Virus record (IMG/VR): IMGVR_UViG_3300043399_000524 | Coordinates: 1-64,000 of that record | Strand: one strand, 5' to 3' | From: a virus | DNA: 64,000 nt | Shown here: positions 1 to 64,000 of the stretch, piece by piece | Position numbering within the stretch: position 1 is the first letter of the stretch | How the letters are laid out: the number at the start of each line of letters is the position of its first letter | Translations under genes and position numbers: made by a program | The notes under the pieces: generated by a model | What the model was told of the DNA's origin: nothing | Databases searched by the model: none | Seen by the model: only the letters and a program-made list of their open reading frames with translations

Positions 1-2
1 AA

Positions 3-92
3 GCCGTCAAAAAACAGCAAACAGACATTGATTTATTAAAAAGAACGATAAATACAGTAAGCCGAGTTCAAGGAGACGATGATGGCAATTAA
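3..92 (+). CDS. C-terminal end of an upstream phage protein (partial)
   Basis: An open frame enters from the left edge and runs for 29 codons to a TAA at 90-92, overlapping the start of the tail-fibre gene. The visible residues have hydrophobic positions spaced as in a coiled coil (QQTDIDLLKRTINTV) and an acidic end. Phage structural genes often end this way, but the piece is too short to name. That this is the used frame is inferred from the coiled-coil pattern and the short overlap with the next gene. Confidence 0.45.
   Translation, partial: AVKKQQTDIDLLKRTINTVSRVQGDDDGN
47..54 (+). promoter_or_regulatory. Late promoter box upstream of the tail fibre
   Basis: GATAAATA matches the T4 late-promoter box (TATAAATA, read by gp55-type sigma factors). 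It lies 27 bases before the tail-fibre ATG at 82, leaving room for a short leader with an AGGAG ribosome-binding site at 71-75. Confidence 0.55.
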
Positions 93-3000
93 AATAGGTG
101 GTAATACAGTTGTTACAGACAACTGCAACTTACAAAACATAAAAAACCACAATACAAATAGTACGAATTTCTTTGCCGGCGTATGTGCTGGACAAAATAA
201 CAATGCGTCAGGTATAAACAATGTAATGATAGGATCCTGTGCTGGCCAAGCTAACACTAGTGGAAATAACAATACATTTATAGGATTACAAGCAGGTCAG
301 TGTAACACCACCGGCTCACACAACTTCTTTGCTGGCCAGTGTGCTGGTTTTAGTCTTACCACGGCTTGTTTTAATATTTTTATAGGAAGAAGAGCCGGGA
401 TATGTAATACAGGGTTTTCTAATATTTTTCTGGGCGACCGCGCCGGCGAAGCAAATACAAATGCTGGACAAAATAACTTTATTGGTGCTTATGCTGGTAA
501 TTGTAATACTACTGGTACAGTAAATAATTTCTTTGGTAATTATGCTGGACAAAGTAACACCACTGGCTCAAACAATAATTTCTTTGGTTTCCTTGCAGGT
601 CCTGCAAACACTACGGGCAACCACAACAACTTCTTTGGTGAGTATGCCGGTCGTAACAACACAACTGGCAGCTGTAATGTTATGATAGGAAGTAGAACTG
701 GGCGTTACTCTGTATCTGGTGCATTTAATGTATTAATCGGAAGATTAGCAGGTAGCCTAACGAACGGGTGCAATAATATTATGGTGGGAACATATGCCGG
801 ACGCTGTTCTTCATCTGGAAGCAACAACACCTTCATTGGTCAGTGTGCTGGTTTCTGCAACACCACCGGCTCTAACAATTTCTTTGCTGGTCGTTGTGCT
901 GGTTATTGTAACACCACTGGCTCTAACAACACCTTTATTGGTTGCAATGCTGGCTTCTCAAATACCACAAGTTGTGATAATGTATTCATAGGTAATAGCG
1001 CAGGCGCCGGCAGAGTAAACAGATATAACGTATTCATCGGATCACTTGCCGGAGCTTGTGCCACTGGTGGGCTTATAGAATGTAATATCTTTATAGGAAG
1101 ATATTCTGGTTATTGCGCTATTGGTGGTTATGAAAACTTCTTTGCAGGTGGACTTACAGGTTATAGAAACGGTGGTAGTTCTAATACATTCATTGGTTGG
1201 ACAGCTGGTACAAACAATACGACTGGTTCCTACAACACATTCATTGGTCAGTCTGGTGGATATTGTAACTCAACAGGTAGCTCTAATACTTTCATAGGTG
1301 CGAGAGCAGGATTCTTTAACTCCACCGGCAGCCACAATAACTTCTTTGGTTTTAGAGGTGGCTACTGTAACACCACCGGCTCTAACAACTTCTTTGCTGG
1401 GCAATGTGCCGGTTACTGTAACACCACCGGCTCTAACAACACCTTTATTGGTAATAACGCAGGTTTAAACAATTCTAATTCTTCTAATAACGTGTTTATT
1501 GGAGAAAATGCAGGTCGATGCACAATTGGTTTTAGCGGTAGAGGACATAATAACTATATTGGTCAAAATGCCGGATGCAGAAATACATTCGGTCGCTATA
1601 ATAACTTCTTTGGTTGCTCGGCCGGCCGTTCAAATACTGAAGGTAGAAATAATAACTTTTTTGGCGAGTATGCCGGAGCTTGCAACACTACCGGTGGCTT
1701 CAACAACTTCTTAGGTCCATTTTCTGGATATTCAGGTACTACTAGTTTTAATAATAATTTTATGGGTGATAGTAGTGGTTATTACAACACTACTGGTAGT
1801 TATAATAACTTTTTTGGTTTACGAGCTGGATTCAGAAATACTACTGGCTGTCACAATAATTTCCTAGGATGTAGCGCCGGTTACTGTAACACCACTGGCT
1901 CACACAACTTCTTTGCTGGATTGTGTGCTGGTTATCGTAACACTGATGGCATCAATAATACCTTTATTGGGTGCAATGCTGGATGTGCAGTGGTCTCTGG
2001 TGTAAACAACTTAATTATCGGTAGCTATGCAGGTACTGCTGGCTTACAAAACATGATTCACTTACGAGCAGGTACTAACTGCTTGCAGGTCTGTGGTGCC
2101 GGCGTACTAACAGTCAATGGTGCTGCTGTTGGTGGTTCAAGTGCGTTTAATATCTGCAACTCAACAAATATTGTAAGCTGTATAGGTGGCACAGGTGGTA
2201 CTGGTACACATAACTTCTTTGCCGGTCAGTGTGCAGGTTTATGCAACACCACTGGCTCTAACAACTTCTTTGCTGGCCTCAATGCTGGCCAATCAAACTC
2301 AATCGGTTCACATAATTTCTTTGCTGGATTCTGTGCTGGGCGCGCCAACACTACCGGCTGTTACAACACCTTTATTGGCAAACTAGCTGGCTACAATAAT
2401 ACCAACGGTGGTCGAAATTTATTTGCTGGACTATGCGCCGGCTCTTATAATGTTACGGGTGTTGATAACATTGTTATTGGTTTAGGTGGTATGTCTTGCT
2501 CAATAACAGGTTATAACTATTATACGAATGCCGGCGGCGGAGGCTATATACCAGGAGCTTATGATTCTTTCCAAACTTGGACAGGTACTACCTTAGGGTG
2601 TACGATTAGTTTATTTACATTTTATCAAGGTGGTTATATAACCAAGGTACAATTAACCAGTCTTACACAGTTAGAAGGATATGGTGAATACGCCTGGGGT
2701 TTATGTGGGTACACTATATCTTCCGCTTCCGGTAATGCTTATTCAGAACCAATATACGGACTCAGTGGTAGTTCAGGATCTAATAATATTATATTAGGAA
2801 ATTCCGCAGGTAAATATAATGTAGCGAACAACAATTTCTTCGCTGGTTGCTGTGCTGGTTATTGTAATGTTTCAGGTTGTAACAATACTTTTATTGGTAG
2901 CGGTAGTGGCCGATCAAACGTTTCTGGTAATAGTAATGTCTATATCGGCTTTAATGCTGGAACAAACCGCATATGTGGTAGCCATAACACTTTCATTGGA

Positions 3001-4716
3001 GAGTGTGCCGGTGGAAATTTTAATTCAAGTCAAACTAATTGCAATAATACTTTTATAGGTTTGCGGGCTGGTTATTATGCTCGAGGTTCTAGTAATACTT
3101 TGATAGGTAATGAAGCTGGATGTAATGTCTTAGGTGACAACAACATTTATATAGGTTTTAATGCCGGTAAATGTGCCGGTACAAGTAGTAACAACAACTT
3201 TTTTGGTTTTTGCACCGGCTTTAGACAATCTGGCGGCGGCGGCAATAATTTCTTTGGTTGCTGTGCTGGTGTATGTAGTACCAGTAGCAGTAACAACAAC
3301 TTCTTTAGTCAATCTGCCGGCCGTGAGACTACCACCGGTAGTAACAACAACTTTTTTGGTTCTTGCGCAGGTCTTACCAATACTACCGGATGTAACAACA
3401 ACTTTTTTGGTTGTAATGCTGGTTTTTCTAACACTACTGGTAACTTCAACACCTTTATTGGAAATTATGCTGGTAGAGCTAACACTAGCGGTGCCAACAA
3501 CACCTTTATTGGCGACTGTGCTGGTAGGTGCAACACTACTGGTTGTTACAACTTCTTTGTTGGGCAGTGTGCTGGTTGGAGAACATCTACAGGTTGTCAC
3601 AACATTTTTATTGGTCGTAGCACTGGCCGCTGTAACACCACTGGAGCTAACAACACTTTCTTTGGTGGTTATGCTGGCTGGCAGAATACCACTGGCAGCA
3701 ATAACTTCTTTGTCGGGTGCGCGACCGGCGGCTCGAACACCACCGGCTCATACAACTTCTTTGCTGGTCAGTGTGCTGGTTTTTCTAACACTACTGGTAA
3801 CTTCAATACCTTTATTGGTAACCAAGCAGGTTATTCAAACACAATTGGCACCGGCAACTTCTTTGCTGGTCGATGTGCCGGTTATAGTAACACTGCAAGT
3901 CACAATATTTTCATGGGTATTCTAGCTGGTTGGCGCAACACAACTGGAACTCTTAACGTTTTCATAGGTCGATATGCTGGTTGCTGCAATACAGGAGGAC
4001 AAGGCAACATCTTTATCGGACAATACACCGGCCGTGTTAATACAACTGGAAACCAAAACAACTTCTTAGGTCGTCAAGCTGGTTGCGCCAACACAACCGG
4101 GTGCGCCAACAACATTTTTGGGTGGAGTGCTGGTAGCAGCAACACTATTGGTAACAGCAACAACTTCTTTGGTCAAAGTGCCGGCTTATGCAACACTAGT
4201 GGTAGCTGTAACACGTTTATTGGCCACTATGCCGGATGCTGCAACACCACCGGTTTAAATAACTTATTCTTTGGTTGTTGTTCGGGTGTAGGTACGATTG
4301 GACTTGCCAATATCACTACAGAATCTAACCGTATCATTATGGGTAACAATGCTCATACATGTGCCCAAATACAAATTGCATGGACAACTGTTTCCGATAT
4401 TCGTGACAAGTGTATTTTTGGACGAGTACCACATGGTAAGGGATTCTTGCAAGGTCTTGAAACAATTGAATACGCATTTAAAGACCGCGAAACAGGTTGC
4501 ATCACAGATCCAGAAGGCAAGCGTAGATATGGATTCAGTGCTCAAAATATTCTAGTTGCTGAAGGTGATAAACCAGTTATTGTATCTACTGAAAACCCAG
4601 AAAAATTACAATTAACTGCGGAATACATTATCCCTGTATTAGTCAATGCAGTTAACGAGTTGTCTGCTGAGGTCGATGATTTGAGAGCAAGAATTATTGC
4701 GCTAGAAGCAAAATAA
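82..4716 (+). CDS. Giant repeat tail fibre with S74 chaperone domain
   Basis: A 1544-residue fibre built almost entirely of a degenerate 17-18 residue repeat of the type NNTFIGxxAGxxNTTG, from about residue 20 to 1400. Two stretches break the pattern: about residues 655-705, and an inserted domain at about 805-900. The C-terminal ~110 residues look like a peptidase S74 intramolecular chaperone: TVSDIRDK near residue 1436 offers the Ser and Lys five apart expected of the self-cleaving dyad, and a helical end follows (NELSAEVDDLRARI). Known S74 domains trimerise the fibre and cut themselves off. The repeats are unusually rich in Cys, Asn and Gly. ATG 82 is preferred over ATG 79 because AGGAG is then six bases upstream. 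Probable role: host-receptor binding. Confidence 0.88.
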   Translation: MAIKIGGNTVVTDNCNLQNIKNHNTNSTNFFAGVCAGQNNNASGINNVMIGSCAGQANTSGNNNTFIGLQAGQCNTTGSHNFFAGQCAGFSLTTACFNIFIGRRAGICNTGFSNIFLGDRAGEANTNAGQNNFIGAYAGNCNTTGTVNNFFGNYAGQSNTTGSNNNFFGFLAGPANTTGNHNNFFGEYAGRNNTTGSCNVMIGSRTGRYSVSGAFNVLIGRLAGSLTNGCNNIMVGTYAGRCSSSGSNNTFIGQCAGFCNTTGSNNFFAGRCAGYCNTTGSNNTFIGCNAGFSNTTSCDNVFIGNSAGAGRVNRYNVFIGSLAGACATGGLIECNIFIGRYSGYCAIGGYENFFAGGLTGYRNGGSSNTFIGWTAGTNNTTGSYNTFIGQSGGYCNSTGSSNTFIGARAGFFNSTGSHNNFFGFRGGYCNTTGSNNFFAGQCAGYCNTTGSNNTFIGNNAGLNNSNSSNNVFIGENAGRCTIGFSGRGHNNYIGQNAGCRNTFGRYNNFFGCSAGRSNTEGRNNNFFGEYAGACNTTGGFNNFLGPFSGYSGTTSFNNNFMGDSSGYYNTTGSYNNFFGLRAGFRNTTGCHNNFLGCSAGYCNTTGSHNFFAGLCAGYRNTDGINNTFIGCNAGCAVVSGVNNLIIGSYAGTAGLQNMIHLRAGTNCLQVCGAGVLTVNGAAVGGSSAFNICNSTNIVSCIGGTGGTGTHNFFAGQCAGLCNTTGSNNFFAGLNAGQSNSIGSHNFFAGFCAGRANTTGCYNTFIGKLAGYNNTNGGRNLFAGLCAGSYNVTGVDNIVIGLGGMSCSITGYNYYTNAGGGGYIPGAYDSFQTWTGTTLGCTISLFTFYQGGYITKVQLTSLTQLEGYGEYAWGLCGYTISSASGNAYSEPIYGLSGSSGSNNIILGNSAGKYNVANNNFFAGCCAGYCNVSGCNNTFIGSGSGRSNVSGNSNVYIGFNAGTNRICGSHNTFIGECAGGNFNSSQTNCNNTFIGLRAGYYARGSSNTLIGNEAGCNVLGDNNIYIGFNAGKCAGTSSNNNFFGFCTGFRQSGGGGNNFFGCCAGVCSTSSSNNNFFSQSAGRETTTGSNNNFFGSCAGLTNTTGCNNNFFGCNAGFSNTTGNFNTFIGNYAGRANTSGANNTFIGDCAGRCNTTGCYNFFVGQCAGWRTSTGCHNIFIGRSTGRCNTTGANNTFFGGYAGWQNTTGSNNFFVGCATGGSNTTGSYNFFAGQCAGFSNTTGNFNTFIGNQAGYSNTIGTGNFFAGRCAGYSNTASHNIFMGILAGWRNTTGTLNVFIGRYAGCCNTGGQGNIFIGQYTGRVNTTGNQNNFLGRQAGCANTTGCANNIFGWSAGSSNTIGNSNNFFGQSAGLCNTSGSCNTFIGHYAGCCNTTGLNNLFFGCCSGVGTIGLANITTESNRIIMGNNAHTCAQIQIAWTTVSDIRDKCIFGRVPHGKGFLQGLETIEYAFKDRETGCITDPEGKRRYGFSAQNILVAEGDKPVIVSTENPEKLQLTAEYIIPVLVNAVNELSAEVDDLRARIIALEAK
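130..4260 (+). repeat. Tandem coding repeats of the tail fibre
   Basis: About 70 imperfect units of roughly 51-54 bases. Several blocks are nearly identical at DNA level, for example the stretches around 1370-1440, 860-935, 1885-1925 and 2235-2275, each containing AACACCACCGGCTC or AACACCACTGGCTC. Such blocks could recombine and change fibre length. Sequence between the conserved cores varies, so this is a protein-coding repeat array and not a CRISPR array. Confidence 0.85.
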
Positions 4717-4734
4717 TATTATTTGGCTTCGACA

Positions 4735-4767
4735 AAGGACTGATATATAATGTATCAGTCCTTTTTT
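4735..4767 (+). terminator. Rho-independent terminator after the tail fibre
   Basis: AAGGACTGATA (4735-4745) pairs with TATCAGTCCTT (4753-4763) and a run of Ts follows. The loop contains TATAAT (4746-4751), with TTGGCT 17 bases upstream (4723-4728), so a sigma70-like promoter may overlap the hairpin and serve the next gene, whose ATG is at 4773. Confidence 0.8.
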
Positions 4768-4772
4768 ACTTT

Positions 4773-5417
4773 ATGAAGAAAATATTAATAGCTACACCCT
4801 GCCTTGACCAAAAAGTCGATGCCTATTTTGTACATAGTCTTTGCGAATCCATCAAATTAGGTTTAAAACACGATTTAGATATTCGGTGTGTTTTCTTAGC
4901 GAACGAAAGCATATTACCAATGGCTAGAAATGAATTATTTGCATTAGCGTATAAAGAAAATTACGACACAATGGTTTTTATTGACGATGATGAATATTGG
5001 GACGAACAAATACTTATCAATATAATTCAATCAGCAAAAGACGTAATCAGTGTTCCTGTTGTTAATAAAGGAGACAAAGAAATCACATTTAATGTTTGGT
5101 TGAAAAAAGATTTTGAAAAAGATGAAACAGATGGGTATATCAAAATAGATAAATGTGGTACTGGATTTCTAAAATTATCCAGAAAAGTTATAGTAGATTT
5201 ATGGGATTCGAACACAGAATTAACTTTCAGAAATAGAAAACTTAAAAATATTTGTGAATATACATATAAAAATGGAGATTTTGTGGGTGAAGATATTACA
5301 CTTACATACAAATTAAAAAATTTAGGTTACGATATATGGTTAAATCCCAATCACACAGTATCACACATTGGTAATAAAATGTACAAGGGCGATTTTAAGG
5401 TGCAAAACAAACTATGA
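4773..5417 (+). CDS. Glycosyltransferase, GT-A/family 2 type
   Basis: A 214-residue GT-A type glycosyltransferase. The N-terminus has the beta strand and PCLD loop expected for nucleotide-sugar binding. The acidic metal-binding motif is DDDE at residues 71-74, after the hydrophobic strand MVFI. FVGEDITL near residue 170 resembles the acceptor-side ED motif. It overlaps the next glycosyltransferase by four bases (ATGA), so the two are probably co-translated. It opens a sugar-modification module and may decorate virion proteins or a host glycan; the target cannot be read from the sequence. No clear Shine-Dalgarno precedes the ATG. Confidence 0.75.
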   Translation: MKKILIATPCLDQKVDAYFVHSLCESIKLGLKHDLDIRCVFLANESILPMARNELFALAYKENYDTMVFIDDDEYWDEQILINIIQSAKDVISVPVVNKGDKEITFNVWLKKDFEKDETDGYIKIDKCGTGFLKLSRKVIVDLWDSNTELTFRNRKLKNICEYTYKNGDFVGEDITLTYKLKNLGYDIWLNPNHTVSHIGNKMYKGDFKVQNKL

Positions 5418-6709
5418 TAGATGTTGTTATTCCAACAATGTGGTTTGTTTCTGGTTTCATTAAAACCTTAGAATCTTATGTAAACCATGATAAAATAAAC
5501 AAGGTTATTGTTGTTGACAATAATAAGTCCAATAGGCCTAATACAGAAATTTTAAAGCACAAAAAAATAGAATTAGTAAGCTATGGACGAAACATATATG
5601 TAAATCCAGCTTGGAATGAAGGATATTATCGTTCAAAATCAAAGATATTAGCAATCATTAATGATGATATAACTGTGTCAAACGAAGTGTTTAATATGGT
5701 CTATGACTTTGATTTTAAAGAAGGAGATTTAATTGGAGTTGATTTAAGAGGTCGTCAAGATAATTATAAAATTGATGATTTTATAGATACCAAAGAAGAA
5801 ATACTCAAATTAAATTATATAGATACACAACCCATTGGAGGTCAAGCCTGGGCGTTTGGTATTTGTATGTTTATGCTTAAAGATTCGTATAGTCTTATAC
5901 CAGATTTGTATCAAGTATGGTATGGTGATGACTATCTAGCACAAAGGGCAAAGAATGTTTACGCTATTAATTCTAATAAAATAAAAGGAAAAATTTCCGA
6001 AACTCTAACAAAATTTAAAGACCCGGATAGTGATATTAACAAAAGAATAGAACTTGATTCTAAAAATTTAGTAAAGTTTAATCATTTTAAAAATGGTGCA
6101 AAGTGGGACATACCCCATAACATGATTAATATGTATACAAATCACAGAAAAGCACTAGCAGAAGTAAAAGAAAAAGACATTTTTGAAATTGAATATAAAA
6201 AAGCCAAAGAAACATTTAGTGACATATACGAAAATGTACATATACTATATGACTTAGCCAAAAAATGTAAAACAGTAGTTGAAATGGGCGTCAGAACTGG
6301 AGTCAGCACTAGAGCATTTTTAAATACTGATGTTTCATTATTGTCATTCGATATTGAGTTAGACAATAATGTCAAAAAATTATTTGACTTAGCCAAACAA
6401 AAAGGTAAGAATGTACAGTATATTCAAGCTAATGTTTTGAATATAGAAATCGAAGAAACAGACTTATTGTTTATTGACACCTTGCACACTTATGACCAAT
6501 TAAGGCAAGAATTAAAATTGCATGGAAATCAAGCCCAAAAATACATAGCATTCCATGATACTCATACATTTGGGTTGAGAGGTGAAGTTGGTAATGACCA
6601 AAAAGGATTATTAACTGCGGTAATAGAATTTTTGATAGATAATCCTCATTGGAAATTCAAAATACATAAAACAAACAACAATGGTTTTACAGTGCTAGAA
6701 CGAACATAA
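5414..6709 (+). CDS. Glycosyltransferase-methyltransferase fusion
   Basis: A 431-residue two-domain protein. The N-terminal half is a GT-A/family 2 glycosyltransferase (VVIPT near residue 4, VVDNN at 33-37, NDD at 83-85, YGDDY near 170). From about residue 260 a class I methyltransferase follows, resembling the methyltransferase-24 group: EMGVRTGVST at 290-299 is the SAM-binding loop, SFDIE follows at 311-315, and DTLHTY (355-360) and HDTH (381-384) sit where this group has its metal or substrate residues. It would transfer a sugar and methylate the product or its carrier. It starts inside the stop of the previous glycosyltransferase. Confidence 0.75.
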   Translation: MIDVVIPTMWFVSGFIKTLESYVNHDKINKVIVVDNNKSNRPNTEILKHKKIELVSYGRNIYVNPAWNEGYYRSKSKILAIINDDITVSNEVFNMVYDFDFKEGDLIGVDLRGRQDNYKIDDFIDTKEEILKLNYIDTQPIGGQAWAFGICMFMLKDSYSLIPDLYQVWYGDDYLAQRAKNVYAINSNKIKGKISETLTKFKDPDSDINKRIELDSKNLVKFNHFKNGAKWDIPHNMINMYTNHRKALAEVKEKDIFEIEYKKAKETFSDIYENVHILYDLAKKCKTVVEMGVRTGVSTRAFLNTDVSLLSFDIELDNNVKKLFDLAKQKGKNVQYIQANVLNIEIEETDLLFIDTLHTYDQLRQELKLHGNQAQKYIAFHDTHTFGLRGEVGNDQKGLLTAVIEFLIDNPHWKFKIHKTNNNGFTVLERT

Positions 6710-6712
6710 ATA
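6705..6712 (+). promoter_or_regulatory. Late promoter box
   Basis: CATAAATA lies 22 bases before the ATG at 6735. AAGAGG at 6726-6731 serves as the ribosome-binding site. Confidence 0.4.
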
Positions 6713-6734
6713 TATTGCTAAAAGAAAGAGGATT

Positions 6735-7634
6735 ATGAAATATAGTATTTTTCATGTACAAGGTGGAATAGGAAAACATGTAGCTGCTACAGCAGTTGCA
6801 CAAGTAATTAAAAACAACAATCCAGATAGAAAATTAATCGTAGCGTGCGCTTATCCGGAAATTTTCAACAACTTAGATTTTGTAGACCGTGTTTATCAAT
6901 TGGGTAATACCAGTTATTTTTATCAAAATTACATACATGAACAAGATTCAATAATCTTTCACCACGAACCTTATTATACAACCGATCACATACACAAAAA
7001 ACTACCGTTGATACAAAACTGGTGTAAATTATATAACTTAGAATATAAAGGTGAGTTACCAGTAATCAAATTCAACAAACTACAATACGACATATCTAAG
7101 AGATTTTGGGTCAAAGGAAGTAAGCCCATCATGGTATTACACACTAATGGTGGTATGATGACCACAAATGCAAAACCTTATGCATGGACTAGAGATATGC
7201 CTGAAAATGTTGGCCAAGCTCTAGTAGATCATTATAAAAAAGATTATACAATTTATCAAGTTACCAAATTAAATTCCCCTAAACTTAAAGGTGCAAATCA
7301 CGTTTTTGCAACACAACAACAAGCACTCTCAACTATGGAAGTATTCAGTGTGTTATTGCATAGTGAAAAAAGAATATTGATTGATAGTTGCTTACAGCAT
7401 GCCTCAGTAGCAATGAAGCGCCCTGCCACAGTATTATGGAATGGTACTAGTCCTAAGGTGTTTGGATATGATATGCATACCAACATAACTACAAAGATAC
7501 CATATGAATTTAAATTGCCAGGAAGTTATTTGTTTGATTTTGATTTCAATGGTAATGAAATCGAATATCCATTTACCGAAGAACAAGAGTTATTCAACGT
7601 AGATGAAATTATCAAGGCAGTAGACGCACAATAA
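6735..7634 (+). CDS. GT-B glycosyltransferase, family 9-like
   Basis: A 299-residue protein with the layout of heptosyltransferase-like (family 9) GT-B enzymes. The N-terminal GGIGKH loop at 10-15 is the usual acceptor-side motif. A second Rossmann half begins near residue 125 (PIMVLHTNGG). DSCLQHASVAM near 220 resembles the sugar-nucleotide-binding stretch (D-S-x-x-x-H) of family 9. It sits in the same run as two GT-A enzymes and a sulfotransferase. The start has AAGAGG upstream. The donor sugar is unknown; heptose would fit the nucleotidyltransferase at 8911 but is not shown. Confidence 0.65.
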   Translation: MKYSIFHVQGGIGKHVAATAVAQVIKNNNPDRKLIVACAYPEIFNNLDFVDRVYQLGNTSYFYQNYIHEQDSIIFHHEPYYTTDHIHKKLPLIQNWCKLYNLEYKGELPVIKFNKLQYDISKRFWVKGSKPIMVLHTNGGMMTTNAKPYAWTRDMPENVGQALVDHYKKDYTIYQVTKLNSPKLKGANHVFATQQQALSTMEVFSVLLHSEKRILIDSCLQHASVAMKRPATVLWNGTSPKVFGYDMHTNITTKIPYEFKLPGSYLFDFDFNGNEIEYPFTEEQELFNVDEIIKAVDAQ

Positions 7635-7643
7635 GGAACTAAA

Positions 7644-8585
7644 ATGACGACACTAAAGAAAAAATATTATTTCATGGCAGGACTTCCTAGAAGTGGAAGT
7701 ACAATGTTATCCGCAATACTTAATCAGAACCCTAGATTTTATTGTGGTCCTAGTTCTCCGGTTGTACCAACGATGTTAACAATAGAAAATTCATTGATGC
7801 AAGACGAATTGTTTTTGGCATACCCAAAGATGGATTTTGGTAAGAATTTGATTGCATCAGTGTTGGATCAATATTATGCTGATATTGACAAACCGGTAAT
7901 CTTTGAAAAGAACCGTAGTTGGGTAAATCGAATGAATTACATTCAAGGATATTTTGATATTCAAACACCAAAAGTTTTATTTCCGGTACGGGACGTGGCT
8001 GAAATTTTAACATCATTTATTTCAATGATTCGTAGAAACCCTCACATTGTTAATGACAGATTAAATTTTATAGACCAAAGTTTAGTTCAAGGAGGTATTC
8101 CATTGAATGATGAAAACCGTTGCAAGGCCATTGCTGGGCCTGGCATTTTAGGACAATCATTTGATGGATTAAAAAAGGCATTATCAGAAGGGTATCGTGC
8201 TAATATTCACTTTATTGAGTATAAAGATTTGGTAAACAATCCAAGAGAAACAATGAAGAAAATATATGAATTCTTGAATGAACCTGAATATCACCATGAT
8301 TTCAAAAATTTAAAGAATGTGCATCAGGAAGACGATGCTAGAATTTACGGATTTACTGATATGCACGAAGTTCGCCCTGAAGTCAAATCAGTTTCTTTAA
8401 ATCCGGAAGATGTATTACCTGCTTCAATATTAGAGGGTGTAAGGGGTGCAGAATTTTGGAGAGAAATTGATGATGTTCCGTTAACCGATGAAACTGTTAA
8501 CGCTGTCGTACCAGAGAAAAAACCCCAAAGTTTCTTCGGGGAAATAGTAGATCCTGCGGATAATGAAGGATCAACCTTTATATAA
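7644..8585 (+). CDS. Sulfotransferase (PAPS-dependent)
   Basis: A 313-residue sulfotransferase. LPRSGST at 14-20 is the 5'-phosphosulfate-binding loop. VRDVAEILTSF (115-125) carries the Arg and Ser of the 3'-phosphate-binding motif. These enzymes move sulfate from PAPS to a hydroxyl, often on a glycan. The neighbours are glycosyltransferases upstream and an APS-kinase-like protein downstream at 9918, so the phage may make its own donor. Ribosome-binding site AAGGA, ten bases before the ATG. Confidence 0.82.
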   Translation: MTTLKKKYYFMAGLPRSGSTMLSAILNQNPRFYCGPSSPVVPTMLTIENSLMQDELFLAYPKMDFGKNLIASVLDQYYADIDKPVIFEKNRSWVNRMNYIQGYFDIQTPKVLFPVRDVAEILTSFISMIRRNPHIVNDRLNFIDQSLVQGGIPLNDENRCKAIAGPGILGQSFDGLKKALSEGYRANIHFIEYKDLVNNPRETMKKIYEFLNEPEYHHDFKNLKNVHQEDDARIYGFTDMHEVRPEVKSVSLNPEDVLPASILEGVRGAEFWREIDDVPLTDETVNAVVPEKKPQSFFGEIVDPADNEGSTFI

Positions 8586-8590
8586 ATTGG

Positions 8591-8598
8591 GATAAATA
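8591..8598 (+). promoter_or_regulatory. Late promoter box
   Basis: GATAAATA lies 20 bases before the ATG at 8619, with AGGAG between them. Confidence 0.5.
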
Positions 8599-8618
8599 TT
8601 AGATAATAGGAGATTAAT

Positions 8619-8891
8619 ATGGAAAAAGAACCACGCACACTAGAACAAATTCAAGGTACAATTCGTGCTGCACGTGACAGTGTTTGGGTCGTAACTGACG
8701 AAATTCAAAAACTAGCTGACGGTCAACCCGCAAATAAAGAACGCAAGGATAACATCGAGCGCAATGTTGCACACCTTAAGTTAGTTGTCGCAGATCAGGA
8801 AATCATCGATTCTAAAGAAGATATTTCTGACCTACAAGCTGCAATCGCAACCGGAGAAGCAAAACTAGCAGAAAATATTTGGTCAGAGTAA
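8619..8891 (+). CDS. Small helical phage protein of unknown function
   Basis: A 90-residue acidic, almost entirely helical protein with coiled-coil-like spacing, no signal peptide and no membrane segment. It has its own late promoter box and a good ribosome-binding site (AGGAG), which points to strong late expression and perhaps a virion role. The family is not recognised. Confidence 0.7.
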   Translation: MEKEPRTLEQIQGTIRAARDSVWVVTDEIQKLADGQPANKERKDNIERNVAHLKLVVADQEIIDSKEDISDLQAAIATGEAKLAENIWSE

Positions 8892-8910
8892 TATTTGACT
8901 AAATTTATTG

Positions 8911-9681
8911 ATGAATAGTATTGTTGTTATTACAGGTGGATTCGATCCATTGCATAGCGGACACATATCTTACATCAATGAAGCTAGTAAGCTAGGCACA
9001 GTTGTTGTGGGATTAAACAGCGACTCTTGGCTCACACGTAAAAAAGGAAAACCTTTTATGAATTTTCATGAGAGGTTTTCCGTATTATCAAATATAAGAT
9101 CAGTTTCAACAGTAATTGATTTTGATGATTCCGACAACACTGCCTGCAATGCTATAGAAAAATCAAAGTTATTATATCCTAACCATGAAATAATTTTCGC
9201 CAACGGTGGGGATAGAACATCTACCAACATACCAGAAATGGATAGATTTAAAAATGATAGTCAAGTATCATTTGTATTTGGTATAGGTGGTGATGACAAA
9301 AAGAACAGTTCTAGTTGGATATTAAACGATTGGAAACACCCATCAGAAACTAGAGTTTGGGGTAAGTTCATCACTTATTATGATAACAAATTCACGAAAG
9401 TAAAAAGATTATTATTAGAACCAGGAAAATCTATTTCTATGCAATATCACAATGAACGATCTGAATTTTGGTTTGTAGAGTCCGGAGAAGGAGTAGTATC
9501 GTCTTTAGGTGATTCTAATCAAGAAGTAATGATTAAAACTATTAAAAAACACGACAATTATTTTGTGCCAGTTAATTCCTGGCATAAATTAAAGAACACA
9601 GGCAACGAAATTTTAAGTATTATCGAAATCCAATACGGTTCGGTATGCGATGAATCTGATATTACTAGATTTCAACAATAA
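8911..9681 (+). CDS. Nucleotidyltransferase-cupin fusion (sugar nucleotide)
   Basis: A 256-residue fusion. The N-terminal ~125 residues are a cytidylyltransferase-like nucleotidyltransferase resembling the adenylyltransferase half of RfaE/HldE: GGFDPLHSGH at 9-18 holds the HxGH-type site. The C-terminal half is a cupin like the phosphomannose-isomerase type II domain: PGKSISMQYHNERSEFW begins near residue 171, and the barrel continues to GEGVV and NSWHKLKN. Activation plus isomerisation of a sugar phosphate fits its place among glycosyltransferases. ATG 8911 is chosen over the TTG three bases earlier. Confidence 0.7.
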   Translation: MNSIVVITGGFDPLHSGHISYINEASKLGTVVVGLNSDSWLTRKKGKPFMNFHERFSVLSNIRSVSTVIDFDDSDNTACNAIEKSKLLYPNHEIIFANGGDRTSTNIPEMDRFKNDSQVSFVFGIGGDDKKNSSSWILNDWKHPSETRVWGKFITYYDNKFTKVKRLLLEPGKSISMQYHNERSEFWFVESGEGVVSSLGDSNQEVMIKTIKKHDNYFVPVNSWHKLKNTGNEILSIIEIQYGSVCDESDITRFQQ

Positions 9682-9699
9682 CTTTATAAAGGTAAAAAC

Positions 9700-9906
9700 A
9701 TGGAAAATCAACAACTAATTTTTAATATTCAACTTAACTTAGATCAAGTTAATGTAATCTTGGCTACAATGGGCAAATTACCATATGAGTCTATTGCACC
9801 ATTGATGAACTCTATTCAAGGTCAAGCAAATCAACAAATGCAGCAATATCAAGCTGCTCAAGCTGCTGCACAAGAAGCACAACAAACAGAAGCTACTGTA
9901 CAGTAA
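9700..9906 (+). CDS. Small phage protein with Gln/Ala-rich tail
   Basis: A 68-residue protein. The first 40 residues form a compact fold (IFNIQLNLDQVNVIL, then LPYESIAPLM). The rest is a Q/A-rich helix. Similar proteins are common in T4-like phages of aquatic bacteria, from memory, with no known function. It lies between the nucleotidyltransferase-cupin and APS-kinase-like genes, with AAAGG upstream of the ATG. Confidence 0.65.
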   Translation: MENQQLIFNIQLNLDQVNVILATMGKLPYESIAPLMNSIQGQANQQMQQYQAAQAAAQEAQQTEATVQ

Positions 9907-9917
9907 TTGAGGTGACT

Positions 9918-10721
9918 ATGCCACAACGTATACTTGTCATGGGTCTTCCTGGAGCAGGAAAGACATATCTTTCACAACATATATTAGAACATCTACAAAA
10001 CAATGGTAAAAAAGTAGGTTGGCTAAATGCAGATGATGTGAGAAAAAAGTATAACGACTGGGATTTCAGCAAGGAAGGACGCATTCGCCAAAGTTTGCGT
10101 ATGCGTGAACTTGCTGATGCTATGGATCATGTTGATTTTGTAATCTGTGATTTTGTTGCACCGTTACCAGAAATGCGTAACAATTTCAAAGCAGATTGGA
10201 CTGTATGGGTCGATACCATAGATAAAGGTCGTTTTGAAGATACCAACAAAGTCTTTACGCCACCCGAAGTATATGATTTCAGAATTACTGAACAAAAATC
10301 AGAATGGTGGGGTGAGTTTATTGCTGCACACATGATTGACAATCGCAGACGTCCAGTATTTGATTGGAAAAAAGAAACAGTTCAAATGCTCGGCCGTTGG
10401 CAACCATGGCATGAAGGACATCGTGCATTATTTGATCGTGCGATTGTCAAAACTGGTCAAGTCGTGATACAAATTCGTGACTGTCAAGGATGGCAAGGTT
10501 CTAATCCTTTTGCTATTGATCAAGTTAAAAACTATATCAAACGAGATTTAGATCCTCTATATCAAGGTCAGTATGAGATTCAAGTTGTGCCAAACATTGT
10601 TGAAATTGTTTATGGTAGAGATGTAGGATATAAGATAAATAAAATAGAACTCACTGATGAAATACATCAAATATCAGCTACTAAAATCAGGGAGGAAATG
10701 AAAAACAAAGGTTTATTGTAA
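9918..10721 (+). CDS. APS-kinase-like / nucleotidyltransferase fusion
   Basis: A 267-residue protein. The N-terminus is a P-loop kinase resembling adenylylsulfate kinase: GLPGAGKT at 9-16, LNADDVR near 39-45, and the later CDFVAPLPEMR. From residue 157 a nucleotidyltransferase of the HxGH class follows (RWQPWHEGH at 160-168, ISATKIRE near the end). If the kinase acts on APS it would make PAPS for the sulfotransferase at 7644; the C-terminal domain might be an ATP-sulfurylase-like or NMN-type activity, which cannot be decided by eye. ATG 9918 is preferred over GTG 9912 because GAGG lies five bases upstream. Confidence 0.72.
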   Translation: MPQRILVMGLPGAGKTYLSQHILEHLQNNGKKVGWLNADDVRKKYNDWDFSKEGRIRQSLRMRELADAMDHVDFVICDFVAPLPEMRNNFKADWTVWVDTIDKGRFEDTNKVFTPPEVYDFRITEQKSEWWGEFIAAHMIDNRRRPVFDWKKETVQMLGRWQPWHEGHRALFDRAIVKTGQVVIQIRDCQGWQGSNPFAIDQVKNYIKRDLDPLYQGQYEIQVVPNIVEIVYGRDVGYKINKIELTDEIHQISATKIREEMKNKGLL

Positions 10722-11365
10722 TGTATCACTATGTTTATAAAACTACAAATAATGTAACTGGAAAAATATACATAGGAGCTCATAGTTCTAAAATACTTGA
10801 TGACGATTATCTCGGGTCCGGAAAAGCACTTAAAGATGCTATTAAAAAATACGGAAAAGAAAACTTCAGTCGTTGTATTTTAGAATTTTTTGATACAAGA
10901 GAAGAGGCATTTAAAAAAGAATCGTATCTTGTAACAGAGGACTTTATTAAAGAAGATACAAATTACAATATGTGTCCTGGAGGTTTGGGATCTACAATTA
11001 AAACAGAAGAATTTAAAAATAAAGTTTCTGAGAAACTAAAAGGTAGAGTTTTTACAGAAGAACATAGTAGAAAAAAATCTCTTGCCCAAACCGGTAGTAA
11101 AAACCATAGATATGGTAAGCCTAATCCGAACAATCCAAAATTGTCTGGTAGAGACAACGGGATGTTTAATAAAAATCATACTGAAGAAAGTAAAAAATTA
11201 ATGAGTCAGAATAGAAAACTTGTTAAAGTGGAGTATACTCCTGATCTTATTAAAAAGTTATCTTCTGCTTGTAAGGGGAAGTTATGGTATAATAATGGAA
11301 AGGTTTCTAAAAGATTTAAAGAAGGTGACCAACCGTCTGGATTTGCAAAAGGAAGACTCAGGTGA
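10721..11365 (+). CDS. GIY-YIG homing endonuclease (free-standing)
   Basis: A 214-residue endonuclease. HYVYKTTN at 3-10 and KIYIGAH at 15-21 give the GIY-YIG core, followed by the usual GSG loop and a catalytic Glu in KKESYL. The C-terminal half has lysine-rich NUMOD3-like DNA-binding repeats (TEEHSRKKS, GKPNPNNP, MFNKNHTEES). Its start overlaps the stop of the APS-kinase-like gene (TAATG), which suggests translational coupling and insertion at that gene's 3' end. Confidence 0.88.
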   Translation: MYHYVYKTTNNVTGKIYIGAHSSKILDDDYLGSGKALKDAIKKYGKENFSRCILEFFDTREEAFKKESYLVTEDFIKEDTNYNMCPGGLGSTIKTEEFKNKVSEKLKGRVFTEEHSRKKSLAQTGSKNHRYGKPNPNNPKLSGRDNGMFNKNHTEESKKLMSQNRKLVKVEYTPDLIKKLSSACKGKLWYNNGKVSKRFKEGDQPSGFAKGRLR

Positions 11366-11586
11366 ACAAGTATCATGTAAGATTCAATACTAAACACAAT
11401 GGTAGTGATTTAGTTTGGAGAATTTTTGAAAATGGTGTTGAGCATCTGGCAACAGACGTTCGCATCGTTGGAGAAACTTACACAGAATGCACACAAGAAT
11501 ACGGTGAAACCAAATGGAATATCGCTTGCAACGGGAGGATGGTTTGGGTAAATAAAGTAGCTGTTATTGTGACTGGTAAAGATTAA
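11362..11586 (+). CDS. Conserved small phage protein, unknown
   Basis: A 74-residue protein starting at a GTG that overlaps the endonuclease stop (GTGA). It is beta-rich, with the pattern VWRIFENGVEH followed by GETKWNIACNG, resembling small proteins common in T4-like phages. No catalytic motif, signal peptide or membrane segment is visible. Its end overlaps the next start by one base. Confidence 0.65.
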   Translation: MNKYHVRFNTKHNGSDLVWRIFENGVEHLATDVRIVGETYTECTQEYGETKWNIACNGRMVWVNKVAVIVTGKD

Positions 11587-11789
11587 TGCAAGAAACGTCA
11601 ATACGTAGTGTAACTAAGACTATTAGTTGGCGCTTGACTGGCTCAGGCGCCACCTTTCTTGTAAGCTATATTATTTCGCACGATTTTAATATGGCTAGCA
11701 CTATTGCTATAGTCCAACTCACACTCAATACCATTTTATATTATATCCATGAACGCATATGGAATAAAATAAAATGGGGTAGAAAGTAA
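11586..11789 (+). CDS. DUF2061 membrane protein
   Basis: A 67-residue inner-membrane protein that matches the DUF2061 family closely: SVTKTISWRLTGSGATF at the N-terminus, two hydrophobic segments (about 18-32 and 37-51), then YYIHERIWNKIKWGR at the end. The family's biochemical role is unknown to me. It starts at the TAATG overlap of the previous gene and is followed by a terminator. Confidence 0.8.
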   Translation: MQETSIRSVTKTISWRLTGSGATFLVSYIISHDFNMASTIAIVQLTLNTILYYIHERIWNKIKWGRK

Positions 11790-11803
11790 TTTCTATACCA
11801 ATT

Positions 11804-11832
11804 AGGGGAACAATATCCCCTTTATTTTTTTT
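11804..11832 (+). terminator. Rho-independent terminator
   Basis: AGGGGA (11804-11809) pairs with TCCCCT (11816-11821), and a T-rich tract follows. It closes the glycan/sulfate module. Confidence 0.75.
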
Positions 11833-11843
11833 AAGAAAGAATT

Positions 11844-12290
11844 GTGACTAATATTTTCCAACTTAATTATGATGAAAGATTGAAAAATTGGTATTTGCTT
11901 AGAAAGACCATTGAACAATCTGATATAAAAACAAAATGCCTAGAAACGGATAAATGGTGGCAACAAGCACCATTGGTAAACCATTACTTACATCCTCATG
12001 ATTTGGATAATTGGCCCAATCCTTGGGAACTTTTGGTAGAAAACAACTATTGTACTGTTGCAAGAGCATTAGGGATGTGTTATACTTTAATACTATTAGG
12101 AATTAAAAATATTGAGTTCGTTTTGGCTAAGAATGACAGTAATGAGGATGTGGTATTAGTCCTAGTTGACAACGCAAAATATATATTGAATTACTGGCCC
12201 AACACGGTGTTAAATAACAATCTAAGCGATTTTAAAGTAGTAGAAAAAATAGATATTAAAAGAATAATAGACAAAATAGGCAAAATATGA
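11844..12290 (+). CDS. Phage protein of unknown function before nrdA
   Basis: A 148-residue protein starting at GTG with only a weak upstream AGAAAG. It is rich in Trp, Asn and Leu (KWWQQAP, WPNPWELL). A central CTVARALGMCYTLILLGI segment looks helical, and a beta-rich end follows. The central part recalls transglutaminase-like folds, but no catalytic triad can be placed. It overlaps the nrdA start by four bases, so it is probably part of that operon. Confidence 0.6.
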   Translation: MTNIFQLNYDERLKNWYLLRKTIEQSDIKTKCLETDKWWQQAPLVNHYLHPHDLDNWPNPWELLVENNYCTVARALGMCYTLILLGIKNIEFVLAKNDSNEDVVLVLVDNAKYILNYWPNTVLNNNLSDFKVVEKIDIKRIIDKIGKI

Positions 12291-13807
12291 TAATTAACGT
12301 AACTAAGCGATCTGGGAAAAAAGAACCACTAAATCTAGAAAAATGGCAAGCTCAAGTTGCTAAAGTATGTAAAGGTATAGCAGATGTTAGCCCTAGCATG
12401 ATAGAAATAAAATCCCAACTACACTTTTACGATGGTATTACTACAAAAGAAATTGACGAAATAACATTGAGGGCAATTGTTGACCTAATAGATGTTGAAT
12501 CTAATCCAGAAATCGGACATACAAACTATCAATATGTAGCTGGTAAACAACGTATCAGTATGTTACGCAAAGACGTTTACGGGGACTATGAACCCCCTAG
12601 ATTGTATGAAATTGTAAAAACAAATATAGCGACTGGACTATACACCCCCGAACTATTAGAATGGTATACAGAAGAAGAATGGGATAAAATGGATGATATT
12701 CTTGACCATTCCAAAGATGAACAATATAGTTATGCTGCTATTGAGCAACTGATTGAAAAATATCTTGTTCGGAACCGTTCAACAAAACAAACATACGAAA
12801 CTCCACAAGTTCGCTATATGGTAGCCGCCGCTACTGTTATGCACAAGGAAGAGCCACAGTCGGCTCGTATGCGCCTAATTAAGGAATATTACAATGCAGC
12901 GTCTGATGGTCTATTTACTCTCGCTACTCCTGTTCTTGCTGGCCTTGGTACTCCCACCAAGCAATTTTCATCCTGTGTTCTTATTCGCAGCGACGATGAC
13001 CTTGATAGTATTTTTGCTAGTGGCGAAATGATGGCCAAGTATGCTAGCAAACGTGCTGGCATTGGACTTGAGATTGGTCGTTTACGTTCACTAGGTAGTC
13101 CGATTCGTGGTGGCGAAATCATGCACACCGGCATGATTCCCTTCTTAAAGAAATGGTTCGGTGATTTACGCAGTTGTTCACAAGGTGGTATTCGTAATGC
13201 TAGTGCTACAGTTTTCTATCCCATATGGCATCATCAATTTGATGACCTTATTGTTCTCAAAAACAATCAAGGAACAGAAGAAACTAGAGTCAGACACATG
13301 GATTACGGTGTTGTGCTTTCTGCATTCTTTTGGAGAAGATTCAAAAATAAAGAGAATATTACCTTCTTTGACCCTAACGAAGTTCCAGACTTATACGAAG
13401 CCTTCTATTCTAATACAGCGTTGTTCGAAGAACTATATGTTAAGTATGAAAAAAATAAGAGCCTCAGAAAAAAGGTTATGTCTGCGGAGGAAGTATTCAA
13501 AAGCGGCATCTTAAAAGAAAGAACGGATACCGGACGTATCTATCTAGTGTTCATTGATAATGTAATGAACCAAGGACCATTCGATCCTGAGTACCACACG
13601 ATTTACCAGTCAAATTTATGTTGCGAGATCCTACTTCCGACAGTTCCGTTTAAGTCATTAGATGATGAAGGCGAGTTCAAGTTGAATTTAGATGATGGTA
13701 CAGAAATAACTTTACCCGGACAGCATAAAGTGCTATTATCTAATGGAGAGAAAAAGAAAGTAAGAGAATTGACGGAAGAAGATGATATACAGGATTTGAT
13801 GATATGA
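12287..13807 (+). CDS. nrdA: Ribonucleotide reductase alpha, N-terminal fragment
   Basis: The first part of class Ia NrdA, which reduces ribonucleoside diphosphates. An ATP-cone-like region is at 1-90. C230 in QFSSC is the redox cysteine (Cys225 in E. coli). N443, C445 and E447 in SNLCCE are the radical-site residues. NrdA-like sequence ends at residue 463 (DDEGE). Residues 464-506 are foreign and look like an intein block B (ITLPGQHKVLL, then KKVRELTEEDDI). The second redox cysteine is on the separate fragment at 14498, so the two must assemble to be active, as shown for the split NrdA of Aeromonas phage Aeh1. Confidence 0.9.
   Translation: MIINVTKRSGKKEPLNLEKWQAQVAKVCKGIADVSPSMIEIKSQLHFYDGITTKEIDEITLRAIVDLIDVESNPEIGHTNYQYVAGKQRISMLRKDVYGDYEPPRLYEIVKTNIATGLYTPELLEWYTEEEWDKMDDILDHSKDEQYSYAAIEQLIEKYLVRNRSTKQTYETPQVRYMVAAATVMHKEEPQSARMRLIKEYYNAASDGLFTLATPVLAGLGTPTKQFSSCVLIRSDDDLDSIFASGEMMAKYASKRAGIGLEIGRLRSLGSPIRGGEIMHTGMIPFLKKWFGDLRSCSQGGIRNASATVFYPIWHHQFDDLIVLKNNQGTEETRVRHMDYGVVLSAFFWRRFKNKENITFFDPNEVPDLYEAFYSNTALFEELYVKYEKNKSLRKKVMSAEEVFKSGILKERTDTGRIYLVFIDNVMNQGPFDPEYHTIYQSNLCCEILLPTVPFKSLDDEGEFKLNLDDGTEITLPGQHKVLLSNGEKKKVRELTEEDDIQDLMI
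13676..13807 (+). other. Intein-like N-terminal remnant fused to NrdA
   Basis: Codons 464-506 of the nrdA fragment have no place in NrdA. They resemble the Hint block B region of inteins (strand, loop, HKV, DG-like turn, VREL, acidic DDI). The block A nucleophile (Cys or Ser start) is absent, so splicing looks impossible. Confidence 0.55.
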
Positions 13808-14511
13808 CACAAGCATTCGTTTATGTTTGGAAAAACACAAAATCTTTAAGGTGGTATCTAGGATCACATACTAGAAAAAATTGTCATCCAAATAATGGAT
13901 ATATTTGTTCTAGTAAAATAGTAAAACCATTAATAAAACAAAACCCTGAAGAATGGCAAAGAACAATTTTGGCAATCGGAACTCCTAGTGAAATGCTAGC
14001 TTTAGAGGCTGAATTATTAGAAATGTTAGATGCAAAGCATGATGTGCGAAGTTTTAATATGCATAATGGAGATGGCAAATTCACAACATTGGGTATTAGT
14101 TTTATCCCAGTTAACAAAGGCAAACCTAGTCCAAGAAGAGGATTACCTAATCCGGGTGTTTCTATTGCCCTTAAAGGAAAAGCACCCCATAATAAAGGAA
14201 AGCCTAGCCCAAGAAAAGGGGTACCAAATGAAAAAACAAGCATTAAATTAAAAGGTAAAAAACAACCAACAGTTTGCAGAATTATTGACCAACAGGAAAT
14301 GAGTGTATCAAATTTTCTTAAATGGTGCAAAAATGAAGATTTTCCTAACCTAAAGTTAAAGAAAAGCACAAACATGTCTGTTGCCAAAAAAGGAGTGCTA
14401 ATGCGAAAAGTGGCATGTCCGCATTGTAATAAAATAGGTGGCGTAAGCAGAATGAAACAATACCATTTTGATAATTGTAAATCACTGAAGGAAGAATATG
14501 AAAATAATTAA
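13804..14511 (+). CDS. GIY-YIG homing endonuclease splitting nrdA
   Basis: A 235-residue endonuclease. AFVYVWKN at 3-10 and RWYLGSH at 15-21 form the variant GIY-YIG core. MLALEAELLEML near 60-71 carries the catalytic Glu. NUMOD3-like repeats follow (NKGKPSPRRGLPNPG, then a second copy), and a C-terminal CPHC...HFDNC zinc-finger motif ends it. It starts inside the stop of the nrdA N-fragment (ATGA) and overlaps the C-fragment start by 14 bases. The endonuclease at 50895 shares the same C-terminal zinc motif. Confidence 0.88.
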   Translation: MTQAFVYVWKNTKSLRWYLGSHTRKNCHPNNGYICSSKIVKPLIKQNPEEWQRTILAIGTPSEMLALEAELLEMLDAKHDVRSFNMHNGDGKFTTLGISFIPVNKGKPSPRRGLPNPGVSIALKGKAPHNKGKPSPRKGVPNEKTSIKLKGKKQPTVCRIIDQQEMSVSNFLKWCKNEDFPNLKLKKSTNMSVAKKGVLMRKVACPHCNKIGGVSRMKQYHFDNCKSLKEEYENN

Positions 14512-14539
14512 AAAAGAGTGTGTTAGAAAAGTACCAAAA
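14498..14539 (+). other. Intein-like C-terminal remnant
   Basis: Codons 1-14 of the second nrdA fragment. The wording MKIIKKE resembles the start of known split C-inteins, but the block F and terminal His-Asn are missing. The whole insert 13676-14539 is 864 bases, a multiple of three, and both NrdA parts lie in the same frame, as expected if they were once joined by an in-frame intein. Confidence 0.45.
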
Positions 14540-15469
14540 ATTGCACTGTGTACGCTGGGGAGTATAAATTGGGGAAGTTTTAGACACCCAGAAGATATGC
14601 GTAGGGCTTGCCGTATACTTCACCGTAGTCTTAACAATATCCTCGATTACCAAGATTTCTTGAGTATTCAGAGTAAACTATCTAATGATGAAATTCGTCC
14701 GTTAGGTATTGGTGTCACTAATTTAGCATACTGGCATGCAAAGCGTGGTTATAAGTATGGCGAAAAAGATGCACTACAGGATGTTAAGACATGGATGGAA
14801 CATCAAGCATACTATCTAACAGAAGCTAGTGTTGAATTGGCACAAGAAAGAGGCCGTTGCGTAGATAGTGACAATACATATTACGGTAAAGGCATATTCC
14901 CTTGGGAACGTAGAGCAAACGGTGTTAACGAACTTGCCAATTTTACACCAGAATTAAATTGGGAAGGTTTACGTGCTAATATGAGGGCATACGGAGTACG
15001 CAACGCTACACAAATGGCTATTGCTCCTGTTGAATCTAGTAGTGTTGTTATCAACTCCACAAATGGCATTGAAATGCCAATGAGTTTGATTACAGTGAAA
15101 GAAAGTAAAGCAGGAAGTTTTACCCAAGTTGTGCCTGAATATCATAAACTGAAAAATAAGTACCAGCTGATGTGGGAACAGAAAGATTGCGATGGATATT
15201 TGAAAACGGCAGCAGTATTGCAAGCATATGTTGACCAAAGTATAAGTACAAATACTTTTTATAATCCTGCACACTTTGAAGGTCGTAAAGTACCTACGAC
15301 ATTGATTGCCAAAAATCTAATGCAATCGCAAATGTGGGGTATTAAGACATTCTATTATAGCTTGATTAACAAGCAAGGTGCCAAGGCTCAAGACGAGCAA
15401 GAGATACCACTAATGATTACACAAGAAGAAGATTTTGATGATGCTGATTGCGAAGCATGTAAGCTCTAA
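14498..15469 (+). CDS. nrdA: Ribonucleotide reductase alpha, C-terminal fragment
   Basis: The second part of NrdA, 323 residues. The first 14 residues (MKIIKKECVRKVPK) are not NrdA-like and resemble the start of a split C-intein. NrdA sequence resumes at IALC, and C18 equals the second redox cysteine (Cys462 in E. coli). VESSSVV and NSTNGIEMP line the substrate site. Y286-Y287 in TFYYS are the radical-transfer tyrosines. The shuttle cysteines are C318 and C321 in the CEACKL tail. Together the two NrdA parts total about 772 residues, close to the E. coli length. nrdB follows eight bases later. Confidence 0.9.
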   Translation: MKIIKKECVRKVPKIALCTLGSINWGSFRHPEDMRRACRILHRSLNNILDYQDFLSIQSKLSNDEIRPLGIGVTNLAYWHAKRGYKYGEKDALQDVKTWMEHQAYYLTEASVELAQERGRCVDSDNTYYGKGIFPWERRANGVNELANFTPELNWEGLRANMRAYGVRNATQMAIAPVESSSVVINSTNGIEMPMSLITVKESKAGSFTQVVPEYHKLKNKYQLMWEQKDCDGYLKTAAVLQAYVDQSISTNTFYNPAHFEGRKVPTTLIAKNLMQSQMWGIKTFYYSLINKQGAKAQDEQEIPLMITQEEDFDDADCEACKL

Positions 15470-15477
15470 GGAATAAC

Positions 15478-16578
15478 ATGTCCAAACAACAATATAATTT
15501 AAACACAAAGACAGACTATCTACAACGTAAAATGTTCTTAGACCCACAGGGTCCTGTAACTATTCAGCGTTTTGAAGAAGTAAAATATAAAAAGGTTGCT
15601 GACTTTGAACAAACAGCACGAGGATTCTTTTGGGTTCCAGAAGAAATTTCTCTGACCAAAGATGCAAACGACTTTAAAGAAGCCAGTGATACAGTTAAGC
15701 ATATCTTTACTAGCAACCTATTGCGACAAACAGCATTAGATTCTTTGCAAGGGCGTGGCCCCAGTCAAATCTTTACACCTGTTGTAAGTTTGCCTGAACT
15801 AGAAGCATTGGTGTATAATTGGACATTCTTTGAAACTAATATCCACAGTCGCAGCTATAGCCATATCATTCGTAACATCTACAACGTGCCTAAGGAAGTA
15901 TTCAACACTATCCATGACACTAAAGAGATTGTTGAAATGGCAAGTAGTGTTGGTAAGTATTATGATGATTTGCACCAAATTAATTGCCGCAAAGAAATGG
16001 GCGAGAATATTAAAGAAGCAGACCACATCAAAGCAATTTGGTTAGCATTGCATGCCAGCTATGCACTAGAAGCCTTCCGTTTCATGGTATCATTTGCTAC
16101 AAGTTTGGCAATGGTAGAAAACAAAATCTTTATTGGTAACGGTAATATTATTAGTTTAATTCTACAAGACGAACTATTACATAAAGGTTGGACTGCATTC
16201 TTAATTAACCAAGTTGTTAAAGAAGATCCTCGATTTGCTAAAGTTGCAGAAGAAACTAAAGACGAAGTTTACAAGATTTACTTAGATGTTATCCGTGAAG
16301 AAAAAGCATGGGCTGATTATCTATTCAAGTTCGGTCCTGTTATTGGATTAAACGCAACAGTATTAAAAGATTTTGTTGACTATACAGCAGCAGGTGCATT
16401 AAAAGAAATCGGCATTAAATATAGTGAACCACATCCAAAGAGTACTCCTATTCCTTGGTTCAACAAACATTCTGATACTAGCAAGAAACAAACAGCACTA
16501 CAAGAAAACGAATCTACAAACTATGTCATTGGTGTTATGAGCGATGCGATTGACTACGATGAACTACCGAATTTATAA
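15478..16578 (+). CDS. nrdB: Ribonucleotide reductase beta subunit
   Basis: Class Ia NrdB, 366 residues, the di-iron tyrosyl-radical subunit. D88, E119 and H123 are first-shell metal ligands, and Y127 in HSRSY is the radical tyrosine (Tyr122 in E. coli). Further ligands lie in KAIWLALHASYALEAFRF and LILQDELLHK. The gene follows the nrdA C-fragment with an AAGGA ribosome-binding site. The C-terminus (YDELPNL), which docks on NrdA, is acidic as expected. Confidence 0.95.
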   Translation: MSKQQYNLNTKTDYLQRKMFLDPQGPVTIQRFEEVKYKKVADFEQTARGFFWVPEEISLTKDANDFKEASDTVKHIFTSNLLRQTALDSLQGRGPSQIFTPVVSLPELEALVYNWTFFETNIHSRSYSHIIRNIYNVPKEVFNTIHDTKEIVEMASSVGKYYDDLHQINCRKEMGENIKEADHIKAIWLALHASYALEAFRFMVSFATSLAMVENKIFIGNGNIISLILQDELLHKGWTAFLINQVVKEDPRFAKVAEETKDEVYKIYLDVIREEKAWADYLFKFGPVIGLNATVLKDFVDYTAAGALKEIGIKYSEPHPKSTPIPWFNKHSDTSKKQTALQENESTNYVIGVMSDAIDYDELPNL

Positions 16579-16590
16579 TAAGGAAACTAA

Positions 16591-17799
16591 ATGAAAAAAC
16601 GCAACTACACACAGGACACAGTGAAGAAGTTACAAGGATCTGTGCAAATCGAGCATACATTAGCAAAACTGGGTGCTGAGAAACTACGCCGTTTGTTGGC
16701 GACTGAGCCTTATGTCAATACATTGGGTGCATACAACGGGCAGCAAGCAGTTCAACATGCTAAAGCAGGACTAAAAGCAATTTATCTAAGTGGTTGGCAA
16801 GTAGCAGCCGCAAACAACACACAGAATACAACATATCCAGATCAATCTCTATATCCAGTAGATAGTGTTCCCCGTGTAGTTAAAGGTATAAACAACGCAT
16901 TCCGTCGTGCAGACCAAATCGAACACAGCGAAGGTCAAGTAACAACTGATTATTTCTTGCCTATCGTTGCTGATGCAGAAGCAGGATTTGGTGGCGCATT
17001 AAACGCATACGAGTTAATGAGTCATATGATTGAAGCAGGTGCAGCAGGTGTTCACTTTGAAGACCAACTTGCTAGTGAGAAAAAATGCGGTCATTTGGGA
17101 GGAAAAGTATTAGTCCCTACAAGTCAAATGATTCGCACATTAAATGCAGCACGACTAGCTGCCGATGTTGCGGGGGTTGATACTGTTATAATGGCACGAA
17201 CAGATGCTGAATCAGCTACACTAATTACTAGTGACCACGATTCATTAGACAAGGACTTTATTATAAATGAAAGAACAGAAGAAGGTTTTTACAAATTCAA
17301 AAATGGCATTGACGCTTGCATCGCTAGGGGTCTTGCTTATGCTCCCTACGCTGATTTACTATGGTTTGAAACATCAACACCTGATATCAAACAAGCCAAA
17401 AAGTTTGCCGACGCAATACACGCACAATACCCTGACCAAATGTTGGCCTATAACTGCTCCCCCAGTTTCAATTGGCGTAAATTCTTGTCAGTCGAAGAAT
17501 GTGAAACTTTCCAACGTGAACTAGGTGCTCTGGGTTATAAGTTCCAATTCATTACACTTGCGGGCTTTCATAGTGTAAACTTAGCTACTTTTGAATTAGC
17601 AGAAGCATATAAACAAAGAGGTATGGCTGGGTATAGCGAAATGCAAGAGCGTGAATTTGCCGCACAAGATCGCGGATTCACTACAGTTAAACATCAACGT
17701 GAAGTTGGTGTTGGTTATTTTGATTTAATTAGCGAAGCAGTCGGGTCTAAGTCAACTACTGCACTAAATACCAGTACAGAGTCAGACCAATTTCATTAA
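16591..17799 (+). CDS. aceA: Isocitrate lyase
   Basis: A 402-residue isocitrate lyase, which splits isocitrate into succinate and glyoxylate. KKCGH at 164-168 is the catalytic signature, with C166 as general acid. [37 protein letters not shown] and LAGFHS all match the family. It is somewhat shorter than the ~430-residue bacterial enzymes because the N-terminus is trimmed. Methylisocitrate lyase and PEP mutase are excluded by the signature and length. It sits in the same operon as nrdB (12 bases away) and glutaredoxin. A metabolic gene of host origin in a phage is unusual; the glyoxylate shunt or a one-carbon supply via glycine are possible roles. Confidence 0.93.
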
Positions 17800-17817
17800 A
17801 ATACAAGGAGAATAAAA

Positions 17818-18048
17818 ATGAAAGCTATAGTATGGAGTAAATATCACTGCCCTTATTGTGACCAGGCAAAAGCATTACTACAACAAAAGGGAATTCAATT
17901 CGAAGAACGTAAGATCGGTGACGGATGGACTAAAGAAGAATTATTAGAAGCAATTCCTACAGCACGTACAGTCCCACAAATTCTATTAGACGACCAATTG
18001 ATTGGTGGATTTAATGAACTTAAACAACATTTTTTAAAGGCAGCATAA
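17818..18048 (+). CDS. Glutaredoxin
   Basis: A 76-residue glutaredoxin with the redox motif CPYC at 11-14, the cis-proline loop TVPQI near 55-59 and the GGFNEL glutathione-side motif. It is the likely reductant for the phage ribonucleotide reductase encoded just upstream, as T4 NrdC is. AAGGAG lies eight bases before the ATG. Confidence 0.92.
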   Translation: MKAIVWSKYHCPYCDQAKALLQQKGIQFEERKIGDGWTKEELLEAIPTARTVPQILLDDQLIGGFNELKQHFLKAA

Positions 18049-18347
18049 TGGCATTAACAATAGGAAAGGTTTATACTTTCAAATTAAACAGTGGAGAAGA
18101 ATTAGTTGCAAAAATTACTGATTCTACAGATGATACTATAAGCGTTTCAGAACCAGTATCTGTTGCTCCTGGTCCACAGGGTATGGGTCTAGTACCTAGT
18201 CTTTTTACCGCAGATTTAGGTCAATCTGTGACGATAAATACTAATAGTATTGCTATGTATTGCGAAACTGATGATTCAGTTAGAATGAAATACGTAGAAG
18301 CAACAACAGGTATTAAAGTACCTGACAAAAAGATTATAATGGGATAA
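18048..18347 (+). CDS. Small beta-barrel phage protein (Sm-like)
   Basis: A 99-residue protein that starts on the last base of the glutaredoxin stop (TAATG). The pattern KLNSGEELVAKI-TDSTDDTISV-SEPVSV resembles an LSm-like beta sheet. Similar proteins occur in many T4-like phages, from memory, with no established role. An RNA-binding role would only be a guess from the fold. Confidence 0.6.
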   Translation: MALTIGKVYTFKLNSGEELVAKITDSTDDTISVSEPVSVAPGPQGMGLVPSLFTADLGQSVTINTNSIAMYCETDDSVRMKYVEATTGIKVPDKKIIMG

Positions 18348-18348
18348 A

Positions 18349-18633
18349 ATGCCTAATTTGTGTAGAGTTGGTGATATAAATCAAACCGGTGGCGCCATCA
18401 TAGGTGGTGCTAGCACCGTTTTTGCCAATGGACTAAAAGTAGGACAACTCGGTAACCAACTCACCCCACACGCCCCGTGGAGCAAAAAAGCACACCCGCC
18501 GCACCGTAAAGCAACTGTTACCAGTGGAAGCCCCACAGTTTTCGCCGATGGCATCGCAGTTGCAAGAGTAACATCAAGTAATAGCTGTGGACATAGTATG
18601 GCTCAAGGTAGCCCGGATGTATTTGTAGAATGA
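18349..18633 (+). CDS. PAAR-domain spike-tip protein
   Basis: A 94-residue PAAR protein, which caps the tail spike and helps pierce the host envelope. It has the repeated turn pattern of the family (GDINQTGG, TVFANGLKVG, HPPHRKATVTSGSPTVFADG) and His and Cys residues (H-PPH, CGH) placed to bind a metal at the tip. The next gene, a large virion protein, overlaps its stop by four bases. Confidence 0.88.
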   Translation: MPNLCRVGDINQTGGAIIGGASTVFANGLKVGQLGNQLTPHAPWSKKAHPPHRKATVTSGSPTVFADGIAVARVTSSNSCGHSMAQGSPDVFVE

Positions 18634-21600
18634 GTGATACAGGAAAACAAAGTCCATTAGGCGTTAATGTCTTGAACGCTCTTTTAACCACACAAGGGTT
18701 GCAAATCAACTCAAAAATGGTGTCTTGGGTTGGTACCTCACATAATTTTACAGATTATATATTTGGTAAAGTATGCCAAGATACTGTGCTTCGCTTATGC
18801 ACATGGTCAATACATATAGCATATTTACGCAAAGAAGCAGGACAAATAAGTTCCGTCACCTATAACAATATAATATCAATCGGCGCCGGATCAACAAATA
18901 TTCCAATTACATCGATTGTATCAGGACAAGATACTTCAACCGGTCAATATTATATTGAAGTTAGTTATAATATTAACCAGGCAGTAACCGTTGGTCAGTT
19001 TATACGTATAAATGAGGCATCACCCATTGCATTCAATGGAAATTGGTTAATTTCAGAAATAGTTGACACCAATACATTTAGAATATACACTACTGTAGGT
19101 TATGGTGTTGCAACATCAAATGGATACTTTATTGTTGATTCACAGGTTCCTGCTTTAGGAAATTCAAAACCATTCTCATATGTATGGGAAGAACCTAATG
19201 CACCATATGGTACTGGTACATTTAATTTAATTGGGGACATTGGCTGGGGAGGAAGTACTTATAAGAGTAACAATCCTGTAACTCAATGGGGCTACATTAG
19301 ATTGTTGGCACTGCAGGCCTGGATGGAATTTAATTACAATAGTACATTAGAGCAAGGTAGTACATATAATCCTCGAGGATATCGTGATTTTTTACAATCA
19401 TTTCAAAATGCATATAGCTTTATAAGTTATAGCAATAATGCAATATTATCAGTAGACAATAGTATAGATTTCTTGGATGGTACATTCAGTAATATGAATG
19501 ACCTTATTACAGCGGATGTTACTAATGTTAATTTAGCATTAAAAAGTTGGGGACAAGACTTAATTTTATTAGGTAAAGCATTAGATTTATCAAACATAGA
19601 TATTTTTGGATTACCCTCAGTACTACTAAAAACTTTAGCGAAATACAGTGCAATAACTAAAAATCTAAGCCTTGCTATAATTGCTGCTGGAATTCCAGTA
19701 GACGAACTTGGAAGTATTTTAGGAAATATAACACAGCCTACGATAATACAAGAAAGAAAATTGTATGCATCGTTTGTATTGACTGTGGGAGATGCATTAC
19801 AAGAAATATTAATTTCGTTAAACTGCAAAACTGAGGGATTAGAATCATTAGCAGATTTATTAGATCCTAAAAAACTTTTTCCTAATAGCTACGCATCTTT
19901 GACAGTTCCTATATACACTGACAATAATACCACACCAACACAAACTACTACAGTAGCAGATAACGGAACAACAGTTGTCAGTAATCTTAGTAATAGTAAA
20001 ATTTCATATTTAATATATACCAATAATGGAGTCAATCCACAATTAACAAGCCCGGAAATATTAAACAAAATAGGAGTGCAAGTAATACCTGGCTCACCTT
20101 TAATTAGTGAAGATAATAACACAGATGCTACTATTGTAATACAAGAGCCAGTAAGAGGATTTGGGTCATATCTATCAACTATTGTTCCACCAGCAATAGC
20201 TACGACTGCAGGTGCATTTTCTGCATCAATGCAGCAAATTAAGAATATTAAAGAAATACCTATAGAAAAGTTTGGACAAGTTGTAATTAATTTAGAAACA
20301 ATGGCAATTGCAACCGTTAACGGAACTCCTGTATCTTTGAATACGAATCAAGGTACGCAAAATAACGTACCTACTAATTTAAGTTTAAGATCGGCTGCTT
20401 TACCATTGATAGCATTGGGCAGCGGACCTCAAGGATCATATACTGCCAGCGACTTTTTTGGTTGCATGAGTGGACTTCCATATAACGGAAGTTCAGAATA
20501 TCCTTCTAGAAATACGCCTGAGTGGGGTCTAGAAGGAATTTTTAATAAATTAAAACAAGTAGCAACACGAAAATTATATAATATATATCATGAATTATAT
20601 CTCGCGGTAACATGGTCAAAAGCAACAACCTATATAACTCAAAATATATATAATGTCAATGTGCAGTCTTACATTGCCCCAAATCCAAGTGCTATTCCTC
20701 CCATTGCGGGACAGCCTAGAATAGATGATTGGTATTACACAGTAGAGTTTGGTATTGATGACAACGGCGGTGGGTATGGTAGAGGAAGTGCCCCCGCACC
20801 TACGGTTCAATTAACTCCTAACAATTGTGGCGGTAGTCTAACAATTAAAATTGGAACTGACGATAATGAGGTTCCTGGAAATTTCGGAAAAGTTTTAGAA
20901 AATACAAAAAATTACGGTACTGCATATAAATACGCAACTACATCAGTCATGCAAAGTGCTGCACCATCAGCGCCACTAGCGCCAGAAGAATTCTTATATA
21001 TTCAAGCTCCACCGATTCAACCTTTCCCTGTACAGGATGACGGAAGTTTTTATCCCACTGGGTATAATCATGATCCTGGATATAAAGCAGGTTCTCAAGG
21101 TGGAACTGTTGCAGGATATAATGGATGGCCTTATATGGAATCTGTTGTACAAGGATATATAAACCAAGCTAATTTAGAAATTACTTATATAAGTAAAAGC
21201 CAACCTGATGCATGTAGAAAATTGAATTCCTATTGGAATAGTACAGGTAATCAATTAACAATAGAACAGCGTGCTAGAATGACTGGATACAAACCACCAT
21301 TGTCAGATCCAAGAGAAGATTATCTGTCATTGTGGCCAACAACAATCTACACATTTACTGATTCGATGCCCACATATGGAAAAAACACGGATTCACAAAT
21401 GTATGCACAAACATTAGAAAATATTTCTGATTGGAACAATGTAGGTGGACAAAGTATTGTAGCAATGATGCGTCAGGATCGGAATCAAGATCGTCTGTCA
21501 TTGATAGGTATTGATTTGGATAATAATATTAATGACCAAATAGCAAGACCAACTTCACAATTGTCATCTCTAGGAAGTGAATTGTCATCTCCTGCTATTA

Positions 21601-21821
21601 ATTACAATAATAATTCAATTACACCAGAACCTTTGGGATCATATGATTCAGGAACCGCTATAGTTCCGGGAACTTTCGGTGAAAACCCATATCAAAATAT
21701 TATACCGCCTACCCTTAATGCATGGACTTCGTCTTCATCATTAATACCTAGTACTTATACCGTTAATTCAGCAATTGAAGAAGTTATTCGTTGTAACTGT
21801 GATTGCTGGAATTTGGCATAA
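18630..21821 (+). CDS. Large virion protein next to the spike
   Basis: A 1063-residue protein with no enzymatic motif. It is rich in Asn, Ser, Thr and Ile and beta-rich throughout. Residues about 75-165 form a separate domain (SIGAGSTNIPITSI...NGNWLISEIVDTNTFRI), of a type seen in phage tail and baseplate proteins. A helical part at about 270-420 follows, then more beta structure. It ends in CNCDCWNLA, where the Cys pattern could bind metal. Co-translation with the PAAR protein suggests a spike- or baseplate-associated structural role; the family is not recognised. Confidence 0.65.
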   Translation: MSDTGKQSPLGVNVLNALLTTQGLQINSKMVSWVGTSHNFTDYIFGKVCQDTVLRLCTWSIHIAYLRKEAGQISSVTYNNIISIGAGSTNIPITSIVSGQDTSTGQYYIEVSYNINQAVTVGQFIRINEASPIAFNGNWLISEIVDTNTFRIYTTVGYGVATSNGYFIVDSQVPALGNSKPFSYVWEEPNAPYGTGTFNLIGDIGWGGSTYKSNNPVTQWGYIRLLALQAWMEFNYNSTLEQGSTYNPRGYRDFLQSFQNAYSFISYSNNAILSVDNSIDFLDGTFSNMNDLITADVTNVNLALKSWGQDLILLGKALDLSNIDIFGLPSVLLKTLAKYSAITKNLSLAIIAAGIPVDELGSILGNITQPTIIQERKLYASFVLTVGDALQEILISLNCKTEGLESLADLLDPKKLFPNSYASLTVPIYTDNNTTPTQTTTVADNGTTVVSNLSNSKISYLIYTNNGVNPQLTSPEILNKIGVQVIPGSPLISEDNNTDATIVIQEPVRGFGSYLSTIVPPAIATTAGAFSASMQQIKNIKEIPIEKFGQVVINLETMAIATVNGTPVSLNTNQGTQNNVPTNLSLRSAALPLIALGSGPQGSYTASDFFGCMSGLPYNGSSEYPSRNTPEWGLEGIFNKLKQVATRKLYNIYHELYLAVTWSKATTYITQNIYNVNVQSYIAPNPSAIPPIAGQPRIDDWYYTVEFGIDDNGGGYGRGSAPAPTVQLTPNNCGGSLTIKIGTDDNEVPGNFGKVLENTKNYGTAYKYATTSVMQSAAPSAPLAPEEFLYIQAPPIQPFPVQDDGSFYPTGYNHDPGYKAGSQGGTVAGYNGWPYMESVVQGYINQANLEITYISKSQPDACRKLNSYWNSTGNQLTIEQRARMTGYKPPLSDPREDYLSLWPTTIYTFTDSMPTYGKNTDSQMYAQTLENISDWNNVGGQSIVAMMRQDRNQDRLSLIGIDLDNNINDQIARPTSQLSSLGSELSSPAINYNNNSITPEPLGSYDSGTAIVPGTFGENPYQNIIPPTLNAWTSSSSLIPSTYTVNSAIEEVIRCNCDCWNLA

Positions 21822-21831
21822 GGAGAATAAA

Positions 21832-22437
21832 ATGAAAATGCATATAAAATATTTATTAGTAGCTACCATTATCTTGGTACTAATGTTTGGATTCACTGCA
21901 TTAAATGTTAACAATACCAATCTTCTAATTGAGAAAGCAGCAGAACCTGTTGCTGAGGTAGCTAAGGTAGCAAAAATTGTAGATCCTAAACAGCTAGCTT
22001 GCATGGCTAAAAACATCTTTTATGAAGCTAACGGAGAACCTATTCAAGGTCAAGCTGCCGTAGCTAGAGTTGTTATGAATAGAATTCAACATGGTTTTGG
22101 AAGTAATCCATGTAATGTAATATATCAGGCAACATATGTTGAAAAACTAAATGAAGAGGGTGATATTTACAAAGAAAAAAGGTGTCAGTTTAGCTGGGTA
22201 TGTGAGGGTAAAGACGAACCAAATAAAAATAATCCAGGATATATAAAGGCTAAAGAAATAGCATACGATGTACTAGCATATGATGCCTATGACGATGTAA
22301 TACCAAAATCTACTCTATTCTTTCACAATCTAACAGTGAAACCAAACTGGCCATATCAACACGCTAAACAAATAGGTAATCACATTTTTTATTCTAAAAG
22401 TAAAAAGAAGAAACAAAATAAATTAGCAACCCAGTAA
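21832..22437 (+). CDS. SleB-like cell wall hydrolase with membrane anchor
   Basis: A 201-residue protein. Residues about 6-25 are a hydrophobic signal or anchor (YLLVATIILVLMFGF). The rest matches the cell-wall hydrolase SleB/CwlJ family: CMAKNIFYEANGE with catalytic Glu65, AAVARVVMNRI, CQFSW, and NHIFY near the end. It probably acts as the endolysin, exported or anchored by its N-terminus. ATG 21832 is chosen because AAGGAGAAT precedes it. It starts ten bases after the large virion protein. Confidence 0.85.
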   Translation: MKMHIKYLLVATIILVLMFGFTALNVNNTNLLIEKAAEPVAEVAKVAKIVDPKQLACMAKNIFYEANGEPIQGQAAVARVVMNRIQHGFGSNPCNVIYQATYVEKLNEEGDIYKEKRCQFSWVCEGKDEPNKNNPGYIKAKEIAYDVLAYDAYDDVIPKSTLFFHNLTVKPNWPYQHAKQIGNHIFYSKSKKKKQNKLATQ

Positions 22438-22442
22438 CTACA

Positions 22443-22450
22443 GATAAATC
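22443..22450 (+). promoter_or_regulatory. Late promoter box abutting metK
   Basis: GATAAATC, one base off the late box, ends exactly five bases before the metK ATG at 22456. No Shine-Dalgarno is present, so transcripts from here would start at or near the ATG. Confidence 0.4.
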
Positions 22451-22455
22451 ATACT

Positions 22456-23556
22456 ATGAGTTATCTATTTACAAGTGAATCCGTGTCCGAAGGACACCCT
22501 GATAAAGTAGCTGATGCAATCAGCGATGCAGTTTTAGATTTGGTAATGGCAAAAGAAGATAGTTCACTGCGCTGTGCATGTGAAACTCTTGTTACTACTA
22601 ACCGTGTTGTGTTGGCAGGAGAATACAAAGGTATTCTACACGACGAAGAAGTTGAAAGTGCTGTACGCAAAGTTATCAAAAATATCGGTTACGAACAACA
22701 AGGTTTCAATTGGCAAACAGTTGAAATCACGAACTTACTACACGGACAAAGTGCAGATATTGCACTAGGAACAGACAGTTTCGGTGCAGGAGACCAAGGC
22801 TTAATGTTTGGTTATGCATGTGATGAAAATGACAATCAAATGCCCAGTGCAATTTATTGGTCTCACCGTATCGTTGAAGCACTTTCTCACGCTAGAAAAA
22901 ATGGCGTATTGACTTGGTTAGGTCCCGATGCCAAAAGTCAAGTTACATTTGAATACGACGAATTGAATCGTCCTATACGTATTGCTAAAGTAGTATGTTC
23001 TACACAACATTCCGAAACAGTTGACATTGAAACAGTTAGGCGTACAATAGAGTCAGTAATTCGTAATATACTACCTGGCAAATATGTTGATAACAATACT
23101 GAATTTTATATTAATCCTACTGGCCGCTTTGTTATCGGCGGCCCTGATGGGGATACTGGGCTTACTGGTCGCAAAATCATTGTAGACACTTATGGAGGGT
23201 ATAGTCCTCATGGTGGAGGGGCATTCTCGGGTAAAGACCCTACTAAGGTTGATCGTAGTGCCGCCTACATGATGCGCTATATTGCTAAGAACATTGTAGC
23301 GTCAGGACAAGCACCATGGGCTACGTGTCAAGTTAGCTATGCAATTGGGTTGAAAGATCCGATGAGTTTTTATGTCGAAACGCAGGATACTAAACTTAGT
23401 CGTTATTTAACAGACTGGATTAAGAATAACGTAGACTTGACACCAAAAGGAATTATTGATAAATTTAAACTATTCAGACCTTTGTATACAAAAACCACAA
23501 ACTATGGACATTTTGGTAAATCATATTTACCTTGGGAACAAGTTGATTTGTTTTAA
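22456..23556 (+). CDS. metK: S-adenosylmethionine synthetase
   Basis: A 366-residue methionine adenosyltransferase that makes SAM from methionine and ATP. GHPDK at 13-17, GAGDQG near 110, GPDGDTGLTGRK near 228, and GGGAFSGKDPTKVDRSAAY near 254 are the family's ATP, metal and methionine motifs. It is slightly shorter than the ~384-residue bacterial enzyme. The window also encodes three methyltransferase domains (5414, 28136, 42435) that would use SAM. It lies directly after a lysis gene and overlaps the next gene by one base. Confidence 0.95.
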   Translation: MSYLFTSESVSEGHPDKVADAISDAVLDLVMAKEDSSLRCACETLVTTNRVVLAGEYKGILHDEEVESAVRKVIKNIGYEQQGFNWQTVEITNLLHGQSADIALGTDSFGAGDQGLMFGYACDENDNQMPSAIYWSHRIVEALSHARKNGVLTWLGPDAKSQVTFEYDELNRPIRIAKVVCSTQHSETVDIETVRRTIESVIRNILPGKYVDNNTEFYINPTGRFVIGGPDGDTGLTGRKIIVDTYGGYSPHGGGAFSGKDPTKVDRSAAYMMRYIAKNIVASGQAPWATCQVSYAIGLKDPMSFYVETQDTKLSRYLTDWIKNNVDLTPKGIIDKFKLFRPLYTKTTNYGHFGKSYLPWEQVDLF

Positions 23557-24029
23557 TGGAAGAAAAGCCAAATTCAGCTAAAGGCAGAGAGAGTTATGAC
23601 AGTGAAGCTGGTAACTCTCTTATCCATTTCTTTAATAGAAATGTAACCCCTTACGCCACTGAATCTGGCGGTCCAAAGTTTGACCTTATTCCTATCGAAA
23701 AACAAAAAGACATTATGGTCAATGTAGCAAGACTACATGCCCAACAAGAATATGATAGGATAATGGAACTAGTTGCAGTATTACAAAAACAAGCAGCAGA
23801 TATTAAACGAAGGCTTGACATAACCGACATGGTTCATCAAGCTAAATACGATTTTCAGATATATCATGGACAATGTTATTGGTTGTTATATGACCGTAGA
23901 AAAGATTGTACACGATTAACATTACATGGTCCAAATGAATGGTTTACGGGAAAACCTGAAGAATATGAATATATCTGTAAAGTTAAATGGTTAGGTGACT
24001 ATACTTGGTTAGAGGTAAATGATGAATAG
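23556..24029 (+). CDS. DUF2452-like protein ending in TAG
   Basis: A 157-residue protein matching DUF2452 as I remember it: GGPKFDLIPIEKQ, ARLHAQQEYDRIM, RLDITDMVHQAKYDF, HGPNEWFTGKPEEY, and GDYTWLEVN at the end. Its function is unknown. It is the only gene in the window that stops at TAG (24027-24029). If UAG is read through, nine more codons follow before TGA at 24057-24059. It overlaps the next gene's start by about ten bases. Confidence 0.8.
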   Translation: MEEKPNSAKGRESYDSEAGNSLIHFFNRNVTPYATESGGPKFDLIPIEKQKDIMVNVARLHAQQEYDRIMELVAVLQKQAADIKRRLDITDMVHQAKYDFQIYHGQCYWLLYDRRKDCTRLTLHGPNEWFTGKPEEYEYICKVKWLGDYTWLEVNDE

Positions 24030-24585
24030 AAGTCCAGAAAGAGGGTCATTTCATATTGAGTGCGAACTTAAACGGGTAGAATCCGGTGAAAAAACCTTAG
24101 AAGATGCCCAGCCCATGATTGATTTTTATAAATCATGGGAACAGCAACGACAAGAAATGGAAGCCACCGACGAGTGGAAGAAGGATAATATGGAATATGA
24201 CCTTCGTTCTACTAAATGGATCTGTGATAAAGCCAAAGCTAGTGCAGGGTATGCACAGAACATCTATGCTGCAATTTGTAACAATGAATTTGTAAAAAAT
24301 GATGTATGGCCTATACTAACCGATAAACGATGGGGCGCTAGTTGGCGTAGTGCGGGCGGTATTGTTGCTAATATGATAGAAGAAGGTGACTATATTGATT
24401 GGTATTGCTCTGGTATTCGGGGGGAGGTAGATGATGAAGAATATCACAGTATGTCAAAAGAACAACAAGAATATTATGTTTATACTAAAACTCACTTTGT
24501 GGGTGAAGGTATAGTTACTGATGAAATACGTGAGGATTTGTTAAAGTTGGGTTGGATTGTAGTACCTAACGAAAATGAAGAATAA
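24019..24585 (+). CDS. Conserved phage protein, unknown
   Basis: A 188-residue soluble acidic protein. WRSAGGIVANMIEEGDYIDWYCSGI and a TKTHFVGEG segment give it a distinctive centre. Similar proteins are common next to phage metabolic genes, from memory. Start at ATG 24019 or 24022; both lie within the end of the DUF2452-like gene. No catalytic motif stands out. Confidence 0.65.
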   Translation: MMNRSPERGSFHIECELKRVESGEKTLEDAQPMIDFYKSWEQQRQEMEATDEWKKDNMEYDLRSTKWICDKAKASAGYAQNIYAAICNNEFVKNDVWPILTDKRWGASWRSAGGIVANMIEEGDYIDWYCSGIRGEVDDEEYHSMSKEQQEYYVYTKTHFVGEGIVTDEIREDLLKLGWIVVPNENEE

Positions 24586-24617
24586 GTACTGTTAAACATC
24601 ACAAACGGGCGCACCGA

Positions 24618-24625
24618 GATAAATA
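24618..24625 (+). promoter_or_regulatory. Late promoter box abutting the HNH endonuclease
   Basis: GATAAATA ends exactly five bases before the ATG at 24631. No Shine-Dalgarno is seen, so the mRNA is probably leaderless. Confidence 0.6.
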
Positions 24626-24630
24626 ACTAT

Positions 24631-25248
24631 ATGAAAAGTAAATATGGTCTACCAGTCGTTTGTTCTCATTGCGGGGAAATGTTTTTAACTAAACCTAGAT
24701 TTTTAGAATATTGCTCTACACCATGTAAAAATCCAATAAACCGAAAAGGAAATATTCCTTGGAATAAGGGTAGAGAGATGACTGCGGAACAAAAAGCTAA
24801 ATTAAACATAGAAGGTTTGAAAAAAGGTCGTGGTTGGAACAAAGGACTACCTAATGAAAAACAACGAGAAAAATGGACTGGATCAAATAACCCCAACTGG
24901 GAAGGTAAACTCAATAATCTTAGACCAAAAAAGATAGTAAATGACGAATTTGTTAAATACAAAAGAGAATGCAAAAAACAGACACACAGAACAAGATATG
25001 CTATGAAAAGGGAGGGTCTAATTCCCGATAATATCGGTAAAAGGAAAGATCAATATCAATTAGATCACATCATTCCTTTTAAACAAGGATACGAATTAGG
25101 AATAGATCCAAAAATCATTGGAGGTAAAAGTAATCTCCAATGGATTCTGGGGGAAGAAAACAGGACGAAATGGGATCGCTTCCAACCAGAAGAAATTATT
25201 AACAAAGTATTAGGAGAATACAATGGCTTACAGCGACCGCGTAATTGA
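24631..25248 (+). CDS. HNH homing endonuclease upstream of iscU
   Basis: A 205-residue endonuclease. The N-terminal zinc ribbon has C11, C14, C28 and C32. NUMOD3-like repeats follow (WNKGREMTAEQKAKL, WNKGLPNEKQREKW, GSNNPNW). The HNH core is LDHIIPF at 144-150, N168 in KSNLQW and N177 in EENRTKW. Its 3' end overlaps the first 26 bases of iscU and contains iscU's ribosome-binding site. Free-standing homing genes often lie beside the gene they target, so iscU may be its target. Confidence 0.88.
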   Translation: MKSKYGLPVVCSHCGEMFLTKPRFLEYCSTPCKNPINRKGNIPWNKGREMTAEQKAKLNIEGLKKGRGWNKGLPNEKQREKWTGSNNPNWEGKLNNLRPKKIVNDEFVKYKRECKKQTHRTRYAMKREGLIPDNIGKRKDQYQLDHIIPFKQGYELGIDPKIIGGKSNLQWILGEENRTKWDRFQPEEIINKVLGEYNGLQRPRN

Positions 25249-25612
25249 CCATTATGAAAATCCAAGAAATGTAGGATCGTTCGCCAAGGATGAAGCGCAT
25301 GTCGGCACCGGGATGGTTGGTGCTCCGGCATGCGGTTAGCTGGGCGATGTTATGAAACTACAAATCAAAGTAAATCCAAAAACAGGAATTATCGAAGATG
25401 CCAAATTTAAAACATATGGGTGCGGGTCGGCTATTGCTAGCTCAAGTCTTGTCACTGAATGGGTCAAAGGGAAAACACTTAACGAAGCTGCCGGACTCAA
25501 AAACTCTCAAATCGCAGAAGAACTTGCACTCCCCCCAGTCAAAATCCATTGCTCAATCCTCGCGGAAGACGCCATCAAAGCCGCAGTAGAAGATTACAAA
25601 AAAAAGCATTAA
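25223..25612 (+). CDS. iscU: Fe-S scaffold IscU with in-frame TAG at codon 39
   Basis: A 129-codon frame closely resembling betaproteobacterial IscU, the scaffold on which Fe-S clusters are built. TAGGAG at 25211-25216 precedes the ATG. The first 38 codons match (MAYSDRVIDHYENPRN, GMVGAPACG). Then comes TAG CTG GGC, and IscU resumes at DVMKLQ in the same frame. All three cluster cysteines are present: C37, C67 and C110. The LPPVK motif is intact. The three extra codons fall inside the ACGD active-site loop. Downstream residues are conserved, which argues against an old pseudogene. If UAG is not read, only 38 residues are made, unless ATG 25352 restarts translation. GC is higher than in the neighbours, suggesting recent transfer. 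Confidence 0.85.
25337..25345 (+). other. Nine-base insert with amber codon in iscU
   Basis: TAGCTGGGC sits between the codons for G38 and the Asp that follows it in normal IscU. It adds [UAG]-Leu-Gly and keeps the frame. Confidence 0.85.
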
Positions 25613-25677
25613 CCGATTTGCGATAGATACAGTGCCGGCATTTTCCCAAAAAACGATAAAGAATAGCACCTTTTGTA

Positions 25678-25683
25678 TATAAT
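25678..25683 (+). promoter_or_regulatory. Promoter -10 box for the tRNA gene
   Basis: TATAAT lies nine bases before the tRNA 5' end, preceded by TG (TGTATATAAT, an extended -10). No strong -35 is seen 17 bases upstream. Confidence 0.5.
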
Positions 25684-25692
25684 TATATTCAT

Positions 25693-25765
25693 GCGCTGTT
25701 CTCAATGGTTGAGTAGGAGCCTCTAAAACTCTGAATCCCGGGTTCGATTCCCGTACAGCGCACCA
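25693..25765 (+). tRNA. tRNA with CUA anticodon (amber suppressor)
   Basis: A 73-base tRNA with encoded CCA. The acceptor stem is GCGCTGT / ACAGCGC, seven perfect pairs, with discriminator A. The T loop is TTCGATT at 25743-25749, with four paired bases plus one mismatch in the stem. The anticodon loop CTCTAAA (25721-25727) follows U33 and gives anticodon CUA at 25723-25725. The anticodon stem has four pairs and a C-A mismatch next to the loop. The D arm is short: CTC (25701-25703) pairs with GAG (25711-25713) around AATGGTT, leaving one base between the acceptor and D stems, about two bases fewer than usual. The amino acid carried cannot be told. Confidence 0.85.
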
Positions 25766-25767
25766 AA

Positions 25768-25775
25768 TATAAATA
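25768..25775 (+). promoter_or_regulatory. Late promoter box abutting a small gene
   Basis: TATAAATA, a perfect late box, ends exactly five bases before the ATG at 25781. It starts three bases after the tRNA CCA. Confidence 0.65.
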
Positions 25776-25780
25776 ACATA

Positions 25781-25930
25781 ATGAAACTACCTTTTATTGG
25801 ATTAATGGGAGTAGGAAGCGACAACATGCTTTATACTCCTAGCGGAGAAGCTCTATTCAGAGCGCCCGAATGGGCTGCGTGGCGCATCCAGCGCATTCAA
25901 CATTGGATTGCACAAAAAACTTGGAGTTAA
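25781..25930 (+). CDS. 49-residue small protein after the amber tRNA
   Basis: An ATG just after a perfect late promoter box opens a 49-codon frame ending in TAA. The product is Trp-rich at the end (PEWAAWRIQRIQHWIAQKTW) and may form an amphipathic helix. No family is recognised. Support comes from the promoter geometry and from the next gene's ribosome-binding site GGAG lying at its 3' end. It lies between the tRNA and the second amber-containing gene. Confidence 0.6.
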   Translation: MKLPFIGLMGVGSDNMLYTPSGEALFRAPEWAAWRIQRIQHWIAQKTWS

Positions 25931-25935
25931 TTAAA

Positions 25936-26535
25936 ATGGCATAGATTGAATTTGATTGTAAGGATATAGTGTTTCACTTCAACAAGAAACATTTAGAAGA
26001 TCAGACTATTCCCATGTGGGTCTTAAAATTTCATGGCGAAACGTACTATGTGAATCATGTGGAATGCAATGTTCCCTGGTCTACTAAAGAGACAATTGAT
26101 AATCCACATACTAAAGGTTCTATCAAAGTCAAAGACTGTTTATTGCAGATTGACGAGAACAACGAAGCCAAAATCTCACCTATCACAATAACAGACAAAG
26201 CACGAATCCGTAATGCCAAGAAAGGTATCACCCGTGTAGTAGTCAGTGAAAAAAATTGGGGAGGAACTAAGTTTAGAAATCTTCTCAAAGAAAAGAGTAT
26301 CAAACATGGTCCTATCAAAAGTATAGGTGGCGCATGTACAACTACATTCTATGTCACTGACATTTACAACGAACAGGATGTAACTTACCTTGCTCTAATG
26401 TTAACTGATACAGACTTTAGAAAACTCATGCCCAACGAAGGATATTACAGGATGTATGATGACCCAAAGTATCAAGGGACCAGCGATATCGATTTGGATG
26501 CAATTGACTGGTCCGACGATGACGAGGATGACTAA
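25936..26535 (+). CDS. Phage protein with TAG as third codon
   Basis: From ATG 25936 (GGAG at 25923-25926) the frame reads Met-Ala-[TAG]-Ile-Glu-Phe-Asp and runs to TAA 26533-26535, 199 codons. The body has PMWVLKFHGETYYVNHVEC, PWSTKETIDNPHTKGSIK and a C-terminal acidic tail; these are typical of a conserved phage family whose members, as I recall, begin with a short beta strand like the one right after the TAG. The alternative is a GTG start at 25969 with AAGG upstream, which would lose 11 residues. Function unknown. The natural wording would be an initial Met-Ala-Lys, one base from TAG, but this is inference. Confidence 0.75.
25942..25944 (+). other. In-frame amber codon at codon 3
   Basis: TAG follows ATG GCA directly and the frame stays open for 196 further codons. 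It lies 177 bases downstream of the CUA tRNA. Confidence 0.75.
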
Positions 26536-26542
26536 ATACTAG

Positions 26543-26914
26543 ATGCGTATCAATGAAATACTAACTGAAAGTTCGGATGTAGTTACTCTATATCACGGAA
26601 CATGCCCTGAATCTGCTAAAATACTGTTAGCAAATGGTTGGCAACCTAGGTCAGCAAGCCCAGGAGCGAACATGGGACAATCACAATACCTGTATCTAAC
26701 AACAGAACCAGAAGATGCGTTATGGTTTGCACAAGAAAAGGGTTGTGATACCGTATTGAAAGTTAGTAATGTTCCAATGTCTATACTCAAAGTAGACCCG
26801 GAAGATGGAATCGGTGATACTGTTTATGATGAACTACATTCAAGTAGCGGTGCACCTGGCAAAGTAGTTGCCATCAGACCATTGGGTAAAGAACATTTTT
26901 CAATTGTCCGATAA
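26543..26914 (+). CDS. ADP-ribosyltransferase-like protein with capsid-targeting-like N-terminus
   Basis: A 123-residue protein. The first nine residues, MRINEILTE, resemble the T4 capsid-targeting sequence (MKTYQEFIAE). The body resembles ADP-ribosyltransferases of the H-Y-E kind: LYHGT near 15-19 supplies the His, YLYLTTEPEDALWFA near 49-63 supplies the Tyr, and a Glu would lie in the C-terminal part (DELHSSS). T4 Alt is a capsid-packaged ADP-ribosyltransferase injected with the DNA, so the combination is suggestive. The start has no Shine-Dalgarno; ACTAAATA ends four bases upstream. Confidence 0.55.
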   Translation: MRINEILTESSDVVTLYHGTCPESAKILLANGWQPRSASPGANMGQSQYLYLTTEPEDALWFAQEKGCDTVLKVSNVPMSILKVDPEDGIGDTVYDELHSSSGAPGKVVAIRPLGKEHFSIVR

Positions 26915-26955
26915 TCTTTATTTCATATAAGCCCTATGCTAAACTAAATACTGTT

Positions 26956-27007
26956 GAAGCATGGGGCTTCACACCGACACTCTTAAAACATTATGCTCTT
27001 AGAGTGT
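26956..27007 (+). promoter_or_regulatory. Paired hairpins in the leader of the zinc-ribbon gene
   Basis: GAAGC (26956-26960) pairs with GCTTC (26966-26970), and ACACTCT (26977-26983) with AGAGTGT (27001-27007). No T run follows, so it looks more like a structured leader than a terminator. The ribosome-binding site AAAGGA lies just after. Confidence 0.35.
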
Positions 27008-27023
27008 GAGCAGAAAGGAAAAT

Positions 27024-27851
27024 ATGGTTATGTACCAAAACAAACTCGTGGCGAGTCTAAAAGCCAATGGAAAAATCCTTCGTGAATTCAAGGATACCGT
27101 CTATATCCCGTTCGGGTGCGAATATTCAATCTTACTCAAGAACCTCAACACAGTCCGAGCACTCGTCAATGTATACATTGACGGCGAAGACATGGCTCCT
27201 GGTGGCATCGTTCTAAACGCACATCAAGAAATTGACTTAGAGCGTAGCATCAAGAATGGCAATTTGTCAGAAGGTAATCGCTTCAAGTTCATTGAGCGTA
27301 CAGGTGCTGTAGAACAGCATCGTGGTATCAAGTTAGAAGATGGCATTGTTCGCATTGAGTATCAGTTTGAAATCCCCCGTCCAATATTGAACATTGATTG
27401 GAACTCAACACCTATCAGTGGCAATCAATATCCAAAGACACCTACATACAATGTCAATGGTATGTTGCGTAGTGTAGACTATAGTGCAGGCGAAAACATG
27501 AAAGCTATGGCAAGTACTGCAATTAATTCTACATTGCAAAGCATGAACATCAGTGCAACATCAGCACACGACGGTATGGCTACAATGGATTGGATGCCTG
27601 CAAACGACACCGGTATCACAGTTCCTGGCTCTAAGAGTGAACAGAAGTTTCAAACAACTTACATGGGTGCATTAGATCCGCAGAAATATTCAATCGTATT
27701 GAAGATTCTAGGCGAGACTCCCGATAACGAACCTGTTCGCAAGCCTATCACTACCAAGCATAAACCTAAGTGTGTCACATGCGGTAAGCAGAACAAAGCT
27801 ACAGCTAAATTCTGTACCGAATGTGGAACAGCATTAGAAATTTTCGCTTGA
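27024..27851 (+). CDS. Phage beta-sandwich protein with C-terminal zinc ribbon
   Basis: A 275-residue protein. The N-terminal half has the wording VYIPFGCEYSILLKNLNT, YIDGEDMAPGG, and GNRFKFIER, seen in a family common in large phages. A linker follows, and the C-terminus is a CVTCGK...FCTECG zinc ribbon. ATG 27024 is preferred over GTG 27006 because AAAGGA precedes it. No role is known; a virion or DNA-associated role is possible. Confidence 0.7.
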   Translation: MVMYQNKLVASLKANGKILREFKDTVYIPFGCEYSILLKNLNTVRALVNVYIDGEDMAPGGIVLNAHQEIDLERSIKNGNLSEGNRFKFIERTGAVEQHRGIKLEDGIVRIEYQFEIPRPILNIDWNSTPISGNQYPKTPTYNVNGMLRSVDYSAGENMKAMASTAINSTLQSMNISATSAHDGMATMDWMPANDTGITVPGSKSEQKFQTTYMGALDPQKYSIVLKILGETPDNEPVRKPITTKHKPKCVTCGKQNKATAKFCTECGTALEIFA

Positions 27852-27877
27852 TAATAAATACCCGAGTATGTTATAAT
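27848..27877 (+). promoter_or_regulatory. Sigma70-type promoter with overlapping palindrome
   Basis: TTGATA (27848-27853), 18 bases, TATAAT (27872-27877). The -10 lies in the loop of ACCCGAG (27860-27866) / CTCGGGT (27878-27884). The ATG at 27885 begins right after the palindrome, so transcripts would be leaderless or nearly so. Confidence 0.6.
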
Positions 27878-27884
27878 CTCGGGT

Positions 27885-28139
27885 ATGAAAATTGAACGGG
27901 CATTAGATTGGAATAAAGTCAGTGATGACCTTCGTACCCAATTGGGAACAATTGGGTACAATCCTGACCTTCGTAAAATGTTTAAAAACATTGACGCAAT
28001 GGTATCGGAACTCAGTAAACTAGAAGTCAGTTTTCGTAGAAGTCAAAAGTATTCAATGTTGGATGAAAAAGTTGCTGAAATAAACAAAGCAATAAATCAC
28101 CTTGAAAAACTCATATTAATAGGTAAACTAATGACATGA
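27885..28139 (+). CDS. Small coiled-coil phage protein
   Basis: An 84-residue helical protein, with probable coiled-coil from residue 40 (LSKLEVSFRRSQ, then EINKAINHLEKLI). It begins right at the end of a palindromic promoter element. It overlaps the methyltransferase gene by four bases. No family is recognised. Confidence 0.65.
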   Translation: MKIERALDWNKVSDDLRTQLGTIGYNPDLRKMFKNIDAMVSELSKLEVSFRRSQKYSMLDEKVAEINKAINHLEKLILIGKLMT

Positions 28140-28726
28140 TGGATGATATAGTGGGTTGGTTTTCAGGCCCCCAACAAACTGAAATAATTAAATTACTGTC
28201 CAAATACAATTATCCCGAATGTATCGGAGTAGAAGTTGGCTCACTGCATGGTCGTAGTAGTTATGCTATCTCCACAGCAATTAATAAAGGAAAATTGTAT
28301 TGTATTGATTTATGGGACGGCAGGGATTCGTATAATGATAATTTTAGTATGGAAATTATTCTTGCACACAAATTGCCAATAAAAGGAAGTTTTTCCACAA
28401 AAGAAAATTTTCTGAAAAATGTAGCTTCTAGACCAAATATAGTAGCAATACAAGCGTGTAGTCCGTATGATGTAGCAGATTGGAATTTGCCTATTGACTT
28501 TATATTTTTAGACACCGACCACACTAATCCTAATGATAGAGACAATATTGATTTTTGGTTACCTAAAATAAAATCAGGAGGGATGTTTGTAGGTCATGAT
28601 TTCTATCAAGATAGAAGATTCCCTGATGTAAATACAAACGTAGAATTTATGGAAGATTTACTAAAGCAAAAGGTAACCCTCGTCCCCCACACCCCAATTT
28701 GGTATTTTAATATAACCAAAACTTGA
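28136..28726 (+). CDS. Class I methyltransferase, type 24
   Basis: A 196-residue SAM-dependent methyltransferase. VEVGSLHGRSSYAI near 32-45 is the SAM loop, and YCIDLWDG follows as motif II. IDFIFLDTDH near 120-129 and GHDFYQDRRFP near 150 match the methyltransferase-24 group, as in the C-terminal half of the protein at 5414. Substrate unknown; small sugars or peptides are usual. It starts within the stop of the preceding gene (ATGA). Confidence 0.8.
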   Translation: MMDDIVGWFSGPQQTEIIKLLSKYNYPECIGVEVGSLHGRSSYAISTAINKGKLYCIDLWDGRDSYNDNFSMEIILAHKLPIKGSFSTKENFLKNVASRPNIVAIQACSPYDVADWNLPIDFIFLDTDHTNPNDRDNIDFWLPKIKSGGMFVGHDFYQDRRFPDVNTNVEFMEDLLKQKVTLVPHTPIWYFNITKT

Positions 28727-28751
28727 CAATAAATCCTTTTTATCGTATAAT
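28723..28751 (+). promoter_or_regulatory. Sigma70-type (early) promoter
   Basis: TTGACA (28723-28728), 17 bases, TATAAT (28746-28751). The -35 is followed by ATAAAT, shared with six other promoters in the window. Confidence 0.85.
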
Positions 28752-28778
28752 TGATGACAGTCAAAAAACGGATAGTGT

Positions 28779-29186
28779 ATGGAATTCAAAGTTGAAGCAA
28801 GTAGGCGTAACAAAAAATTCATTGAGGCACTTTTGCCCTCAATGATTAGTCAACTCAAATTAGAAAGTAGTAAAAGAGTATTACTTATTAGGGTTGCGGA
28901 CGAGTGCGGTGAGAACCAAGGCATCACCATAGACTTGGGACAAAACATCGGTATTGTCGTTGTAGTCAAGCCTCGCAAGAACCTCAAGGAAGTTGGTCTG
29001 ACACTTGCACATGAAATGGTGCATGTTAAGCAATTGGCTAAGGGTGTATTGAAAACTCGCAAGACAGGATCCTATATCTGGGCAGGCAAGCGTTACAGTA
29101 AAAAAACTGAATACTTGAGTATGCCCTGGGAAATTGAAGCATTTAGTAAACAAGAACTCATTTTGCGCCGAGCATTTGAGGCTTGA
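28779..29186 (+). CDS. SprT-like zinc metallopeptidase
   Basis: A 135-residue protein with a zinc site AHEMVHVKQ: H78, E79 and H82. Later PWEIEAF supplies a plausible third ligand Glu. The layout fits small SprT/MPN-unrelated metallopeptidase folds found in phages. It has its own strong promoter 28 bases upstream. Target unknown. Confidence 0.7.
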   Translation: MEFKVEASRRNKKFIEALLPSMISQLKLESSKRVLLIRVADECGENQGITIDLGQNIGIVVVVKPRKNLKEVGLTLAHEMVHVKQLAKGVLKTRKTGSYIWAGKRYSKKTEYLSMPWEIEAFSKQELILRRAFEA

Positions 29187-29211
29187 CAATAAATGGTTTC
29201 GGGCGTACAAT
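29183..29211 (+). promoter_or_regulatory. Sigma70-type (early) promoter
   Basis: TTGACA (29183-29188), 17 bases, TACAAT (29206-29211), then a near-palindrome ATACACGTAT (29210-29219) and TTGATTGATTAAAGGAGC. The same downstream cassette occurs at 54820 and 55115. Confidence 0.85.
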
Positions 29212-29241
29212 ACACGTATTGATTGATTAAAGGAGCTTTAA

Positions 29242-29526
29242 ATGTCGGACGTTTCTTACACCGTGATTGTTTACAAAACTGACAAGCGTACGAAAATCGG
29301 CAAGCGCCAGGTTCGTGTTTTTGAACACAAAGGCCCGCGTAAGGGCATGAAGGAAGAACTGACTCACCTGTATCAAACTAGTTGGTTTGCCAAAGACGGT
29401 TACAGTTTTGAGATCCATGAGACTTATGTAACCCGCAAGAATCTCATGACTGGTCAAGAATACGAGGAACGCTATGATACTCCGCGTTCCTGCTCCCCTT
29501 CTAGTGAATCCTTCTGGTCAAATTAA
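29242..29526 (+). CDS. Small basic early protein, unknown
   Basis: A 94-residue basic protein. The N-terminal half is a beta hairpin pair (YTVIVYKTDKRTKIGKRQVRVFE), and SWFAKDGYSFEIHETYVTRK follows. Its own promoter and AAAGGAGC ribosome-binding site suggest high early expression. No family is recognised. Base composition is richer in G and C than the late genes. Confidence 0.7.
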   Translation: MSDVSYTVIVYKTDKRTKIGKRQVRVFEHKGPRKGMKEELTHLYQTSWFAKDGYSFEIHETYVTRKNLMTGQEYEERYDTPRSCSPSSESFWSN

Positions 29527-29527
29527 T

Positions 29528-29556
29528 TTGACAATAAATCCAAACTCTGATACAAT
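29528..29556 (+). promoter_or_regulatory. Sigma70-type (early) promoter
   Basis: TTGACA (29528-29533), 17 bases, TACAAT (29551-29556), followed by ATACTTGTAT (29555-29564), a weaker form of the palindrome at sister promoters. Confidence 0.85.
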
Positions 29557-29589
29557 ACTTGTATTGACACTGAAATAGAGGACAAACAA

Positions 29590-29898
29590 ATGGCACTGAC
29601 TCCCCTGACCGAACGTCAAAAATCATTGATTGTTAACAATGTTGTTAAGGCATGTCGCAACATTGACAATCTGAATCGTACTGGCTATAAGTACCTTTAT
29701 CTGTGTTCTGGGTTTATTGCCCACTACGACCTGTATGGCTTCATTTCAGCCTATAGCGAACCTGGTTCACTCAAGCGTGATATTCTTTCTTATGCTGGTC
29801 AAAATCAGTGGAAGAACTTCCGCCCAGGTGAGCGTGACTACGATTATTACATGTCCAAAGCCGATGTGTATAATCGCATTCTTGCCCAAATCATCTAA
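29590..29898 (+). CDS. Small early protein, unknown
   Basis: A 102-residue helical protein (TERQKSLIVNNVVKACRNI, then KYLYLCSGFIAHYDLYGFI) with no catalytic motif. It lies between two early promoters, so it forms its own transcription unit. GAGGAC precedes the ATG by about ten bases. Confidence 0.7.
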   Translation: MALTPLTERQKSLIVNNVVKACRNIDNLNRTGYKYLYLCSGFIAHYDLYGFISAYSEPGSLKRDILSYAGQNQWKNFRPGERDYDYYMSKADVYNRILAQII

Positions 29899-29905
29899 AA
29901 ATTGT

Positions 29906-29934
29906 TTGACAATAAATCAAACATCACATACAAT
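29906..29934 (+). promoter_or_regulatory. Sigma70-type (early) promoter for the MoxR gene
   Basis: TTGACA (29906-29911), 17 bases, TACAAT (29929-29934). Confidence 0.85.
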
Positions 29935-29976
29935 CAAGTTTCTTTATCTCAACGCCAATAGCAATAGGAGCATAAT

Positions 29977-31080
29977 ATGGCATCGCAAGTCTCTGACAAT
30001 CTGACAATCACCTCTGTTCAAGTGCGTAAGGCACTGTTGACTGCATTCAAAGTGCAACGTCCCGTTTTTCTCTGGGGCCCTCCCGGTATTGGTAAATCTG
30101 AGGTCGTGCAAGAAATTGCTGATGAACTTGGTGGTATTGTGTATGACTTGCGTATGGCTCAGATGGAACCTACTGACATTCGCGGTATTCCCTACTTCAA
30201 CAAAGATATCAACAAGATGGACTGGGCCGCACCCGTCGATCTGCCTGACGAGGAAACTGCAAGCAAGTATCCCGTTGTTGTCTTGTTCCTCGATGAAATG
30301 AACAGTGCTCCGCCCGCTGTACAAGCTGCAGGTTATCAACTTATTCTGAACCGTCGAGTTGGTAAGTATGTTTTGCCCAAAAACGTTGTTATCGTTGCGG
30401 CAGGTAACCGTGACAGTGACAAGGGTGTGACTTATCGCATGCCGATGCCCCTCGCTAACCGATTCTTGCACTTGGAAATGCGCCCTGACTTTACAAGTTG
30501 GCAGAACTGGGCTGTGAACAAAGGTATTCACAAAGACGTTGTGGGTTACTTGTCTTTCGCTAAACAGGACATGTACGACTTTGATAGCAAGTCCGCAAGC
30601 CGTGCATTCGCTACTCCCCGTTCTTGGTGTTTTGTGAGCGACCTTCTAAAAGATGAAGATGCTCTGGATCAGGATACACTGTTTAACCTGGTGTCTGGTG
30701 CAGTCGGTGAAGGTCTTGCTGTTAAGTTTATGGCTCACCGTAAGATTGCAGGCAAGATGCCCGACCCCGCAGATATTCTCAGTGGAAAAGTCAAGGACCT
30801 TTCTGTTAAAGAAATTTCTGCGATGTACTCCCTGACAATTTCTATGTGCTATGAACTCCGTGATTCACTTGAAAACAAGAAGGTTGATAACAAGCAGTTC
30901 CATGTCATGGCTGATAATTTCTTCAACTATATCATGGCTAACTTTGAGACTGAATTGGTCGTTATGGGTGCTAAGATTGCCCTCAAGACTTACAAGCTGC
31001 CGATTGAGCCTAGTCAACTCAAGAACTTTGATGACTTCCATAAGAAGTATGGTAAATACATTGTCGAGGCTGGTAACTGA
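29977..31080 (+). CDS. MoxR-type AAA+ ATPase
   Basis: A 367-residue AAA+ ATPase of the MoxR group. Walker A is GPPGIGKS at 34-41, Walker B LFLDEMN at 103-109, and sensor 1 AAGNR at 141-145. A helical lid follows. MoxR ATPases usually work with a VWA-domain partner to assemble or activate metal enzymes or remodel complexes. The partner here is the VWA-metallopeptidase at 31615. AGGAG precedes the ATG. Confidence 0.88.
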   Translation: MASQVSDNLTITSVQVRKALLTAFKVQRPVFLWGPPGIGKSEVVQEIADELGGIVYDLRMAQMEPTDIRGIPYFNKDINKMDWAAPVDLPDEETASKYPVVVLFLDEMNSAPPAVQAAGYQLILNRRVGKYVLPKNVVIVAAGNRDSDKGVTYRMPMPLANRFLHLEMRPDFTSWQNWAVNKGIHKDVVGYLSFAKQDMYDFDSKSASRAFATPRSWCFVSDLLKDEDALDQDTLFNLVSGAVGEGLAVKFMAHRKIAGKMPDPADILSGKVKDLSVKEISAMYSLTISMCYELRDSLENKKVDNKQFHVMADNFFNYIMANFETELVVMGAKIALKTYKLPIEPSQLKNFDDFHKKYGKYIVEAGN

Positions 31081-31107
31081 TTCACACTAGCACAAAGCTA
31101 GGTGTTA

Positions 31108-31125
31108 GGGTAGCGATGCCCTTTT
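31108..31125 (+). terminator. Short hairpin terminator
   Basis: GGGTA GCGA TGCCC followed by TTTT: a five-pair stem closed by a GNRA tetraloop just after the MoxR gene. Confidence 0.5.
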
Positions 31126-31127
31126 AC

Positions 31128-31162
31128 GAGGGTGAGTGTAGAAATATATTCACCCTCTTTTT
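31128..31162 (+). terminator. Rho-independent terminator
   Basis: GAGGGTGA (31128-31135) pairs with TCACCCTC (31150-31157), followed by TTTTT. Confidence 0.85.
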
Positions 31163-31176
31163 ATAAAGGAAGTAAA

Positions 31177-31329
31177 ATGTCTGGTAAAAAATATTTTTAT
31201 GCTCTCGGTCAAAGTGTCCGTTCACGCGGTTTGACTAAGGATCAAGGTATGGCTCTGTATCAAATTGAAGCAGGTGAACCCTACGCACGAATTGCATTTG
31301 ATGCAGGCTACCGAGGTCTTGCACTATGA
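31177..31329 (+). CDS. Small protein between MoxR and VWA genes
   Basis: A 50-residue protein from ATG 31177 (AAGGAAG upstream), rather than a GTG at 31132 inside the terminator. It resembles a small helix-turn-helix (SRGLTKDQGMALYQIEAGEPYARIAFDAGYRG), as if to bind DNA. It overlaps the next gene by four bases. Function unknown. Confidence 0.65.
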   Translation: MSGKKYFYALGQSVRSRGLTKDQGMALYQIEAGEPYARIAFDAGYRGLAL

Positions 31330-31556
31330 GCGAAGATAAAAGTAAACCAAAAATTGTTTTTGCACCCGGGTGTTTTGATGGCTTTGAAGGAACTCAGGAA
31401 GAACTAAACGAATTTATTGAAAAAATCAAGACTATGGCTGAGTCCGGTGAACTCTTTGACCAAATGATCGATATTCAGGATATCATTGATGAAACGGATC
31501 CATTGGAGATCGAGCAAATTGTAAACGAAATGTTTACACCTCGCACACTGCATTAA
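31326..31556 (+). CDS. Conserved small acidic phage protein
   Basis: A 76-residue acidic protein with the wording KIVFAPGCFDGFEGTQEELNEFI, which I recall from many large phages without a function. It is translationally coupled to the previous gene. The next promoter begins directly after its stop. Confidence 0.75.
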   Translation: MSEDKSKPKIVFAPGCFDGFEGTQEELNEFIEKIKTMAESGELFDQMIDIQDIIDETDPLEIEQIVNEMFTPRTLH

Positions 31557-31557
31557 T

Positions 31558-31586
31558 TTGACGAAAAATCCACGGTCTGTTATAAT
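31558..31586 (+). promoter_or_regulatory. Sigma70-type (early) promoter for the VWA gene
   Basis: TTGACG (31558-31563), 17 bases, TATAAT (31581-31586). Confidence 0.8.
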
Positions 31587-31614
31587 ACAACTATCGCAAT
31601 GTAAAGGAATATAA

Positions 31615-32901
31615 ATGAGCGAAGTCATTGATAAATCAAAGTCTAAGAAAAAGCGTAGTGCAAAATTTGAGAATCTTGTAGGTCCTATGGATCCGAAAAT
31701 TGATGCACAGGCACGTGAACGGTTGGTCACTGCACGTATCGGTCTATTGTTGCGCCATTCGTTTTTCGGTAACTTGGCAACTCGCCTGCAACTTATCAAC
31801 GGCGATGAATGGCTGTCAACTGCGGCAACTGACGGTCTAAAATTCTATTACAACTCCCGTTTCATTATGATGCTCAAGCCCAAAGAGGTTGAGTTTCTTG
31901 TGGCTCACGAGGTTCTGCACGTTGTTTACGATCACATGGGTCGCCGCAATCATCGTGATCCTCAAATCTGGAACATTGCTGACGACTATGCAGTCAACGC
32001 CGACTTGAAGCGACACAAGGTTGGTCAATTCATTACCACTGTTCCTTGTTTGTATGAACAAAAATATGACGGCAAGCCTGCTGAGGAAATCTATGATGAC
32101 CTCATGAAGAATGTCCAAAAGATCAATATCAACGACCTTATCGACCAAATGATTGACGATCACCTTGACGGTGACGAAGGTGATGGTGACAGTGATGGTG
32201 ATGGTGACAAAGACGGCAAGAGTAAGCGTCCTAAAATGTCTCCTGAGGAACGTGAACGTGCCCGCCAGGAAATCAAGCAAGCGATTATCAACGCAGCACA
32301 AAGTGCCGAAGCAGGCTCTCTTCCTCTAGGTGTTGAGCGACTGATTAAACAAGCTACTGATCCAGTTATGCCTTGGCGTGAACTGATTCAAACTAACTTG
32401 ACCAGTGCTATCCGTACTGACTACAGTTGGATGCGCCCAAGTCGTCGTTCTTGGCACATGGATGCGGTCATGCCTGGTATGACTCCCGGTGAAGAAATTG
32501 ATGTTGTCGTTGCTATTGACATGTCTGGTTCTATCTCTAACAAGCAAGCACAAAACTTCTTGGGTGAGATCGGCGGCATGATGGAAGCGTTTGACGGCTA
32601 TAAGGTTCATGTGTTCTGTTTTGACACTGATATCTATAACCCTGCTGACTTCACAAGTGAGAACCTTGACACTATCGATAACTACGAACCACAAGGTGGC
32701 GGAGGCACAGACTTTGATGCTATCTTTGAATACTTGAAGAAGATTGGCAATGTGCCCAAACGACTGATTGTATTCACCGATGGTTATCCATGTGGTTCTT
32801 GGGGTGACGCAGACTATTGCGACACTACATGGATCATTCACGGTGATCCCGATCCGAATCCCCCGTTCGGTACCTTCGCTATCTACGATGACCACAAGTG
32901 A
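31615..32901 (+). CDS. VWA-domain metallopeptidase, MoxR partner
   Basis: A 428-residue protein. The N-terminal half is a zinc-peptidase-like domain (DUF2201 type) with HEVLH at 98-102 and a further His at 107. A D/G-rich acidic linker lies at about 180-205 (GDEGDGDSDGDGDKDG). The C-terminal half is a VWA-like domain: D302-M-S-G-S is the metal-binding MIDAS motif, and GGGGTDFDAIF and VFTDGYP follow. Such proteins pair with MoxR ATPases. What the pair acts on in infected cells is unknown. Confidence 0.85.
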   Translation: MSEVIDKSKSKKKRSAKFENLVGPMDPKIDAQARERLVTARIGLLLRHSFFGNLATRLQLINGDEWLSTAATDGLKFYYNSRFIMMLKPKEVEFLVAHEVLHVVYDHMGRRNHRDPQIWNIADDYAVNADLKRHKVGQFITTVPCLYEQKYDGKPAEEIYDDLMKNVQKININDLIDQMIDDHLDGDEGDGDSDGDGDKDGKSKRPKMSPEERERARQEIKQAIINAAQSAEAGSLPLGVERLIKQATDPVMPWRELIQTNLTSAIRTDYSWMRPSRRSWHMDAVMPGMTPGEEIDVVVAIDMSGSISNKQAQNFLGEIGGMMEAFDGYKVHVFCFDTDIYNPADFTSENLDTIDNYEPQGGGGTDFDAIFEYLKKIGNVPKRLIVFTDGYPCGSWGDADYCDTTWIIHGDPDPNPPFGTFAIYDDHK

Positions 32902-32908
32902 GAAATAA

Positions 32909-33031
32909 ATGGATACGTTAATTCAAATTTTGGGTTACGGATTTGTCGCAGTGGTGGTTGCAGGTTTATTTTATATTTTTACTAAGTTGTTGGTTGGAGC
33001 TTTAGGAGCACTAACAAAAGATGATGATTGA
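32909..33031 (+). CDS. 40-residue single-span membrane protein
   Basis: ATG 32909 opens a 40-codon frame ending in TGA. Residues about 9-35 are strongly hydrophobic (YGFVAVVVAGLFYIF...LLVGAL), with a DDD end. It overlaps the next gene by eight bases. It could be a small inner-membrane or holin-like protein, but it has no sequence mark of either. Confidence 0.55.
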   Translation: MDTLIQILGYGFVAVVVAGLFYIFTKLLVGALGALTKDDD

Positions 33032-33269
33032 CAGTAACAACCAACAACTAACAATATACGAATCTCCTGACGGAGGCAAGACAGTCTACTCCCGCAAGTC
33101 AGGAGAGGCTGTTCGCCAATTAGAAAGTAGACTTACCGATCCTACATGGTTAAAAGAAAAAGAACTTACAGAACGCTGGGCCAGCTTAAAACAAGCTGTC
33201 TTTATGGATGACTCTACTATCAATGATTTGATTGAAAAAATCGAAGTGTTGATGAAATTAAAAAAATGA
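33024..33269 (+). CDS. Small phage protein, unknown
   Basis: An 81-residue protein from ATG 33024 (or 33021). The wording ITIYESPDGGKTVYSRKSG is approximated by QLTIYESPDGGKTVY, a beta hairpin common in phage proteins, followed by helices. The C-terminus is lysine-rich. It overlaps its neighbours on both sides. Function unknown. Confidence 0.65.
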   Translation: MIDSNNQQLTIYESPDGGKTVYSRKSGEAVRQLESRLTDPTWLKEKELTERWASLKQAVFMDDSTINDLIEKIEVLMKLKK

Positions 33270-33508
33270 ATCATGAAGTGAACCCATTAATATGGTTTGC
33301 CGAGCGAGAATTACCATATCCACCAGTACATTTTGTAGTCGCATCCACACCTGCCACAATAGAATCCAAACAATGGGTTCTCGATCATTTGTCGGGTAGA
33401 TTTTCTATAACAACAAACTCTGCTGATATTTTTAATTTAGAAAGCATAGGCAGTATCAGTTTTGAAGATCCAAAAGAGGCTATGATTTTTGAACTAAAGT
33501 GGTCCTAA
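33266..33508 (+). CDS. Small protein with the F-x-LRW-type C-terminal motif
   Basis: An 80-residue protein whose end (SFEDPKEAMIFELKW) matches the C-terminal motif of the small-protein array at 60.7-63.9 kb. It also has a WVLDHLSGRFSI segment similar to the W-to-F/G core of those proteins. It is a dispersed member of that family. Function unknown. Confidence 0.65.
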   Translation: MNHEVNPLIWFAERELPYPPVHFVVASTPATIESKQWVLDHLSGRFSITTNSADIFNLESIGSISFEDPKEAMIFELKWS

Positions 33509-33571
33509 GAAAAAATATTGCAAAGATTTAATTCTGTTAAATATCTAGCATATATAATAGGAGATTGCAAT

Positions 33572-34237
33572 ATGAGTTTTTTACGACATGTAGGGAAGCA
33601 AGGTGATCGTAAGGTTGCCGTAGTATTCCGTGAAGTACCCGGTGAACCTCATATGTGCTTGGTTACATATACTGAAACATTAAATCAACACATACATGAC
33701 CCACTAATCAAATGTATTGAAAGTGATATTGGGCAAAACAGTGAGCACTTAGCAGATGCACTAAATCGTACTCATACCAAAGACGGTCGAATCATCCTAC
33801 AAGTTTTACACGCTGAAGGACAATTGAAAAAGGTTCAAACAAGTCAAATTGTCATGACACCTGCACCAAATCAATCTATCCGTTTGGATGAATTGAATAC
33901 CATTTTAGATGAAATGAAAACGGGCGAGGCAGCGGTACAGAAACTAGCAGAACTAGACAAGTCACGAGGACTACAAGATCCAGCAGACGTTGTACGCCGT
34001 ATGCGCGGCCCCCAACAAGCACCGCAAGTACAGTCAACCGGTGATGCATTGGGTGATGCTCAACTAGCAAACAATCTACGTCAACAGGCTACTAGGATGA
34101 CTAATGAGGCCAAAGGTCTTATGGCTGAAGCAGAGCGTTTATTGAAAGAAGCCGCACAAATGGATCCAGTTCAAGCAGTTCCTGAAACTACCAAACCAAA
34201 GAAAACAACTGCGAGAAAAACTAAAGTTAGTGCATAA
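33572..34237 (+). CDS. Phage protein with helical tail, unknown
   Basis: A 221-residue protein. ATG 33572 is chosen because GGAG lies nine bases upstream. The N-terminal ~100 residues are a mixed alpha/beta domain (GDRKVAVVFREVPGEPHMCLVTY). The middle is Gln/Ala/Asp-rich. The end is a helix followed by a Lys/Thr-rich basic tail (KPKKTTARKTK) that may bind nucleic acid. The family is not recognised. Confidence 0.65.
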   Translation: MSFLRHVGKQGDRKVAVVFREVPGEPHMCLVTYTETLNQHIHDPLIKCIESDIGQNSEHLADALNRTHTKDGRIILQVLHAEGQLKKVQTSQIVMTPAPNQSIRLDELNTILDEMKTGEAAVQKLAELDKSRGLQDPADVVRRMRGPQQAPQVQSTGDALGDAQLANNLRQQATRMTNEAKGLMAEAERLLKEAAQMDPVQAVPETTKPKKTTARKTKVSA

Positions 34238-34533
34238 TGAGTCCCGAATTTATCGAAAAATGGGAACACATCCTTGAAGATGTAGAAAAGAATAAGATAC
34301 CTGTACAGTTTATTAAAAAGTTGATTATCAAACTCGAAGGTAAACGACAACAGACCATCAATATTCAAAAATTTCTAGAGCAAGGATTGGACCCTGATGA
34401 AATTGAAAGCGTAGTAAGTCGCAAACTTGATGAACTGGATGACATGATAGTGAGCGTAGAATTCATACTGAATGTTCAAAGTATTGCAGATACAGTACAA
34501 CCAGAGACCGACAAACTATTAGGAAAATTATGA
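34237..34533 (+). CDS. Small helical phage protein, unknown
   Basis: A 98-residue helical protein starting at the TAATG overlap of the preceding gene and overlapping the folA start by four bases, so it is part of the folA-thyA operon. No motif is recognised. Confidence 0.65.
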   Translation: MSPEFIEKWEHILEDVEKNKIPVQFIKKLIIKLEGKRQQTINIQKFLEQGLDPDEIESVVSRKLDELDDMIVSVEFILNVQSIADTVQPETDKLLGKL

Positions 34534-34982
34534 AATTAATTGTAGCTTGTGATCCTAAAGGAGGAATAGGCTATCAAAACAAATTGCCCTGGAGTAAAAT
34601 CGAGGGCGATTTGCCAAGATTCAAGGAGCTAACTACTGGTAAAACAGTAGTGATGGGTCGTAACACTTGGGATAGTCTACCAAAAAAACCATTACCAAAT
34701 AGAACCAATATCATTGTAACTAGTTTACCATTTGCGAGACTACCTGAAAACACATGTAGAATTGCAACATTGGAAGAAGTAAGTAATGATTCATGGATTA
34801 TAGGTGGTGCTAAACTAATCAACTCTAGTTGGAATTATGTAGATGAAATACATCTTACTAGAACATTCACCGAATACACTTGCGATACGTTTATTGATCT
34901 AGTACAATTAGAAAAAGATTTTGTGTGTTGGTTTAAAGAAGAACATGACGACCATTCTTACGAAATTTGGAAAAGAAAATGA
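34530..34982 (+). CDS. folA: Dihydrofolate reductase
   Basis: A 150-residue dihydrofolate reductase, which regenerates tetrahydrofolate used by thymidylate synthase. GGIGYQNKLPW at 11-21 contains the Met20-loop equivalent. The catalytic acid is the Asp in EGDLPRFKELT. VVMGRNTWDSLP and WIIGGAKL are the NADPH-binding stretches. It overlaps thyA by four bases (ATGA). Confidence 0.93.
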   Translation: MKLIVACDPKGGIGYQNKLPWSKIEGDLPRFKELTTGKTVVMGRNTWDSLPKKPLPNRTNIIVTSLPFARLPENTCRIATLEEVSNDSWIIGGAKLINSSWNYVDEIHLTRTFTEYTCDTFIDLVQLEKDFVCWFKEEHDDHSYEIWKRK

Positions 34983-35878
34983 AACAGTATCACAATTTAC
35001 TCAAAGACATATTAGAAAACGGAGAATATAAAGATGATAGAACCGGTGTTGGTACCTATAGTGTTTTTGGCCGTCATCTTCGCTTTGATTTGCGTAGAGG
35101 ATTCCCTGCCATCACCACTAAGAAACTTGCTTGGAAGGCTTGTGTCGGTGAACTACTTTGGTTTATTGAAGGCAGCAATGATGAACGTAGATTGGCAGAA
35201 CTCACCCATGGTACTTCCGAAGGCAAGGTTACGATCTGGACGCCAAACGCAATGGCGCCGTACTGGAAACCCAAAGCGAAGTTTGAAGGTGACCTCGGCA
35301 GAGTTTACGGAGTCCAGTGGAGGCATTGGAACAAGTACGCGGAAGAAAAAGATTATGGCCCGGCGCACAAAGGTGGTACGCGCCTTGCCGTTGACAAGAC
35401 AGAAATTGACCAACTCAAGAACCTCCTTGAGGGCTTGAAGAACGATCCTAATGGACGCAGACATATACTCAGTGCCTGGAACGTAGCAGAAATGGATCAG
35501 ATGGCATTGCCTCCTTGTCATGTCATGAGTCAATTCTATATCAACAAAAATAAAGAATTGTCTTGTCATATGTATCAACGTAGTGTGGATGTTTATTTAG
35601 GGCTCCCGTTCAATATCGCTAGTTATGCTCTACTTACTCATTTGATAGCACACCACTGTAGTCTTAAAGTTGGAGAATTGATTATCAGTACAGGTGATAC
35701 TCATATATATAAAAATCATATTGAGCAAGTTAATGAGCAACTATCACGGTCCGAATACCCACTACCCACATTGTGGTTGAATCCAGAAGTGAAAGATATT
35801 GAAAAATTTACAATGGACGATGTTAAATTAATTGATTATCAATCACATGGTCAACTGAAGGCGCCGATGGCAGTTTAA
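34979..35878 (+). CDS. thyA: Thymidylate synthase
   Basis: A 299-residue ThyA that makes dTMP from dUMP. DDRTGVGT near the N-terminus binds phosphate, the catalytic Cys is in LPPCH, and the phosphate-binding QRSVDVYLGLPFNIASY and the C-terminal MAV are intact. ATG 34979 overlaps the folA stop. Between about 35180 and 35460 the base composition jumps to about 53% GC by hand count, against 28% in the following line, suggesting a recombined patch. Confidence 0.95.
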   Translation: MKQYHNLLKDILENGEYKDDRTGVGTYSVFGRHLRFDLRRGFPAITTKKLAWKACVGELLWFIEGSNDERRLAELTHGTSEGKVTIWTPNAMAPYWKPKAKFEGDLGRVYGVQWRHWNKYAEEKDYGPAHKGGTRLAVDKTEIDQLKNLLEGLKNDPNGRRHILSAWNVAEMDQMALPPCHVMSQFYINKNKELSCHMYQRSVDVYLGLPFNIASYALLTHLIAHHCSLKVGELIISTGDTHIYKNHIEQVNEQLSRSEYPLPTLWLNPEVKDIEKFTMDDVKLIDYQSHGQLKAPMAV

Positions 35879-35899
35879 TGTTAAAAGGTAGACCATAAT

Positions 35900-35907
35900 G
35901 ATAAATA
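35900..35907 (+). promoter_or_regulatory. Late promoter box abutting the HNH endonuclease
   Basis: GATAAATA ends exactly five bases before ATG 35913. It overlaps an earlier in-frame ATG at 35898, which would be outside the transcript. Confidence 0.6.
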
Positions 35908-35912
35908 GTTAT

Positions 35913-36488
35913 ATGAAAACAATTTATCATTATCATCACATTATACCTAAACACATGGGAGGAACTGACGATCCGACCAATCTCATTAAATTAACTGTTG
36001 AAGAACATGCTGAAGCCCATAAAAAACTTTTTGAAACTTATGGGAATAAGTTTGACTATATTGCTTACATGGCTCTATCAAAGCAAATAGGCAAGGAAGA
36101 AGCAAATTATTTGAAAATGATTGGACCAAAAAATTGGACAGATGATGGATTAGAATCTCTAAGAGAAACTGCTAGAAAACGAAAGGGTGAAAAAAATCCA
36201 TTTTATGGAAAAACACACACTGACGAAACTAGAAAAATACTTAGAGAAAATCAGCTAAACAATAGTTGGATTAAGGGTGTTGATCCATCTGAGTTGTCCT
36301 ACACTACTTATTATGAGATAATTTATCCAGATGGTAATACTAAACAAGTCGCTGGTTTAAGATTGATTGCCGAAGAATTTAAAGTTAGTATCACTAATGT
36401 CCATGCTACTATTAAAAGAATGGCTAATGGAGTTATGCCTACTAGGAGTGTATTTAAAGGGCATCTTATCAAGAAAATAGATAAATGA
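35913..36488 (+). CDS. HNH homing endonuclease next to thyA
   Basis: A 191-residue HNH endonuclease. HYHHIIPKHMGG at 6-17 with PTNLIKLTVEEHAEAH is the HNH core. NUMOD3-like repeats (GEKNPFYGKTHTDETRK) and a C-terminal helix-turn-helix-like NUMOD1 part (LRLIAEEFKVSITNVHATIKR, given here in pieces) bind DNA. ATG 35913 is preferred because of the promoter box five bases upstream. It lies just after thyA. Confidence 0.85.
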   Translation: MKTIYHYHHIIPKHMGGTDDPTNLIKLTVEEHAEAHKKLFETYGNKFDYIAYMALSKQIGKEEANYLKMIGPKNWTDDGLESLRETARKRKGEKNPFYGKTHTDETRKILRENQLNNSWIKGVDPSELSYTTYYEIIYPDGNTKQVAGLRLIAEEFKVSITNVHATIKRMANGVMPTRSVFKGHLIKKIDK

Positions 36489-36772
36489 GCAAATCAAAGC
36501 AAACATGGCAGTTTAATCCAGTTAGACCTAAGATTGTCGAACATCGTGTACACTTGTTTTCTGTAGGAGGTGTTGCCGATCCCGACATGTATGCTGCACA
36601 TCCTATTTGGGAGTGGGAGAATACTGAGCAAGGTAGATGGGTTATGCAAAATAGCAATCCTAAACCTAAGTGGGAACGATATATCGATCCACATACATAT
36701 GGATACAAGTATGTCATCAAGGCATACTTTACTCCTGAGCAAGTAACCTATTGGAAATTAAAATATGAGTAA
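36485..36772 (+). CDS. Conserved phage protein, unknown
   Basis: A 95-residue Trp/Tyr/Pro-rich protein: HRVHLFSVGGVADPDMYAAH and WEWENTEQGRWV. It has a C-terminal YWKLKYE. Similar proteins occur beside nucleotide genes in T4-like phages, from memory. It overlaps both neighbours, so it is in the same operon. Confidence 0.65.
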   Translation: MSKSKQTWQFNPVRPKIVEHRVHLFSVGGVADPDMYAAHPIWEWENTEQGRWVMQNSNPKPKWERYIDPHTYGYKYVIKAYFTPEQVTYWKLKYE

Positions 36773-37751
36773 AATTTTAGTAACGGGAGGCCTAGGACTA
36801 ATAGGTCACAATGTCGTATCAAGATTAGCTAACTTAGGATATCAAGTTGTAGTCACTGATACACGTACAAACTACGGCATCATCCCTCAAGCAGAGATTG
36901 ATTACCTAATGAATGAAAGACTAAAAAAGATTCCTGATAATGTTAAAATCTATGACTATGACATTACAGGTGCATTCATTCATAATGTGTTTGATTACCA
37001 TCGATTTGACCAAGTCATTCATATGGCTAGTTTCCCAAGACAAAAAGTAGTAAACGCTAATCCAGTGTGGGGTAGTCGTGTTATGAGTGAAGGGTTGCTC
37101 AACTTGTTGGAAGCTAGTAAGAAGTACAGTGTCAATAAGTTTGTCTATATCAGTAGTTCAATGGTGTATGGTGACTTTACTGATGATGTAAAAGAAGATG
37201 CTATTTGTAGACCGCAAGGTCAGTATGGTATTATGAAATTAGCAGGAGAATGGCTTGTTAGAGATTATTCTAGACGAGATAATATTGTTCACACAATTAT
37301 TCGCCCTAGTGCTGTCTACGGCCCTCTTGATGTTGAGGACCGCGTCATTGCTAAGTTCATGCTTACAGCGATGCGTGGCGGCACTCTCAATGTTAATGGT
37401 GCCGGGGAAACACTAGACTTTACTTATGTAGAAGATGCGGCTGATGGTATTGTTGCGGCAGCACTGAGTAACAACACAGACAACAAGACATACAATATTA
37501 CTAAATCACATTCAAGAACCCTACTTGATGCCGCAAACCTTGCTGTAAAAATTGTAGGTAAAGGTACAATTAATATACGTGACAAGGACGTAGACTTTCC
37601 AAGTCGCGGTGCATTGAATATTGAAGCGGCTCGTAGAGATTTCGGCTACGATCCTAAAATAGATGTAGAAGAAGGATTTCAAAAATATTATGAGTGGTTG
37701 CAACATTCCCCATTTTGGACTCAAAAGACAGTACAAGAATCTAAGGGATGA
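36765..37751 (+). CDS. NAD-dependent sugar epimerase/dehydratase
   Basis: A 328-residue extended short-chain dehydrogenase. GGLGLIGHNV at 8-17 is the NAD loop, SSSMVYGD holds the catalytic Ser, and YGIMK holds the Tyr-x-x-x-Lys pair. RPSAVYGP supports a nucleotide-sugar epimerase or dehydratase. The next gene, an aminotransferase, overlaps it by 62 bases, so the two likely make an amino sugar nucleotide. Confidence 0.88.
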   Translation: MSKILVTGGLGLIGHNVVSRLANLGYQVVVTDTRTNYGIIPQAEIDYLMNERLKKIPDNVKIYDYDITGAFIHNVFDYHRFDQVIHMASFPRQKVVNANPVWGSRVMSEGLLNLLEASKKYSVNKFVYISSSMVYGDFTDDVKEDAICRPQGQYGIMKLAGEWLVRDYSRRDNIVHTIIRPSAVYGPLDVEDRVIAKFMLTAMRGGTLNVNGAGETLDFTYVEDAADGIVAAALSNNTDNKTYNITKSHSRTLLDAANLAVKIVGKGTINIRDKDVDFPSRGALNIEAARRDFGYDPKIDVEEGFQKYYEWLQHSPFWTQKTVQESKG

Positions 37752-38760
37752 AATCCTTGATGCCACTGACCGTGCGTTGAAAGACGGTCAATTGGTAAAT
37801 GGACATTACACCCGTTCATTTGAAGAATGGCTTAGGCATCGTACTAGTACAAAATACGCAGTAACCGTACATTCGGGTACACAAGCACTTGAGATTATTG
37901 CTAGATACAAAAAGATTAAGCACAATCAAACTATGCAGGGTAATCCTAAAATACGCATACCTAACTTAACATATCCTGCAACATTAAATGCGTTTTTAAA
38001 TGCAGGATGGGACTTTGAATTAGGTGATACTGACAAGTACGGTATATTAAAATTAGAAGGTGGTACAGGTGGAGTATATGACTGTTTAGTAGGACTCTAC
38101 GGTAAACTGCCTTGGGAACAATCACGCATAGAACAAAGTCACGGGGTGATTGTCGACGGTGCCCAGCATTGGTTAGTATGTAATGGGCAAGTAGGCAGCG
38201 GCATGGCAATCAGTTTTGATCCTACAAAGAATCTAAATGCTAGTGGCAATGGCGGTGCAATCGTCACTAACGATGAACATTTATATTTGTTTGCCGCACG
38301 TTATAGAGACAATAATAAACCTGACTTCTACGATGCTGGAACTAATACAAAAATGAGTGAGCAGGATTGTGCTCAAATATTAGTTCGTTCAAAATATATT
38401 AACGAGTGGCAAGCTAGAAGAAAAGAAATCGCAAAATTTTGGTGCGATAGATTTAAAGAATTACCAGTGCGATGTTTAGCCGACACATCAGTACCGCATG
38501 CATATCAAAAATTTGTTATATATATGTCTGACAGAAATTCTATGCACACCCATTTGATGCTAAATGGCATAGACAGTAAGATAAATTATGAATATACGTT
38601 GGGTGACTTGCCCACTACGTTTGGTATTCCAAAACCAGATTTGTTGAGTACTAGCGTAATGTTAAGTAGGGGAGTAATTAGCTTACCTATATACCCTGAA
38701 TTGACTGATACTGAAGTGGAATATATAGCAGATAAAGTAGATGAATTTTTTGGAGAATAA
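37690..38760 (+). CDS. DegT/DnrJ/EryC1 sugar aminotransferase
   Basis: A 356-residue PLP-dependent aminotransferase. HSGTQALEI near 61-69 holds the phosphate-binding turn, DGAQHW supplies the Asp that contacts the pyridine nitrogen, and SFDPTKNLNASGNGG carries the PLP lysine. The start lies 62 bases inside the epimerase gene. Probable role: add an amino group to a keto sugar for glycan decoration. Confidence 0.88.
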   Translation: MSGCNIPHFGLKRQYKNLRDEILDATDRALKDGQLVNGHYTRSFEEWLRHRTSTKYAVTVHSGTQALEIIARYKKIKHNQTMQGNPKIRIPNLTYPATLNAFLNAGWDFELGDTDKYGILKLEGGTGGVYDCLVGLYGKLPWEQSRIEQSHGVIVDGAQHWLVCNGQVGSGMAISFDPTKNLNASGNGGAIVTNDEHLYLFAARYRDNNKPDFYDAGTNTKMSEQDCAQILVRSKYINEWQARRKEIAKFWCDRFKELPVRCLADTSVPHAYQKFVIYMSDRNSMHTHLMLNGIDSKINYEYTLGDLPTTFGIPKPDLLSTSVMLSRGVISLPIYPELTDTEVEYIADKVDEFFGE

Positions 38761-38773
38761 AGTGTATCCCTAG

Positions 38774-38781
38774 TATAAATA
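38774..38781 (+). promoter_or_regulatory. Late promoter box for the spanin genes
   Basis: TATAAATA, a perfect late box, eight bases before ATG 38790. AAGGA in the gap may serve as ribosome-binding site only if transcription starts upstream of it. Confidence 0.6.
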
Positions 38782-38789
38782 AGGATACT

Positions 38790-39254
38790 ATGTGGATACT
38801 ATCAATACTCTCTGAAACAGCCATACATACGATATTTGGCATTGGTGTCCTAGGCGTAATCGCAGGGTTCGTCCTAGGTTTTATACCCTTTATTAGGACT
38901 TACAAACTAGCGATACAAATTTGTAGTATCTTATTGCTGGTTTTTGGTGTATATCTTGAAGGCGGCCTTGCTGACTATAAAGAGTGGGAACTCAAAGTCA
39001 AAGAAATGGAAGCCAAAGTTGCAAAAGCAGAAGCAGAAGCAGCTAATAAAAATGTAGAGATACAAGAAAAGATTGTCGAAAAGACCAAAGTAATTAAAGA
39101 AAAAGGTCGTGATATTATTAAATATGTTGACAAAGAAGTGGTTAAAAAAGAAGAAGTTGTCAAGTATATTGAAAACTGCCCAATTCCCAAAGATGTGATC
39201 GATGCTCACAACATTGCAGCCGAATTGAACAAAGCAGCGGAGAATAAAAAATGA
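38790..39254 (+). CDS. Inner-membrane spanin-like protein
   Basis: A 154-residue protein with two hydrophobic segments (about 10-32 and 38-55), then a long charged helix (residues 60-120, rich in Glu, Lys and Ala) typical of periplasmic coiled coils in Rz-type spanins. Two small lipoproteins follow at once. Two membrane spans are one more than the classic Rz, so the function is inferred from context. Confidence 0.6.
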   Translation: MWILSILSETAIHTIFGIGVLGVIAGFVLGFIPFIRTYKLAIQICSILLLVFGVYLEGGLADYKEWELKVKEMEAKVAKAEAEAANKNVEIQEKIVEKTKVIKEKGRDIIKYVDKEVVKKEEVVKYIENCPIPKDVIDAHNIAAELNKAAENKK

Positions 39255-39514
39255 AGTATTCACTAATCCTTTCGTTGTTTTTAGTTGGCTGTTCAACCAC
39301 AGTTCCAGTCAAACCAACATTTCCTAAAGCGGCGCCTGAACTTATGAAAAAGTGTGAAGCCTTGAAAAAGATCGAAGGTGATAAAGTAGCAATCACTGAA
39401 ATGCTTAAAGTTGTGATTCACAATTATTCACTATATTATGAATGCTCTACTAAAGTAGAAGGTTGGCAAGAGTGGTATAATGAGCAGAAAAAGATATATG
39501 AGAACGCAAAATAA
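39251..39514 (+). CDS. Small lipoprotein, possible outer spanin
   Basis: An 87-residue protein with a lipoprotein signal: MKYSLILSLFLVGC, where LVGC is the lipobox, cut before C14. The mature part begins STTVPVKPTFP, proline-containing like Rz1 proteins. It overlaps the spanin-like gene by four bases. It is a candidate partner for fusing the outer membrane at lysis. Confidence 0.65.
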   Translation: MKYSLILSLFLVGCSTTVPVKPTFPKAAPELMKKCEALKKIEGDKVAITEMLKVVIHNYSLYYECSTKVEGWQEWYNEQKKIYENAK

Positions 39515-39773
39515 TAGCATATTATTAGCTACTTGTTTGCTATTAGCGGGCTGTGCATCTACAAATGATTACCAGACATATGTAGAAACTCAAAAAACGT
39601 TGAATAAAGACTATACTATGGCTGAACTCGCTAGAATTTCTGCATTGATTGAAATTGTAAAAGAATCTCAGGATATATCTGTTAAAATTGAAGCAATTAA
39701 GGCTTTACAAGAAATACAACGAGTAAAGAAACCGTTAGAAATAGACAGACCGAAGTCTTGGCTAGAAAGATAA
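39480..39773 (+). CDS. Second small lipoprotein
   Basis: A 97-residue protein with a signal peptide (NSILLATCLLLAGC) and lipobox LAGC. The mature part is helical (MAELARISALIEIVKESQ). It overlaps the previous gene by 35 bases. It could be part of the spanin set or an unrelated outer-membrane lipoprotein, for example superinfection-related. Confidence 0.6.
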   Translation: MSRKRYMRTQNNSILLATCLLLAGCASTNDYQTYVETQKTLNKDYTMAELARISALIEIVKESQDISVKIEAIKALQEIQRVKKPLEIDRPKSWLER

Positions 39774-39776
39774 ATA
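39769..39776 (+). promoter_or_regulatory. Late promoter box
   Basis: GATAAATA, 17 bases before ATG 39794, with TAGGGA between. Confidence 0.5.
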
Positions 39777-39793
39777 CTATATAGGGATTTATT

Positions 39794-40324
39794 ATGGCAC
39801 AAGAAATTATTAATGTAGGTGCGCTACCTAATGATGGTACCGGAGACCCATTGCGTGTTGCATTTGAGAAGATTAACAATAACTTCAGTAATCTGTTCGC
39901 TACTGCAACAATTACTTACTCAGTATACACTGTAGGCAACACACCCGGTCAAGTTATTTTTGAAACCCCAATAACTGCATTTACTCAAGCCAAATTTCAA
40001 ATTCGTTCTAGTGACAGCGGGTCTCCTAATAGCCAAAATATAACAATTGCAGCGCAAATATCTAATGATAACGCAAATGTAAAATATACTGGATATGGAA
40101 CCACATTTTTTGGTAATCCAGTAACACAGTATAGTATGGATGTGTCATCTGGAAACGTTAGACTTATGGCAGACCCATTAGTCAATGAAGCATTAGTACA
40201 CTTTATTTCTGCACAAGTAACTTACAATAGTGATACCGCAGGTATAGATATTGGATTAGATGGCTATGTTGATTCAGTGCTAAACACTGAAAACAATCTA
40301 AATATCACTACTGAAAACGGATAA
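39794..40324 (+). CDS. Virion structural protein (tail/fibre type)
   Basis: A 176-residue protein. The N-terminus (INVGALPNDGTGDPLR, FEKINNNFSNLF) is the attachment motif seen at the start of many T4-like tail and fibre proteins. The rest is beta-rich. Probable late structural protein; its exact place in the tail is unknown. Confidence 0.75.
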   Translation: MAQEIINVGALPNDGTGDPLRVAFEKINNNFSNLFATATITYSVYTVGNTPGQVIFETPITAFTQAKFQIRSSDSGSPNSQNITIAAQISNDNANVKYTGYGTTFFGNPVTQYSMDVSSGNVRLMADPLVNEALVHFISAQVTYNSDTAGIDIGLDGYVDSVLNTENNLNITTENG

Positions 40325-40325
40325 A

Positions 40326-40721
40326 ATGAGAGCCAGAGAGTTTATTGCAGAATCTACAGGCAGTATTTTACCAGAAGTACAACATACCCTACCGGCCGCC
40401 TGGGTGATCGATGCACTACAAAACAATGATTTTTACAAACAATACCGTTTTGGTGTAGCACTGGCAGGAGCTAAAGGAGCCGAACAACGTAAAAAAGATA
40501 ATGTCCCCGAGTATTCTACGGAAACTGTTTGGGGAGAAAATGAAGTTATAATATCATATGGTGGTTCCGATTATTTAAAGAAATATTTAGATGACGCATT
40601 ACGACAAATGGGATTGCCATCCAGTGCTGCAAAATTAGTAACAACTAAAAAGAGTGAAGAACCAACTAACACTGGCAAACAAAGTACACTACTGCCGTTT
40701 AAAGGGTACAAAAGAAAATGA
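40326..40721 (+). CDS. Protein with capsid-targeting-like N-terminus (1)
   Basis: A 131-residue protein starting MRAREFIAE, very like the T4 internal-protein capsid-targeting sequence MKTYQEFIAE, after which the prohead protease cuts. The C-terminus is LPFKGYKRK, shared with the proteins at 40718 and 41982. The middle (WVIDALQNNDFYKQYRFGVALAG, given in part) resembles the middle of the 41982 protein (YAQWRFGIAMAG). Likely a packaged head protein. Confidence 0.65.
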   Translation: MRAREFIAESTGSILPEVQHTLPAAWVIDALQNNDFYKQYRFGVALAGAKGAEQRKKDNVPEYSTETVWGENEVIISYGGSDYLKKYLDDALRQMGLPSSAAKLVTTKKSEEPTNTGKQSTLLPFKGYKRK

Positions 40722-41107
40722 GAGCAAGAGAATTCATAACAGAAGGGTCTAAGGGCCTGCGTGGAAACAATAGAGCAGAACCTAACCATGAATTTGCGTC
40801 AGCACACCCTAGTATTGTAGCACCACATGGTCGTGGGGACATGTACATTGGCCGTTACTATGACTTTTATAAAGTAGCGCAATTAACTGGTATGGATCCT
40901 GATGAACTAGACCAGATGGACTTAATTTCATTCTTTGGTAACCTGCCTGTGTTTTCGGGATATACTGAACAGGACCGTGAAAAATTATTCCGTGTTATGA
41001 AAAAGCTAGGTATGAAACCCAAAGACTATATTCCTACTGGTAGCACAGAGCCCGATGATACACATGTCACAAGCCCATTAAATGGCTTCAAGGGTTACAA
41101 GAAATAA
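40718..41107 (+). CDS. Protein with capsid-targeting-like N-terminus (2)
   Basis: A 129-residue protein starting MRAREFITE and ending NGFKGYKK. The middle (DMYIGRYYDFYKVAQLTGMD) differs from its sister proteins. It overlaps the previous gene by four bases and the next by one. A packaged internal head protein is the best guess. Confidence 0.65.
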   Translation: MRAREFITEGSKGLRGNNRAEPNHEFASAHPSIVAPHGRGDMYIGRYYDFYKVAQLTGMDPDELDQMDLISFFGNLPVFSGYTEQDREKLFRVMKKLGMKPKDYIPTGSTEPDDTHVTSPLNGFKGYKK

Positions 41108-41985
41108 TGTGTATCATAGTTGCGAAATACTTTGATGGAATTGGATGGGCGGGCGCAAAGAATCGTGACCGTAAGTATATTCCAACACTAGATTTTTTAA
41201 TTGAAGATGTAGGTGATGTTGAACGTTGTATGATGCATGACCAAATAACAGGTTATAAAGAAGGCATCAACAGTTATGGTTTAAGTATACTGAACACAAG
41301 TTTAGATGTACTAGAAGATGAGCCGGAAGTTGAATCGGGTAAGGCAAAGAATAGTCCTGACGGTCAAGCAATAGCAGAAGCATTGGCGATGAAAGATCCG
41401 TTGGATGCAGTAAAACATCTAATCAAAAAGAAACTTGTAGGGTGTACCATCGTCTTTAATAAAGAAGATATGTATCTTATAGAAGCCGCTGACCAAGATG
41501 GCACAAGATCCTACGAATTTGTTGTAAAAAAGATAGCAAAGAAGAACATAGTAGCAAGAACTAATCATGGAATCTATCTTCCGTGGGCAAGTTTTCAACG
41601 TGTTGAGGGCGATGAGGAACAAACACTTGATAGAATATCTAGCGAAGCGAGGCTTTTACAAGCAGAAGAAGTCGTAAAGAATGCTAAATCTCCGCAAGAC
41701 TTAGTAGATGGATTGTGTCAAGTCAATGTTAACAATCCTCAGCTAAATATAATGAGATTCAGTACAGAAGAAAACAAGTTTCGCACAACAAGTCAGCAGT
41801 TATGTGTACCCAAAGAACGTACATTATATTGTCGTCCAGTGAGTAGCAACTTACAATTTAATTTCTGGGAACTGAATAAGCCAAACCGTGACACATGGGT
41901 AGAAATTATAAGCAACAGAGAATTGTGGAAACATTCAAAGAAAAATCTACCGTTTGATGATGTCAATTTGAAAGATATAGAATGA
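41107..41985 (+). CDS. Ntn-hydrolase (choloylglycine hydrolase-like)
   Basis: A 292-residue protein starting Met-Cys-Ile: after Met removal Cys would be the N-terminal nucleophile. GWAGAKNRDRKY supplies the Arg-Asp of the choloylglycine/acyl-transferase group, INSYGLSILN the Tyr/Asn region, and NHGIYLPWAS the later conserved part. These enzymes cut linear amides. It lies between two genes with capsid-targeting-like starts but has no such sequence itself. Substrate unknown. Confidence 0.7.
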   Translation: MCIIVAKYFDGIGWAGAKNRDRKYIPTLDFLIEDVGDVERCMMHDQITGYKEGINSYGLSILNTSLDVLEDEPEVESGKAKNSPDGQAIAEALAMKDPLDAVKHLIKKKLVGCTIVFNKEDMYLIEAADQDGTRSYEFVVKKIAKKNIVARTNHGIYLPWASFQRVEGDEEQTLDRISSEARLLQAEEVVKNAKSPQDLVDGLCQVNVNNPQLNIMRFSTEENKFRTTSQQLCVPKERTLYCRPVSSNLQFNFWELNKPNRDTWVEIISNRELWKHSKKNLPFDDVNLKDIE

Positions 41986-42383
41986 GAGCAAGAGAGTTTA
42001 TCACTGAAACAAAATACGGCTCTGCCGAAGATGTTTCAGCCGACGCCAAAAAACTACCAAAAAGCCAAGCCTCTGCTCTCAAAGGTGCTGTAAGTATGCC
42101 TGACATTTCACAAGTAAAACAAGGTGGTAGTCCATACGCACAATGGCGTTTTGGTATAGCAATGGCAGGGGCACCCGATTTTCCTACTGAACCTGCAGGG
42201 GCATTTGCCGGCGACCCTCTACTGGCAACATATACAGATGTTGAGATGGATATTATCAACAAAGCAGCTAAGTTTATTGGCGCTGGCGAAGTTAAACAAC
42301 TAACTAACAACAGAAGTCAAGAAGCCGATTGGGTCAACAAGAATAGTTTAGTAAAACCATTTAAAGGTTACAAAAGAAAATAA
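41982..42383 (+). CDS. Protein with capsid-targeting-like N-terminus (3)
   Basis: A 133-residue protein starting MRAREFITE and ending KPFKGYKRK. The centre shares the WRFGIAMAG core with the protein at 40326, so the two are distant paralogs. It starts inside the stop of the Ntn-hydrolase gene. Probable packaged head protein. Confidence 0.65.
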   Translation: MRAREFITETKYGSAEDVSADAKKLPKSQASALKGAVSMPDISQVKQGGSPYAQWRFGIAMAGAPDFPTEPAGAFAGDPLLATYTDVEMDIINKAAKFIGAGEVKQLTNNRSQEADWVNKNSLVKPFKGYKRK

Positions 42384-42434
42384 TTTAAATCAATCCTCAC
42401 TGTATAAGTAATTTTATACTTTATAGGATTTTCA

Positions 42435-43124
42435 ATGATTGACATAAACAATACACTTGACTTAGTTAAATTAAAACTCTACAATGAGTGGATTTATACA
42501 GCACATATTTATGATGAGGGCCCTAGCCCAATGCATGAAACACTAACTAAACAAGTTGTAGAAAAATACATCGATCCCATAAATTTACCTAAAAACTCTA
42601 AAATCTTGGATATGGGCTGCGGCCCTGGGTATTTTTTGGATCAAATGAAAGAACGCGGATACACTGACCTCATCGGTGTAACTCTAAGTCCCGGAGATAT
42701 AAAAGTATGCGAAAGCAAGGGTCATAAAATTGCAAAGTATGATTTGAGTTTTTTACCCCAAAAAGATGGCTATTACGATGAATCTGTTGACTTCATTTTC
42801 TGCCGTCATGCACTAGAACATAGTCCATACCCGATCTTCACCTTAATGGAATATAACCGTATTTTAAAGCAAAACGGCAAAATATACATAGAATTACCCC
42901 AACCAGATTGTGAACGCAAGCACGAGTACAATCTAAATCACTATAGTATTTTTGGTGAAAATCAATTGGCTGCTTTATTAATTCGTTGCGGTTTTAACAT
43001 TGATATGTTCAACAAACTAGAATTTGACATACAAGGTAAGAGGGAAAATGACGAAGTTTTCATAGCCAAAGAAAAATTCTATTGTATTGTAGTCACAAAA
43101 GCAAGACCATTAGATATCAAGTAA
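42435..43124 (+). CDS. Class I SAM-dependent methyltransferase
   Basis: A 229-residue methyltransferase. ILDMGCGPGYF near 56-66 is motif I, LIGVTLSPGDI motif II, and VDFIFCRHALEHSP and RILKQNGKIYIELP the later motifs. The substrate is not visible; sugar, quinone or small-molecule targets are all possible. A terminator follows. Confidence 0.88.
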   Translation: MIDINNTLDLVKLKLYNEWIYTAHIYDEGPSPMHETLTKQVVEKYIDPINLPKNSKILDMGCGPGYFLDQMKERGYTDLIGVTLSPGDIKVCESKGHKIAKYDLSFLPQKDGYYDESVDFIFCRHALEHSPYPIFTLMEYNRILKQNGKIYIELPQPDCERKHEYNLNHYSIFGENQLAALLIRCGFNIDMFNKLEFDIQGKRENDEVFIAKEKFYCIVVTKARPLDIK

Positions 43125-43127
43125 AAC

Positions 43128-43135
43128 GATAAATA
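43128..43135 (+). promoter_or_regulatory. Late promoter box overlapping a terminator
   Basis: GATAAATA whose last three bases form the start of the hairpin at 43133. Transcription would start around 43141, inside the hairpin. Confidence 0.55.
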
Positions 43136-43157
43136 CTCACTATAAGTGAGTATTTTT
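43133..43157 (+). terminator. Rho-independent terminator
   Basis: ATACTCACT pairs perfectly with AGTGAGTAT around ATA, followed by TTTT. The next gene's ATG begins right after the T run. Confidence 0.8.
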
Positions 43158-44786
43158 ATGGCTACACCAGAACCAACCGAAGTCGCACCTTGGTATTTGC
43201 GAAATATCAATCAGGCGCTAGAATTAGATAATGTAACAGGACAAGTACATGTCCGTAGTTCTATTGTGGGAGGTAATGTAACGATAGCAGGAAATATCAT
43301 TGTCAGTAATATCACTGTCGATGCTATGGGAAACATCGACTTGTCTGGTAACACAATGCCGGTCAGTGGAAATGTAACAGTAGATACAATTACTGGTAAT
43401 GTTAACGTTACGCAAGGAACTGATCCCTGGATAGTGTCAGGAAATGTCAATATTGATTCATTACCGGAAGTTGAGATTAAAAACGACATTGATAATCCTA
43501 TACCAATCAGTAAAGATACTAGTGTCAACTCAATAACTAACCCTATCTATGTATCAGGTGTAAACAATGCAAGTTTCTTTGCACCAACACAATCAGATGC
43601 ATTCGGTAGGTTGCGTGTAAGCAATCCGCAGACATTATTTGATACACAAGCAAGATACTATGACCATCAACAATTTGCTTCAAATACAGTTGGTGGAGGA
43701 AATGTAGTTTATAATGCAAATTCAAGCACATTTGCTATGAATGTGGGTACAGGATCAACCGATAGTGTCTTTAGAGAAACATATAAAGTATTCCCGTATC
43801 AACCAGGTAAGAGTTTGTTGATATTGTCAACATTCTGTATGAATGCTCCTAAAGCTAATTTAAGACAACGAGCAGGCTATTTCAGTGCTAATAATGGTAT
43901 ATATTTTGAAATAGACGGTACAACTTTAAACATGGTTATCAGAAGCAGTAGCAGTGGTGTTATTGTGGAAGATAGAGTACCGCAAATAAATTGGAACGGC
44001 GATACGTTATTAGGTACAGGTGGATCAACTAATCTGAGTGGTATACAACTAAATCCAGCAGTAGACCAAATTTGGTTTACTGATATTGAATGGTTGGGTG
44101 TAGGTAGTGTTCGTGTTGGGTTCGTTATAGACGGTCAATATATCGTATGTCATACTTTCCCGCATGCTAACGTTTTAGGTAATACTACAACATACATGAC
44201 AACAGCTAGTTTGCCGCTAAGATATGAAATTACAAATACAGGAACAACAGCAAGTAATAGTACATTAAGGCAGATTTGTTCTAGTGTTATTTCTGAGGGT
44301 GGGTACCAATTATCAGGAACACCAAGATCAATTGGTCACGCATTGAATGCACCGGTAACACTACCTAACGACCAATCATTTAAACCAATATTAAGTATTA
44401 GACTAAAGAGTACTATGTTGGATGCCATCGTATTACCAACATATTTTACCATTGCTCCTACAGCACAAAGTACATTCAAGTACAGAATTTACAGTCGTGC
44501 AATCACCACCGGAGGATCATGGGTAGGTGTAGACGGAGCTTTTGAAAGCCCGGTTGAATACAATTTAAATCCGACTACTATATCAAGTGGTGCAATAGTC
44601 ACTGAAGGATTTATTATTTCTAGTAACCAAGCATCGGCCGCCCCTTCGCAAGTTGCATTTGGATTTGAAGTTCAACTGCAAAGAAACTCTTTTACTAGTG
44701 TTGCTTATGAGTATGTAATTGCTGTTGCTACTACGGGTACTAACCAAACGGTATATTCAAGTATTGAGTGGCAAGAAGTTAACTAA
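43158..44786 (+). CDS. Virion structural protein, unknown
   Basis: A 542-residue beta-rich protein. Residues 1-110 contain short repeats (GNVTIAGNIIVSN, GNVTVDTITGNVNV) typical of phage fibre or baseplate shafts. The rest (SQSDAFGRLRVSNPQTLFD as QSDAFGRLRVSNPQTLFD, RQRAGYF, YFEIDGTTLNMVIRSS) is a larger domain found in tail proteins of aquatic phages, from memory. ATG 43158 is used because the GTG at 43146 lies in the terminator. Precise role unknown. Confidence 0.7.
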   Translation: MATPEPTEVAPWYLRNINQALELDNVTGQVHVRSSIVGGNVTIAGNIIVSNITVDAMGNIDLSGNTMPVSGNVTVDTITGNVNVTQGTDPWIVSGNVNIDSLPEVEIKNDIDNPIPISKDTSVNSITNPIYVSGVNNASFFAPTQSDAFGRLRVSNPQTLFDTQARYYDHQQFASNTVGGGNVVYNANSSTFAMNVGTGSTDSVFRETYKVFPYQPGKSLLILSTFCMNAPKANLRQRAGYFSANNGIYFEIDGTTLNMVIRSSSSGVIVEDRVPQINWNGDTLLGTGGSTNLSGIQLNPAVDQIWFTDIEWLGVGSVRVGFVIDGQYIVCHTFPHANVLGNTTTYMTTASLPLRYEITNTGTTASNSTLRQICSSVISEGGYQLSGTPRSIGHALNAPVTLPNDQSFKPILSIRLKSTMLDAIVLPTYFTIAPTAQSTFKYRIYSRAITTGGSWVGVDGAFESPVEYNLNPTTISSGAIVTEGFIISSNQASAAPSQVAFGFEVQLQRNSFTSVAYEYVIAVATTGTNQTVYSSIEWQEVN

Positions 44787-44799
44787 CGAATATTATTGA

Positions 44800-44807
44800 A
44801 ATAAATA
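44800..44807 (+). promoter_or_regulatory. Late promoter box abutting the terminase gene
   Basis: AATAAATA ends exactly five bases before ATG 44813. No Shine-Dalgarno is seen. Confidence 0.55.
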
Positions 44808-44812
44808 ATGGT

Positions 44813-46363
44813 ATGAGTGGAACACCTACCTTAGTCAAGACCCCTTATCAAAAGACACATTTTAAAACCGATAAGGAACTACAAGATTTTATAAAGTGTT
44901 GTGACCCTGACACGGGTTATCTATATTTTATGGATAATTTCTTTTACATACAACATCCTACTAAGGGAAGTATGTTGTATCATCCTTGGCCCTACCAAGA
45001 AAGATTGATCGAAACATACCACAAGTATAGATATTCAATCAGTCTAATGCCTCGACAGTCAGGTAAGTCAACAAGTGCAGCAGGATATCTATTATGGTAT
45101 GCTATGTTTGTACCCGATTCAACTATTCTTATTGCAGCGCACAAATATACAGGTGCTCAAGAAATCATGCAACGTATTCGCTATGCATATGAAGCATGTC
45201 CCGATCACATTAAAGCAGGTGTCACAACATATAACAAGGGTTCGTTAGACTTTGAGAACGGATCTCGTATAGTAAGTGCAACAACGACTGAAAATACAGG
45301 TCGTGGTATGTCTATCTCACTTTTATACTTAGACGAATTTGCGTTCGTTAGACCTAGCATTGCTACAGAATTCTGGACAGCTATTACTCCTACATTGGCA
45401 ACCGGTGGTAAAGCAATTATCACTAGTACACCAAACAGTGACGAAGACCAGTTTGCATTGATTTGGAAAGGTGCTAACAAGTGTGAAGATGAGTTTGGAA
45501 ATACAACAGAAGTCGGTGTAAACGGATTCAGAGCATATAGAGCATACTATACAGAACAACCCGGCCGTGATGAAAAATGGGCAGCAGAAATGAAGGCACA
45601 ACTCGGTGAAGATAGATTCCGCCGAGAGATTGGGTGTGAATTCATTATTGCTGATGAAACATTAATTGCTCCTACAACATTGATCGACTTAGAGGGAATC
45701 GAACCTGTCAGTCGCATGGGTCAAGTTCGTTGGTACGACACTCCTAAAAAAGGCAACATCTATGTTGTTGCATTAGATCCTAGTATCGGTACCGGTGGCG
45801 ACCCTGCTGCCATACAAGTTTTTGAGGCTAATTCAACCAAGCAAATAGCAGAATGGAAGCATAATCGTACGGATATCCCTAGTCAGATTAAATTACTAGC
45901 ACAAATCACGAAACATATATCTGAAATTACAGGTGAACCTAACAATATCTATTATTCAATAGAGTGTAACGGTATTGGCGAAGCAGCGATTGTGTCACTA
46001 AATGAATACGGAGAAAGCAACATTCAGGGCATTTTCTTGACTGAATCAGGAAAGTCAAGCCGCCGCGGCTTTAACACTACAAACAAAAGCAAACTTGCAG
46101 CTTGTGCCAAGTTCAAAACATTGGTTGAGAGCAAGAAAATGAAGGTAAATAGTCGTAGTCTTATAGGAGAAATGAAGTCATTCATAGCCCACGGTGGAAG
46201 TTATGCAGCCAAAGTCGGAGACACAGACGATTTAATTATGGCATCATTATTGGCTGTTAGAATGCTACAGCAATTAAGCGATTATCATTATGATTTAGAA
46301 GAACAAATTCGTGACCATGATGAAACAATACAGCCCCTGCCCTTTTACGCTGTTTTAGCTTAA
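44813..46363 (+). CDS. Terminase large subunit (gp17-like)
   Basis: A 516-residue packaging motor. Walker A is PRQSGKS near 83-89, Walker B LLYLDEFAF, and the coupling motif TSTPNS follows. The nuclease half has ALDPSIGTGGDPAA, SIECNGIGEAA and GDTDDLIMA, whose Asp and Glu residues bind metal. The order matches T4 gp17. It cuts concatemers and pumps DNA into the prohead. Confidence 0.95.
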   Translation: MSGTPTLVKTPYQKTHFKTDKELQDFIKCCDPDTGYLYFMDNFFYIQHPTKGSMLYHPWPYQERLIETYHKYRYSISLMPRQSGKSTSAAGYLLWYAMFVPDSTILIAAHKYTGAQEIMQRIRYAYEACPDHIKAGVTTYNKGSLDFENGSRIVSATTTENTGRGMSISLLYLDEFAFVRPSIATEFWTAITPTLATGGKAIITSTPNSDEDQFALIWKGANKCEDEFGNTTEVGVNGFRAYRAYYTEQPGRDEKWAAEMKAQLGEDRFRREIGCEFIIADETLIAPTTLIDLEGIEPVSRMGQVRWYDTPKKGNIYVVALDPSIGTGGDPAAIQVFEANSTKQIAEWKHNRTDIPSQIKLLAQITKHISEITGEPNNIYYSIECNGIGEAAIVSLNEYGESNIQGIFLTESGKSSRRGFNTTNKSKLAACAKFKTLVESKKMKVNSRSLIGEMKSFIAHGGSYAAKVGDTDDLIMASLLAVRMLQQLSDYHYDLEEQIRDHDETIQPLPFYAVLA

Positions 46364-46365
46364 AA

Positions 46366-46373
46366 GATAAATA
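46366..46373 (+). promoter_or_regulatory. Late promoter box abutting the 758-residue gene
   Basis: GATAAATA ends exactly five bases before ATG 46379. No Shine-Dalgarno is seen. Confidence 0.6.
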
Positions 46374-46378
46374 CTTAT

Positions 46379-48655
46379 ATGCCAAAAAATACAGATTCAT
46401 TAAACCGTTCATTATTTGAACTATTAAACAGCAAGGGATATGACCCTACACTATTAAGCACTGCGGGTAAGGAAACACCAACACCTGAGGAAGCAGAAGT
46501 TTTCCAATTCAACTTTGTTAAAGACGGCGAAGATTACGGAAAAGTCACAATGTCTATTGATGGATTACATAAACTAGTTATCTATTACGACGATGACATT
46601 GCTAATAGCGAAAAAGAAGAAAATGAATCTGGTGATTTATCTTGGTATCAGTTATTAAATCAATTGAAAAAATTCGCACAGAAATATCAATTGAGTTTTG
46701 AATTACGGAATGTAAGCAACTTAAAGCACGATATGGCAAAAAGGGAATATATGAAAAAGAAAGAATCTATTGCAGAGGGATATTATCCAATGGGCAAGAA
46801 AGCAAGTTACAGTGATGCTGTACCTAGCGTAAAGATTGTATTACAACACACTCGCCAAATAGAAGAAGGTGAGCAACGTTACCGTAATATTGCTAGAATC
46901 TTTTTAGAAAACGAACAAGGCGAAAGATTCTTAGCTCCCACAACTAAGCCAGGTATTGCCCGTGTATATGCTCGCCACATTGCTGAAGGTGGTCAGCCTC
47001 ATGACGAGCGTTGGAATCATATCAATAGTTTGTGCGAAGAATATCAAAAAATGGCAGGATTTGTTCGTGCAGTTCGCAATGGACAATTTAATGAATCAGC
47101 ACAACAATTGGTTAATGAAGGGGTTAATCATTATCAGTCATTGCGTGAGTCACTAAGCAAGTTAACAGGTCATCGTGGTTACAATGCATATTTTGAAAGT
47201 TGGACTCCTCCATTAATGGAAGATGACACTGATACAAGCAATATCAATGAATTGTTCGTACAAGAAACTGTTGATCCTCGCATTGAATCTGTTATGCCTA
47301 TTCTTTCTAAACTTCAAAAGAAGATTAGCGAGATGAGTGAAGTTAATCAATTAGCAGAATGGGCAGATAATTTAACAGAAGGTGGCGATGGCGGTGAAGC
47401 TAGCGAAGAACCAGTTGAACAAATCGAAGAAGAAGAAAGTTTAACAAGTAAAAATCCAGGTGGTATACCTGAAGGTCATTTGAGCAATCCAGGTGTGGAA
47501 GATAGTCCTGTAGTCAATTCAATTACTCGCCGCATTATAAATCAGCGCACAGACCTATTAGCAAAACATGGCCCTGAAAAAGTTGCACAAGCAATTGACA
47601 GTGTTGCTCATTTTGTAGGTGATGTTGATGAAATTGGTTCTAGTGATATCAGCGGTTGGGTCAAACAAGTTGAAGATGAACTAAACAGTGTAACGGAAAG
47701 TATTGTTGACGATTATGAAGATATGAGCGATAGCGAATTAATGCGTCATGCTCGTATGCTAGGTTTAGAAGATAACATTGTCATGGATGGCGAAGGTGGT
47801 TTAGCTAACCGTATGGAAATGATTTATTTGCTACAACAAGAAGCAGGTGATAATCTAGAAGAAAGCGGATTACAAGCATACTTAGGTAACAAAAAGTATG
47901 GCAAAGAAGGTATGGACGCACTACGAAAAGCGGGTCGTGAACATGCAAGCAAAGAAAAAATGGCAAAGATTCGTGCTAAGTATGACAAACTAGATGAAGA
48001 AGATGTTGAAGAAGGTTTAGGTGATGTTGCTAAGAAAGTTGGCAGCGCATTGAAGAAGGGTGCTACAGCAGTTGGTAAGGCAATCGTAGGTCCTGATGAT
48101 GACGAATTATTAAGAGACTTAAAAAAGAGAGCCGGCGTTCGTAACCCACAAACTGGCAAGCCAAGTATGGCGCACAGTGATGTAGAAAAGCGTGAAGAAG
48201 GTGTGGCGGAAGGTGGCTATCAAGATGATAGTAAAGAGCGTGAAGAAAATTTAAGATACGCCCGCACTCGCAATCCTGTTGCCGATGTGATTCGCAAGAA
48301 ATTAAATCCTAATCAGAAACCAGAAAAAGAGCAAGGTGTGGCGGAAGATTTAGATGCTAACCAAAAGCGTGTTGGTCAATTAGGTCCTTACGAAAAAGTT
48401 AAGAATAACAATATCGGTAAACTAGTCGGTGCTAATGAGAATTTTATCAATACAGATGACCAAGCAGTTGTAACTGAAACTAATCCTAAAGGTAAAGTTG
48501 ATTTTGCAGCTAAATTCAAGAAAAATATTGATAAAGTAAACCAGAATAAAAAAAGTACTGACGAGAAAATAAAACAGCACCATGATGACCAAAATAAACA
48601 AGTCAAAGAAGGACAAGAAGACCTCGATGCTATCCTAAGAATTATCAGAAAGTAA
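46379..48655 (+). CDS. Large head-region protein with repeated GVAE motifs
   Basis: A 758-residue, very charged, largely helical protein right after the terminase gene. The first ~280 residues look globular. The rest is low-complexity helix with repeated short motifs: IAEG, EEGLGDVAKK, EEGVAEGG, EQGVAED. These resemble prohead protease sites (hydrophobic-x-x-Glu). An amphipathic segment (VAKKVGSALKKGATAVGKAI) could be a cleaved peptide. A scaffold, internal or ejected head protein is plausible; no family is recognised. Confidence 0.65.
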   Translation: MPKNTDSLNRSLFELLNSKGYDPTLLSTAGKETPTPEEAEVFQFNFVKDGEDYGKVTMSIDGLHKLVIYYDDDIANSEKEENESGDLSWYQLLNQLKKFAQKYQLSFELRNVSNLKHDMAKREYMKKKESIAEGYYPMGKKASYSDAVPSVKIVLQHTRQIEEGEQRYRNIARIFLENEQGERFLAPTTKPGIARVYARHIAEGGQPHDERWNHINSLCEEYQKMAGFVRAVRNGQFNESAQQLVNEGVNHYQSLRESLSKLTGHRGYNAYFESWTPPLMEDDTDTSNINELFVQETVDPRIESVMPILSKLQKKISEMSEVNQLAEWADNLTEGGDGGEASEEPVEQIEEEESLTSKNPGGIPEGHLSNPGVEDSPVVNSITRRIINQRTDLLAKHGPEKVAQAIDSVAHFVGDVDEIGSSDISGWVKQVEDELNSVTESIVDDYEDMSDSELMRHARMLGLEDNIVMDGEGGLANRMEMIYLLQQEAGDNLEESGLQAYLGNKKYGKEGMDALRKAGREHASKEKMAKIRAKYDKLDEEDVEEGLGDVAKKVGSALKKGATAVGKAIVGPDDDELLRDLKKRAGVRNPQTGKPSMAHSDVEKREEGVAEGGYQDDSKEREENLRYARTRNPVADVIRKKLNPNQKPEKEQGVAEDLDANQKRVGQLGPYEKVKNNNIGKLVGANENFINTDDQAVVTETNPKGKVDFAAKFKKNIDKVNQNKKSTDEKIKQHHDDQNKQVKEGQEDLDAILRIIRK

Positions 48656-48664
48656 TTCTCCCAA

Positions 48665-48689
48665 AAACCTCACTTAAAATGTGAGGTTT
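48665..48689 (+). terminator. Hairpin terminator
   Basis: AAACCTCAC (48665-48673) pairs perfectly with GTGAGGTTT (48681-48689); the T tract is short. Confidence 0.65.
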
Positions 48690-48704
48690 ACCATATCCAA
48701 AAGG

Positions 48705-48712
48705 CATAAATA
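48705..48712 (+). promoter_or_regulatory. Late promoter box
   Basis: CATAAATA, 60 bases before the endonuclease ATG at 48773, leaving a structured leader. Confidence 0.45.
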
Positions 48713-48717
48713 AAAGT

Positions 48718-48747
48718 GTAGTTCGCGGAATTGGCGTTCCCAACTAC
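48718..48747 (+). promoter_or_regulatory. Two-tier hairpin in the endonuclease leader
   Basis: GTAGTT (48718-48723) pairs with AACTAC (48742-48747), and inside it GGAA (48727-48730) pairs with TTCC (48737-48740). AGGAG follows at 48762-48766. Confidence 0.4.
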
Positions 48748-48772
48748 TCTAATGCTATGAAGGAGCACCAGC

Positions 48773-49294
48773 ATGAATATTTATGATAGGTCAAACCCAC
48801 CTCAAGGGTTCTATGTATACGCATATCTCAGAGAAGATGGCACCCCATACTATGTAGGCAAAGGCAAAAGCGTTAGGGCCTCAGCAGACCATAAACACAT
48901 ACCTGTACCAAAAGATCACAATAGGATAAAAATACTTCAACATGGCTTGACAGAAGAACAAGCCTTCGCAGCCGAAAGCAAACATATTCTTGAATATGGA
49001 AGAAAAGATTTAGGAACAGGTATACTTATAAACAGAACTAACGGCGGCGAGGGTCCTACCGGAATGACGCATTCCGAAGAAACTAAACTCAAAATGAGAG
49101 AGTCACATAAAACGCAAATACCTTGGAATAAAGGCCTAAAGACAGGACCACTATCACCAGACCATATAGCTAGAAGTGCCGCCGGCAGAATAGGTAAACC
49201 ACGATCACCTGAATCAAAAGCAAAGCAAGCCGCCACAATGAAGGGTAGAGTTCCTTGGAATAAGGGAAAACAAAAAGTTAAAAAGGACGAATAA
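48773..49294 (+). CDS. GIY-YIG homing endonuclease before the SSB gene
   Basis: A 173-residue endonuclease. [20 protein letters not shown] at residues 13-32 is the GIY-YIG core, [10 protein letters not shown] holds the catalytic Glu, and NUMOD3-like repeats follow ([33 protein letters not shown]). It sits directly upstream of the gp32-like gene, separated by a promoter. Confidence 0.88.
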
Positions 49295-49307
49295 GGACTA
49301 AATATAT

Positions 49308-49336
49308 TTGACATTCAGAGTATTGATCGCTACAAT
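49308..49336 (+). promoter_or_regulatory. Sigma70-type promoter for the SSB gene
   Basis: TTGACA (49308-49313), 17 bases, TACAAT (49331-49336). Confidence 0.85.
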
Positions 49337-49348
49337 AACTGTATGTTA

Positions 49349-49384
49349 GTCTCTCATAGGGAGAGGCGAATACTTAATAGAGAC
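49349..49384 (+). promoter_or_regulatory. Structured leader of the SSB gene
   Basis: GTCTCT (49349-49354) can pair with AGAGAC (49379-49384), or locally with GAGAG at 49361-49365, giving alternative hairpins. The ribosome-binding site AAGGAA lies downstream at 49399-49404. Confidence 0.4.
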
Positions 49385-49412
49385 CATCTCAATTTTATAA
49401 GGAAATATTATT

Positions 49413-50411
49413 ATGGCATCACTAGCGGAAATTAGGGCACGAATTGCTGCCCAAGAAAACAAAGGTCAAAACAGGGGTTCTAACACCCAATCTGACAACT
49501 CAATCTACCCCCACTGGAACATTGACGAAGGCACGACAGCTACTGTTCGTTTCTTGCCCGACGCAAACACCAACAACACATTCTTTTGGGTAGAACGACA
49601 ACTAATCAAACTTCCATTCAATGGTGTTAAGGGCGACCCAAACATCAAGCAAACTGTTGTAACAGTTCCTTGCATGGAAATGTATGGTGAGGCATGTCCT
49701 ATTCTTGCGGAAGTTCGTCCTTGGTACAAAGACGAATCACTAAAAGAATTGGCAAACAAATACTGGAAAAAGCGTAGTTATATTTTCCAAGGCTTTGTTC
49801 GTCAAAATCCACTTGGTGATGACGCTACACCAGCGAACCCAATTCGCAGATTCATTATCAGTTCACAAATTTTCAATGTCATTAAGTCTAGCTTAATGGA
49901 TCCTGAAATGGAAGAATTGCCAACAGACTATCTACGTGGTATTGATTTCAACATTAAGAAAATCAGTAAAGGTGGTTATGCAGATTACTCTACAAGTAAC
50001 TGGGCCCGCAAAGAAAGTGCATTGACTGAGGCAGAGCAAGCTGCTATTGAAGCACATGGTCTTTTCAATCTTTCTGACTTCTTGCCCAAGAAGCCAACCG
50101 AAGCAGAACTCAAGGTTATCAAAGAAATGTTTGAGGCATCTGTAGACGGTCAACCGTTCGATAACGAACGTTGGGGCGCATACTATCGTCCATATGGTGT
50201 TGATGCACCTGCAGGAGCGACAGCGGCACAAACATCAGCAGCACCGACCGTGGCTGCACCCGCAACAGCACCCGTAGCAGACTCTGTACCATGGAATGAC
50301 GAAGAACAAGCTCCACAAGCAAGTTCTCCTGTTGAAGTTCCCAAAACAACTTCTAGCGATAAAGCGCAAGACATTCTAGCAATGATTCGTGCTAGACAAA
50401 ATAAGTCTTGA
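49413..50411 (+). CDS. Single-stranded DNA-binding protein (gp32-like)
   Basis: A 332-residue gp32-like protein. The N-terminus is a basic helix (LAEIRARIAAQ) as in the cooperativity domain. The core has FLPDANTNNTFFWVERQ, CMEMYGEACPI (zinc-site cysteines) and YIFQGFV. The C-terminus is a long Ala/Pro/Glu linker with an acidic end followed by DILAMIRARQ. It coats ssDNA during replication and works with UvsX and UvsY encoded next. It has its own promoter and leader. Confidence 0.88.
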   Translation: MASLAEIRARIAAQENKGQNRGSNTQSDNSIYPHWNIDEGTTATVRFLPDANTNNTFFWVERQLIKLPFNGVKGDPNIKQTVVTVPCMEMYGEACPILAEVRPWYKDESLKELANKYWKKRSYIFQGFVRQNPLGDDATPANPIRRFIISSQIFNVIKSSLMDPEMEELPTDYLRGIDFNIKKISKGGYADYSTSNWARKESALTEAEQAAIEAHGLFNLSDFLPKKPTEAELKVIKEMFEASVDGQPFDNERWGAYYRPYGVDAPAGATAAQTSAAPTVAAPATAPVADSVPWNDEEQAPQASSPVEVPKTTSSDKAQDILAMIRARQNKS

Positions 50412-50420
50412 TAGGTAATG

Positions 50421-50436
50421 AGGGGCTTCGGCCCCT
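50421..50436 (+). terminator. Terminator with UUCG tetraloop
   Basis: AGGGGC TTCG GCCCCT, a six-pair stem with a very stable tetraloop, directly after the SSB gene. Only two Ts follow. Confidence 0.7.
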
Positions 50437-50452
50437 TCCTAAGGAGAATTCC

Positions 50453-50689
50453 ATGACATTACCAGACGAAAGATTTAGAGCCTTAAAGCAGGCTAAGAAA
50501 CTCTTAGAAGAACTTTGTGATCCAGGTCGTACACCTAGAGTACCCAGTTTGGTAAGAGACAGGGCAAGAGGTGCGTTGCGTCATTTTCCTAGTGACTATG
50601 AACTCGACAAACTAGCAGAAGATTGCCCCGAACTACTTGATAAAATATCATTCACTGATAGAATGTATATGAATATCGTGCAAAAATAA
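50453..50689 (+). CDS. BPSL0761-like small protein
   Basis: A 78-residue protein from ATG 50453 (AAGGAG upstream). MTLPDERFRALK, LLEELCDPGRTPRVP and LVRDRARGALRHFPSDYELD match the BPSL0761 family known from betaproteobacteria and their phages, from memory. Function unknown. It supports a betaproteobacterial host. Confidence 0.75.
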   Translation: MTLPDERFRALKQAKKLLEELCDPGRTPRVPSLVRDRARGALRHFPSDYELDKLAEDCPELLDKISFTDRMYMNIVQK

Positions 50690-50701
50690 TAGGAGAATAA
50701 A

Positions 50702-50893
50702 ATGACAAAGTTAACTAAGTTGGCAAAAGTCAACGAGGGAATTACTGTTAACCGTTATGATAACGGTTGGATGGTTGAAGTAGGCGGCCGTGACAAAAAA
50801 CAAGATTGGAAAAATTGTAAGATTCTGTGCAACACAGAGGAAGAATTAATCGCTCTTATCAAAGAGTGGAACACAATGGAACTGGACAATTAA
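50702..50893 (+). CDS. Small phage protein, unknown
   Basis: A 63-residue protein with NEGITVNRYDNGWMVEVGGRD, a beta hairpin followed by a helix (EEELIALIKEW). AGGAG precedes the ATG. No family is known to me. Confidence 0.65.
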   Translation: MTKLTKLAKVNEGITVNRYDNGWMVEVGGRDKKQDWKNCKILCNTEEELIALIKEWNTMELDN

Positions 50894-50894
50894 C

Positions 50895-51521
50895 ATGACC
50901 CCAATTGGAACATGGTTATACCTCAAGAAACATAATCAAACGGGATTGCTATATTTCGGCAAAACTGTGCGTAATCCTTTGAAGTATAAAGGTTCCGGTT
51001 CGTATTGGTCATCACACCGAAAGATTCATGGTAATGATATATCTACTGTTTGGTGTGAATTATTTGAAGATAACAATAAATTAGTTGAGTTTGCTGAATT
51101 TGTTAGTGACTTTTTTGAAATCGTAACCTTTACTGCTAATGGTAAAAAATTATGGGCCAATGAAGTTCCTGAAAATGGTTTAATGGGTGGTCAAAATAAA
51201 GGACAACCTAGCAAGATGAGGGGTAAAAAATTAGAAAATCCCTCACCTCTAAGAGGAATAAAAAGGCCAAATCATTCAAATCTCATGAAGGGTAGAAAAT
51301 TAACAAATGAACACTCAGCTAATATAAGTAAATCTTTAAAGAAACACACCAGAACCAAAGAACATTCTTTGAATATATCACTAGCAAAGAAAGGTAAGAA
51401 ATTATCTTCTCCTAGAATCTGTAATGTGTATGAATGCCCGCATTGTGGGAAAATAGGCAAAGGGCCTAATATGAAAAGATATCATTTTAATAATTGCAAA
51501 AGAAAGGAACACAATGGCTAA
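50895..51521 (+). CDS. GIY-YIG homing endonuclease before uvsX
   Basis: A 208-residue endonuclease. TWLYLKKH at 5-12 and LLYFGKT at 18-24 form a variant GIY-YIG core, with VEFAEFVSDFF in the catalytic Glu region. NUMOD3-like repeats follow, and the C-terminus CPHCGKIG...YHFNNC matches the zinc end of the nrdA-splitting endonuclease. Its last eight bases overlap the uvsX start and contain its ribosome-binding site. Confidence 0.85.
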   Translation: MTPIGTWLYLKKHNQTGLLYFGKTVRNPLKYKGSGSYWSSHRKIHGNDISTVWCELFEDNNKLVEFAEFVSDFFEIVTFTANGKKLWANEVPENGLMGGQNKGQPSKMRGKKLENPSPLRGIKRPNHSNLMKGRKLTNEHSANISKSLKKHTRTKEHSLNISLAKKGKKLSSPRICNVYECPHCGKIGKGPNMKRYHFNNCKRKEHNG

Positions 51522-52584
51522 GCCGTTTGATGTGAGTAAGTTTCGCCGTGACATTACTAAATCTATTGAGGGACTTAGTATCGGATTTAATGACCCTACT
51601 GATTGGGTATCTACAGGTAATTTCGCCCTCAATTATCTTATATCCGGTGACTTTAATAAAGGCATACCTCTTGGTAAAGTTACTGTCTTTGCCGGAGAAT
51701 CTGGATCAGGAAAATCATACATCTGTTCAGGCAACCTCATTCGTCATGCACAAGAACAAGGTATCTTTGTTGTATTGGTTGACAGTGAAAATGCGTTGGA
51801 TGAAGCGTGGCTTCATGCGCTGGGTGTATCAACTGACGAAGATAAATTACTAAAACTCAACATGGCTATGATTGATGATGTAGCCAAAACGATTTCAGAA
51901 TTTATGAAGTCGTATAAGGCGATGCCGGCAGAAGACAAGCCTAAAGTCTTGTTCATCATTGACAGTCTTGGTATGCTATTGACACCTACTGACGTTAATC
52001 AGTTTGAAGCAGGTGATATGAAAGGTGACATGGGTCGTAAGCCTAAAGCACTAACAGCACTTGTTCGTAATTGTGTTAACATGTTTGGTAGTCATAATGT
52101 TGGTCTAGTTGCTACTAATCACACATATGCTTCACAGGATATGTTCGACCCTGATGACAAAATCTCAGGTGGTCAAGGCTTCATCTATGCTTCAAGTATT
52201 GTTGTTGCTATGCGTAAACTGAAACTTAAAGAAGATGAAGATGGCAATAAGGTTAGCGAAGTGCGTGGTATTCGGTCAGCCTGTAAGGTTATGAAAACTC
52301 GCTATGCAAAGCCCTTTGAAAGTGTACAAGTTAAGATTCCGTATGAAACAGGCATGAACCCCTATTCTGGTTTACTCGACTTGTTCGAAGGTCAAGGCAT
52401 GTTGACTAAAGAAGGCAATCGTTTGTCTTACACAACCGAAGACGGTGAGATTCTTAAATTCTTCCGTAAAGGCTGGGAATCAAACGAGGGAGGCTGTCTT
52501 GATAAAGTCATGTCCGAATACCAGAAAAAATCACAAAATAAGCTAAGTACTGTTACTGCCGATGAAGGAGCGGCGACAGAATGA
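51514..52584 (+). CDS. uvsX: RecA-family recombinase UvsX
   Basis: A 356-residue UvsX. Walker A is GESGSGKS near 67-74 and Walker B is VLFIIDSLGML. ATNHTYASQDMF and the GGQG loop-2 region follow. It forms filaments on ssDNA and drives strand exchange and recombination-dependent replication. It sits next to uvsY, as in T4-like phages. AAAGGA precedes the ATG inside the endonuclease gene. Confidence 0.93.
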   Translation: MAKPFDVSKFRRDITKSIEGLSIGFNDPTDWVSTGNFALNYLISGDFNKGIPLGKVTVFAGESGSGKSYICSGNLIRHAQEQGIFVVLVDSENALDEAWLHALGVSTDEDKLLKLNMAMIDDVAKTISEFMKSYKAMPAEDKPKVLFIIDSLGMLLTPTDVNQFEAGDMKGDMGRKPKALTALVRNCVNMFGSHNVGLVATNHTYASQDMFDPDDKISGGQGFIYASSIVVAMRKLKLKEDEDGNKVSEVRGIRSACKVMKTRYAKPFESVQVKIPYETGMNPYSGLLDLFEGQGMLTKEGNRLSYTTEDGEILKFFRKGWESNEGGCLDKVMSEYQKKSQNKLSTVTADEGAATE

Positions 52585-52835
52585 GTTTAGACTTGGTAAC
52601 GGAAGTATGGGACGCATTGCGTTCCCACATTGATTTCAATGAACGCAGCGATGCGGCGGACACATTAGTAAATTTCTTGATTGACAATAATTATGAAGCA
52701 GAGGATATTAAAGATGCCTTTAGGGGTGACAAAGATATCATTGCTGCGGTCAAAGATTATCTGTCACAACACGAAGATGAACTAGAATATGAAGATGATG
52801 ACTATGATAGTGACATTGACGATGATTGGAATTAA
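52581..52835 (+). CDS. Small acidic protein between uvsX and uvsY
   Basis: An 84-residue protein with a helical N-terminus and a very acidic end (EYEDDDYDSDIDDD). It overlaps the uvsX stop by four bases and abuts uvsY. An interaction with recombination proteins is possible but unsupported by any motif. Confidence 0.65.
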   Translation: MSLDLVTEVWDALRSHIDFNERSDAADTLVNFLIDNNYEAEDIKDAFRGDKDIIAAVKDYLSQHEDELEYEDDDYDSDIDDDWN

Positions 52836-53294
52836 ATGAATTGGTACACACGCATAACCCAAAACTTAGGCGTGATTCCAGACTTTATTCTTCACTACGA
52901 GAATGAACTTCTTAATGCAAAGGGTGAAGTCAAAATTTATGGCAATGTTGAAAAGAACATTGCCAATTTACCTGGTATCACCGAACATAGATTTAACCAA
53001 TTACAAGAGATTGAAGCGGTTTTAAACTACCTCAACATTCAATTACGGAAAATTCGCCGAAAACATTTTCAAAAATATTTAGAAGCGTATAATAGAGCTT
53101 TAACTAGTCGTGATGCCGAAAAATATGTTGACGGTGAAGATGAAGTCATTGACTTTGAAGTTTTGGTCAATGAAGTCGCATTACTCAGAAACAAATGGTT
53201 AGGTGTTATGAAAGCATTAGAATCTAAGAATTTTATGTTGGGACATGTAGTGCGCCTCAGAGCGGCCGGCATGGAAGATATTAGTTTGGGTTAA
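52836..53294 (+). CDS. uvsY: Recombination mediator UvsY
   Basis: A 152-residue UvsY-like protein, about the length of T4 UvsY (137). The helical core (KYLEAYNRALTSRDAEKYVD, FEVLVNEVALLRNKWLGVMK) and the C-terminal KNFMLGHVVRLRAAG match what I recall of UvsY in T4-like phages. It loads UvsX onto gp32-coated DNA. A minus-strand endonuclease overlaps its 3' end by 14 bases. Confidence 0.78.
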   Translation: MNWYTRITQNLGVIPDFILHYENELLNAKGEVKIYGNVEKNIANLPGITEHRFNQLQEIEAVLNYLNIQLRKIRRKHFQKYLEAYNRALTSRDAEKYVDGEDEVIDFEVLVNEVALLRNKWLGVMKALESKNFMLGHVVRLRAAGMEDISLG

Positions 53295-53925
53295 ACTTAC
53301 ATTTATCTCCGTGATACCTTGAATAATTAGGTTTATCAATATTTTTATTACAATGCGGACATGTTAACCTTTCTCGGTTAGCATGTTTTCCCTTCATCTT
53401 GGCAATAGAATCTTCTGTGTGGGTTTTACCAGTAAAAGACTTGTGTCCTGTATGCACACCTTTATTCCATGCAACCTGTCCCTTGTCTGAAGTTTTTATA
53501 CCAGTCAATCCTTTATTCCAAGTTGGTTTTCCTTTTCTATCCACTGACATTTTAAGTTTTACCTCGTCTGAATGTGTTTTTCCAAACATATGATTTAACT
53601 CTCCCCTACGCAAAGATTTCCTCAACCTTTCTTTTTCTGATTTAGCAGGGTTCAGATCACCTGAAGCGAATCCAACTGGATTGTTATTGAAATTCATACA
53701 TAAAGGTTTTCCTATATGTTCGGCTAGAAAGTCTTTTTCAGAATCTTTCAATTCATCTATTGAAGAACAATAAAAAAGGATTTCTTTAGTTAGTTCTGTT
53801 TTATCCTTAATGCTTCTCGGCCACTTACCCGAACCCATATAACCGTCATCTAAATTTTTTGTGCTGTGCCGTCCTATATAATAACGCCCGTTTGTATGTA
53901 CAAGTTTATAAATGTAGTGTATCAT
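53281..53925 (-). CDS. GIY-YIG homing endonuclease on the minus strand
   Basis: A 214-residue endonuclease, the only minus-strand gene in the window. HYIYKLVHTNGRYYIGRH at residues 3-20 is the GIY-YIG core, with the GSG loop next and DSEKDFL as catalytic Glu region. NUMOD3-like repeats follow, and the end is CPHCNKN...YHGDKC, a zinc motif. The start at 53925 is preferred over 53940 because a late box ends five bases upstream. It converges on uvsY. Confidence 0.87.
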   Translation of the reverse strand: MIHYIYKLVHTNGRYYIGRHSTKNLDDGYMGSGKWPRSIKDKTELTKEILFYCSSIDELKDSEKDFLAEHIGKPLCMNFNNNPVGFASGDLNPAKSEKERLRKSLRRGELNHMFGKTHSDEVKLKMSVDRKGKPTWNKGLTGIKTSDKGQVAWNKGVHTGHKSFTGKTHTEDSIAKMKGKHANRERLTCPHCNKNIDKPNYSRYHGDKCKFNPN

Positions 53926-53930
53926 GTTCT

Positions 53931-53938
53931 TATTTATC
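53931..53938 (-). promoter_or_regulatory. Minus-strand late promoter box
   Basis: Reads GATAAATA on the minus strand and ends exactly five bases before the ATG at 53925. Confidence 0.6.
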
Positions 53939-53962
53939 ATTGAACTGTAGGAATGGACAAAT

Positions 53963-54742
53963 ATGGCTAATTATTCACTCAACAATGCAGGTATGAATGC
54001 AATATCTGGAATTTCCGCACAATCTATTCAGACAATAAATTTGAATAGTTTGGCTAATATATCGTCTGATGGTTTATTGGCACAAATTAACCCTCATGTA
54101 AAAAAATATCAAGTAATTGAGATTGAGGAAGACTTGCTAGCACTTAGTACTACTTGGAAGCGCTTGCGTGACCAATGTAAAAACGGCGGTCCTCATCCTA
54201 ACATTTCTAAATTAGTTGATAGGGAACTATTCAGTAAGGTTACTGAACAAGACCGTGAACAAGCAAACATGATACGAGACTACTACAGCAAGAAAATTGT
54301 TATGTGGAAGTTGAAGGATCAACAACTCACTAAATTCCGCGAGGACATGAATAGTTTTATTCATAGTAACGGAAAAGTTTTCAAAGAAGATATGTATCCA
54401 CTGGTTTATCGTTTGCCAGAATTTTATGAATATGATACTCAATTTGAATCTATTTCCAATGAGCATTCTAAATTAATTACCGATAATCCAAAAGGTAAAA
54501 TCGAGAAAAAATTAAAACTTCAAAAAACATTTAATGTCGATAGTAGCAGAACTGGTAAACGAAAAGAATATTGGTTTAGTGATGAAAATGACAATTTGGT
54601 TTTAATGTCATTCAGAACGGATAATAGTCTATTATCATTATTGGATAGATGTGTCGAGAACATACTTCCTGTTAAAGCATTTTATTCAAAAAGGACACGG
54701 GATAATGTAGATTATTATACCGTTGATAAGTACACATTCTAA
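53963..54742 (+). CDS. Phage protein of unknown function
   Basis: A 259-residue soluble protein. It has a Ser/Asn-rich N-terminus, a helical middle (EEDLLALSTTWKRLRDQC, then DREQANMIRDYYSKK), and a C-terminal part with charged strands. No catalytic motif or family is recognised. It follows the uvsXY cluster and ends at a strong terminator. Confidence 0.65.
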   Translation: MANYSLNNAGMNAISGISAQSIQTINLNSLANISSDGLLAQINPHVKKYQVIEIEEDLLALSTTWKRLRDQCKNGGPHPNISKLVDRELFSKVTEQDREQANMIRDYYSKKIVMWKLKDQQLTKFREDMNSFIHSNGKVFKEDMYPLVYRLPEFYEYDTQFESISNEHSKLITDNPKGKIEKKLKLQKTFNVDSSRTGKRKEYWFSDENDNLVLMSFRTDNSLLSLLDRCVENILPVKAFYSKRTRDNVDYYTVDKYTF

Positions 54743-54761
54743 AAGGCCCGACGGGCCTTTT
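54741..54761 (+). terminator. Rho-independent terminator
   Basis: AAAAGGCCC GAC GGGCCTTTT, a nine-pair stem directly over the stop codon of the previous gene. Confidence 0.85.
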
Positions 54762-54793
54762 AGTATTACACAAAAAGTATTCATTTTTGAGGC

Positions 54794-54822
54794 TTGACAA
54801 TAAATCAGTTTGGGCATACAAT
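54794..54822 (+). promoter_or_regulatory. Sigma70-type (early) promoter with palindrome
   Basis: TTGACA (54794-54799), 17 bases, TACAAT (54817-54822), then the perfect palindrome ATACATGTAT (54821-54830) and TTGATTGATTAAAGGAGC. Confidence 0.88.
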
Positions 54823-54852
54823 ACATGTATTGATTGATTAAAGGAGCATGTA

Positions 54853-55092
54853 ATGACCGAATTCGAATCTAAGTGCTATGGTATGTCTGTAGAAGATATC
54901 CGTACACAGTACATGAAAAGTATTACCGCTCGTTTCTCGGGTCTAGAAATGGTTGTTATGGGTATCATGTCTGACTGCCAAGAAATGCTTGCAATGGGCG
55001 CAGGCCCTCGCTCGGTTGAATACGTTCGTAAACAAATGAACGTTGCCAAATATATCCTGTCTGAAATGCAGGAAGCCAAACAAACGGTTTGA
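54853..55092 (+). CDS. Small early protein, unknown
   Basis: A 79-residue helical protein rich in Met (GLEMVVMGIMSDCQEMLAMG). It is a single-gene unit with its own promoter, and the next promoter begins over its stop. GC-richer codon use than the late genes. No family is recognised. Confidence 0.7.
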   Translation: MTEFESKCYGMSVEDIRTQYMKSITARFSGLEMVVMGIMSDCQEMLAMGAGPRSVEYVRKQMNVAKYILSEMQEAKQTV

Positions 55093-55117
55093 CAATAAAT
55101 GGGCATTCTGCTATAAT
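55089..55117 (+). promoter_or_regulatory. Sigma70-type (early) promoter with palindrome
   Basis: TTGACA (55089-55094), 17 bases, TATAAT (55112-55117), then ATACATGTAT (55116-55125). Same downstream cassette as at 54820. Confidence 0.88.
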
Positions 55118-55149
55118 ACATGTATTGATTGATTAAAGGAGCTTTTTCA

Positions 55150-56154
55150 ATGTCTGTTATTCGTGTTCTGTCTGGTTCTTATCGCAACGAACCCGTGAAA
55201 GGTGAAATCTTCACTCTCGTCAAAGGCTACCAACTTGGTGCCAAAGGTGGTTTCGTGACTGTTAAGAACGAAGGTCAGTTCCCCGGTCGACCTGCTGAGG
55301 TCCGTGTGCAAGTTGACAATCAGGAATGCATTCAATTCATGGCAGGTCGTGACACTGTGAAGGTTGAAGCTCCTAAGGAAACTGATGAACAGGCAATGGA
55401 TCGTATTGCTACTCGCTTTGCTGTCCTTGATGAAATGTCTGCCGCATGTATCGCAGGCAACATCCGTGCTATGATTGTGACTGGTCCTGCAGGTATCGGT
55501 AAGTCACACGGTGTGACTACTCAAATGGAAAAGGCATCGATGTTTGACCAAATTGCAGGCAAGCGTCCTCGCTTTGAGATTGTCAAAGGTGCTATTTCTG
55601 GCATCGGTCTGTTCGCTACATTGTACAAGTATTCCGACAAGAAAAACGTTCTGGTGTTCGATGACTGCGATGTGTGGGAAGATCAGGACGCTATTAATGT
55701 GTTGAAGGGTGCATTGGATAGTGGCAAGACCCGTCGTATCAGTTGGAACAAGGACAGTCGCCTGTTGCGTGACGAAGGCGTTCCCAATCAATTCAACTTC
55801 AACGGGTCTATAATTTTCATCACTAACAAGACCTTTGACAACAAAAAGGCAAGCAAGATTCAACCTCACTTGGATGCTCTCCAAAGTCGTTGTCACTTTC
55901 TTGACCTGACTGTTGACAGTGAGCGTGACAAGATGCTCCGCATCAAGCAAGTTCACCGCGATGCTGATGGTGGCCTGTTCAAAGACTATGATTTCACTCA
56001 GGAACAAACTGATGAAATTATGTCATTCATCGAAGTCAATCATGCTAAATTGCGTGAAGTGTCACTGCGTATGTGTCTCAAGATTGCTGACCTTGTCAAG
56101 ATTTCCGCTAACTGGCGTGAACTGGCCAAGGCAACTTGTATGAAACCTGCTTAA
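55150..56154 (+). CDS. AAA-type ATPase, unknown target
   Basis: A 334-residue protein. The first ~95 residues are a beta-rich domain. Then comes an ATPase: Walker A GPAGIGKS near 110-117, Walker B VLVFDDCD near 162-169, and sensor-like IIFITNK. A helical end follows. ATG 55150 has AAAGGAGC upstream. It is driven by an early promoter. It resembles ATPases found in large phages without a known role. Confidence 0.78.
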   Translation: MSVIRVLSGSYRNEPVKGEIFTLVKGYQLGAKGGFVTVKNEGQFPGRPAEVRVQVDNQECIQFMAGRDTVKVEAPKETDEQAMDRIATRFAVLDEMSAACIAGNIRAMIVTGPAGIGKSHGVTTQMEKASMFDQIAGKRPRFEIVKGAISGIGLFATLYKYSDKKNVLVFDDCDVWEDQDAINVLKGALDSGKTRRISWNKDSRLLRDEGVPNQFNFNGSIIFITNKTFDNKKASKIQPHLDALQSRCHFLDLTVDSERDKMLRIKQVHRDADGGLFKDYDFTQEQTDEIMSFIEVNHAKLREVSLRMCLKIADLVKISANWRELAKATCMKPA

Positions 56155-56173
56155 TCATTGAAAGGAAGCAAAA

Positions 56174-56356
56174 ATGAAACAGCGTAAGCTAACCCCAATT
56201 CAATCTAAGGCCTTGATGCGTAAGGTTACAGGATTGACTGATGTAGATTATCAACCAACACAAACCTTGGCATTCACTACAGTGAATGATAAAAAATATC
56301 GTTTGGTATATGATACCGATCTTAAATTCACTGGTTTGGCTCATAGGATTTACTAA
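56174..56356 (+). CDS. 60-residue early protein, unknown
   Basis: A small basic protein (KQRKLTPIQSKALMRKVTGL) with a beta-rich second half. AAAGGAAG precedes the ATG. It is probably co-transcribed with the ATPase and followed by a terminator. Confidence 0.65.
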   Translation: MKQRKLTPIQSKALMRKVTGLTDVDYQPTQTLAFTTVNDKKYRLVYDTDLKFTGLAHRIY

Positions 56357-56371
56357 TTACTGCCGTGTGAA

Positions 56372-56400
56372 GGCGGGGCAATGTCAATAAGTCCCCCACC
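56372..56400 (+). other. G/C-rich hairpin before the terminator
   Basis: GGCGGGG (56372-56378) can pair with CCCC-x-CC at 56393-56400, with one mismatch. No gene covers it. It may be an RNA structure at the transcript's end. Confidence 0.3.
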
Positions 56401-56405
56401 TATCT

Positions 56406-56431
56406 GAAAAGGAGACTTTGGTCTCCTTTTC
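56406..56431 (+). terminator. Rho-independent terminator
   Basis: GAAAAGGAGAC (56406-56416) pairs with GTCTCCTTTTC (56421-56431), including the T run. Confidence 0.85.
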
Positions 56432-56479
56432 TTTGCCTGTTTATTTGATTTTCAAAACAATATTAAATATAATGTTAAG

Positions 56480-57493
56480 ATGCTTTTCTCGACACTTGAT
56501 GAATTGGCTACATGGATGCTTACCAATATTAGATTGAGTAGGTATGATGACCAATTTATAAACAATCTAACACTGTATATTACTAGTCAAAAAAGGATTA
56601 CGACCAATCAGGATACACTATTTAAAAGAGTCGCAAGGAAGTACCACAGGCAGTTTTCCCATCACAAAATTAATGTAGAAAATGAATTATTATTGCATTG
56701 GTCAGTTGATGTAGTTGAAAGTTTACCCGAGTATACAGGGGCAAACATAAAGATAGAGAATGATAAAATAATTTTTCGTAGTCCCTACAATAAAAATTTT
56801 CTTGCTGCACTTAGAAAAAATACCCCATACAGCCTAGTGTGGGTTAAAGAAAAAAAACAATACGAAGCCAATTACAGCCCTACAGTATTGAAACAATTGA
56901 TATATTTGTCAGCGGAACATTATACAGTGCTAAATTATTGTGACACTGTTACACAAATAATCAACACTCTTAGCGAATATGATTCAGTTAAATATTGGGT
57001 TCCCACGTTAGTATACAACAAGGGCTATTACATTGCCGCAATAAATGAACATGTATATGAGGCAACAAAACATATTGAATTGTCAAGTGACCTAAAATCA
57101 ATCGCTCAGTTGGTTAAGTATGGTATCACTGTAGACCAATCAGTTAAGGATGAATTGTTAAAAACAGAACATGAAGACCGTGTGAAGTTAGCAACAGAAT
57201 TTCATGCAACTGTAGAATTGCGTGATATAAAAACAATAATGAGTTGGTTAAAAGAGTTTGGATGTGACGCAATCAATGAAAGCAAAACATTGTTAACTAC
57301 CCCTTGGAATATATCATTAGCTTCTGAATGTGGTATTGATATTTGTAGAACAACAAAATCACTGCGTGATTATAAAAATCCAGTCGCAGTATATCTGCGC
57401 GGTAGCATACAGATGTTTGAAACAAAACCTATAAAATTGATGAAAATCATAAGGGTAGTGAACTCGGAACCAGTTAATTTAGGACCTAAATGA
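56480..57493 (+). CDS. Phage protein upstream of uvsW (HARP-like?)
   Basis: A 337-residue protein that overlaps the uvsW start by four bases. Residues about 95-135 (FRSPYNKNFLAALRKN, VWVKEKKQYEANYSPTVLKQLI) recall the HARP domain of annealing helicases, a DNA-junction-binding fold. The rest is not recognised. If right, it could act with UvsW as a DNA-binding partner; this is a guess from wording and position. No Shine-Dalgarno is evident. Confidence 0.6.
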   Translation: MLFSTLDELATWMLTNIRLSRYDDQFINNLTLYITSQKRITTNQDTLFKRVARKYHRQFSHHKINVENELLLHWSVDVVESLPEYTGANIKIENDKIIFRSPYNKNFLAALRKNTPYSLVWVKEKKQYEANYSPTVLKQLIYLSAEHYTVLNYCDTVTQIINTLSEYDSVKYWVPTLVYNKGYYIAAINEHVYEATKHIELSSDLKSIAQLVKYGITVDQSVKDELLKTEHEDRVKLATEFHATVELRDIKTIMSWLKEFGCDAINESKTLLTTPWNISLASECGIDICRTTKSLRDYKNPVAVYLRGSIQMFETKPIKLMKIIRVVNSEPVNLGPK

Positions 57494-58947
57494 AAGAATG
57501 TAAACTAATAATTAAAGATGAAGTAAATGTAAAACTAGAGGGGCTTGAACTGGCTGACCGTAAAACATTAATGAAGATGTTTGAATACGAAATGCCAGGT
57601 GCAAGATATCTTCCTGCAGTTAGATTAGGACGTTGGAATGGTAAGGTCAGTTATTTTGCATTGGGTGGTAGCACATATATCAATCTATTACCTGAGATTT
57701 TGCCACTATTAGATCAAGCAGGTTATGATATTCAGTTAGAAGATTTGCGTGAGTATACGACAACCTTCAATTTTAACAAAGTGTCCGAGTCTCTGTTTTC
57801 TCAGCATGTTTGGCCTAAGAAGCATCCTAAGGAAGGTCAACCAATTGAATTGCGTGACTATCAAGTAGAGGTAATCAACCGTTTCTTAGAGAATCCTCAA
57901 TGTATTCAGGAAGTTGCAACTGGAGCAGGCAAGACTATCACAACAGCCGCACTTAGTTATAGCGTTCAGAACTATGGACGTAGTATTGTTATTGTCCCCA
58001 ACAAGTCACTGGTCACACAAACAGAAGAAGATTATAAAAACGTAGGGCTTGATGTTGGTGTGTATTTCGGTGACAGAAAAGAGATAGGTAAAACACACAC
58101 TATCTGTACTTGGCAAAGTCTAAACAATTTATTGAAGAAAACAAAAGCAGGTGAAACTGAAATATCTATCGGGGAATTCATCGAGGACGTAGTATGTGTG
58201 ATTGTTGACGAGGTTCACCAAGCAAAAGCAGACGCACTAAAAACACTAATGACTAGCGTGTTCAGTCATGTGCCCATCAGATGGGGTTTAACTGGAACTA
58301 TTCCAAAAGCAAAGTTTGAAGCACAAGCATTGTTTGTTAGCATTGGTCCTGTTATCGGTAAACTTGCTGCAAGTGAGTTACAAGAACGAGGAGTACTTGC
58401 ACAATGTCATGTGAATATTGTACAATTAAAAGATGATGTAGAATTTACAAACTACCAAAGTGAATTGAAGTATCTTACTGAGGACAAGAAACGTTTAGAT
58501 GCTATCAGTGAACTTGTGTTGAAAATCAATCAGACAGGAAATACATTGATTCTTGTAGATAGAATTAGTGCAGGAAAAGAATTAGTTGACAGATTACCGG
58601 GCTCTGTGTTTGTCAGTGGAGAAACAAAATTAACCGAAAGGAAAGAAGAATATGACGAAGTTGCTATTTCCAATGACAAAATTATTGTGGCAACTTATGG
58701 GGTCGCGGCTGTTGGTATTAATATACCTCGTATCTTTAACTTGGTTCTGTTGGAACCTGGCAAGTCGTTTGTTAGAGTTATTCAGTCAATAGGTCGAGGT
58801 ATTAGAAAAGCTGAGGACAAAGACTTTGTCCAAATTTGGGACATAACATCAAGCTGTAAGTTTGCTAAACGTCACTTGACCCAAAGAAAGAACTTTTACA
58901 AAGAAGCTAACTACCCTTTTGATATTGAAAAACTTACTTATAAGTGA
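57490..58947 (+). CDS. uvsW: DNA helicase UvsW
   Basis: A 485-residue superfamily 2 helicase. An N-terminal ~100 residue domain precedes RDYQVEVI. Motif I is ATGAGKT, motif II DEVH, motif III TGT, and motif VI QSIGRGIRK. UvsW unwinds branched DNA and R-loops and helps switch from origin- to recombination-dependent replication. It is coupled to the preceding gene. Confidence 0.92.
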   Translation: MKECKLIIKDEVNVKLEGLELADRKTLMKMFEYEMPGARYLPAVRLGRWNGKVSYFALGGSTYINLLPEILPLLDQAGYDIQLEDLREYTTTFNFNKVSESLFSQHVWPKKHPKEGQPIELRDYQVEVINRFLENPQCIQEVATGAGKTITTAALSYSVQNYGRSIVIVPNKSLVTQTEEDYKNVGLDVGVYFGDRKEIGKTHTICTWQSLNNLLKKTKAGETEISIGEFIEDVVCVIVDEVHQAKADALKTLMTSVFSHVPIRWGLTGTIPKAKFEAQALFVSIGPVIGKLAASELQERGVLAQCHVNIVQLKDDVEFTNYQSELKYLTEDKKRLDAISELVLKINQTGNTLILVDRISAGKELVDRLPGSVFVSGETKLTERKEEYDEVAISNDKIIVATYGVAAVGINIPRIFNLVLLEPGKSFVRVIQSIGRGIRKAEDKDFVQIWDITSSCKFAKRHLTQRKNFYKEANYPFDIEKLTYK

Positions 58948-58959
58948 TAAGATATAACT

Positions 58960-59460
58960 ATGCGAATACTTACATTAGACAATGAACCATATAATTTAGA
59001 GAATCTTCCTGAAGAAGTGGACGATCTTAGATTTGCCATACTTGACAATTCGAACCCCAATTCAGTTGATTATCATTATATACCTTTAATCTTTTTGGAA
59101 AGTTTCAATAGCCCCGCGCTTGTTCTACGCATCGGAAATTCAGTAATTAAAATGCCTGTTGATTGGCAGATATTGATAGGTGAAAAAGAGCACGGAGACT
59201 TAGAAACATTACCATTGACTAGTATTAATGATCGAGGCTTCAATGCATTTGAGTTTAACCCACTAACTAGTTTCAGACCAGACTTTCTACCTATCGAAAT
59301 CATTGACATTTATCATGATGTAACTTGGTACGCACCTCGACTACGTAATGGTCAGTTTTTGTGTGTTCCGATTGATGAAGGTCATAAGCCCAGATGTGTT
59401 TACTTTGTTAAAGAGATTAGTAGAAACTGTGAGATTGTAAATTACTCTCAAGCATTTTGA
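58960..59460 (+). CDS. Conserved phage protein after uvsW
   Basis: A 166-residue beta-rich protein. LVLRIGNSVIKMPVDWQILIG, given here in part as VIKMPVDWQILIG, and DVTWYAPRLRNGQFLCVPI are distinctive. From memory, similar proteins lie near uvsW in other T4-like phages, with no function. It abuts the next gene. Confidence 0.7.
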   Translation: MRILTLDNEPYNLENLPEEVDDLRFAILDNSNPNSVDYHYIPLIFLESFNSPALVLRIGNSVIKMPVDWQILIGEKEHGDLETLPLTSINDRGFNAFEFNPLTSFRPDFLPIEIIDIYHDVTWYAPRLRNGQFLCVPIDEGHKPRCVYFVKEISRNCEIVNYSQAF

Positions 59461-59462
59461 TT

Positions 59463-60056
59463 ATGGCAACTAAAAAAGAACCAGTTTCAAAAGAAGAAAA
59501 ACTAGAAAAACAAGATATAAACTTGTTTGAAGTTCTTGCGGCATTGGATAGAAAAGATTACACATATTATGATTCACTGTCAGAAGAACAACAAAAGAAA
59601 ATTGTGCCGTTTATGCTTACTAAATGGATGAGCGCAATCAAAGGTAGTGAAGGTCTTTCTAGATATTATGTTATGAGTACAAATGAATACGCAAACAAAT
59701 ATCTATTCAATGAATATGTATCTAAACATCCTAAATTGCAATGGCTGATGTTGTGCGCTAGCAGTCCTAGCTTAGGAAAACAATTTCATCAGTGGATACC
59801 TGAAATCAGCGTAAAAGTTTCTAAATTAGAAGAAGCGGCTAATTTAAAAAGCGTAAAAGAATATTACAAAAAGATTTATCCCAAAGCCAGTGATGATGAT
59901 ATTGGTGCAGTGAGTGAAGCATTTGTAGAAGAACAAAAACGAAAAAGATATTTGGCTCAACTGTTTCCCGAATTAAAAGTTGCAGACATAGAAGTACTTA
60001 ACCAGATTACAACAGATGAACAAATTGCTCAGTACGAAAGAGACCGTGGAAACTGA
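59463..60056 (+). CDS. Possible clamp-loader small subunit (gp62-like)
   Basis: A 197-residue helical protein. INLFEVLAALDRKDYTYY and VPFMLTKWMSAIKG, then YLFNEYVSKHPKLQWLMLC, follow the pattern I recall for gp62-type clamp-loader subunits (N-terminal NLF, PFM motif). Its replication neighbourhood fits. The similarity is by eye only. ATG 59463 is chosen three codons into the overlap with the previous gene. Confidence 0.5.
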   Translation: MATKKEPVSKEEKLEKQDINLFEVLAALDRKDYTYYDSLSEEQQKKIVPFMLTKWMSAIKGSEGLSRYYVMSTNEYANKYLFNEYVSKHPKLQWLMLCASSPSLGKQFHQWIPEISVKVSKLEEAANLKSVKEYYKKIYPKASDDDIGAVSEAFVEEQKRKRYLAQLFPELKVADIEVLNQITTDEQIAQYERDRGN

Positions 60057-60744
60057 CAAACCGTTGAAATATGGTTGTGATTTTTGCGGCAGAGAATTTG
60101 CTAGAGAATCAACAATAGCAAAACATATTTGTGAATACAAACAAAGATGGATGAATAAAGACCTACATGGTAATCGTATAGGTTTTCAGTCATGGGTTCA
60201 GTTTTACAAAAAGAATACTAACTCTAAGAAAACTAAGACCTACGAAGAATTCATCAAGTCAGCATATTACACTGCATTTGTAAAATTCGGAACGCACTGT
60301 GTAGATATAAACGCTATCAACATACCAAGATATGTTGATTGGTTGTTGAAAAATCAAATTAAGATTGACACATGGACAAGTGATACAACTTACACAAAGT
60401 ATCTGATTGAATATCTTAAAACAGAAGATCCATTAGATGGTATTGCCAGAAGTGTAGAGGCTACGATTAAGTTGGGAGAGAATGCAGGCATATTACCCAA
60501 AGATGTTTTACGTTATGGCAATACAAATCGCATTTGCTATGAAATTACTAAGGGCAAGATTAGTCCATGGATGCTTTATCAAAGCAACAGTGGTATTGAA
60601 TTTTTAAGCAAAGTCAATGATATTCCAGAACAAGCTAAAATAATAATGGATTATATTGATCCAGAACAATGGGCATTAAAATTTCACAGAGAACCAGAAA
60701 ATGTCAGAACAGCCAAAGAGATCCTCAACGCTGGCGGGTATTAA
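60046..60744 (+). CDS. C2H2-type zinc-finger phage protein
   Basis: A 232-residue protein with an N-terminal finger CDFCGREFARESTIAKHIC. The rest is helical (FYKKNTNSKKTKTYEEFIKS, WMLYQSNSGIEFLSKV). GTG 60046 with GAAAGAG upstream is preferred; ATG 60016 in the same frame is possible but lies deeper in the previous gene. From memory, relatives are found in T4-like phages near replication genes; function unknown. Confidence 0.65.
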   Translation: METDKPLKYGCDFCGREFARESTIAKHICEYKQRWMNKDLHGNRIGFQSWVQFYKKNTNSKKTKTYEEFIKSAYYTAFVKFGTHCVDINAINIPRYVDWLLKNQIKIDTWTSDTTYTKYLIEYLKTEDPLDGIARSVEATIKLGENAGILPKDVLRYGNTNRICYEITKGKISPWMLYQSNSGIEFLSKVNDIPEQAKIIMDYIDPEQWALKFHREPENVRTAKEILNAGGY

Positions 60745-60955
60745 TGTTGAGCACGATTATCGTGTAAGGATACCTTTTAATCTAATACATGACATAACGA
60801 CAGGTCAAAATACTTGGAATGAATCCTGCGCTAAAGCAATAGAAATGTTTGGGTTGCCGGGTGACAAATATTCATGGAGATTCACAAAAGAATATATTGA
60901 GTTTTGGTTCCGTGAAGAAAAAGATGCAATGATGTTTGAACTATGTTGCGGATAA
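60701..60955 (+). CDS. Array protein 1 (C-terminal E-x-DA-x-x-F motif)
   Basis: An 84-residue protein overlapping the previous gene by 44 bases. The end FWFREEKDAMMFELCCG is the first copy of a motif repeated in the genes that follow. IEMFGLPGDKYSWRF is also shared in outline. Function unknown. Confidence 0.6.
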   Translation: MSEQPKRSSTLAGINVEHDYRVRIPFNLIHDITTGQNTWNESCAKAIEMFGLPGDKYSWRFTKEYIEFWFREEKDAMMFELCCG

Positions 60956-61359
60956 AAGCTAGAATTCGTAAATGGAAAGCCGAGCGCAAACTCAAAAAGA
61001 GTGGGTATGAGAATTGGCGTCAATATAAACACAACCGTGATTCTGGAGTAGAACAGTATGCCCAATGCGTAGAAGATTTCTACCTTGATTACCCATATGT
61101 CTACGCTTGTAAAAACCCAACCCATTACGCATATCAATGTTTAGATGATTTTGGTCTCGGTGTTCAGCGTTTTGGGTTCGATGAAATGAACGATTGGTGT
61201 CACGAAAAGATAAGGTGGAACTTTCGTTGTGATATGCATAGGGTTTATGAGAACCAATGGGGAAGAATGGAGTTGAATGATATCGGCGGATATGATATAA
61301 TATACTTTGCATTCAAGCGTGAACAAGATTTTACACACTTCTTACTAAGATGGGCTTAA
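60943..61359 (+). CDS. Array protein 2
   Basis: A 138-residue, longer member. The N-terminal basic helix (RIKARIRKWKAERKLKK) is extra. The C-terminal half has MNDWCHEKIRW and ends KREQDFTHFLLRWA, the family motif. It overlaps both neighbours. Confidence 0.62.
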   Translation: MLRIKARIRKWKAERKLKKSGYENWRQYKHNRDSGVEQYAQCVEDFYLDYPYVYACKNPTHYAYQCLDDFGLGVQRFGFDEMNDWCHEKIRWNFRCDMHRVYENQWGRMELNDIGGYDIIYFAFKREQDFTHFLLRWA

Positions 61360-61598
61360 AGAAAATCTACATGATGTATCACACACCAAGAACAATAGAA
61401 GTTCTTAATTGGTTTTATGATACGTTCGGTGAACCACAAGAATGGAGTGCAATAGTATTGGAGCCTGTTCAATTGAAACATGGTTATCAATGGGCTAATG
61501 GTAAACACCATGACGGTGACTGGGACGAATTTGATACGGTTCCTGTAATTTGGTGTACAGAAAAAGCGTTTATGATGTATTCTTTGAGGTGGTTATAA
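61350..61598 (+). CDS. Array protein 3
   Basis: An 82-residue member: IEVLNWFYDTFGEPQEWS core and end CTEKAFMMYSLRWL. It starts in the last codons of the previous gene. Confidence 0.65.
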   Translation: MGLKKIYMMYHTPRTIEVLNWFYDTFGEPQEWSAIVLEPVQLKHGYQWANGKHHDGDWDEFDTVPVIWCTEKAFMMYSLRWL

Positions 61599-61849
61599 TG
61601 GAACAAGGTAGCTTTACATACAAGACTGAAAAATATTACGGTAGCAAGAAAAATGTCCACACCATTTCTTGGAAGGGGAAGGGCGAAGTTGATAGCGCAG
61701 AGATTCAGAAATGGTGCATTGACAATTTCGGGCAACCTGGCTACCAAGAAGAACACGGTGAAGCACGATGGCTAGACCATACTGATTTTGGTGAAATCTT
61801 TTTGTGTAAAGATGAAGACTTGACCTTCTTCTTACTCAAGTGGACATGA
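61598..61849 (+). CDS. Array protein 4
   Basis: An 83-residue member from the TAATG overlap: IQKWCIDNFGQPGYQEEHG core and end CKDEDLTFFLLKWT. Confidence 0.65.
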   Translation: MEQGSFTYKTEKYYGSKKNVHTISWKGKGEVDSAEIQKWCIDNFGQPGYQEEHGEARWLDHTDFGEIFLCKDEDLTFFLLKWT

Positions 61850-62079
61850 GAAGAATTCATTTTGAAGGCCCTACATGGCATGACACCAAACCCGGTTGGC
61901 ACGAAATCGAGTTGAACCTAAACGGGCAACCAAAACGCTATCGTGAAATTATAGAATGGCTGTATAATAGTATAGATAAGCCCGAAAGGCATTGTAGGTG
62001 GTTTGAAACTAGTGTAGGAATTAAAATCAAGTTTAGGTATGAACGGGACTATATTTTGGCAATGTTGAGGTGGAAATGA
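61846..62079 (+). CDS. Array protein 5
   Basis: A 77-residue member from an ATGA overlap: IIEWLYNSIDKPERHCRWF core and end YERDYILAMLRWK. Confidence 0.65.
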   Translation: MRRIHFEGPTWHDTKPGWHEIELNLNGQPKRYREIIEWLYNSIDKPERHCRWFETSVGIKIKFRYERDYILAMLRWK

Positions 62080-62429
62080 GAGTAAGCATTTGGTATCGCA
62101 CTGAATTACAGCAACCTAGTAAGTCAGGTTACTATCTAAGTTATCGTGGATGGGGCATCGGTGGCAAGGCTGATGGTGATAGCGATTGGGGTTATGTCTA
62201 TTACGATAAGAAAAAAAATCAATGGAGTGACTACAAAAGCGAGGATAGTCACTATGCTATTGTCTATTACTGGACTGATGCTACACCTGATGATTGGACA
62301 GACCAAGACCCTCCTAGCGTCAGCCTACACATACTAAAAGCACAACATAATGTAGCCCTGGAAGATGCGTGGAAAAAAGTTGTAGAAGCAATTGACCAAT
62401 ACAACATGATTAAAGAGTTGGTGAAATGA
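62076..62429 (+). CDS. Phage protein inside the array, different fold
   Basis: A 117-residue protein without the array motif. SGYYLSYRGWG, WGYVYYDKKKNQWSDY and YYWTDATPDDW recall DUF551-like proteins. Coupled at both ends (ATGA). Function unknown. Confidence 0.62.
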   Translation: MRVSIWYRTELQQPSKSGYYLSYRGWGIGGKADGDSDWGYVYYDKKKNQWSDYKSEDSHYAIVYYWTDATPDDWTDQDPPSVSLHILKAQHNVALEDAWKKVVEAIDQYNMIKELVK

Positions 62430-62728
62430 AACAAGGCGATATCATTAAACTTATTGAAGAAATTGCCGATGGGTTAGCAAAAAAGATTAAACATGATAAA
62501 GCAATGTTTGAGATAAAAACAAATACTAAGTATAAGTTCAGCCGTAACTGGTATCAAGCATATTTCGACCTTAAAGACTATGATGCTGTAGATGAATGGT
62601 GTGAACAACAGTTTGGAAAGCATCCTAAGAATCCTGATGCTTGGAGTCGCTGGTGGCACAAGTTTGAGGACAGTATTCTGTTCCGTGATGAAAAGGACTA
62701 TGTGTTGTTCACGTTGAGGTGGAGTTGA
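62426..62728 (+). CDS. Array protein 6
   Basis: A 100-residue member: an N-terminal helix, the core VDEWCEQQFGKHPKNPDAWS, and the end FRDEKDYVLFTLRWS. Confidence 0.65.
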   Translation: MKQGDIIKLIEEIADGLAKKIKHDKAMFEIKTNTKYKFSRNWYQAYFDLKDYDAVDEWCEQQFGKHPKNPDAWSRWWHKFEDSILFRDEKDYVLFTLRWS

Positions 62729-63006
62729 TGAAATTATTTTATAGTAGTGCTGGGGCAAGCAATCCTAGCTTTGTGTATAAATTCAAAGTTAAAAAGTGTA
62801 CAACTGAAATGTATGAGTGGGCTAGCAATTATCCCGAAAAAGGCCCCTTCAGCCGTTGGTATGTAGAATGGAATACTATGAAAATGGATAGCGGCAAAAA
62901 TTACGATGTAATACAGATTGAACACAGCGAAGCAGCCAAAATATTCAAAATTGCATTCGCGGGTGAATATGAAGATATCACTATGAAAGAATATAGGCTT
63001 GATTGA
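62728..63006 (+). CDS. Array protein 7, diverged
   Basis: A 92-residue protein whose core (MYEWASNYPEKGPFSRWYVEW) and IEHSEAAKIFKIAFAG match the family, but the C-terminus runs on past the motif. ATG 62728 shares a base with the previous stop. Confidence 0.6.
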   Translation: MKLFYSSAGASNPSFVYKFKVKKCTTEMYEWASNYPEKGPFSRWYVEWNTMKMDSGKNYDVIQIEHSEAAKIFKIAFAGEYEDITMKEYRLD

Positions 63007-63217
63007 AGTCAAACTGATAGATAAACTTCCTATTGAGTTTTTGGTCATTGTAAATGAACTCAAAGAAAAGGGATATGTTCAAGGCGTAGACTTTGACTTT
63101 GCCTATCATCCACCCAAATTTGATGACTTTTCAGGTGATGCAGTCTATAATAGATGTGTAATCTTTACTTTTTATAAAGAAGAATTAGCAACATGGTTCA
63201 GTCTAATATACCATTAA
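62999..63217 (+). CDS. Array protein 8, TTG start
   Basis: A 72-residue protein from TTG 62999 inside the previous gene. It ends FTFYKEELATWFSLIYH, a diverged copy of the motif. Confidence 0.52.
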   Translation: MIEVKLIDKLPIEFLVIVNELKEKGYVQGVDFDFAYHPPKFDDFSGDAVYNRCVIFTFYKEELATWFSLIYH

Positions 63218-63468
63218 CAATAGATCAAGTAATCAAAGAGAAAGTCGATGAAATGCAAAAGGGTATCGACAATGATGTTATGAGAGCCTGTTTAGTCGAA
63301 AGTGGCTGGACACAAGTAGAATTCTACTATACCAATAATAAACACGCAATTGATGTGCTAAATTGGATCGGTGACAATGTGAAAGAAAATCAGTGGTCAC
63401 GGTTGAACAGTTACTTTGTATTCCGCAAGAAAAAAGATGCGGAGTGGTTCATGTTACGATGGCTATAA
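63193..63468 (+). CDS. Array protein 9
   Basis: A 91-residue member: IDVLNWIGDNVKENQWSRL core and end FRKKKDAEWFMLRWL. It overlaps the previous gene by 25 bases. Confidence 0.65.
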   Translation: MVQSNIPLTIDQVIKEKVDEMQKGIDNDVMRACLVESGWTQVEFYYTNNKHAIDVLNWIGDNVKENQWSRLNSYFVFRKKKDAEWFMLRWL

Positions 63469-63469
63469 A

Positions 63470-63691
63470 ATGGAATATACTATAGTCGAAGATGGGTGTG
63501 ACTGCTATCCTTGGCATGAAGTTTATGCTTTGTTGCCGCATAAAACTGTGACTGGTAAGAGAGTTTGGTTACAAAAAGTGTATAAGCGTAAAGTGTGGGT
63601 TGTATGGGGCACAGGATTTCATATGGAACCAGAAGTGCAATATGCTACTGCATTTGATTTATTAGTTTATGACAACAAGTATAATCCTTAA
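63470..63691 (+). CDS. Small protein in the array, unknown
   Basis: A 73-residue protein from ATG 63470. DGCDCYPWHEVYALLPHKTV is distinctive; it lacks the array motif. No family is recognised. Confidence 0.58.
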   Translation: MEYTIVEDGCDCYPWHEVYALLPHKTVTGKRVWLQKVYKRKVWVVWGTGFHMEPEVQYATAFDLLVYDNKYNP

Positions 63692-63890
63692 ACATGGGTT
63701 AGGTGCCCGTGAAGAACAATGGTTAGCAAAGAATGTGGGGCCTAGAATGCATTATATTCACAATAGCATAGGTGGACAGGGCTGGATAGCTAAACGTGAA
63801 TGGACTCCTGGAATGGTTAGTAGAGAATGGGTTCTGACATTTGAAGATGAACGCTATGCTACATTTTTTAGATTGATGTTTCCAGAATGA
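63669..63890 (+). CDS. Array protein 10, diverged
   Basis: A 73-residue protein with a core EEQWLAKNVGPRMHYIH and end WVLTFEDERYATFFRLMFPE, an altered motif. It overlaps both neighbours. Confidence 0.6.
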   Translation: MTTSIILKHGLGAREEQWLAKNVGPRMHYIHNSIGGQGWIAKREWTPGMVSREWVLTFEDERYATFFRLMFPE

Positions 63891-64000
63891 ATATATCTAA
63901 AGACTTTCAGGATTATGATGACGATGGTCCAGAAATGGAATTTCGAAAAAACCGCTGGAACTATTGGTCTGCTCTTAAACAAGCACGCCAAGAATATATG
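63887..64000 (+). CDS. Start of a gene cut by the window edge
   Basis: ATG 63887 overlaps the previous stop (ATGA). Thirty-eight codons are visible, with no stop before the edge. The start is acidic (DFQDYDDDGPEME) and then Trp/Arg-rich. The function is not visible. Confidence 0.55.
   Translation, partial: MNISKDFQDYDDDGPEMEFRKNRWNYWSALKQARQEYM

What the first reader, a model, noticed from the sequence alone, without database searches (positions are those of the whole stretch)
12287..15469. nrdA in two pieces with intein-like remnants at both edges
The first NrdA part ends with 43 residues that look like an intein block B; the second starts with 14 residues like a split C-intein. Neither keeps the splicing residues. 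The 864-base insert is a multiple of three and both NrdA parts share a frame. A GIY-YIG endonuclease lies between. The arrangement recalls fractured genes with split inteins in metagenomes and the split NrdA of phage Aeh1. It may be a split intein that lost splicing while the two protein parts learned to assemble. The redox cysteines now sit on separate chains (C230 in one, C18 in the other).
Basis: partly seen in the sequence, partly recalled or inferred. Interest (0 to 1): 0.75.

Follow-up and report, generated by a model that had tools for sequence, protein, structure and literature searches.

The report
Split reductase gene with half-intein tails
A phage enzyme that makes DNA building blocks is encoded as two separate proteins, one ending in half of an intein domain that cannot splice; the same tail family turns up on a second, unrelated split phage enzyme, so it looks like a reusable docking tag that lets a gene broken by selfish DNA keep working.

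Summary
nrdA is two genes (12287-13807 and 14498-15469) around a GIY-YIG homing endonuclease (13804-14511). The first carries a 43-residue extra C-terminal tail, the second a 14-residue extra N-terminal tail. At least 45 IMG/VR contigs share the split. The tails keep exactly 43 and 14 residues in 24 distinct inserts, although the DNA between them holds five kinds of endonuclease or none. The long tail is under the same purifying selection as NrdA. Profile comparison against shuffled controls, and a Foldseek search of its AlphaFold model, both match it to the block-B half of intein N-domains. The intein start (block A, nucleophile), the block-B Thr and the HN end are absent, so splicing is not expected. 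The short tail's likeness to a C-intein is no better than chance. A homologous tail occurs on split UvsW helicase in 58 Vibrio and 19 Dickeya phages, in the Vibrio phages read without an endonuclease. Tails and insert move between diverged nrdA genes as one unit. Best reading: a half-Hint docking module that reassembles fragmented enzymes without splicing. It works like the Aeh1 NrdA tails but belongs to a different tail family. Docking and activity are inferred, not shown.

The parts
12287..13675 (+). nrdA-a, NrdA residues 1-463: ATP cone, all-alpha domain, first half of the barrel, redox Cys230, thiyl-radical Cys445 (SNLC), Asn443, Glu447
   Evidence: Pfam/NCBIfam NrdA matches; catalytic columns conserved in 42-row alignment
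13676..13804 (+). 43-residue half-Hint tail of NrdA-a (F464-I506); equals the block-B half of an N-intein without block A
   Evidence: hhalign to inteins 94.7% probability, above all 300 shuffles; AF2 model retrieves inteins as the top 16 PDB hits; pN/pS 0.197
13804..14511 (+). GIY-YIG homing endonuclease, 235 aa, with a C-terminal CPHC...HFDNC zinc-finger-like motif; its ATG overlaps the nrdA-a stop (ATGA)
   Evidence: PHROG homing endonuclease E=9.6e-16; GIY-YIG profile score 43.8 against a shuffle maximum of 20.4
14488..14494 (+). AAGGAAG, Shine-Dalgarno-like sequence for nrdA-b, inside the 3' end of the endonuclease gene
   Evidence: read from sequence; inference
14498..14539 (+). 14-residue N-terminal tail of NrdA-b (MKIIKKECVRKVPK), same length in all relatives; overlaps the endonuclease stop by 14 bases
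   Evidence: 24 distinct inserts; intein likeness not above chance
14540..15469 (+). nrdA-b, rest of the NrdA barrel: redox Cys18 (C462 of E. coli), Tyr-Tyr radical pathway, C-terminal CxxC
   Evidence: Pfam/NCBIfam; invariant columns
15478..16578 (+). nrdB, small subunit, intact and directly downstream
   Evidence: Pfam Ribonuc_red_sm E=2.6e-42

Best explanation
nrdA is a working gene in two pieces. Homing endonucleases that cut nrdA just before the strand carrying the second redox cysteine inserted there and broke the gene. The break is made harmless by a pair of tails. The 43-residue tail of NrdA-a is half of a Hint (intein) domain, without the nucleophile block and without an asparagine end, so no peptide bond is made. 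I infer that it folds as a small beta module which docks onto NrdA-b (through its 14-residue tail and/or the barrel edge) and holds the two chains together, so that each active site is built from both: C230 and C445 on one, C18, the tyrosine pair and CxxC on the other. The expected enzyme is (aa+ab)2 with NrdB, as in phage Aeh1. The tail pair travels with the insert between phages, outlives replacement or loss of the endonuclease, and exists on UvsW as well. Shown: the split, tail conservation and selection, half-Hint similarity, horizontal transfer of tails plus insert, endonuclease exchange, a second host gene. Inferred: docking, enzyme activity, ultimate origin from a split intein.
For: Same split in >=45 IMG/VR contigs. 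Tails exactly 43 and 14 aa in all 24 distinct inserts with both halves readable. N-tail pN/pS 0.197 equals the NrdA flanks (0.190 and 0.186). All NrdA catalytic residues kept; only one nrdA-a match in the 139-kb record. N-tail against inteins: hhalign 41.7, shuffle maximum 21.6; against a true split intein at another site of nrdA in L238: 38.7, maximum 21.0. AF2 model of the tail, built without inteins in the alignment and without templates: the top 16 of 350,542 PDB chains are inteins. Tails plus insert 98-100% identical at DNA level where flanks are 44-83% (L158/L160/L164; the low upstream value includes an intein in one partner); L157/L168 share insert and C-tail (98-100%) but keep N-tails at flank level (76%), so an endonuclease was swapped into an already tailed gene. 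Five endonuclease types lie between the same tails; L174/L175 have none and an ATGA overlap. UvsW tails against nrdA tails: 46.3, shuffle maximum 16.1; Vibrio K475, K362 and 144E46.1 have no endonuclease. Tail presence needs 5 changes on the NrdA-b tree (bootstrap 4-8).
Against: No biochemical data. The model of both chains joined by read-through was poor overall (mean pLDDT 49.6), so contact between the two tails was not seen. The single-tail model is only moderate (66.7) and the individual Foldseek E-values are weak (0.03-1). The C-tail has no significant likeness to C-inteins. UvsW tails match inteins only modestly (25.7, shuffle maximum 19.7).
Confidence: 0.7

Rival explanations
1. The tails are passive. 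The two halves reassemble through the RNR fold alone, and the tails persist because they lie in the homing unit (target or co-conversion tract) or serve translation.
For: The tails travel with the insert. The C-tail DNA has few silent changes (pS 0.446) and overlaps the endonuclease stop.
Against: The N-tail evolves at protein level like the enzyme itself (pN/pS 0.197), has no length change in 24 inserts and persists where no endonuclease is left (L174; Vibrio UvsW). For Aeh1 the literature, recalled and not readable here (Crona 2011), reports that its tails are essential.
Confidence: 0.15
2. An active split intein joins the two parts by trans-splicing in an unusual way.
For: Hint similarity; an invariant block-B His; true split inteins at other nrdA sites in relatives.
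Against: No room for block A: NrdA sequence runs directly into the tail at residue 464. The first tail residue is Phe; block-B Thr is replaced; no HN end; no C/S/T at the junction. UvsW tails also lack the His.
Confidence: 0.03
3. An RNA intron (group I or II) is removed from the mRNA, and the tails are only read-through of intron sequence.
For: Endonucleases of this kind often sit in group I introns; the LIMEstone uvsW insert was annotated as an intron (PMC3296691).
Against: No Rfam intron in the window, in LIMEstone uvsW or in four relatives. The tails are conserved as protein. In L174 and Vibrio K475 the halves abut with ATGA, leaving nothing to splice.
Confidence: 0.03
4. The tail is not related to inteins; it is a convergent beta-hairpin module of unknown origin.
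For: Short (43 aa). Pfam Intein_splicing matches are below the curated cut-off (best E 0.0013, 14 of 16 members). A profile search of PDB sequences found no intein.
Against: Profile-profile score twice the best of 300 shuffles, still 33.2 with the S16 intein left out; inteins fill the top of an unbiased fold search.
Confidence: 0.07
5. The split gene is dead and decaying.
For: The gene is broken and the only nrdA-a found in the record.
Against: Purifying selection on both halves and the N-tail, catalytic residues kept, ribosome binding site and intact nrdB, many diverged relatives with the same split.
Confidence: 0.02

Closest known systems
Aeromonas phage Aeh1 NrdA-a / MobE / NrdA-b (Friedrich 2007; Crona 2011; reviewed in PMC2988022, PMC3267527)
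   Same: nrdA split by a homing endonuclease in the same stretch of the gene; extra C-terminal tail on the first part and N-terminal tail on the second; PMC3267527 describes the active Aeh1 enzyme as an (aa+ab)2b2 complex.
   Different: Aeh1 tails are a different family (score 8.3 to the window tails, no better than chance; 23.4 to the tails of IMG/VR L024 against a shuffle maximum of 14.7). HNH MobE instead of GIY-YIG, and nothing Hint-like in its tails.
Fractured genes with split inteins and free-standing endonucleases (Dassa 2009, recalled); here L029, L238, S16 and PM2 UvsW, WX1
   Same: Two extein genes around an endonuclease gene; the N-tail aligns with the last 40 residues of their N-inteins.
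   Different: Those keep block A, block-B T/H and the C-intein HN plus nucleophile; the window's parts have none of these except the block-B His.
Split PolB of Methanothermobacter (Kelman 1999; cited in PMC5374615, details recalled)
   Same: A polymerase in two chains that assemble without splicing; as I recall, split at an intein site.
   Different: Archaeal, another gene; no tail family shared between genes is known to me.
LIMEstone uvsW 'intron' I-LimI (PMC3296691)
   Same: UvsW-N ends in a homologous half-Hint tail; endonuclease between.
   Different: Annotated as an intron; no intron found. Another host gene.

Membership tests
Split intein | Block A with Cys/Ser nucleophile at intein residue 1 | tested here: not met
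   NrdA core runs straight into the tail; first residue Phe, about 55 N-intein residues absent
Split intein | Block B T-x-x-H | tested here: not met
   P-G-Q-H in the window: Thr lost, His invariant in the nrdA tails of A1
Split intein | C-intein blocks F/G ending HN before C/S/T | tested here: not met
   C-tail ends VPK|IALC; more diverged relatives GGR|VALC
Hint fold (as homology, not as function) | Sequence or fold similarity to inteins beyond chance | tested here: met
   300 shuffles; top 16 PDB hits inteins; N-tail only
Aeh1-type fragmented NrdA (works like) | nrdA in two ORFs with extra tails around a homing endonuclease, catalytic residues divided between the chains | tested here: met
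Aeh1-type fragmented NrdA | Tails homologous to those of Aeh1 | tested here: not met
   score 8.3, prob 0.28%; L024 tails score 23.4 against Aeh1
Aeh1-type fragmented NrdA | Tails needed for assembly of an active enzyme | not testable with these tools
   needs co-expression and activity assay
Group I or II intron | Intron RNA structure in the insert | tested here: not met
   no Rfam match

The most novel reading that the evidence does not exclude
Half-Hint tails are a mobile, gene-independent family of non-splicing docking modules. They descend from split inteins, are carried with changing homing endonucleases, and have been installed on at least two unrelated enzymes (NrdA, UvsW), turning gene breakage by selfish DNA into stable two-chain enzymes.
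Probability: 0.5. Interest if true: 0.85.

Novelty: new variant of a known kind. Interest (0 to 1): 0.72.

Why it matters
Aeh1 NrdA was, as far as I could find, the one studied case in which tails reassemble an enzyme broken by a homing endonuclease, and the general question was left open (PMC2988022). Here a second tail family with a recognisable intein ancestry occurs in dozens of phages, on two unrelated genes, with changing endonucleases and even without any. That gives natural replicates for asking how a broken essential gene stays functional, a possible route from protein splicing to non-covalent assembly, and a candidate pair of short natural docking tags. Cultured Vibrio phages (such as 144E46.1) and Dickeya phages carry the UvsW version, so it is testable now.

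Tried and rejected
Group I/II intron: no Rfam match. In-frame insert as a clue to a former fusion: relatives are in all frames, rejected. Kinship with the Aeh1 tails: rejected. C-tail as C-intein: no better than chance. PDB sequence profile search with the tail: only chance-like hits, ataxin-1 and ribosomal proteins. Cellular genomes: pattern matches but no relative. phrog_13169 'DNA polymerase' tail match: it rang in the control genomes, and among the phage records only hit the S16 UvsW intein. Klebsiella KaAlpha 'split helicase' is ordinary uvsW plus uvsW.1. Staphylococcus hits to the UvsW tail lie in structural or tail protein genes at E 0.3-1, taken as chance. S16, PM2, WX1 and CL2 hits are true inteins or N-inteins with block A. 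AF2 of the read-through two-chain protein finds the RNR fold but is too weak to show tail contacts.
Full report
OBSERVATION. The window lies in a 139,307-base virus record. nrdA is in two ORFs around a GIY-YIG endonuclease, as described. NrdA-a matches NrdA up to about residue 464 and NrdA-b from residue 14. Intact relatives read ...FKRLDDxxGRIALCTLGS; the window reads ...FKSLDDEGE | 43 aa | stop, then M + 13 aa | IALCTLGS. The insert is 864 bases, as stated. nrdB follows intact. The catalytic residues are all present but divided between chains: C230, N443, C445 and E447 on NrdA-a; C18, the Tyr pair and CxxC on NrdA-b.

DISTRIBUTION. Searches of IMG/VR found the same split in at least 45 contigs. 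Where both halves could be read, 24 distinct inserts all have an N-tail of exactly 43 residues and a C-tail of 14. The DNA between them differs: GIY-YIG with a zinc-finger-like end (window, L155, L157, L168, L187); another GIY-YIG sharing that end (L169, L163, L229; 48% over 33 residues); a SegE-like GIY-YIG whose C-terminal part resembles that of Aeh1 MobE (L165, L178, L184, L186; 39%, E=2e-21); an HNH gene on the opposite strand (L158, L160, L161, L164, L176, L185, L225); a third GIY-YIG (L193, L235, L236); and none (L174/L175, where the halves overlap by ATGA). No cellular genome carried the tail.

SELECTION AND MOVEMENT. Summed over pairs, the N-tail has pN/pS 0.197, its NrdA flanks 0.190 and 0.186, the C-tail 0.363. 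The C-tail's low silent rate fits its overlap with the endonuclease stop. Inserts including both tails are 98-100% identical between L158, L160 and L164, while downstream flanks are 56-83% (upstream 44-45% where one partner has an intein there). L081 (window) and L155 share 95% of the intervening DNA with flanks at 78-83%. L157 and L168 share intervening DNA and C-tail (98-100%), but their N-tails differ like the flanks (76%), so the endonuclease was replaced in an already tailed gene. On a tree of NrdA-b cores, tail presence needs 5 changes (bootstrap 4-8), against about 18 when labels are shuffled: clustered, yet gained or lost several times. The window's own NrdA-b is closest to intact NrdAs (L001, 89%) among the rows compared.

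WHAT THE TAIL IS. Pfam Intein_splicing matches 14 of 16 tails, best E 0.0013, below its curated cut-off. Profile-profile comparison of 16 tails with five inteins from these phages gives 94.7% probability and score 41.7; the best of 300 column shuffles gives 21.6; leaving out the S16 intein still gives 33.2. Against one N-intein half found at another nrdA site in L238 the score is 38.7 (shuffle maximum 21.0). AlphaFold2 on the tail with 20 relatives, no inteins in the alignment and no templates, gives five strands (mean pLDDT 66.7; 71-80 in the last four blocks). Foldseek of that model against 350,542 PDB chains returns inteins as the first 16 hits, led by the Npu DnaE split intein (E 0.033, prob 0.99), several at 1.3-2.0 A over 37-42 residues. 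Each E-value alone is weak; the run of inteins is the evidence. The aligned part is the block-B half of the N-intein. Missing are block A with its nucleophile, the block-B Thr, and the C-intein HN with C/S/T after it. The 14-residue C-tail cannot be tied to C-inteins (50 of 200 shuffles as high).

A SECOND HOST GENE. tblastn with the tail hit UvsW of Dickeya phage LIMEstone1 and of Salmonella phage S16. S16 is a true split intein. LIMEstone UvsW is not: its N-part ends in a tail that matches nrdA tails (35.5, shuffle maximum 17.6), lacks block A, and is followed by an HNH gene and a C-part starting MKPTK. Intact relatives place the junction in EEGED^ITLLASYG. Vibrio phages K475, K362 and 144E46.1 have UvsW split at the same place with a homologous tail, no endonuclease, and an ATGA overlap. 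One tblastn finds this tail in 58 Vibrio and 19 Dickeya phage records. An IMG/VR phage (L252/L253) has both a true C-intein and the half-Hint tail in one UvsW. UvsW tails as a set match nrdA tails with score 46.3 against a shuffle maximum of 16.1, and inteins with 25.7 against 19.7.

ALTERNATIVES. No intron RNA was found in the window, LIMEstone or four relatives, although LIMEstone's was annotated as an intron (PMC3296691). Splicing as a protein is not expected for the reasons above. A dead gene does not fit the selection data. The strongest rival is that the tails are passive and the RNR fold alone reassembles; only experiments can decide.

COMPARISON. It works like the split NrdA of Aeh1, described as an active (aa+ab)2b2 enzyme (PMC3267527, PMC2988022). 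The Aeh1 tails read here are another family: they match IMG/VR L024 tails (23.4, shuffle maximum 14.7) but not the window tails (8.3). So the same stretch of nrdA has been broken and tailed at least twice in different ways. The original Aeh1 and fractured-gene papers (Friedrich 2007, Crona 2011, Dassa 2009) could not be read here and are used from memory and through reviews. Searches of the open library found no description of half-Hint assembly tails; subscription papers were not searched.

LIMITS. The two-chain read-through model was poor (mean pLDDT 49.6), so tail-tail contact is unproven; Foldseek still recognised it as RNR. Origin from a split intein at this exact site is not shown: the more diverged relatives read (E)GR|VALC, giving no C/S/T at the junction, and no splicing intein was found there. 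The tail may instead have come from an intein at another site or gene.

Noticed in passing
16591-17799: A full isocitrate lyase gene (Pfam ICL E=1.9e-102) directly after nrdB; in the phage collection only 9 records match, the best being Phage C48C1 at 64%, and several others look like bacterial contigs. An unusual metabolic gene for a phage.
   Followed up: partly
10721-11365: Second GIY-YIG endonuclease (SegE-like, NUMOD3) upstream of nrdA, free-standing, directly after the kinase/adenylyltransferase ORF 9912-10721.
   Followed up: partly
11844-12290: 148-aa ORF just before nrdA, conserved in the same place in L072, L084 and L024, no Pfam match.
   Followed up: no
L024 6437-8927; L093: IMG/VR nrdA split with Aeh1-like tails; L024 has no endonuclease and the two ORFs nearly abut, so Aeh1-type tails also outlive their endonuclease.
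   Followed up: partly
L090, L083, L085, L229: nrdA of these phages takes inserts at four places or more: DLRSC|SQGG inteins, SNLC|CEIL inteins (cis and split), the half-Hint split, and a VES|S split intein; L090 carries several at once.
   Followed up: no
L178 6205-6981 and Aeh1 MobE (L200): A GIY-YIG and an HNH endonuclease in the same stretch of nrdA share their C-terminal, presumably DNA-binding, region (39%, E=2e-21), as do two GIY-YIG families with a shared zinc-finger-like end: nuclease domains swapped on one targeting domain.
   Followed up: partly
L252, L253 around 3332-5507: UvsW with a true C-intein at one site and a half-Hint tail split plus HNH gene at another.
   Followed up: partly
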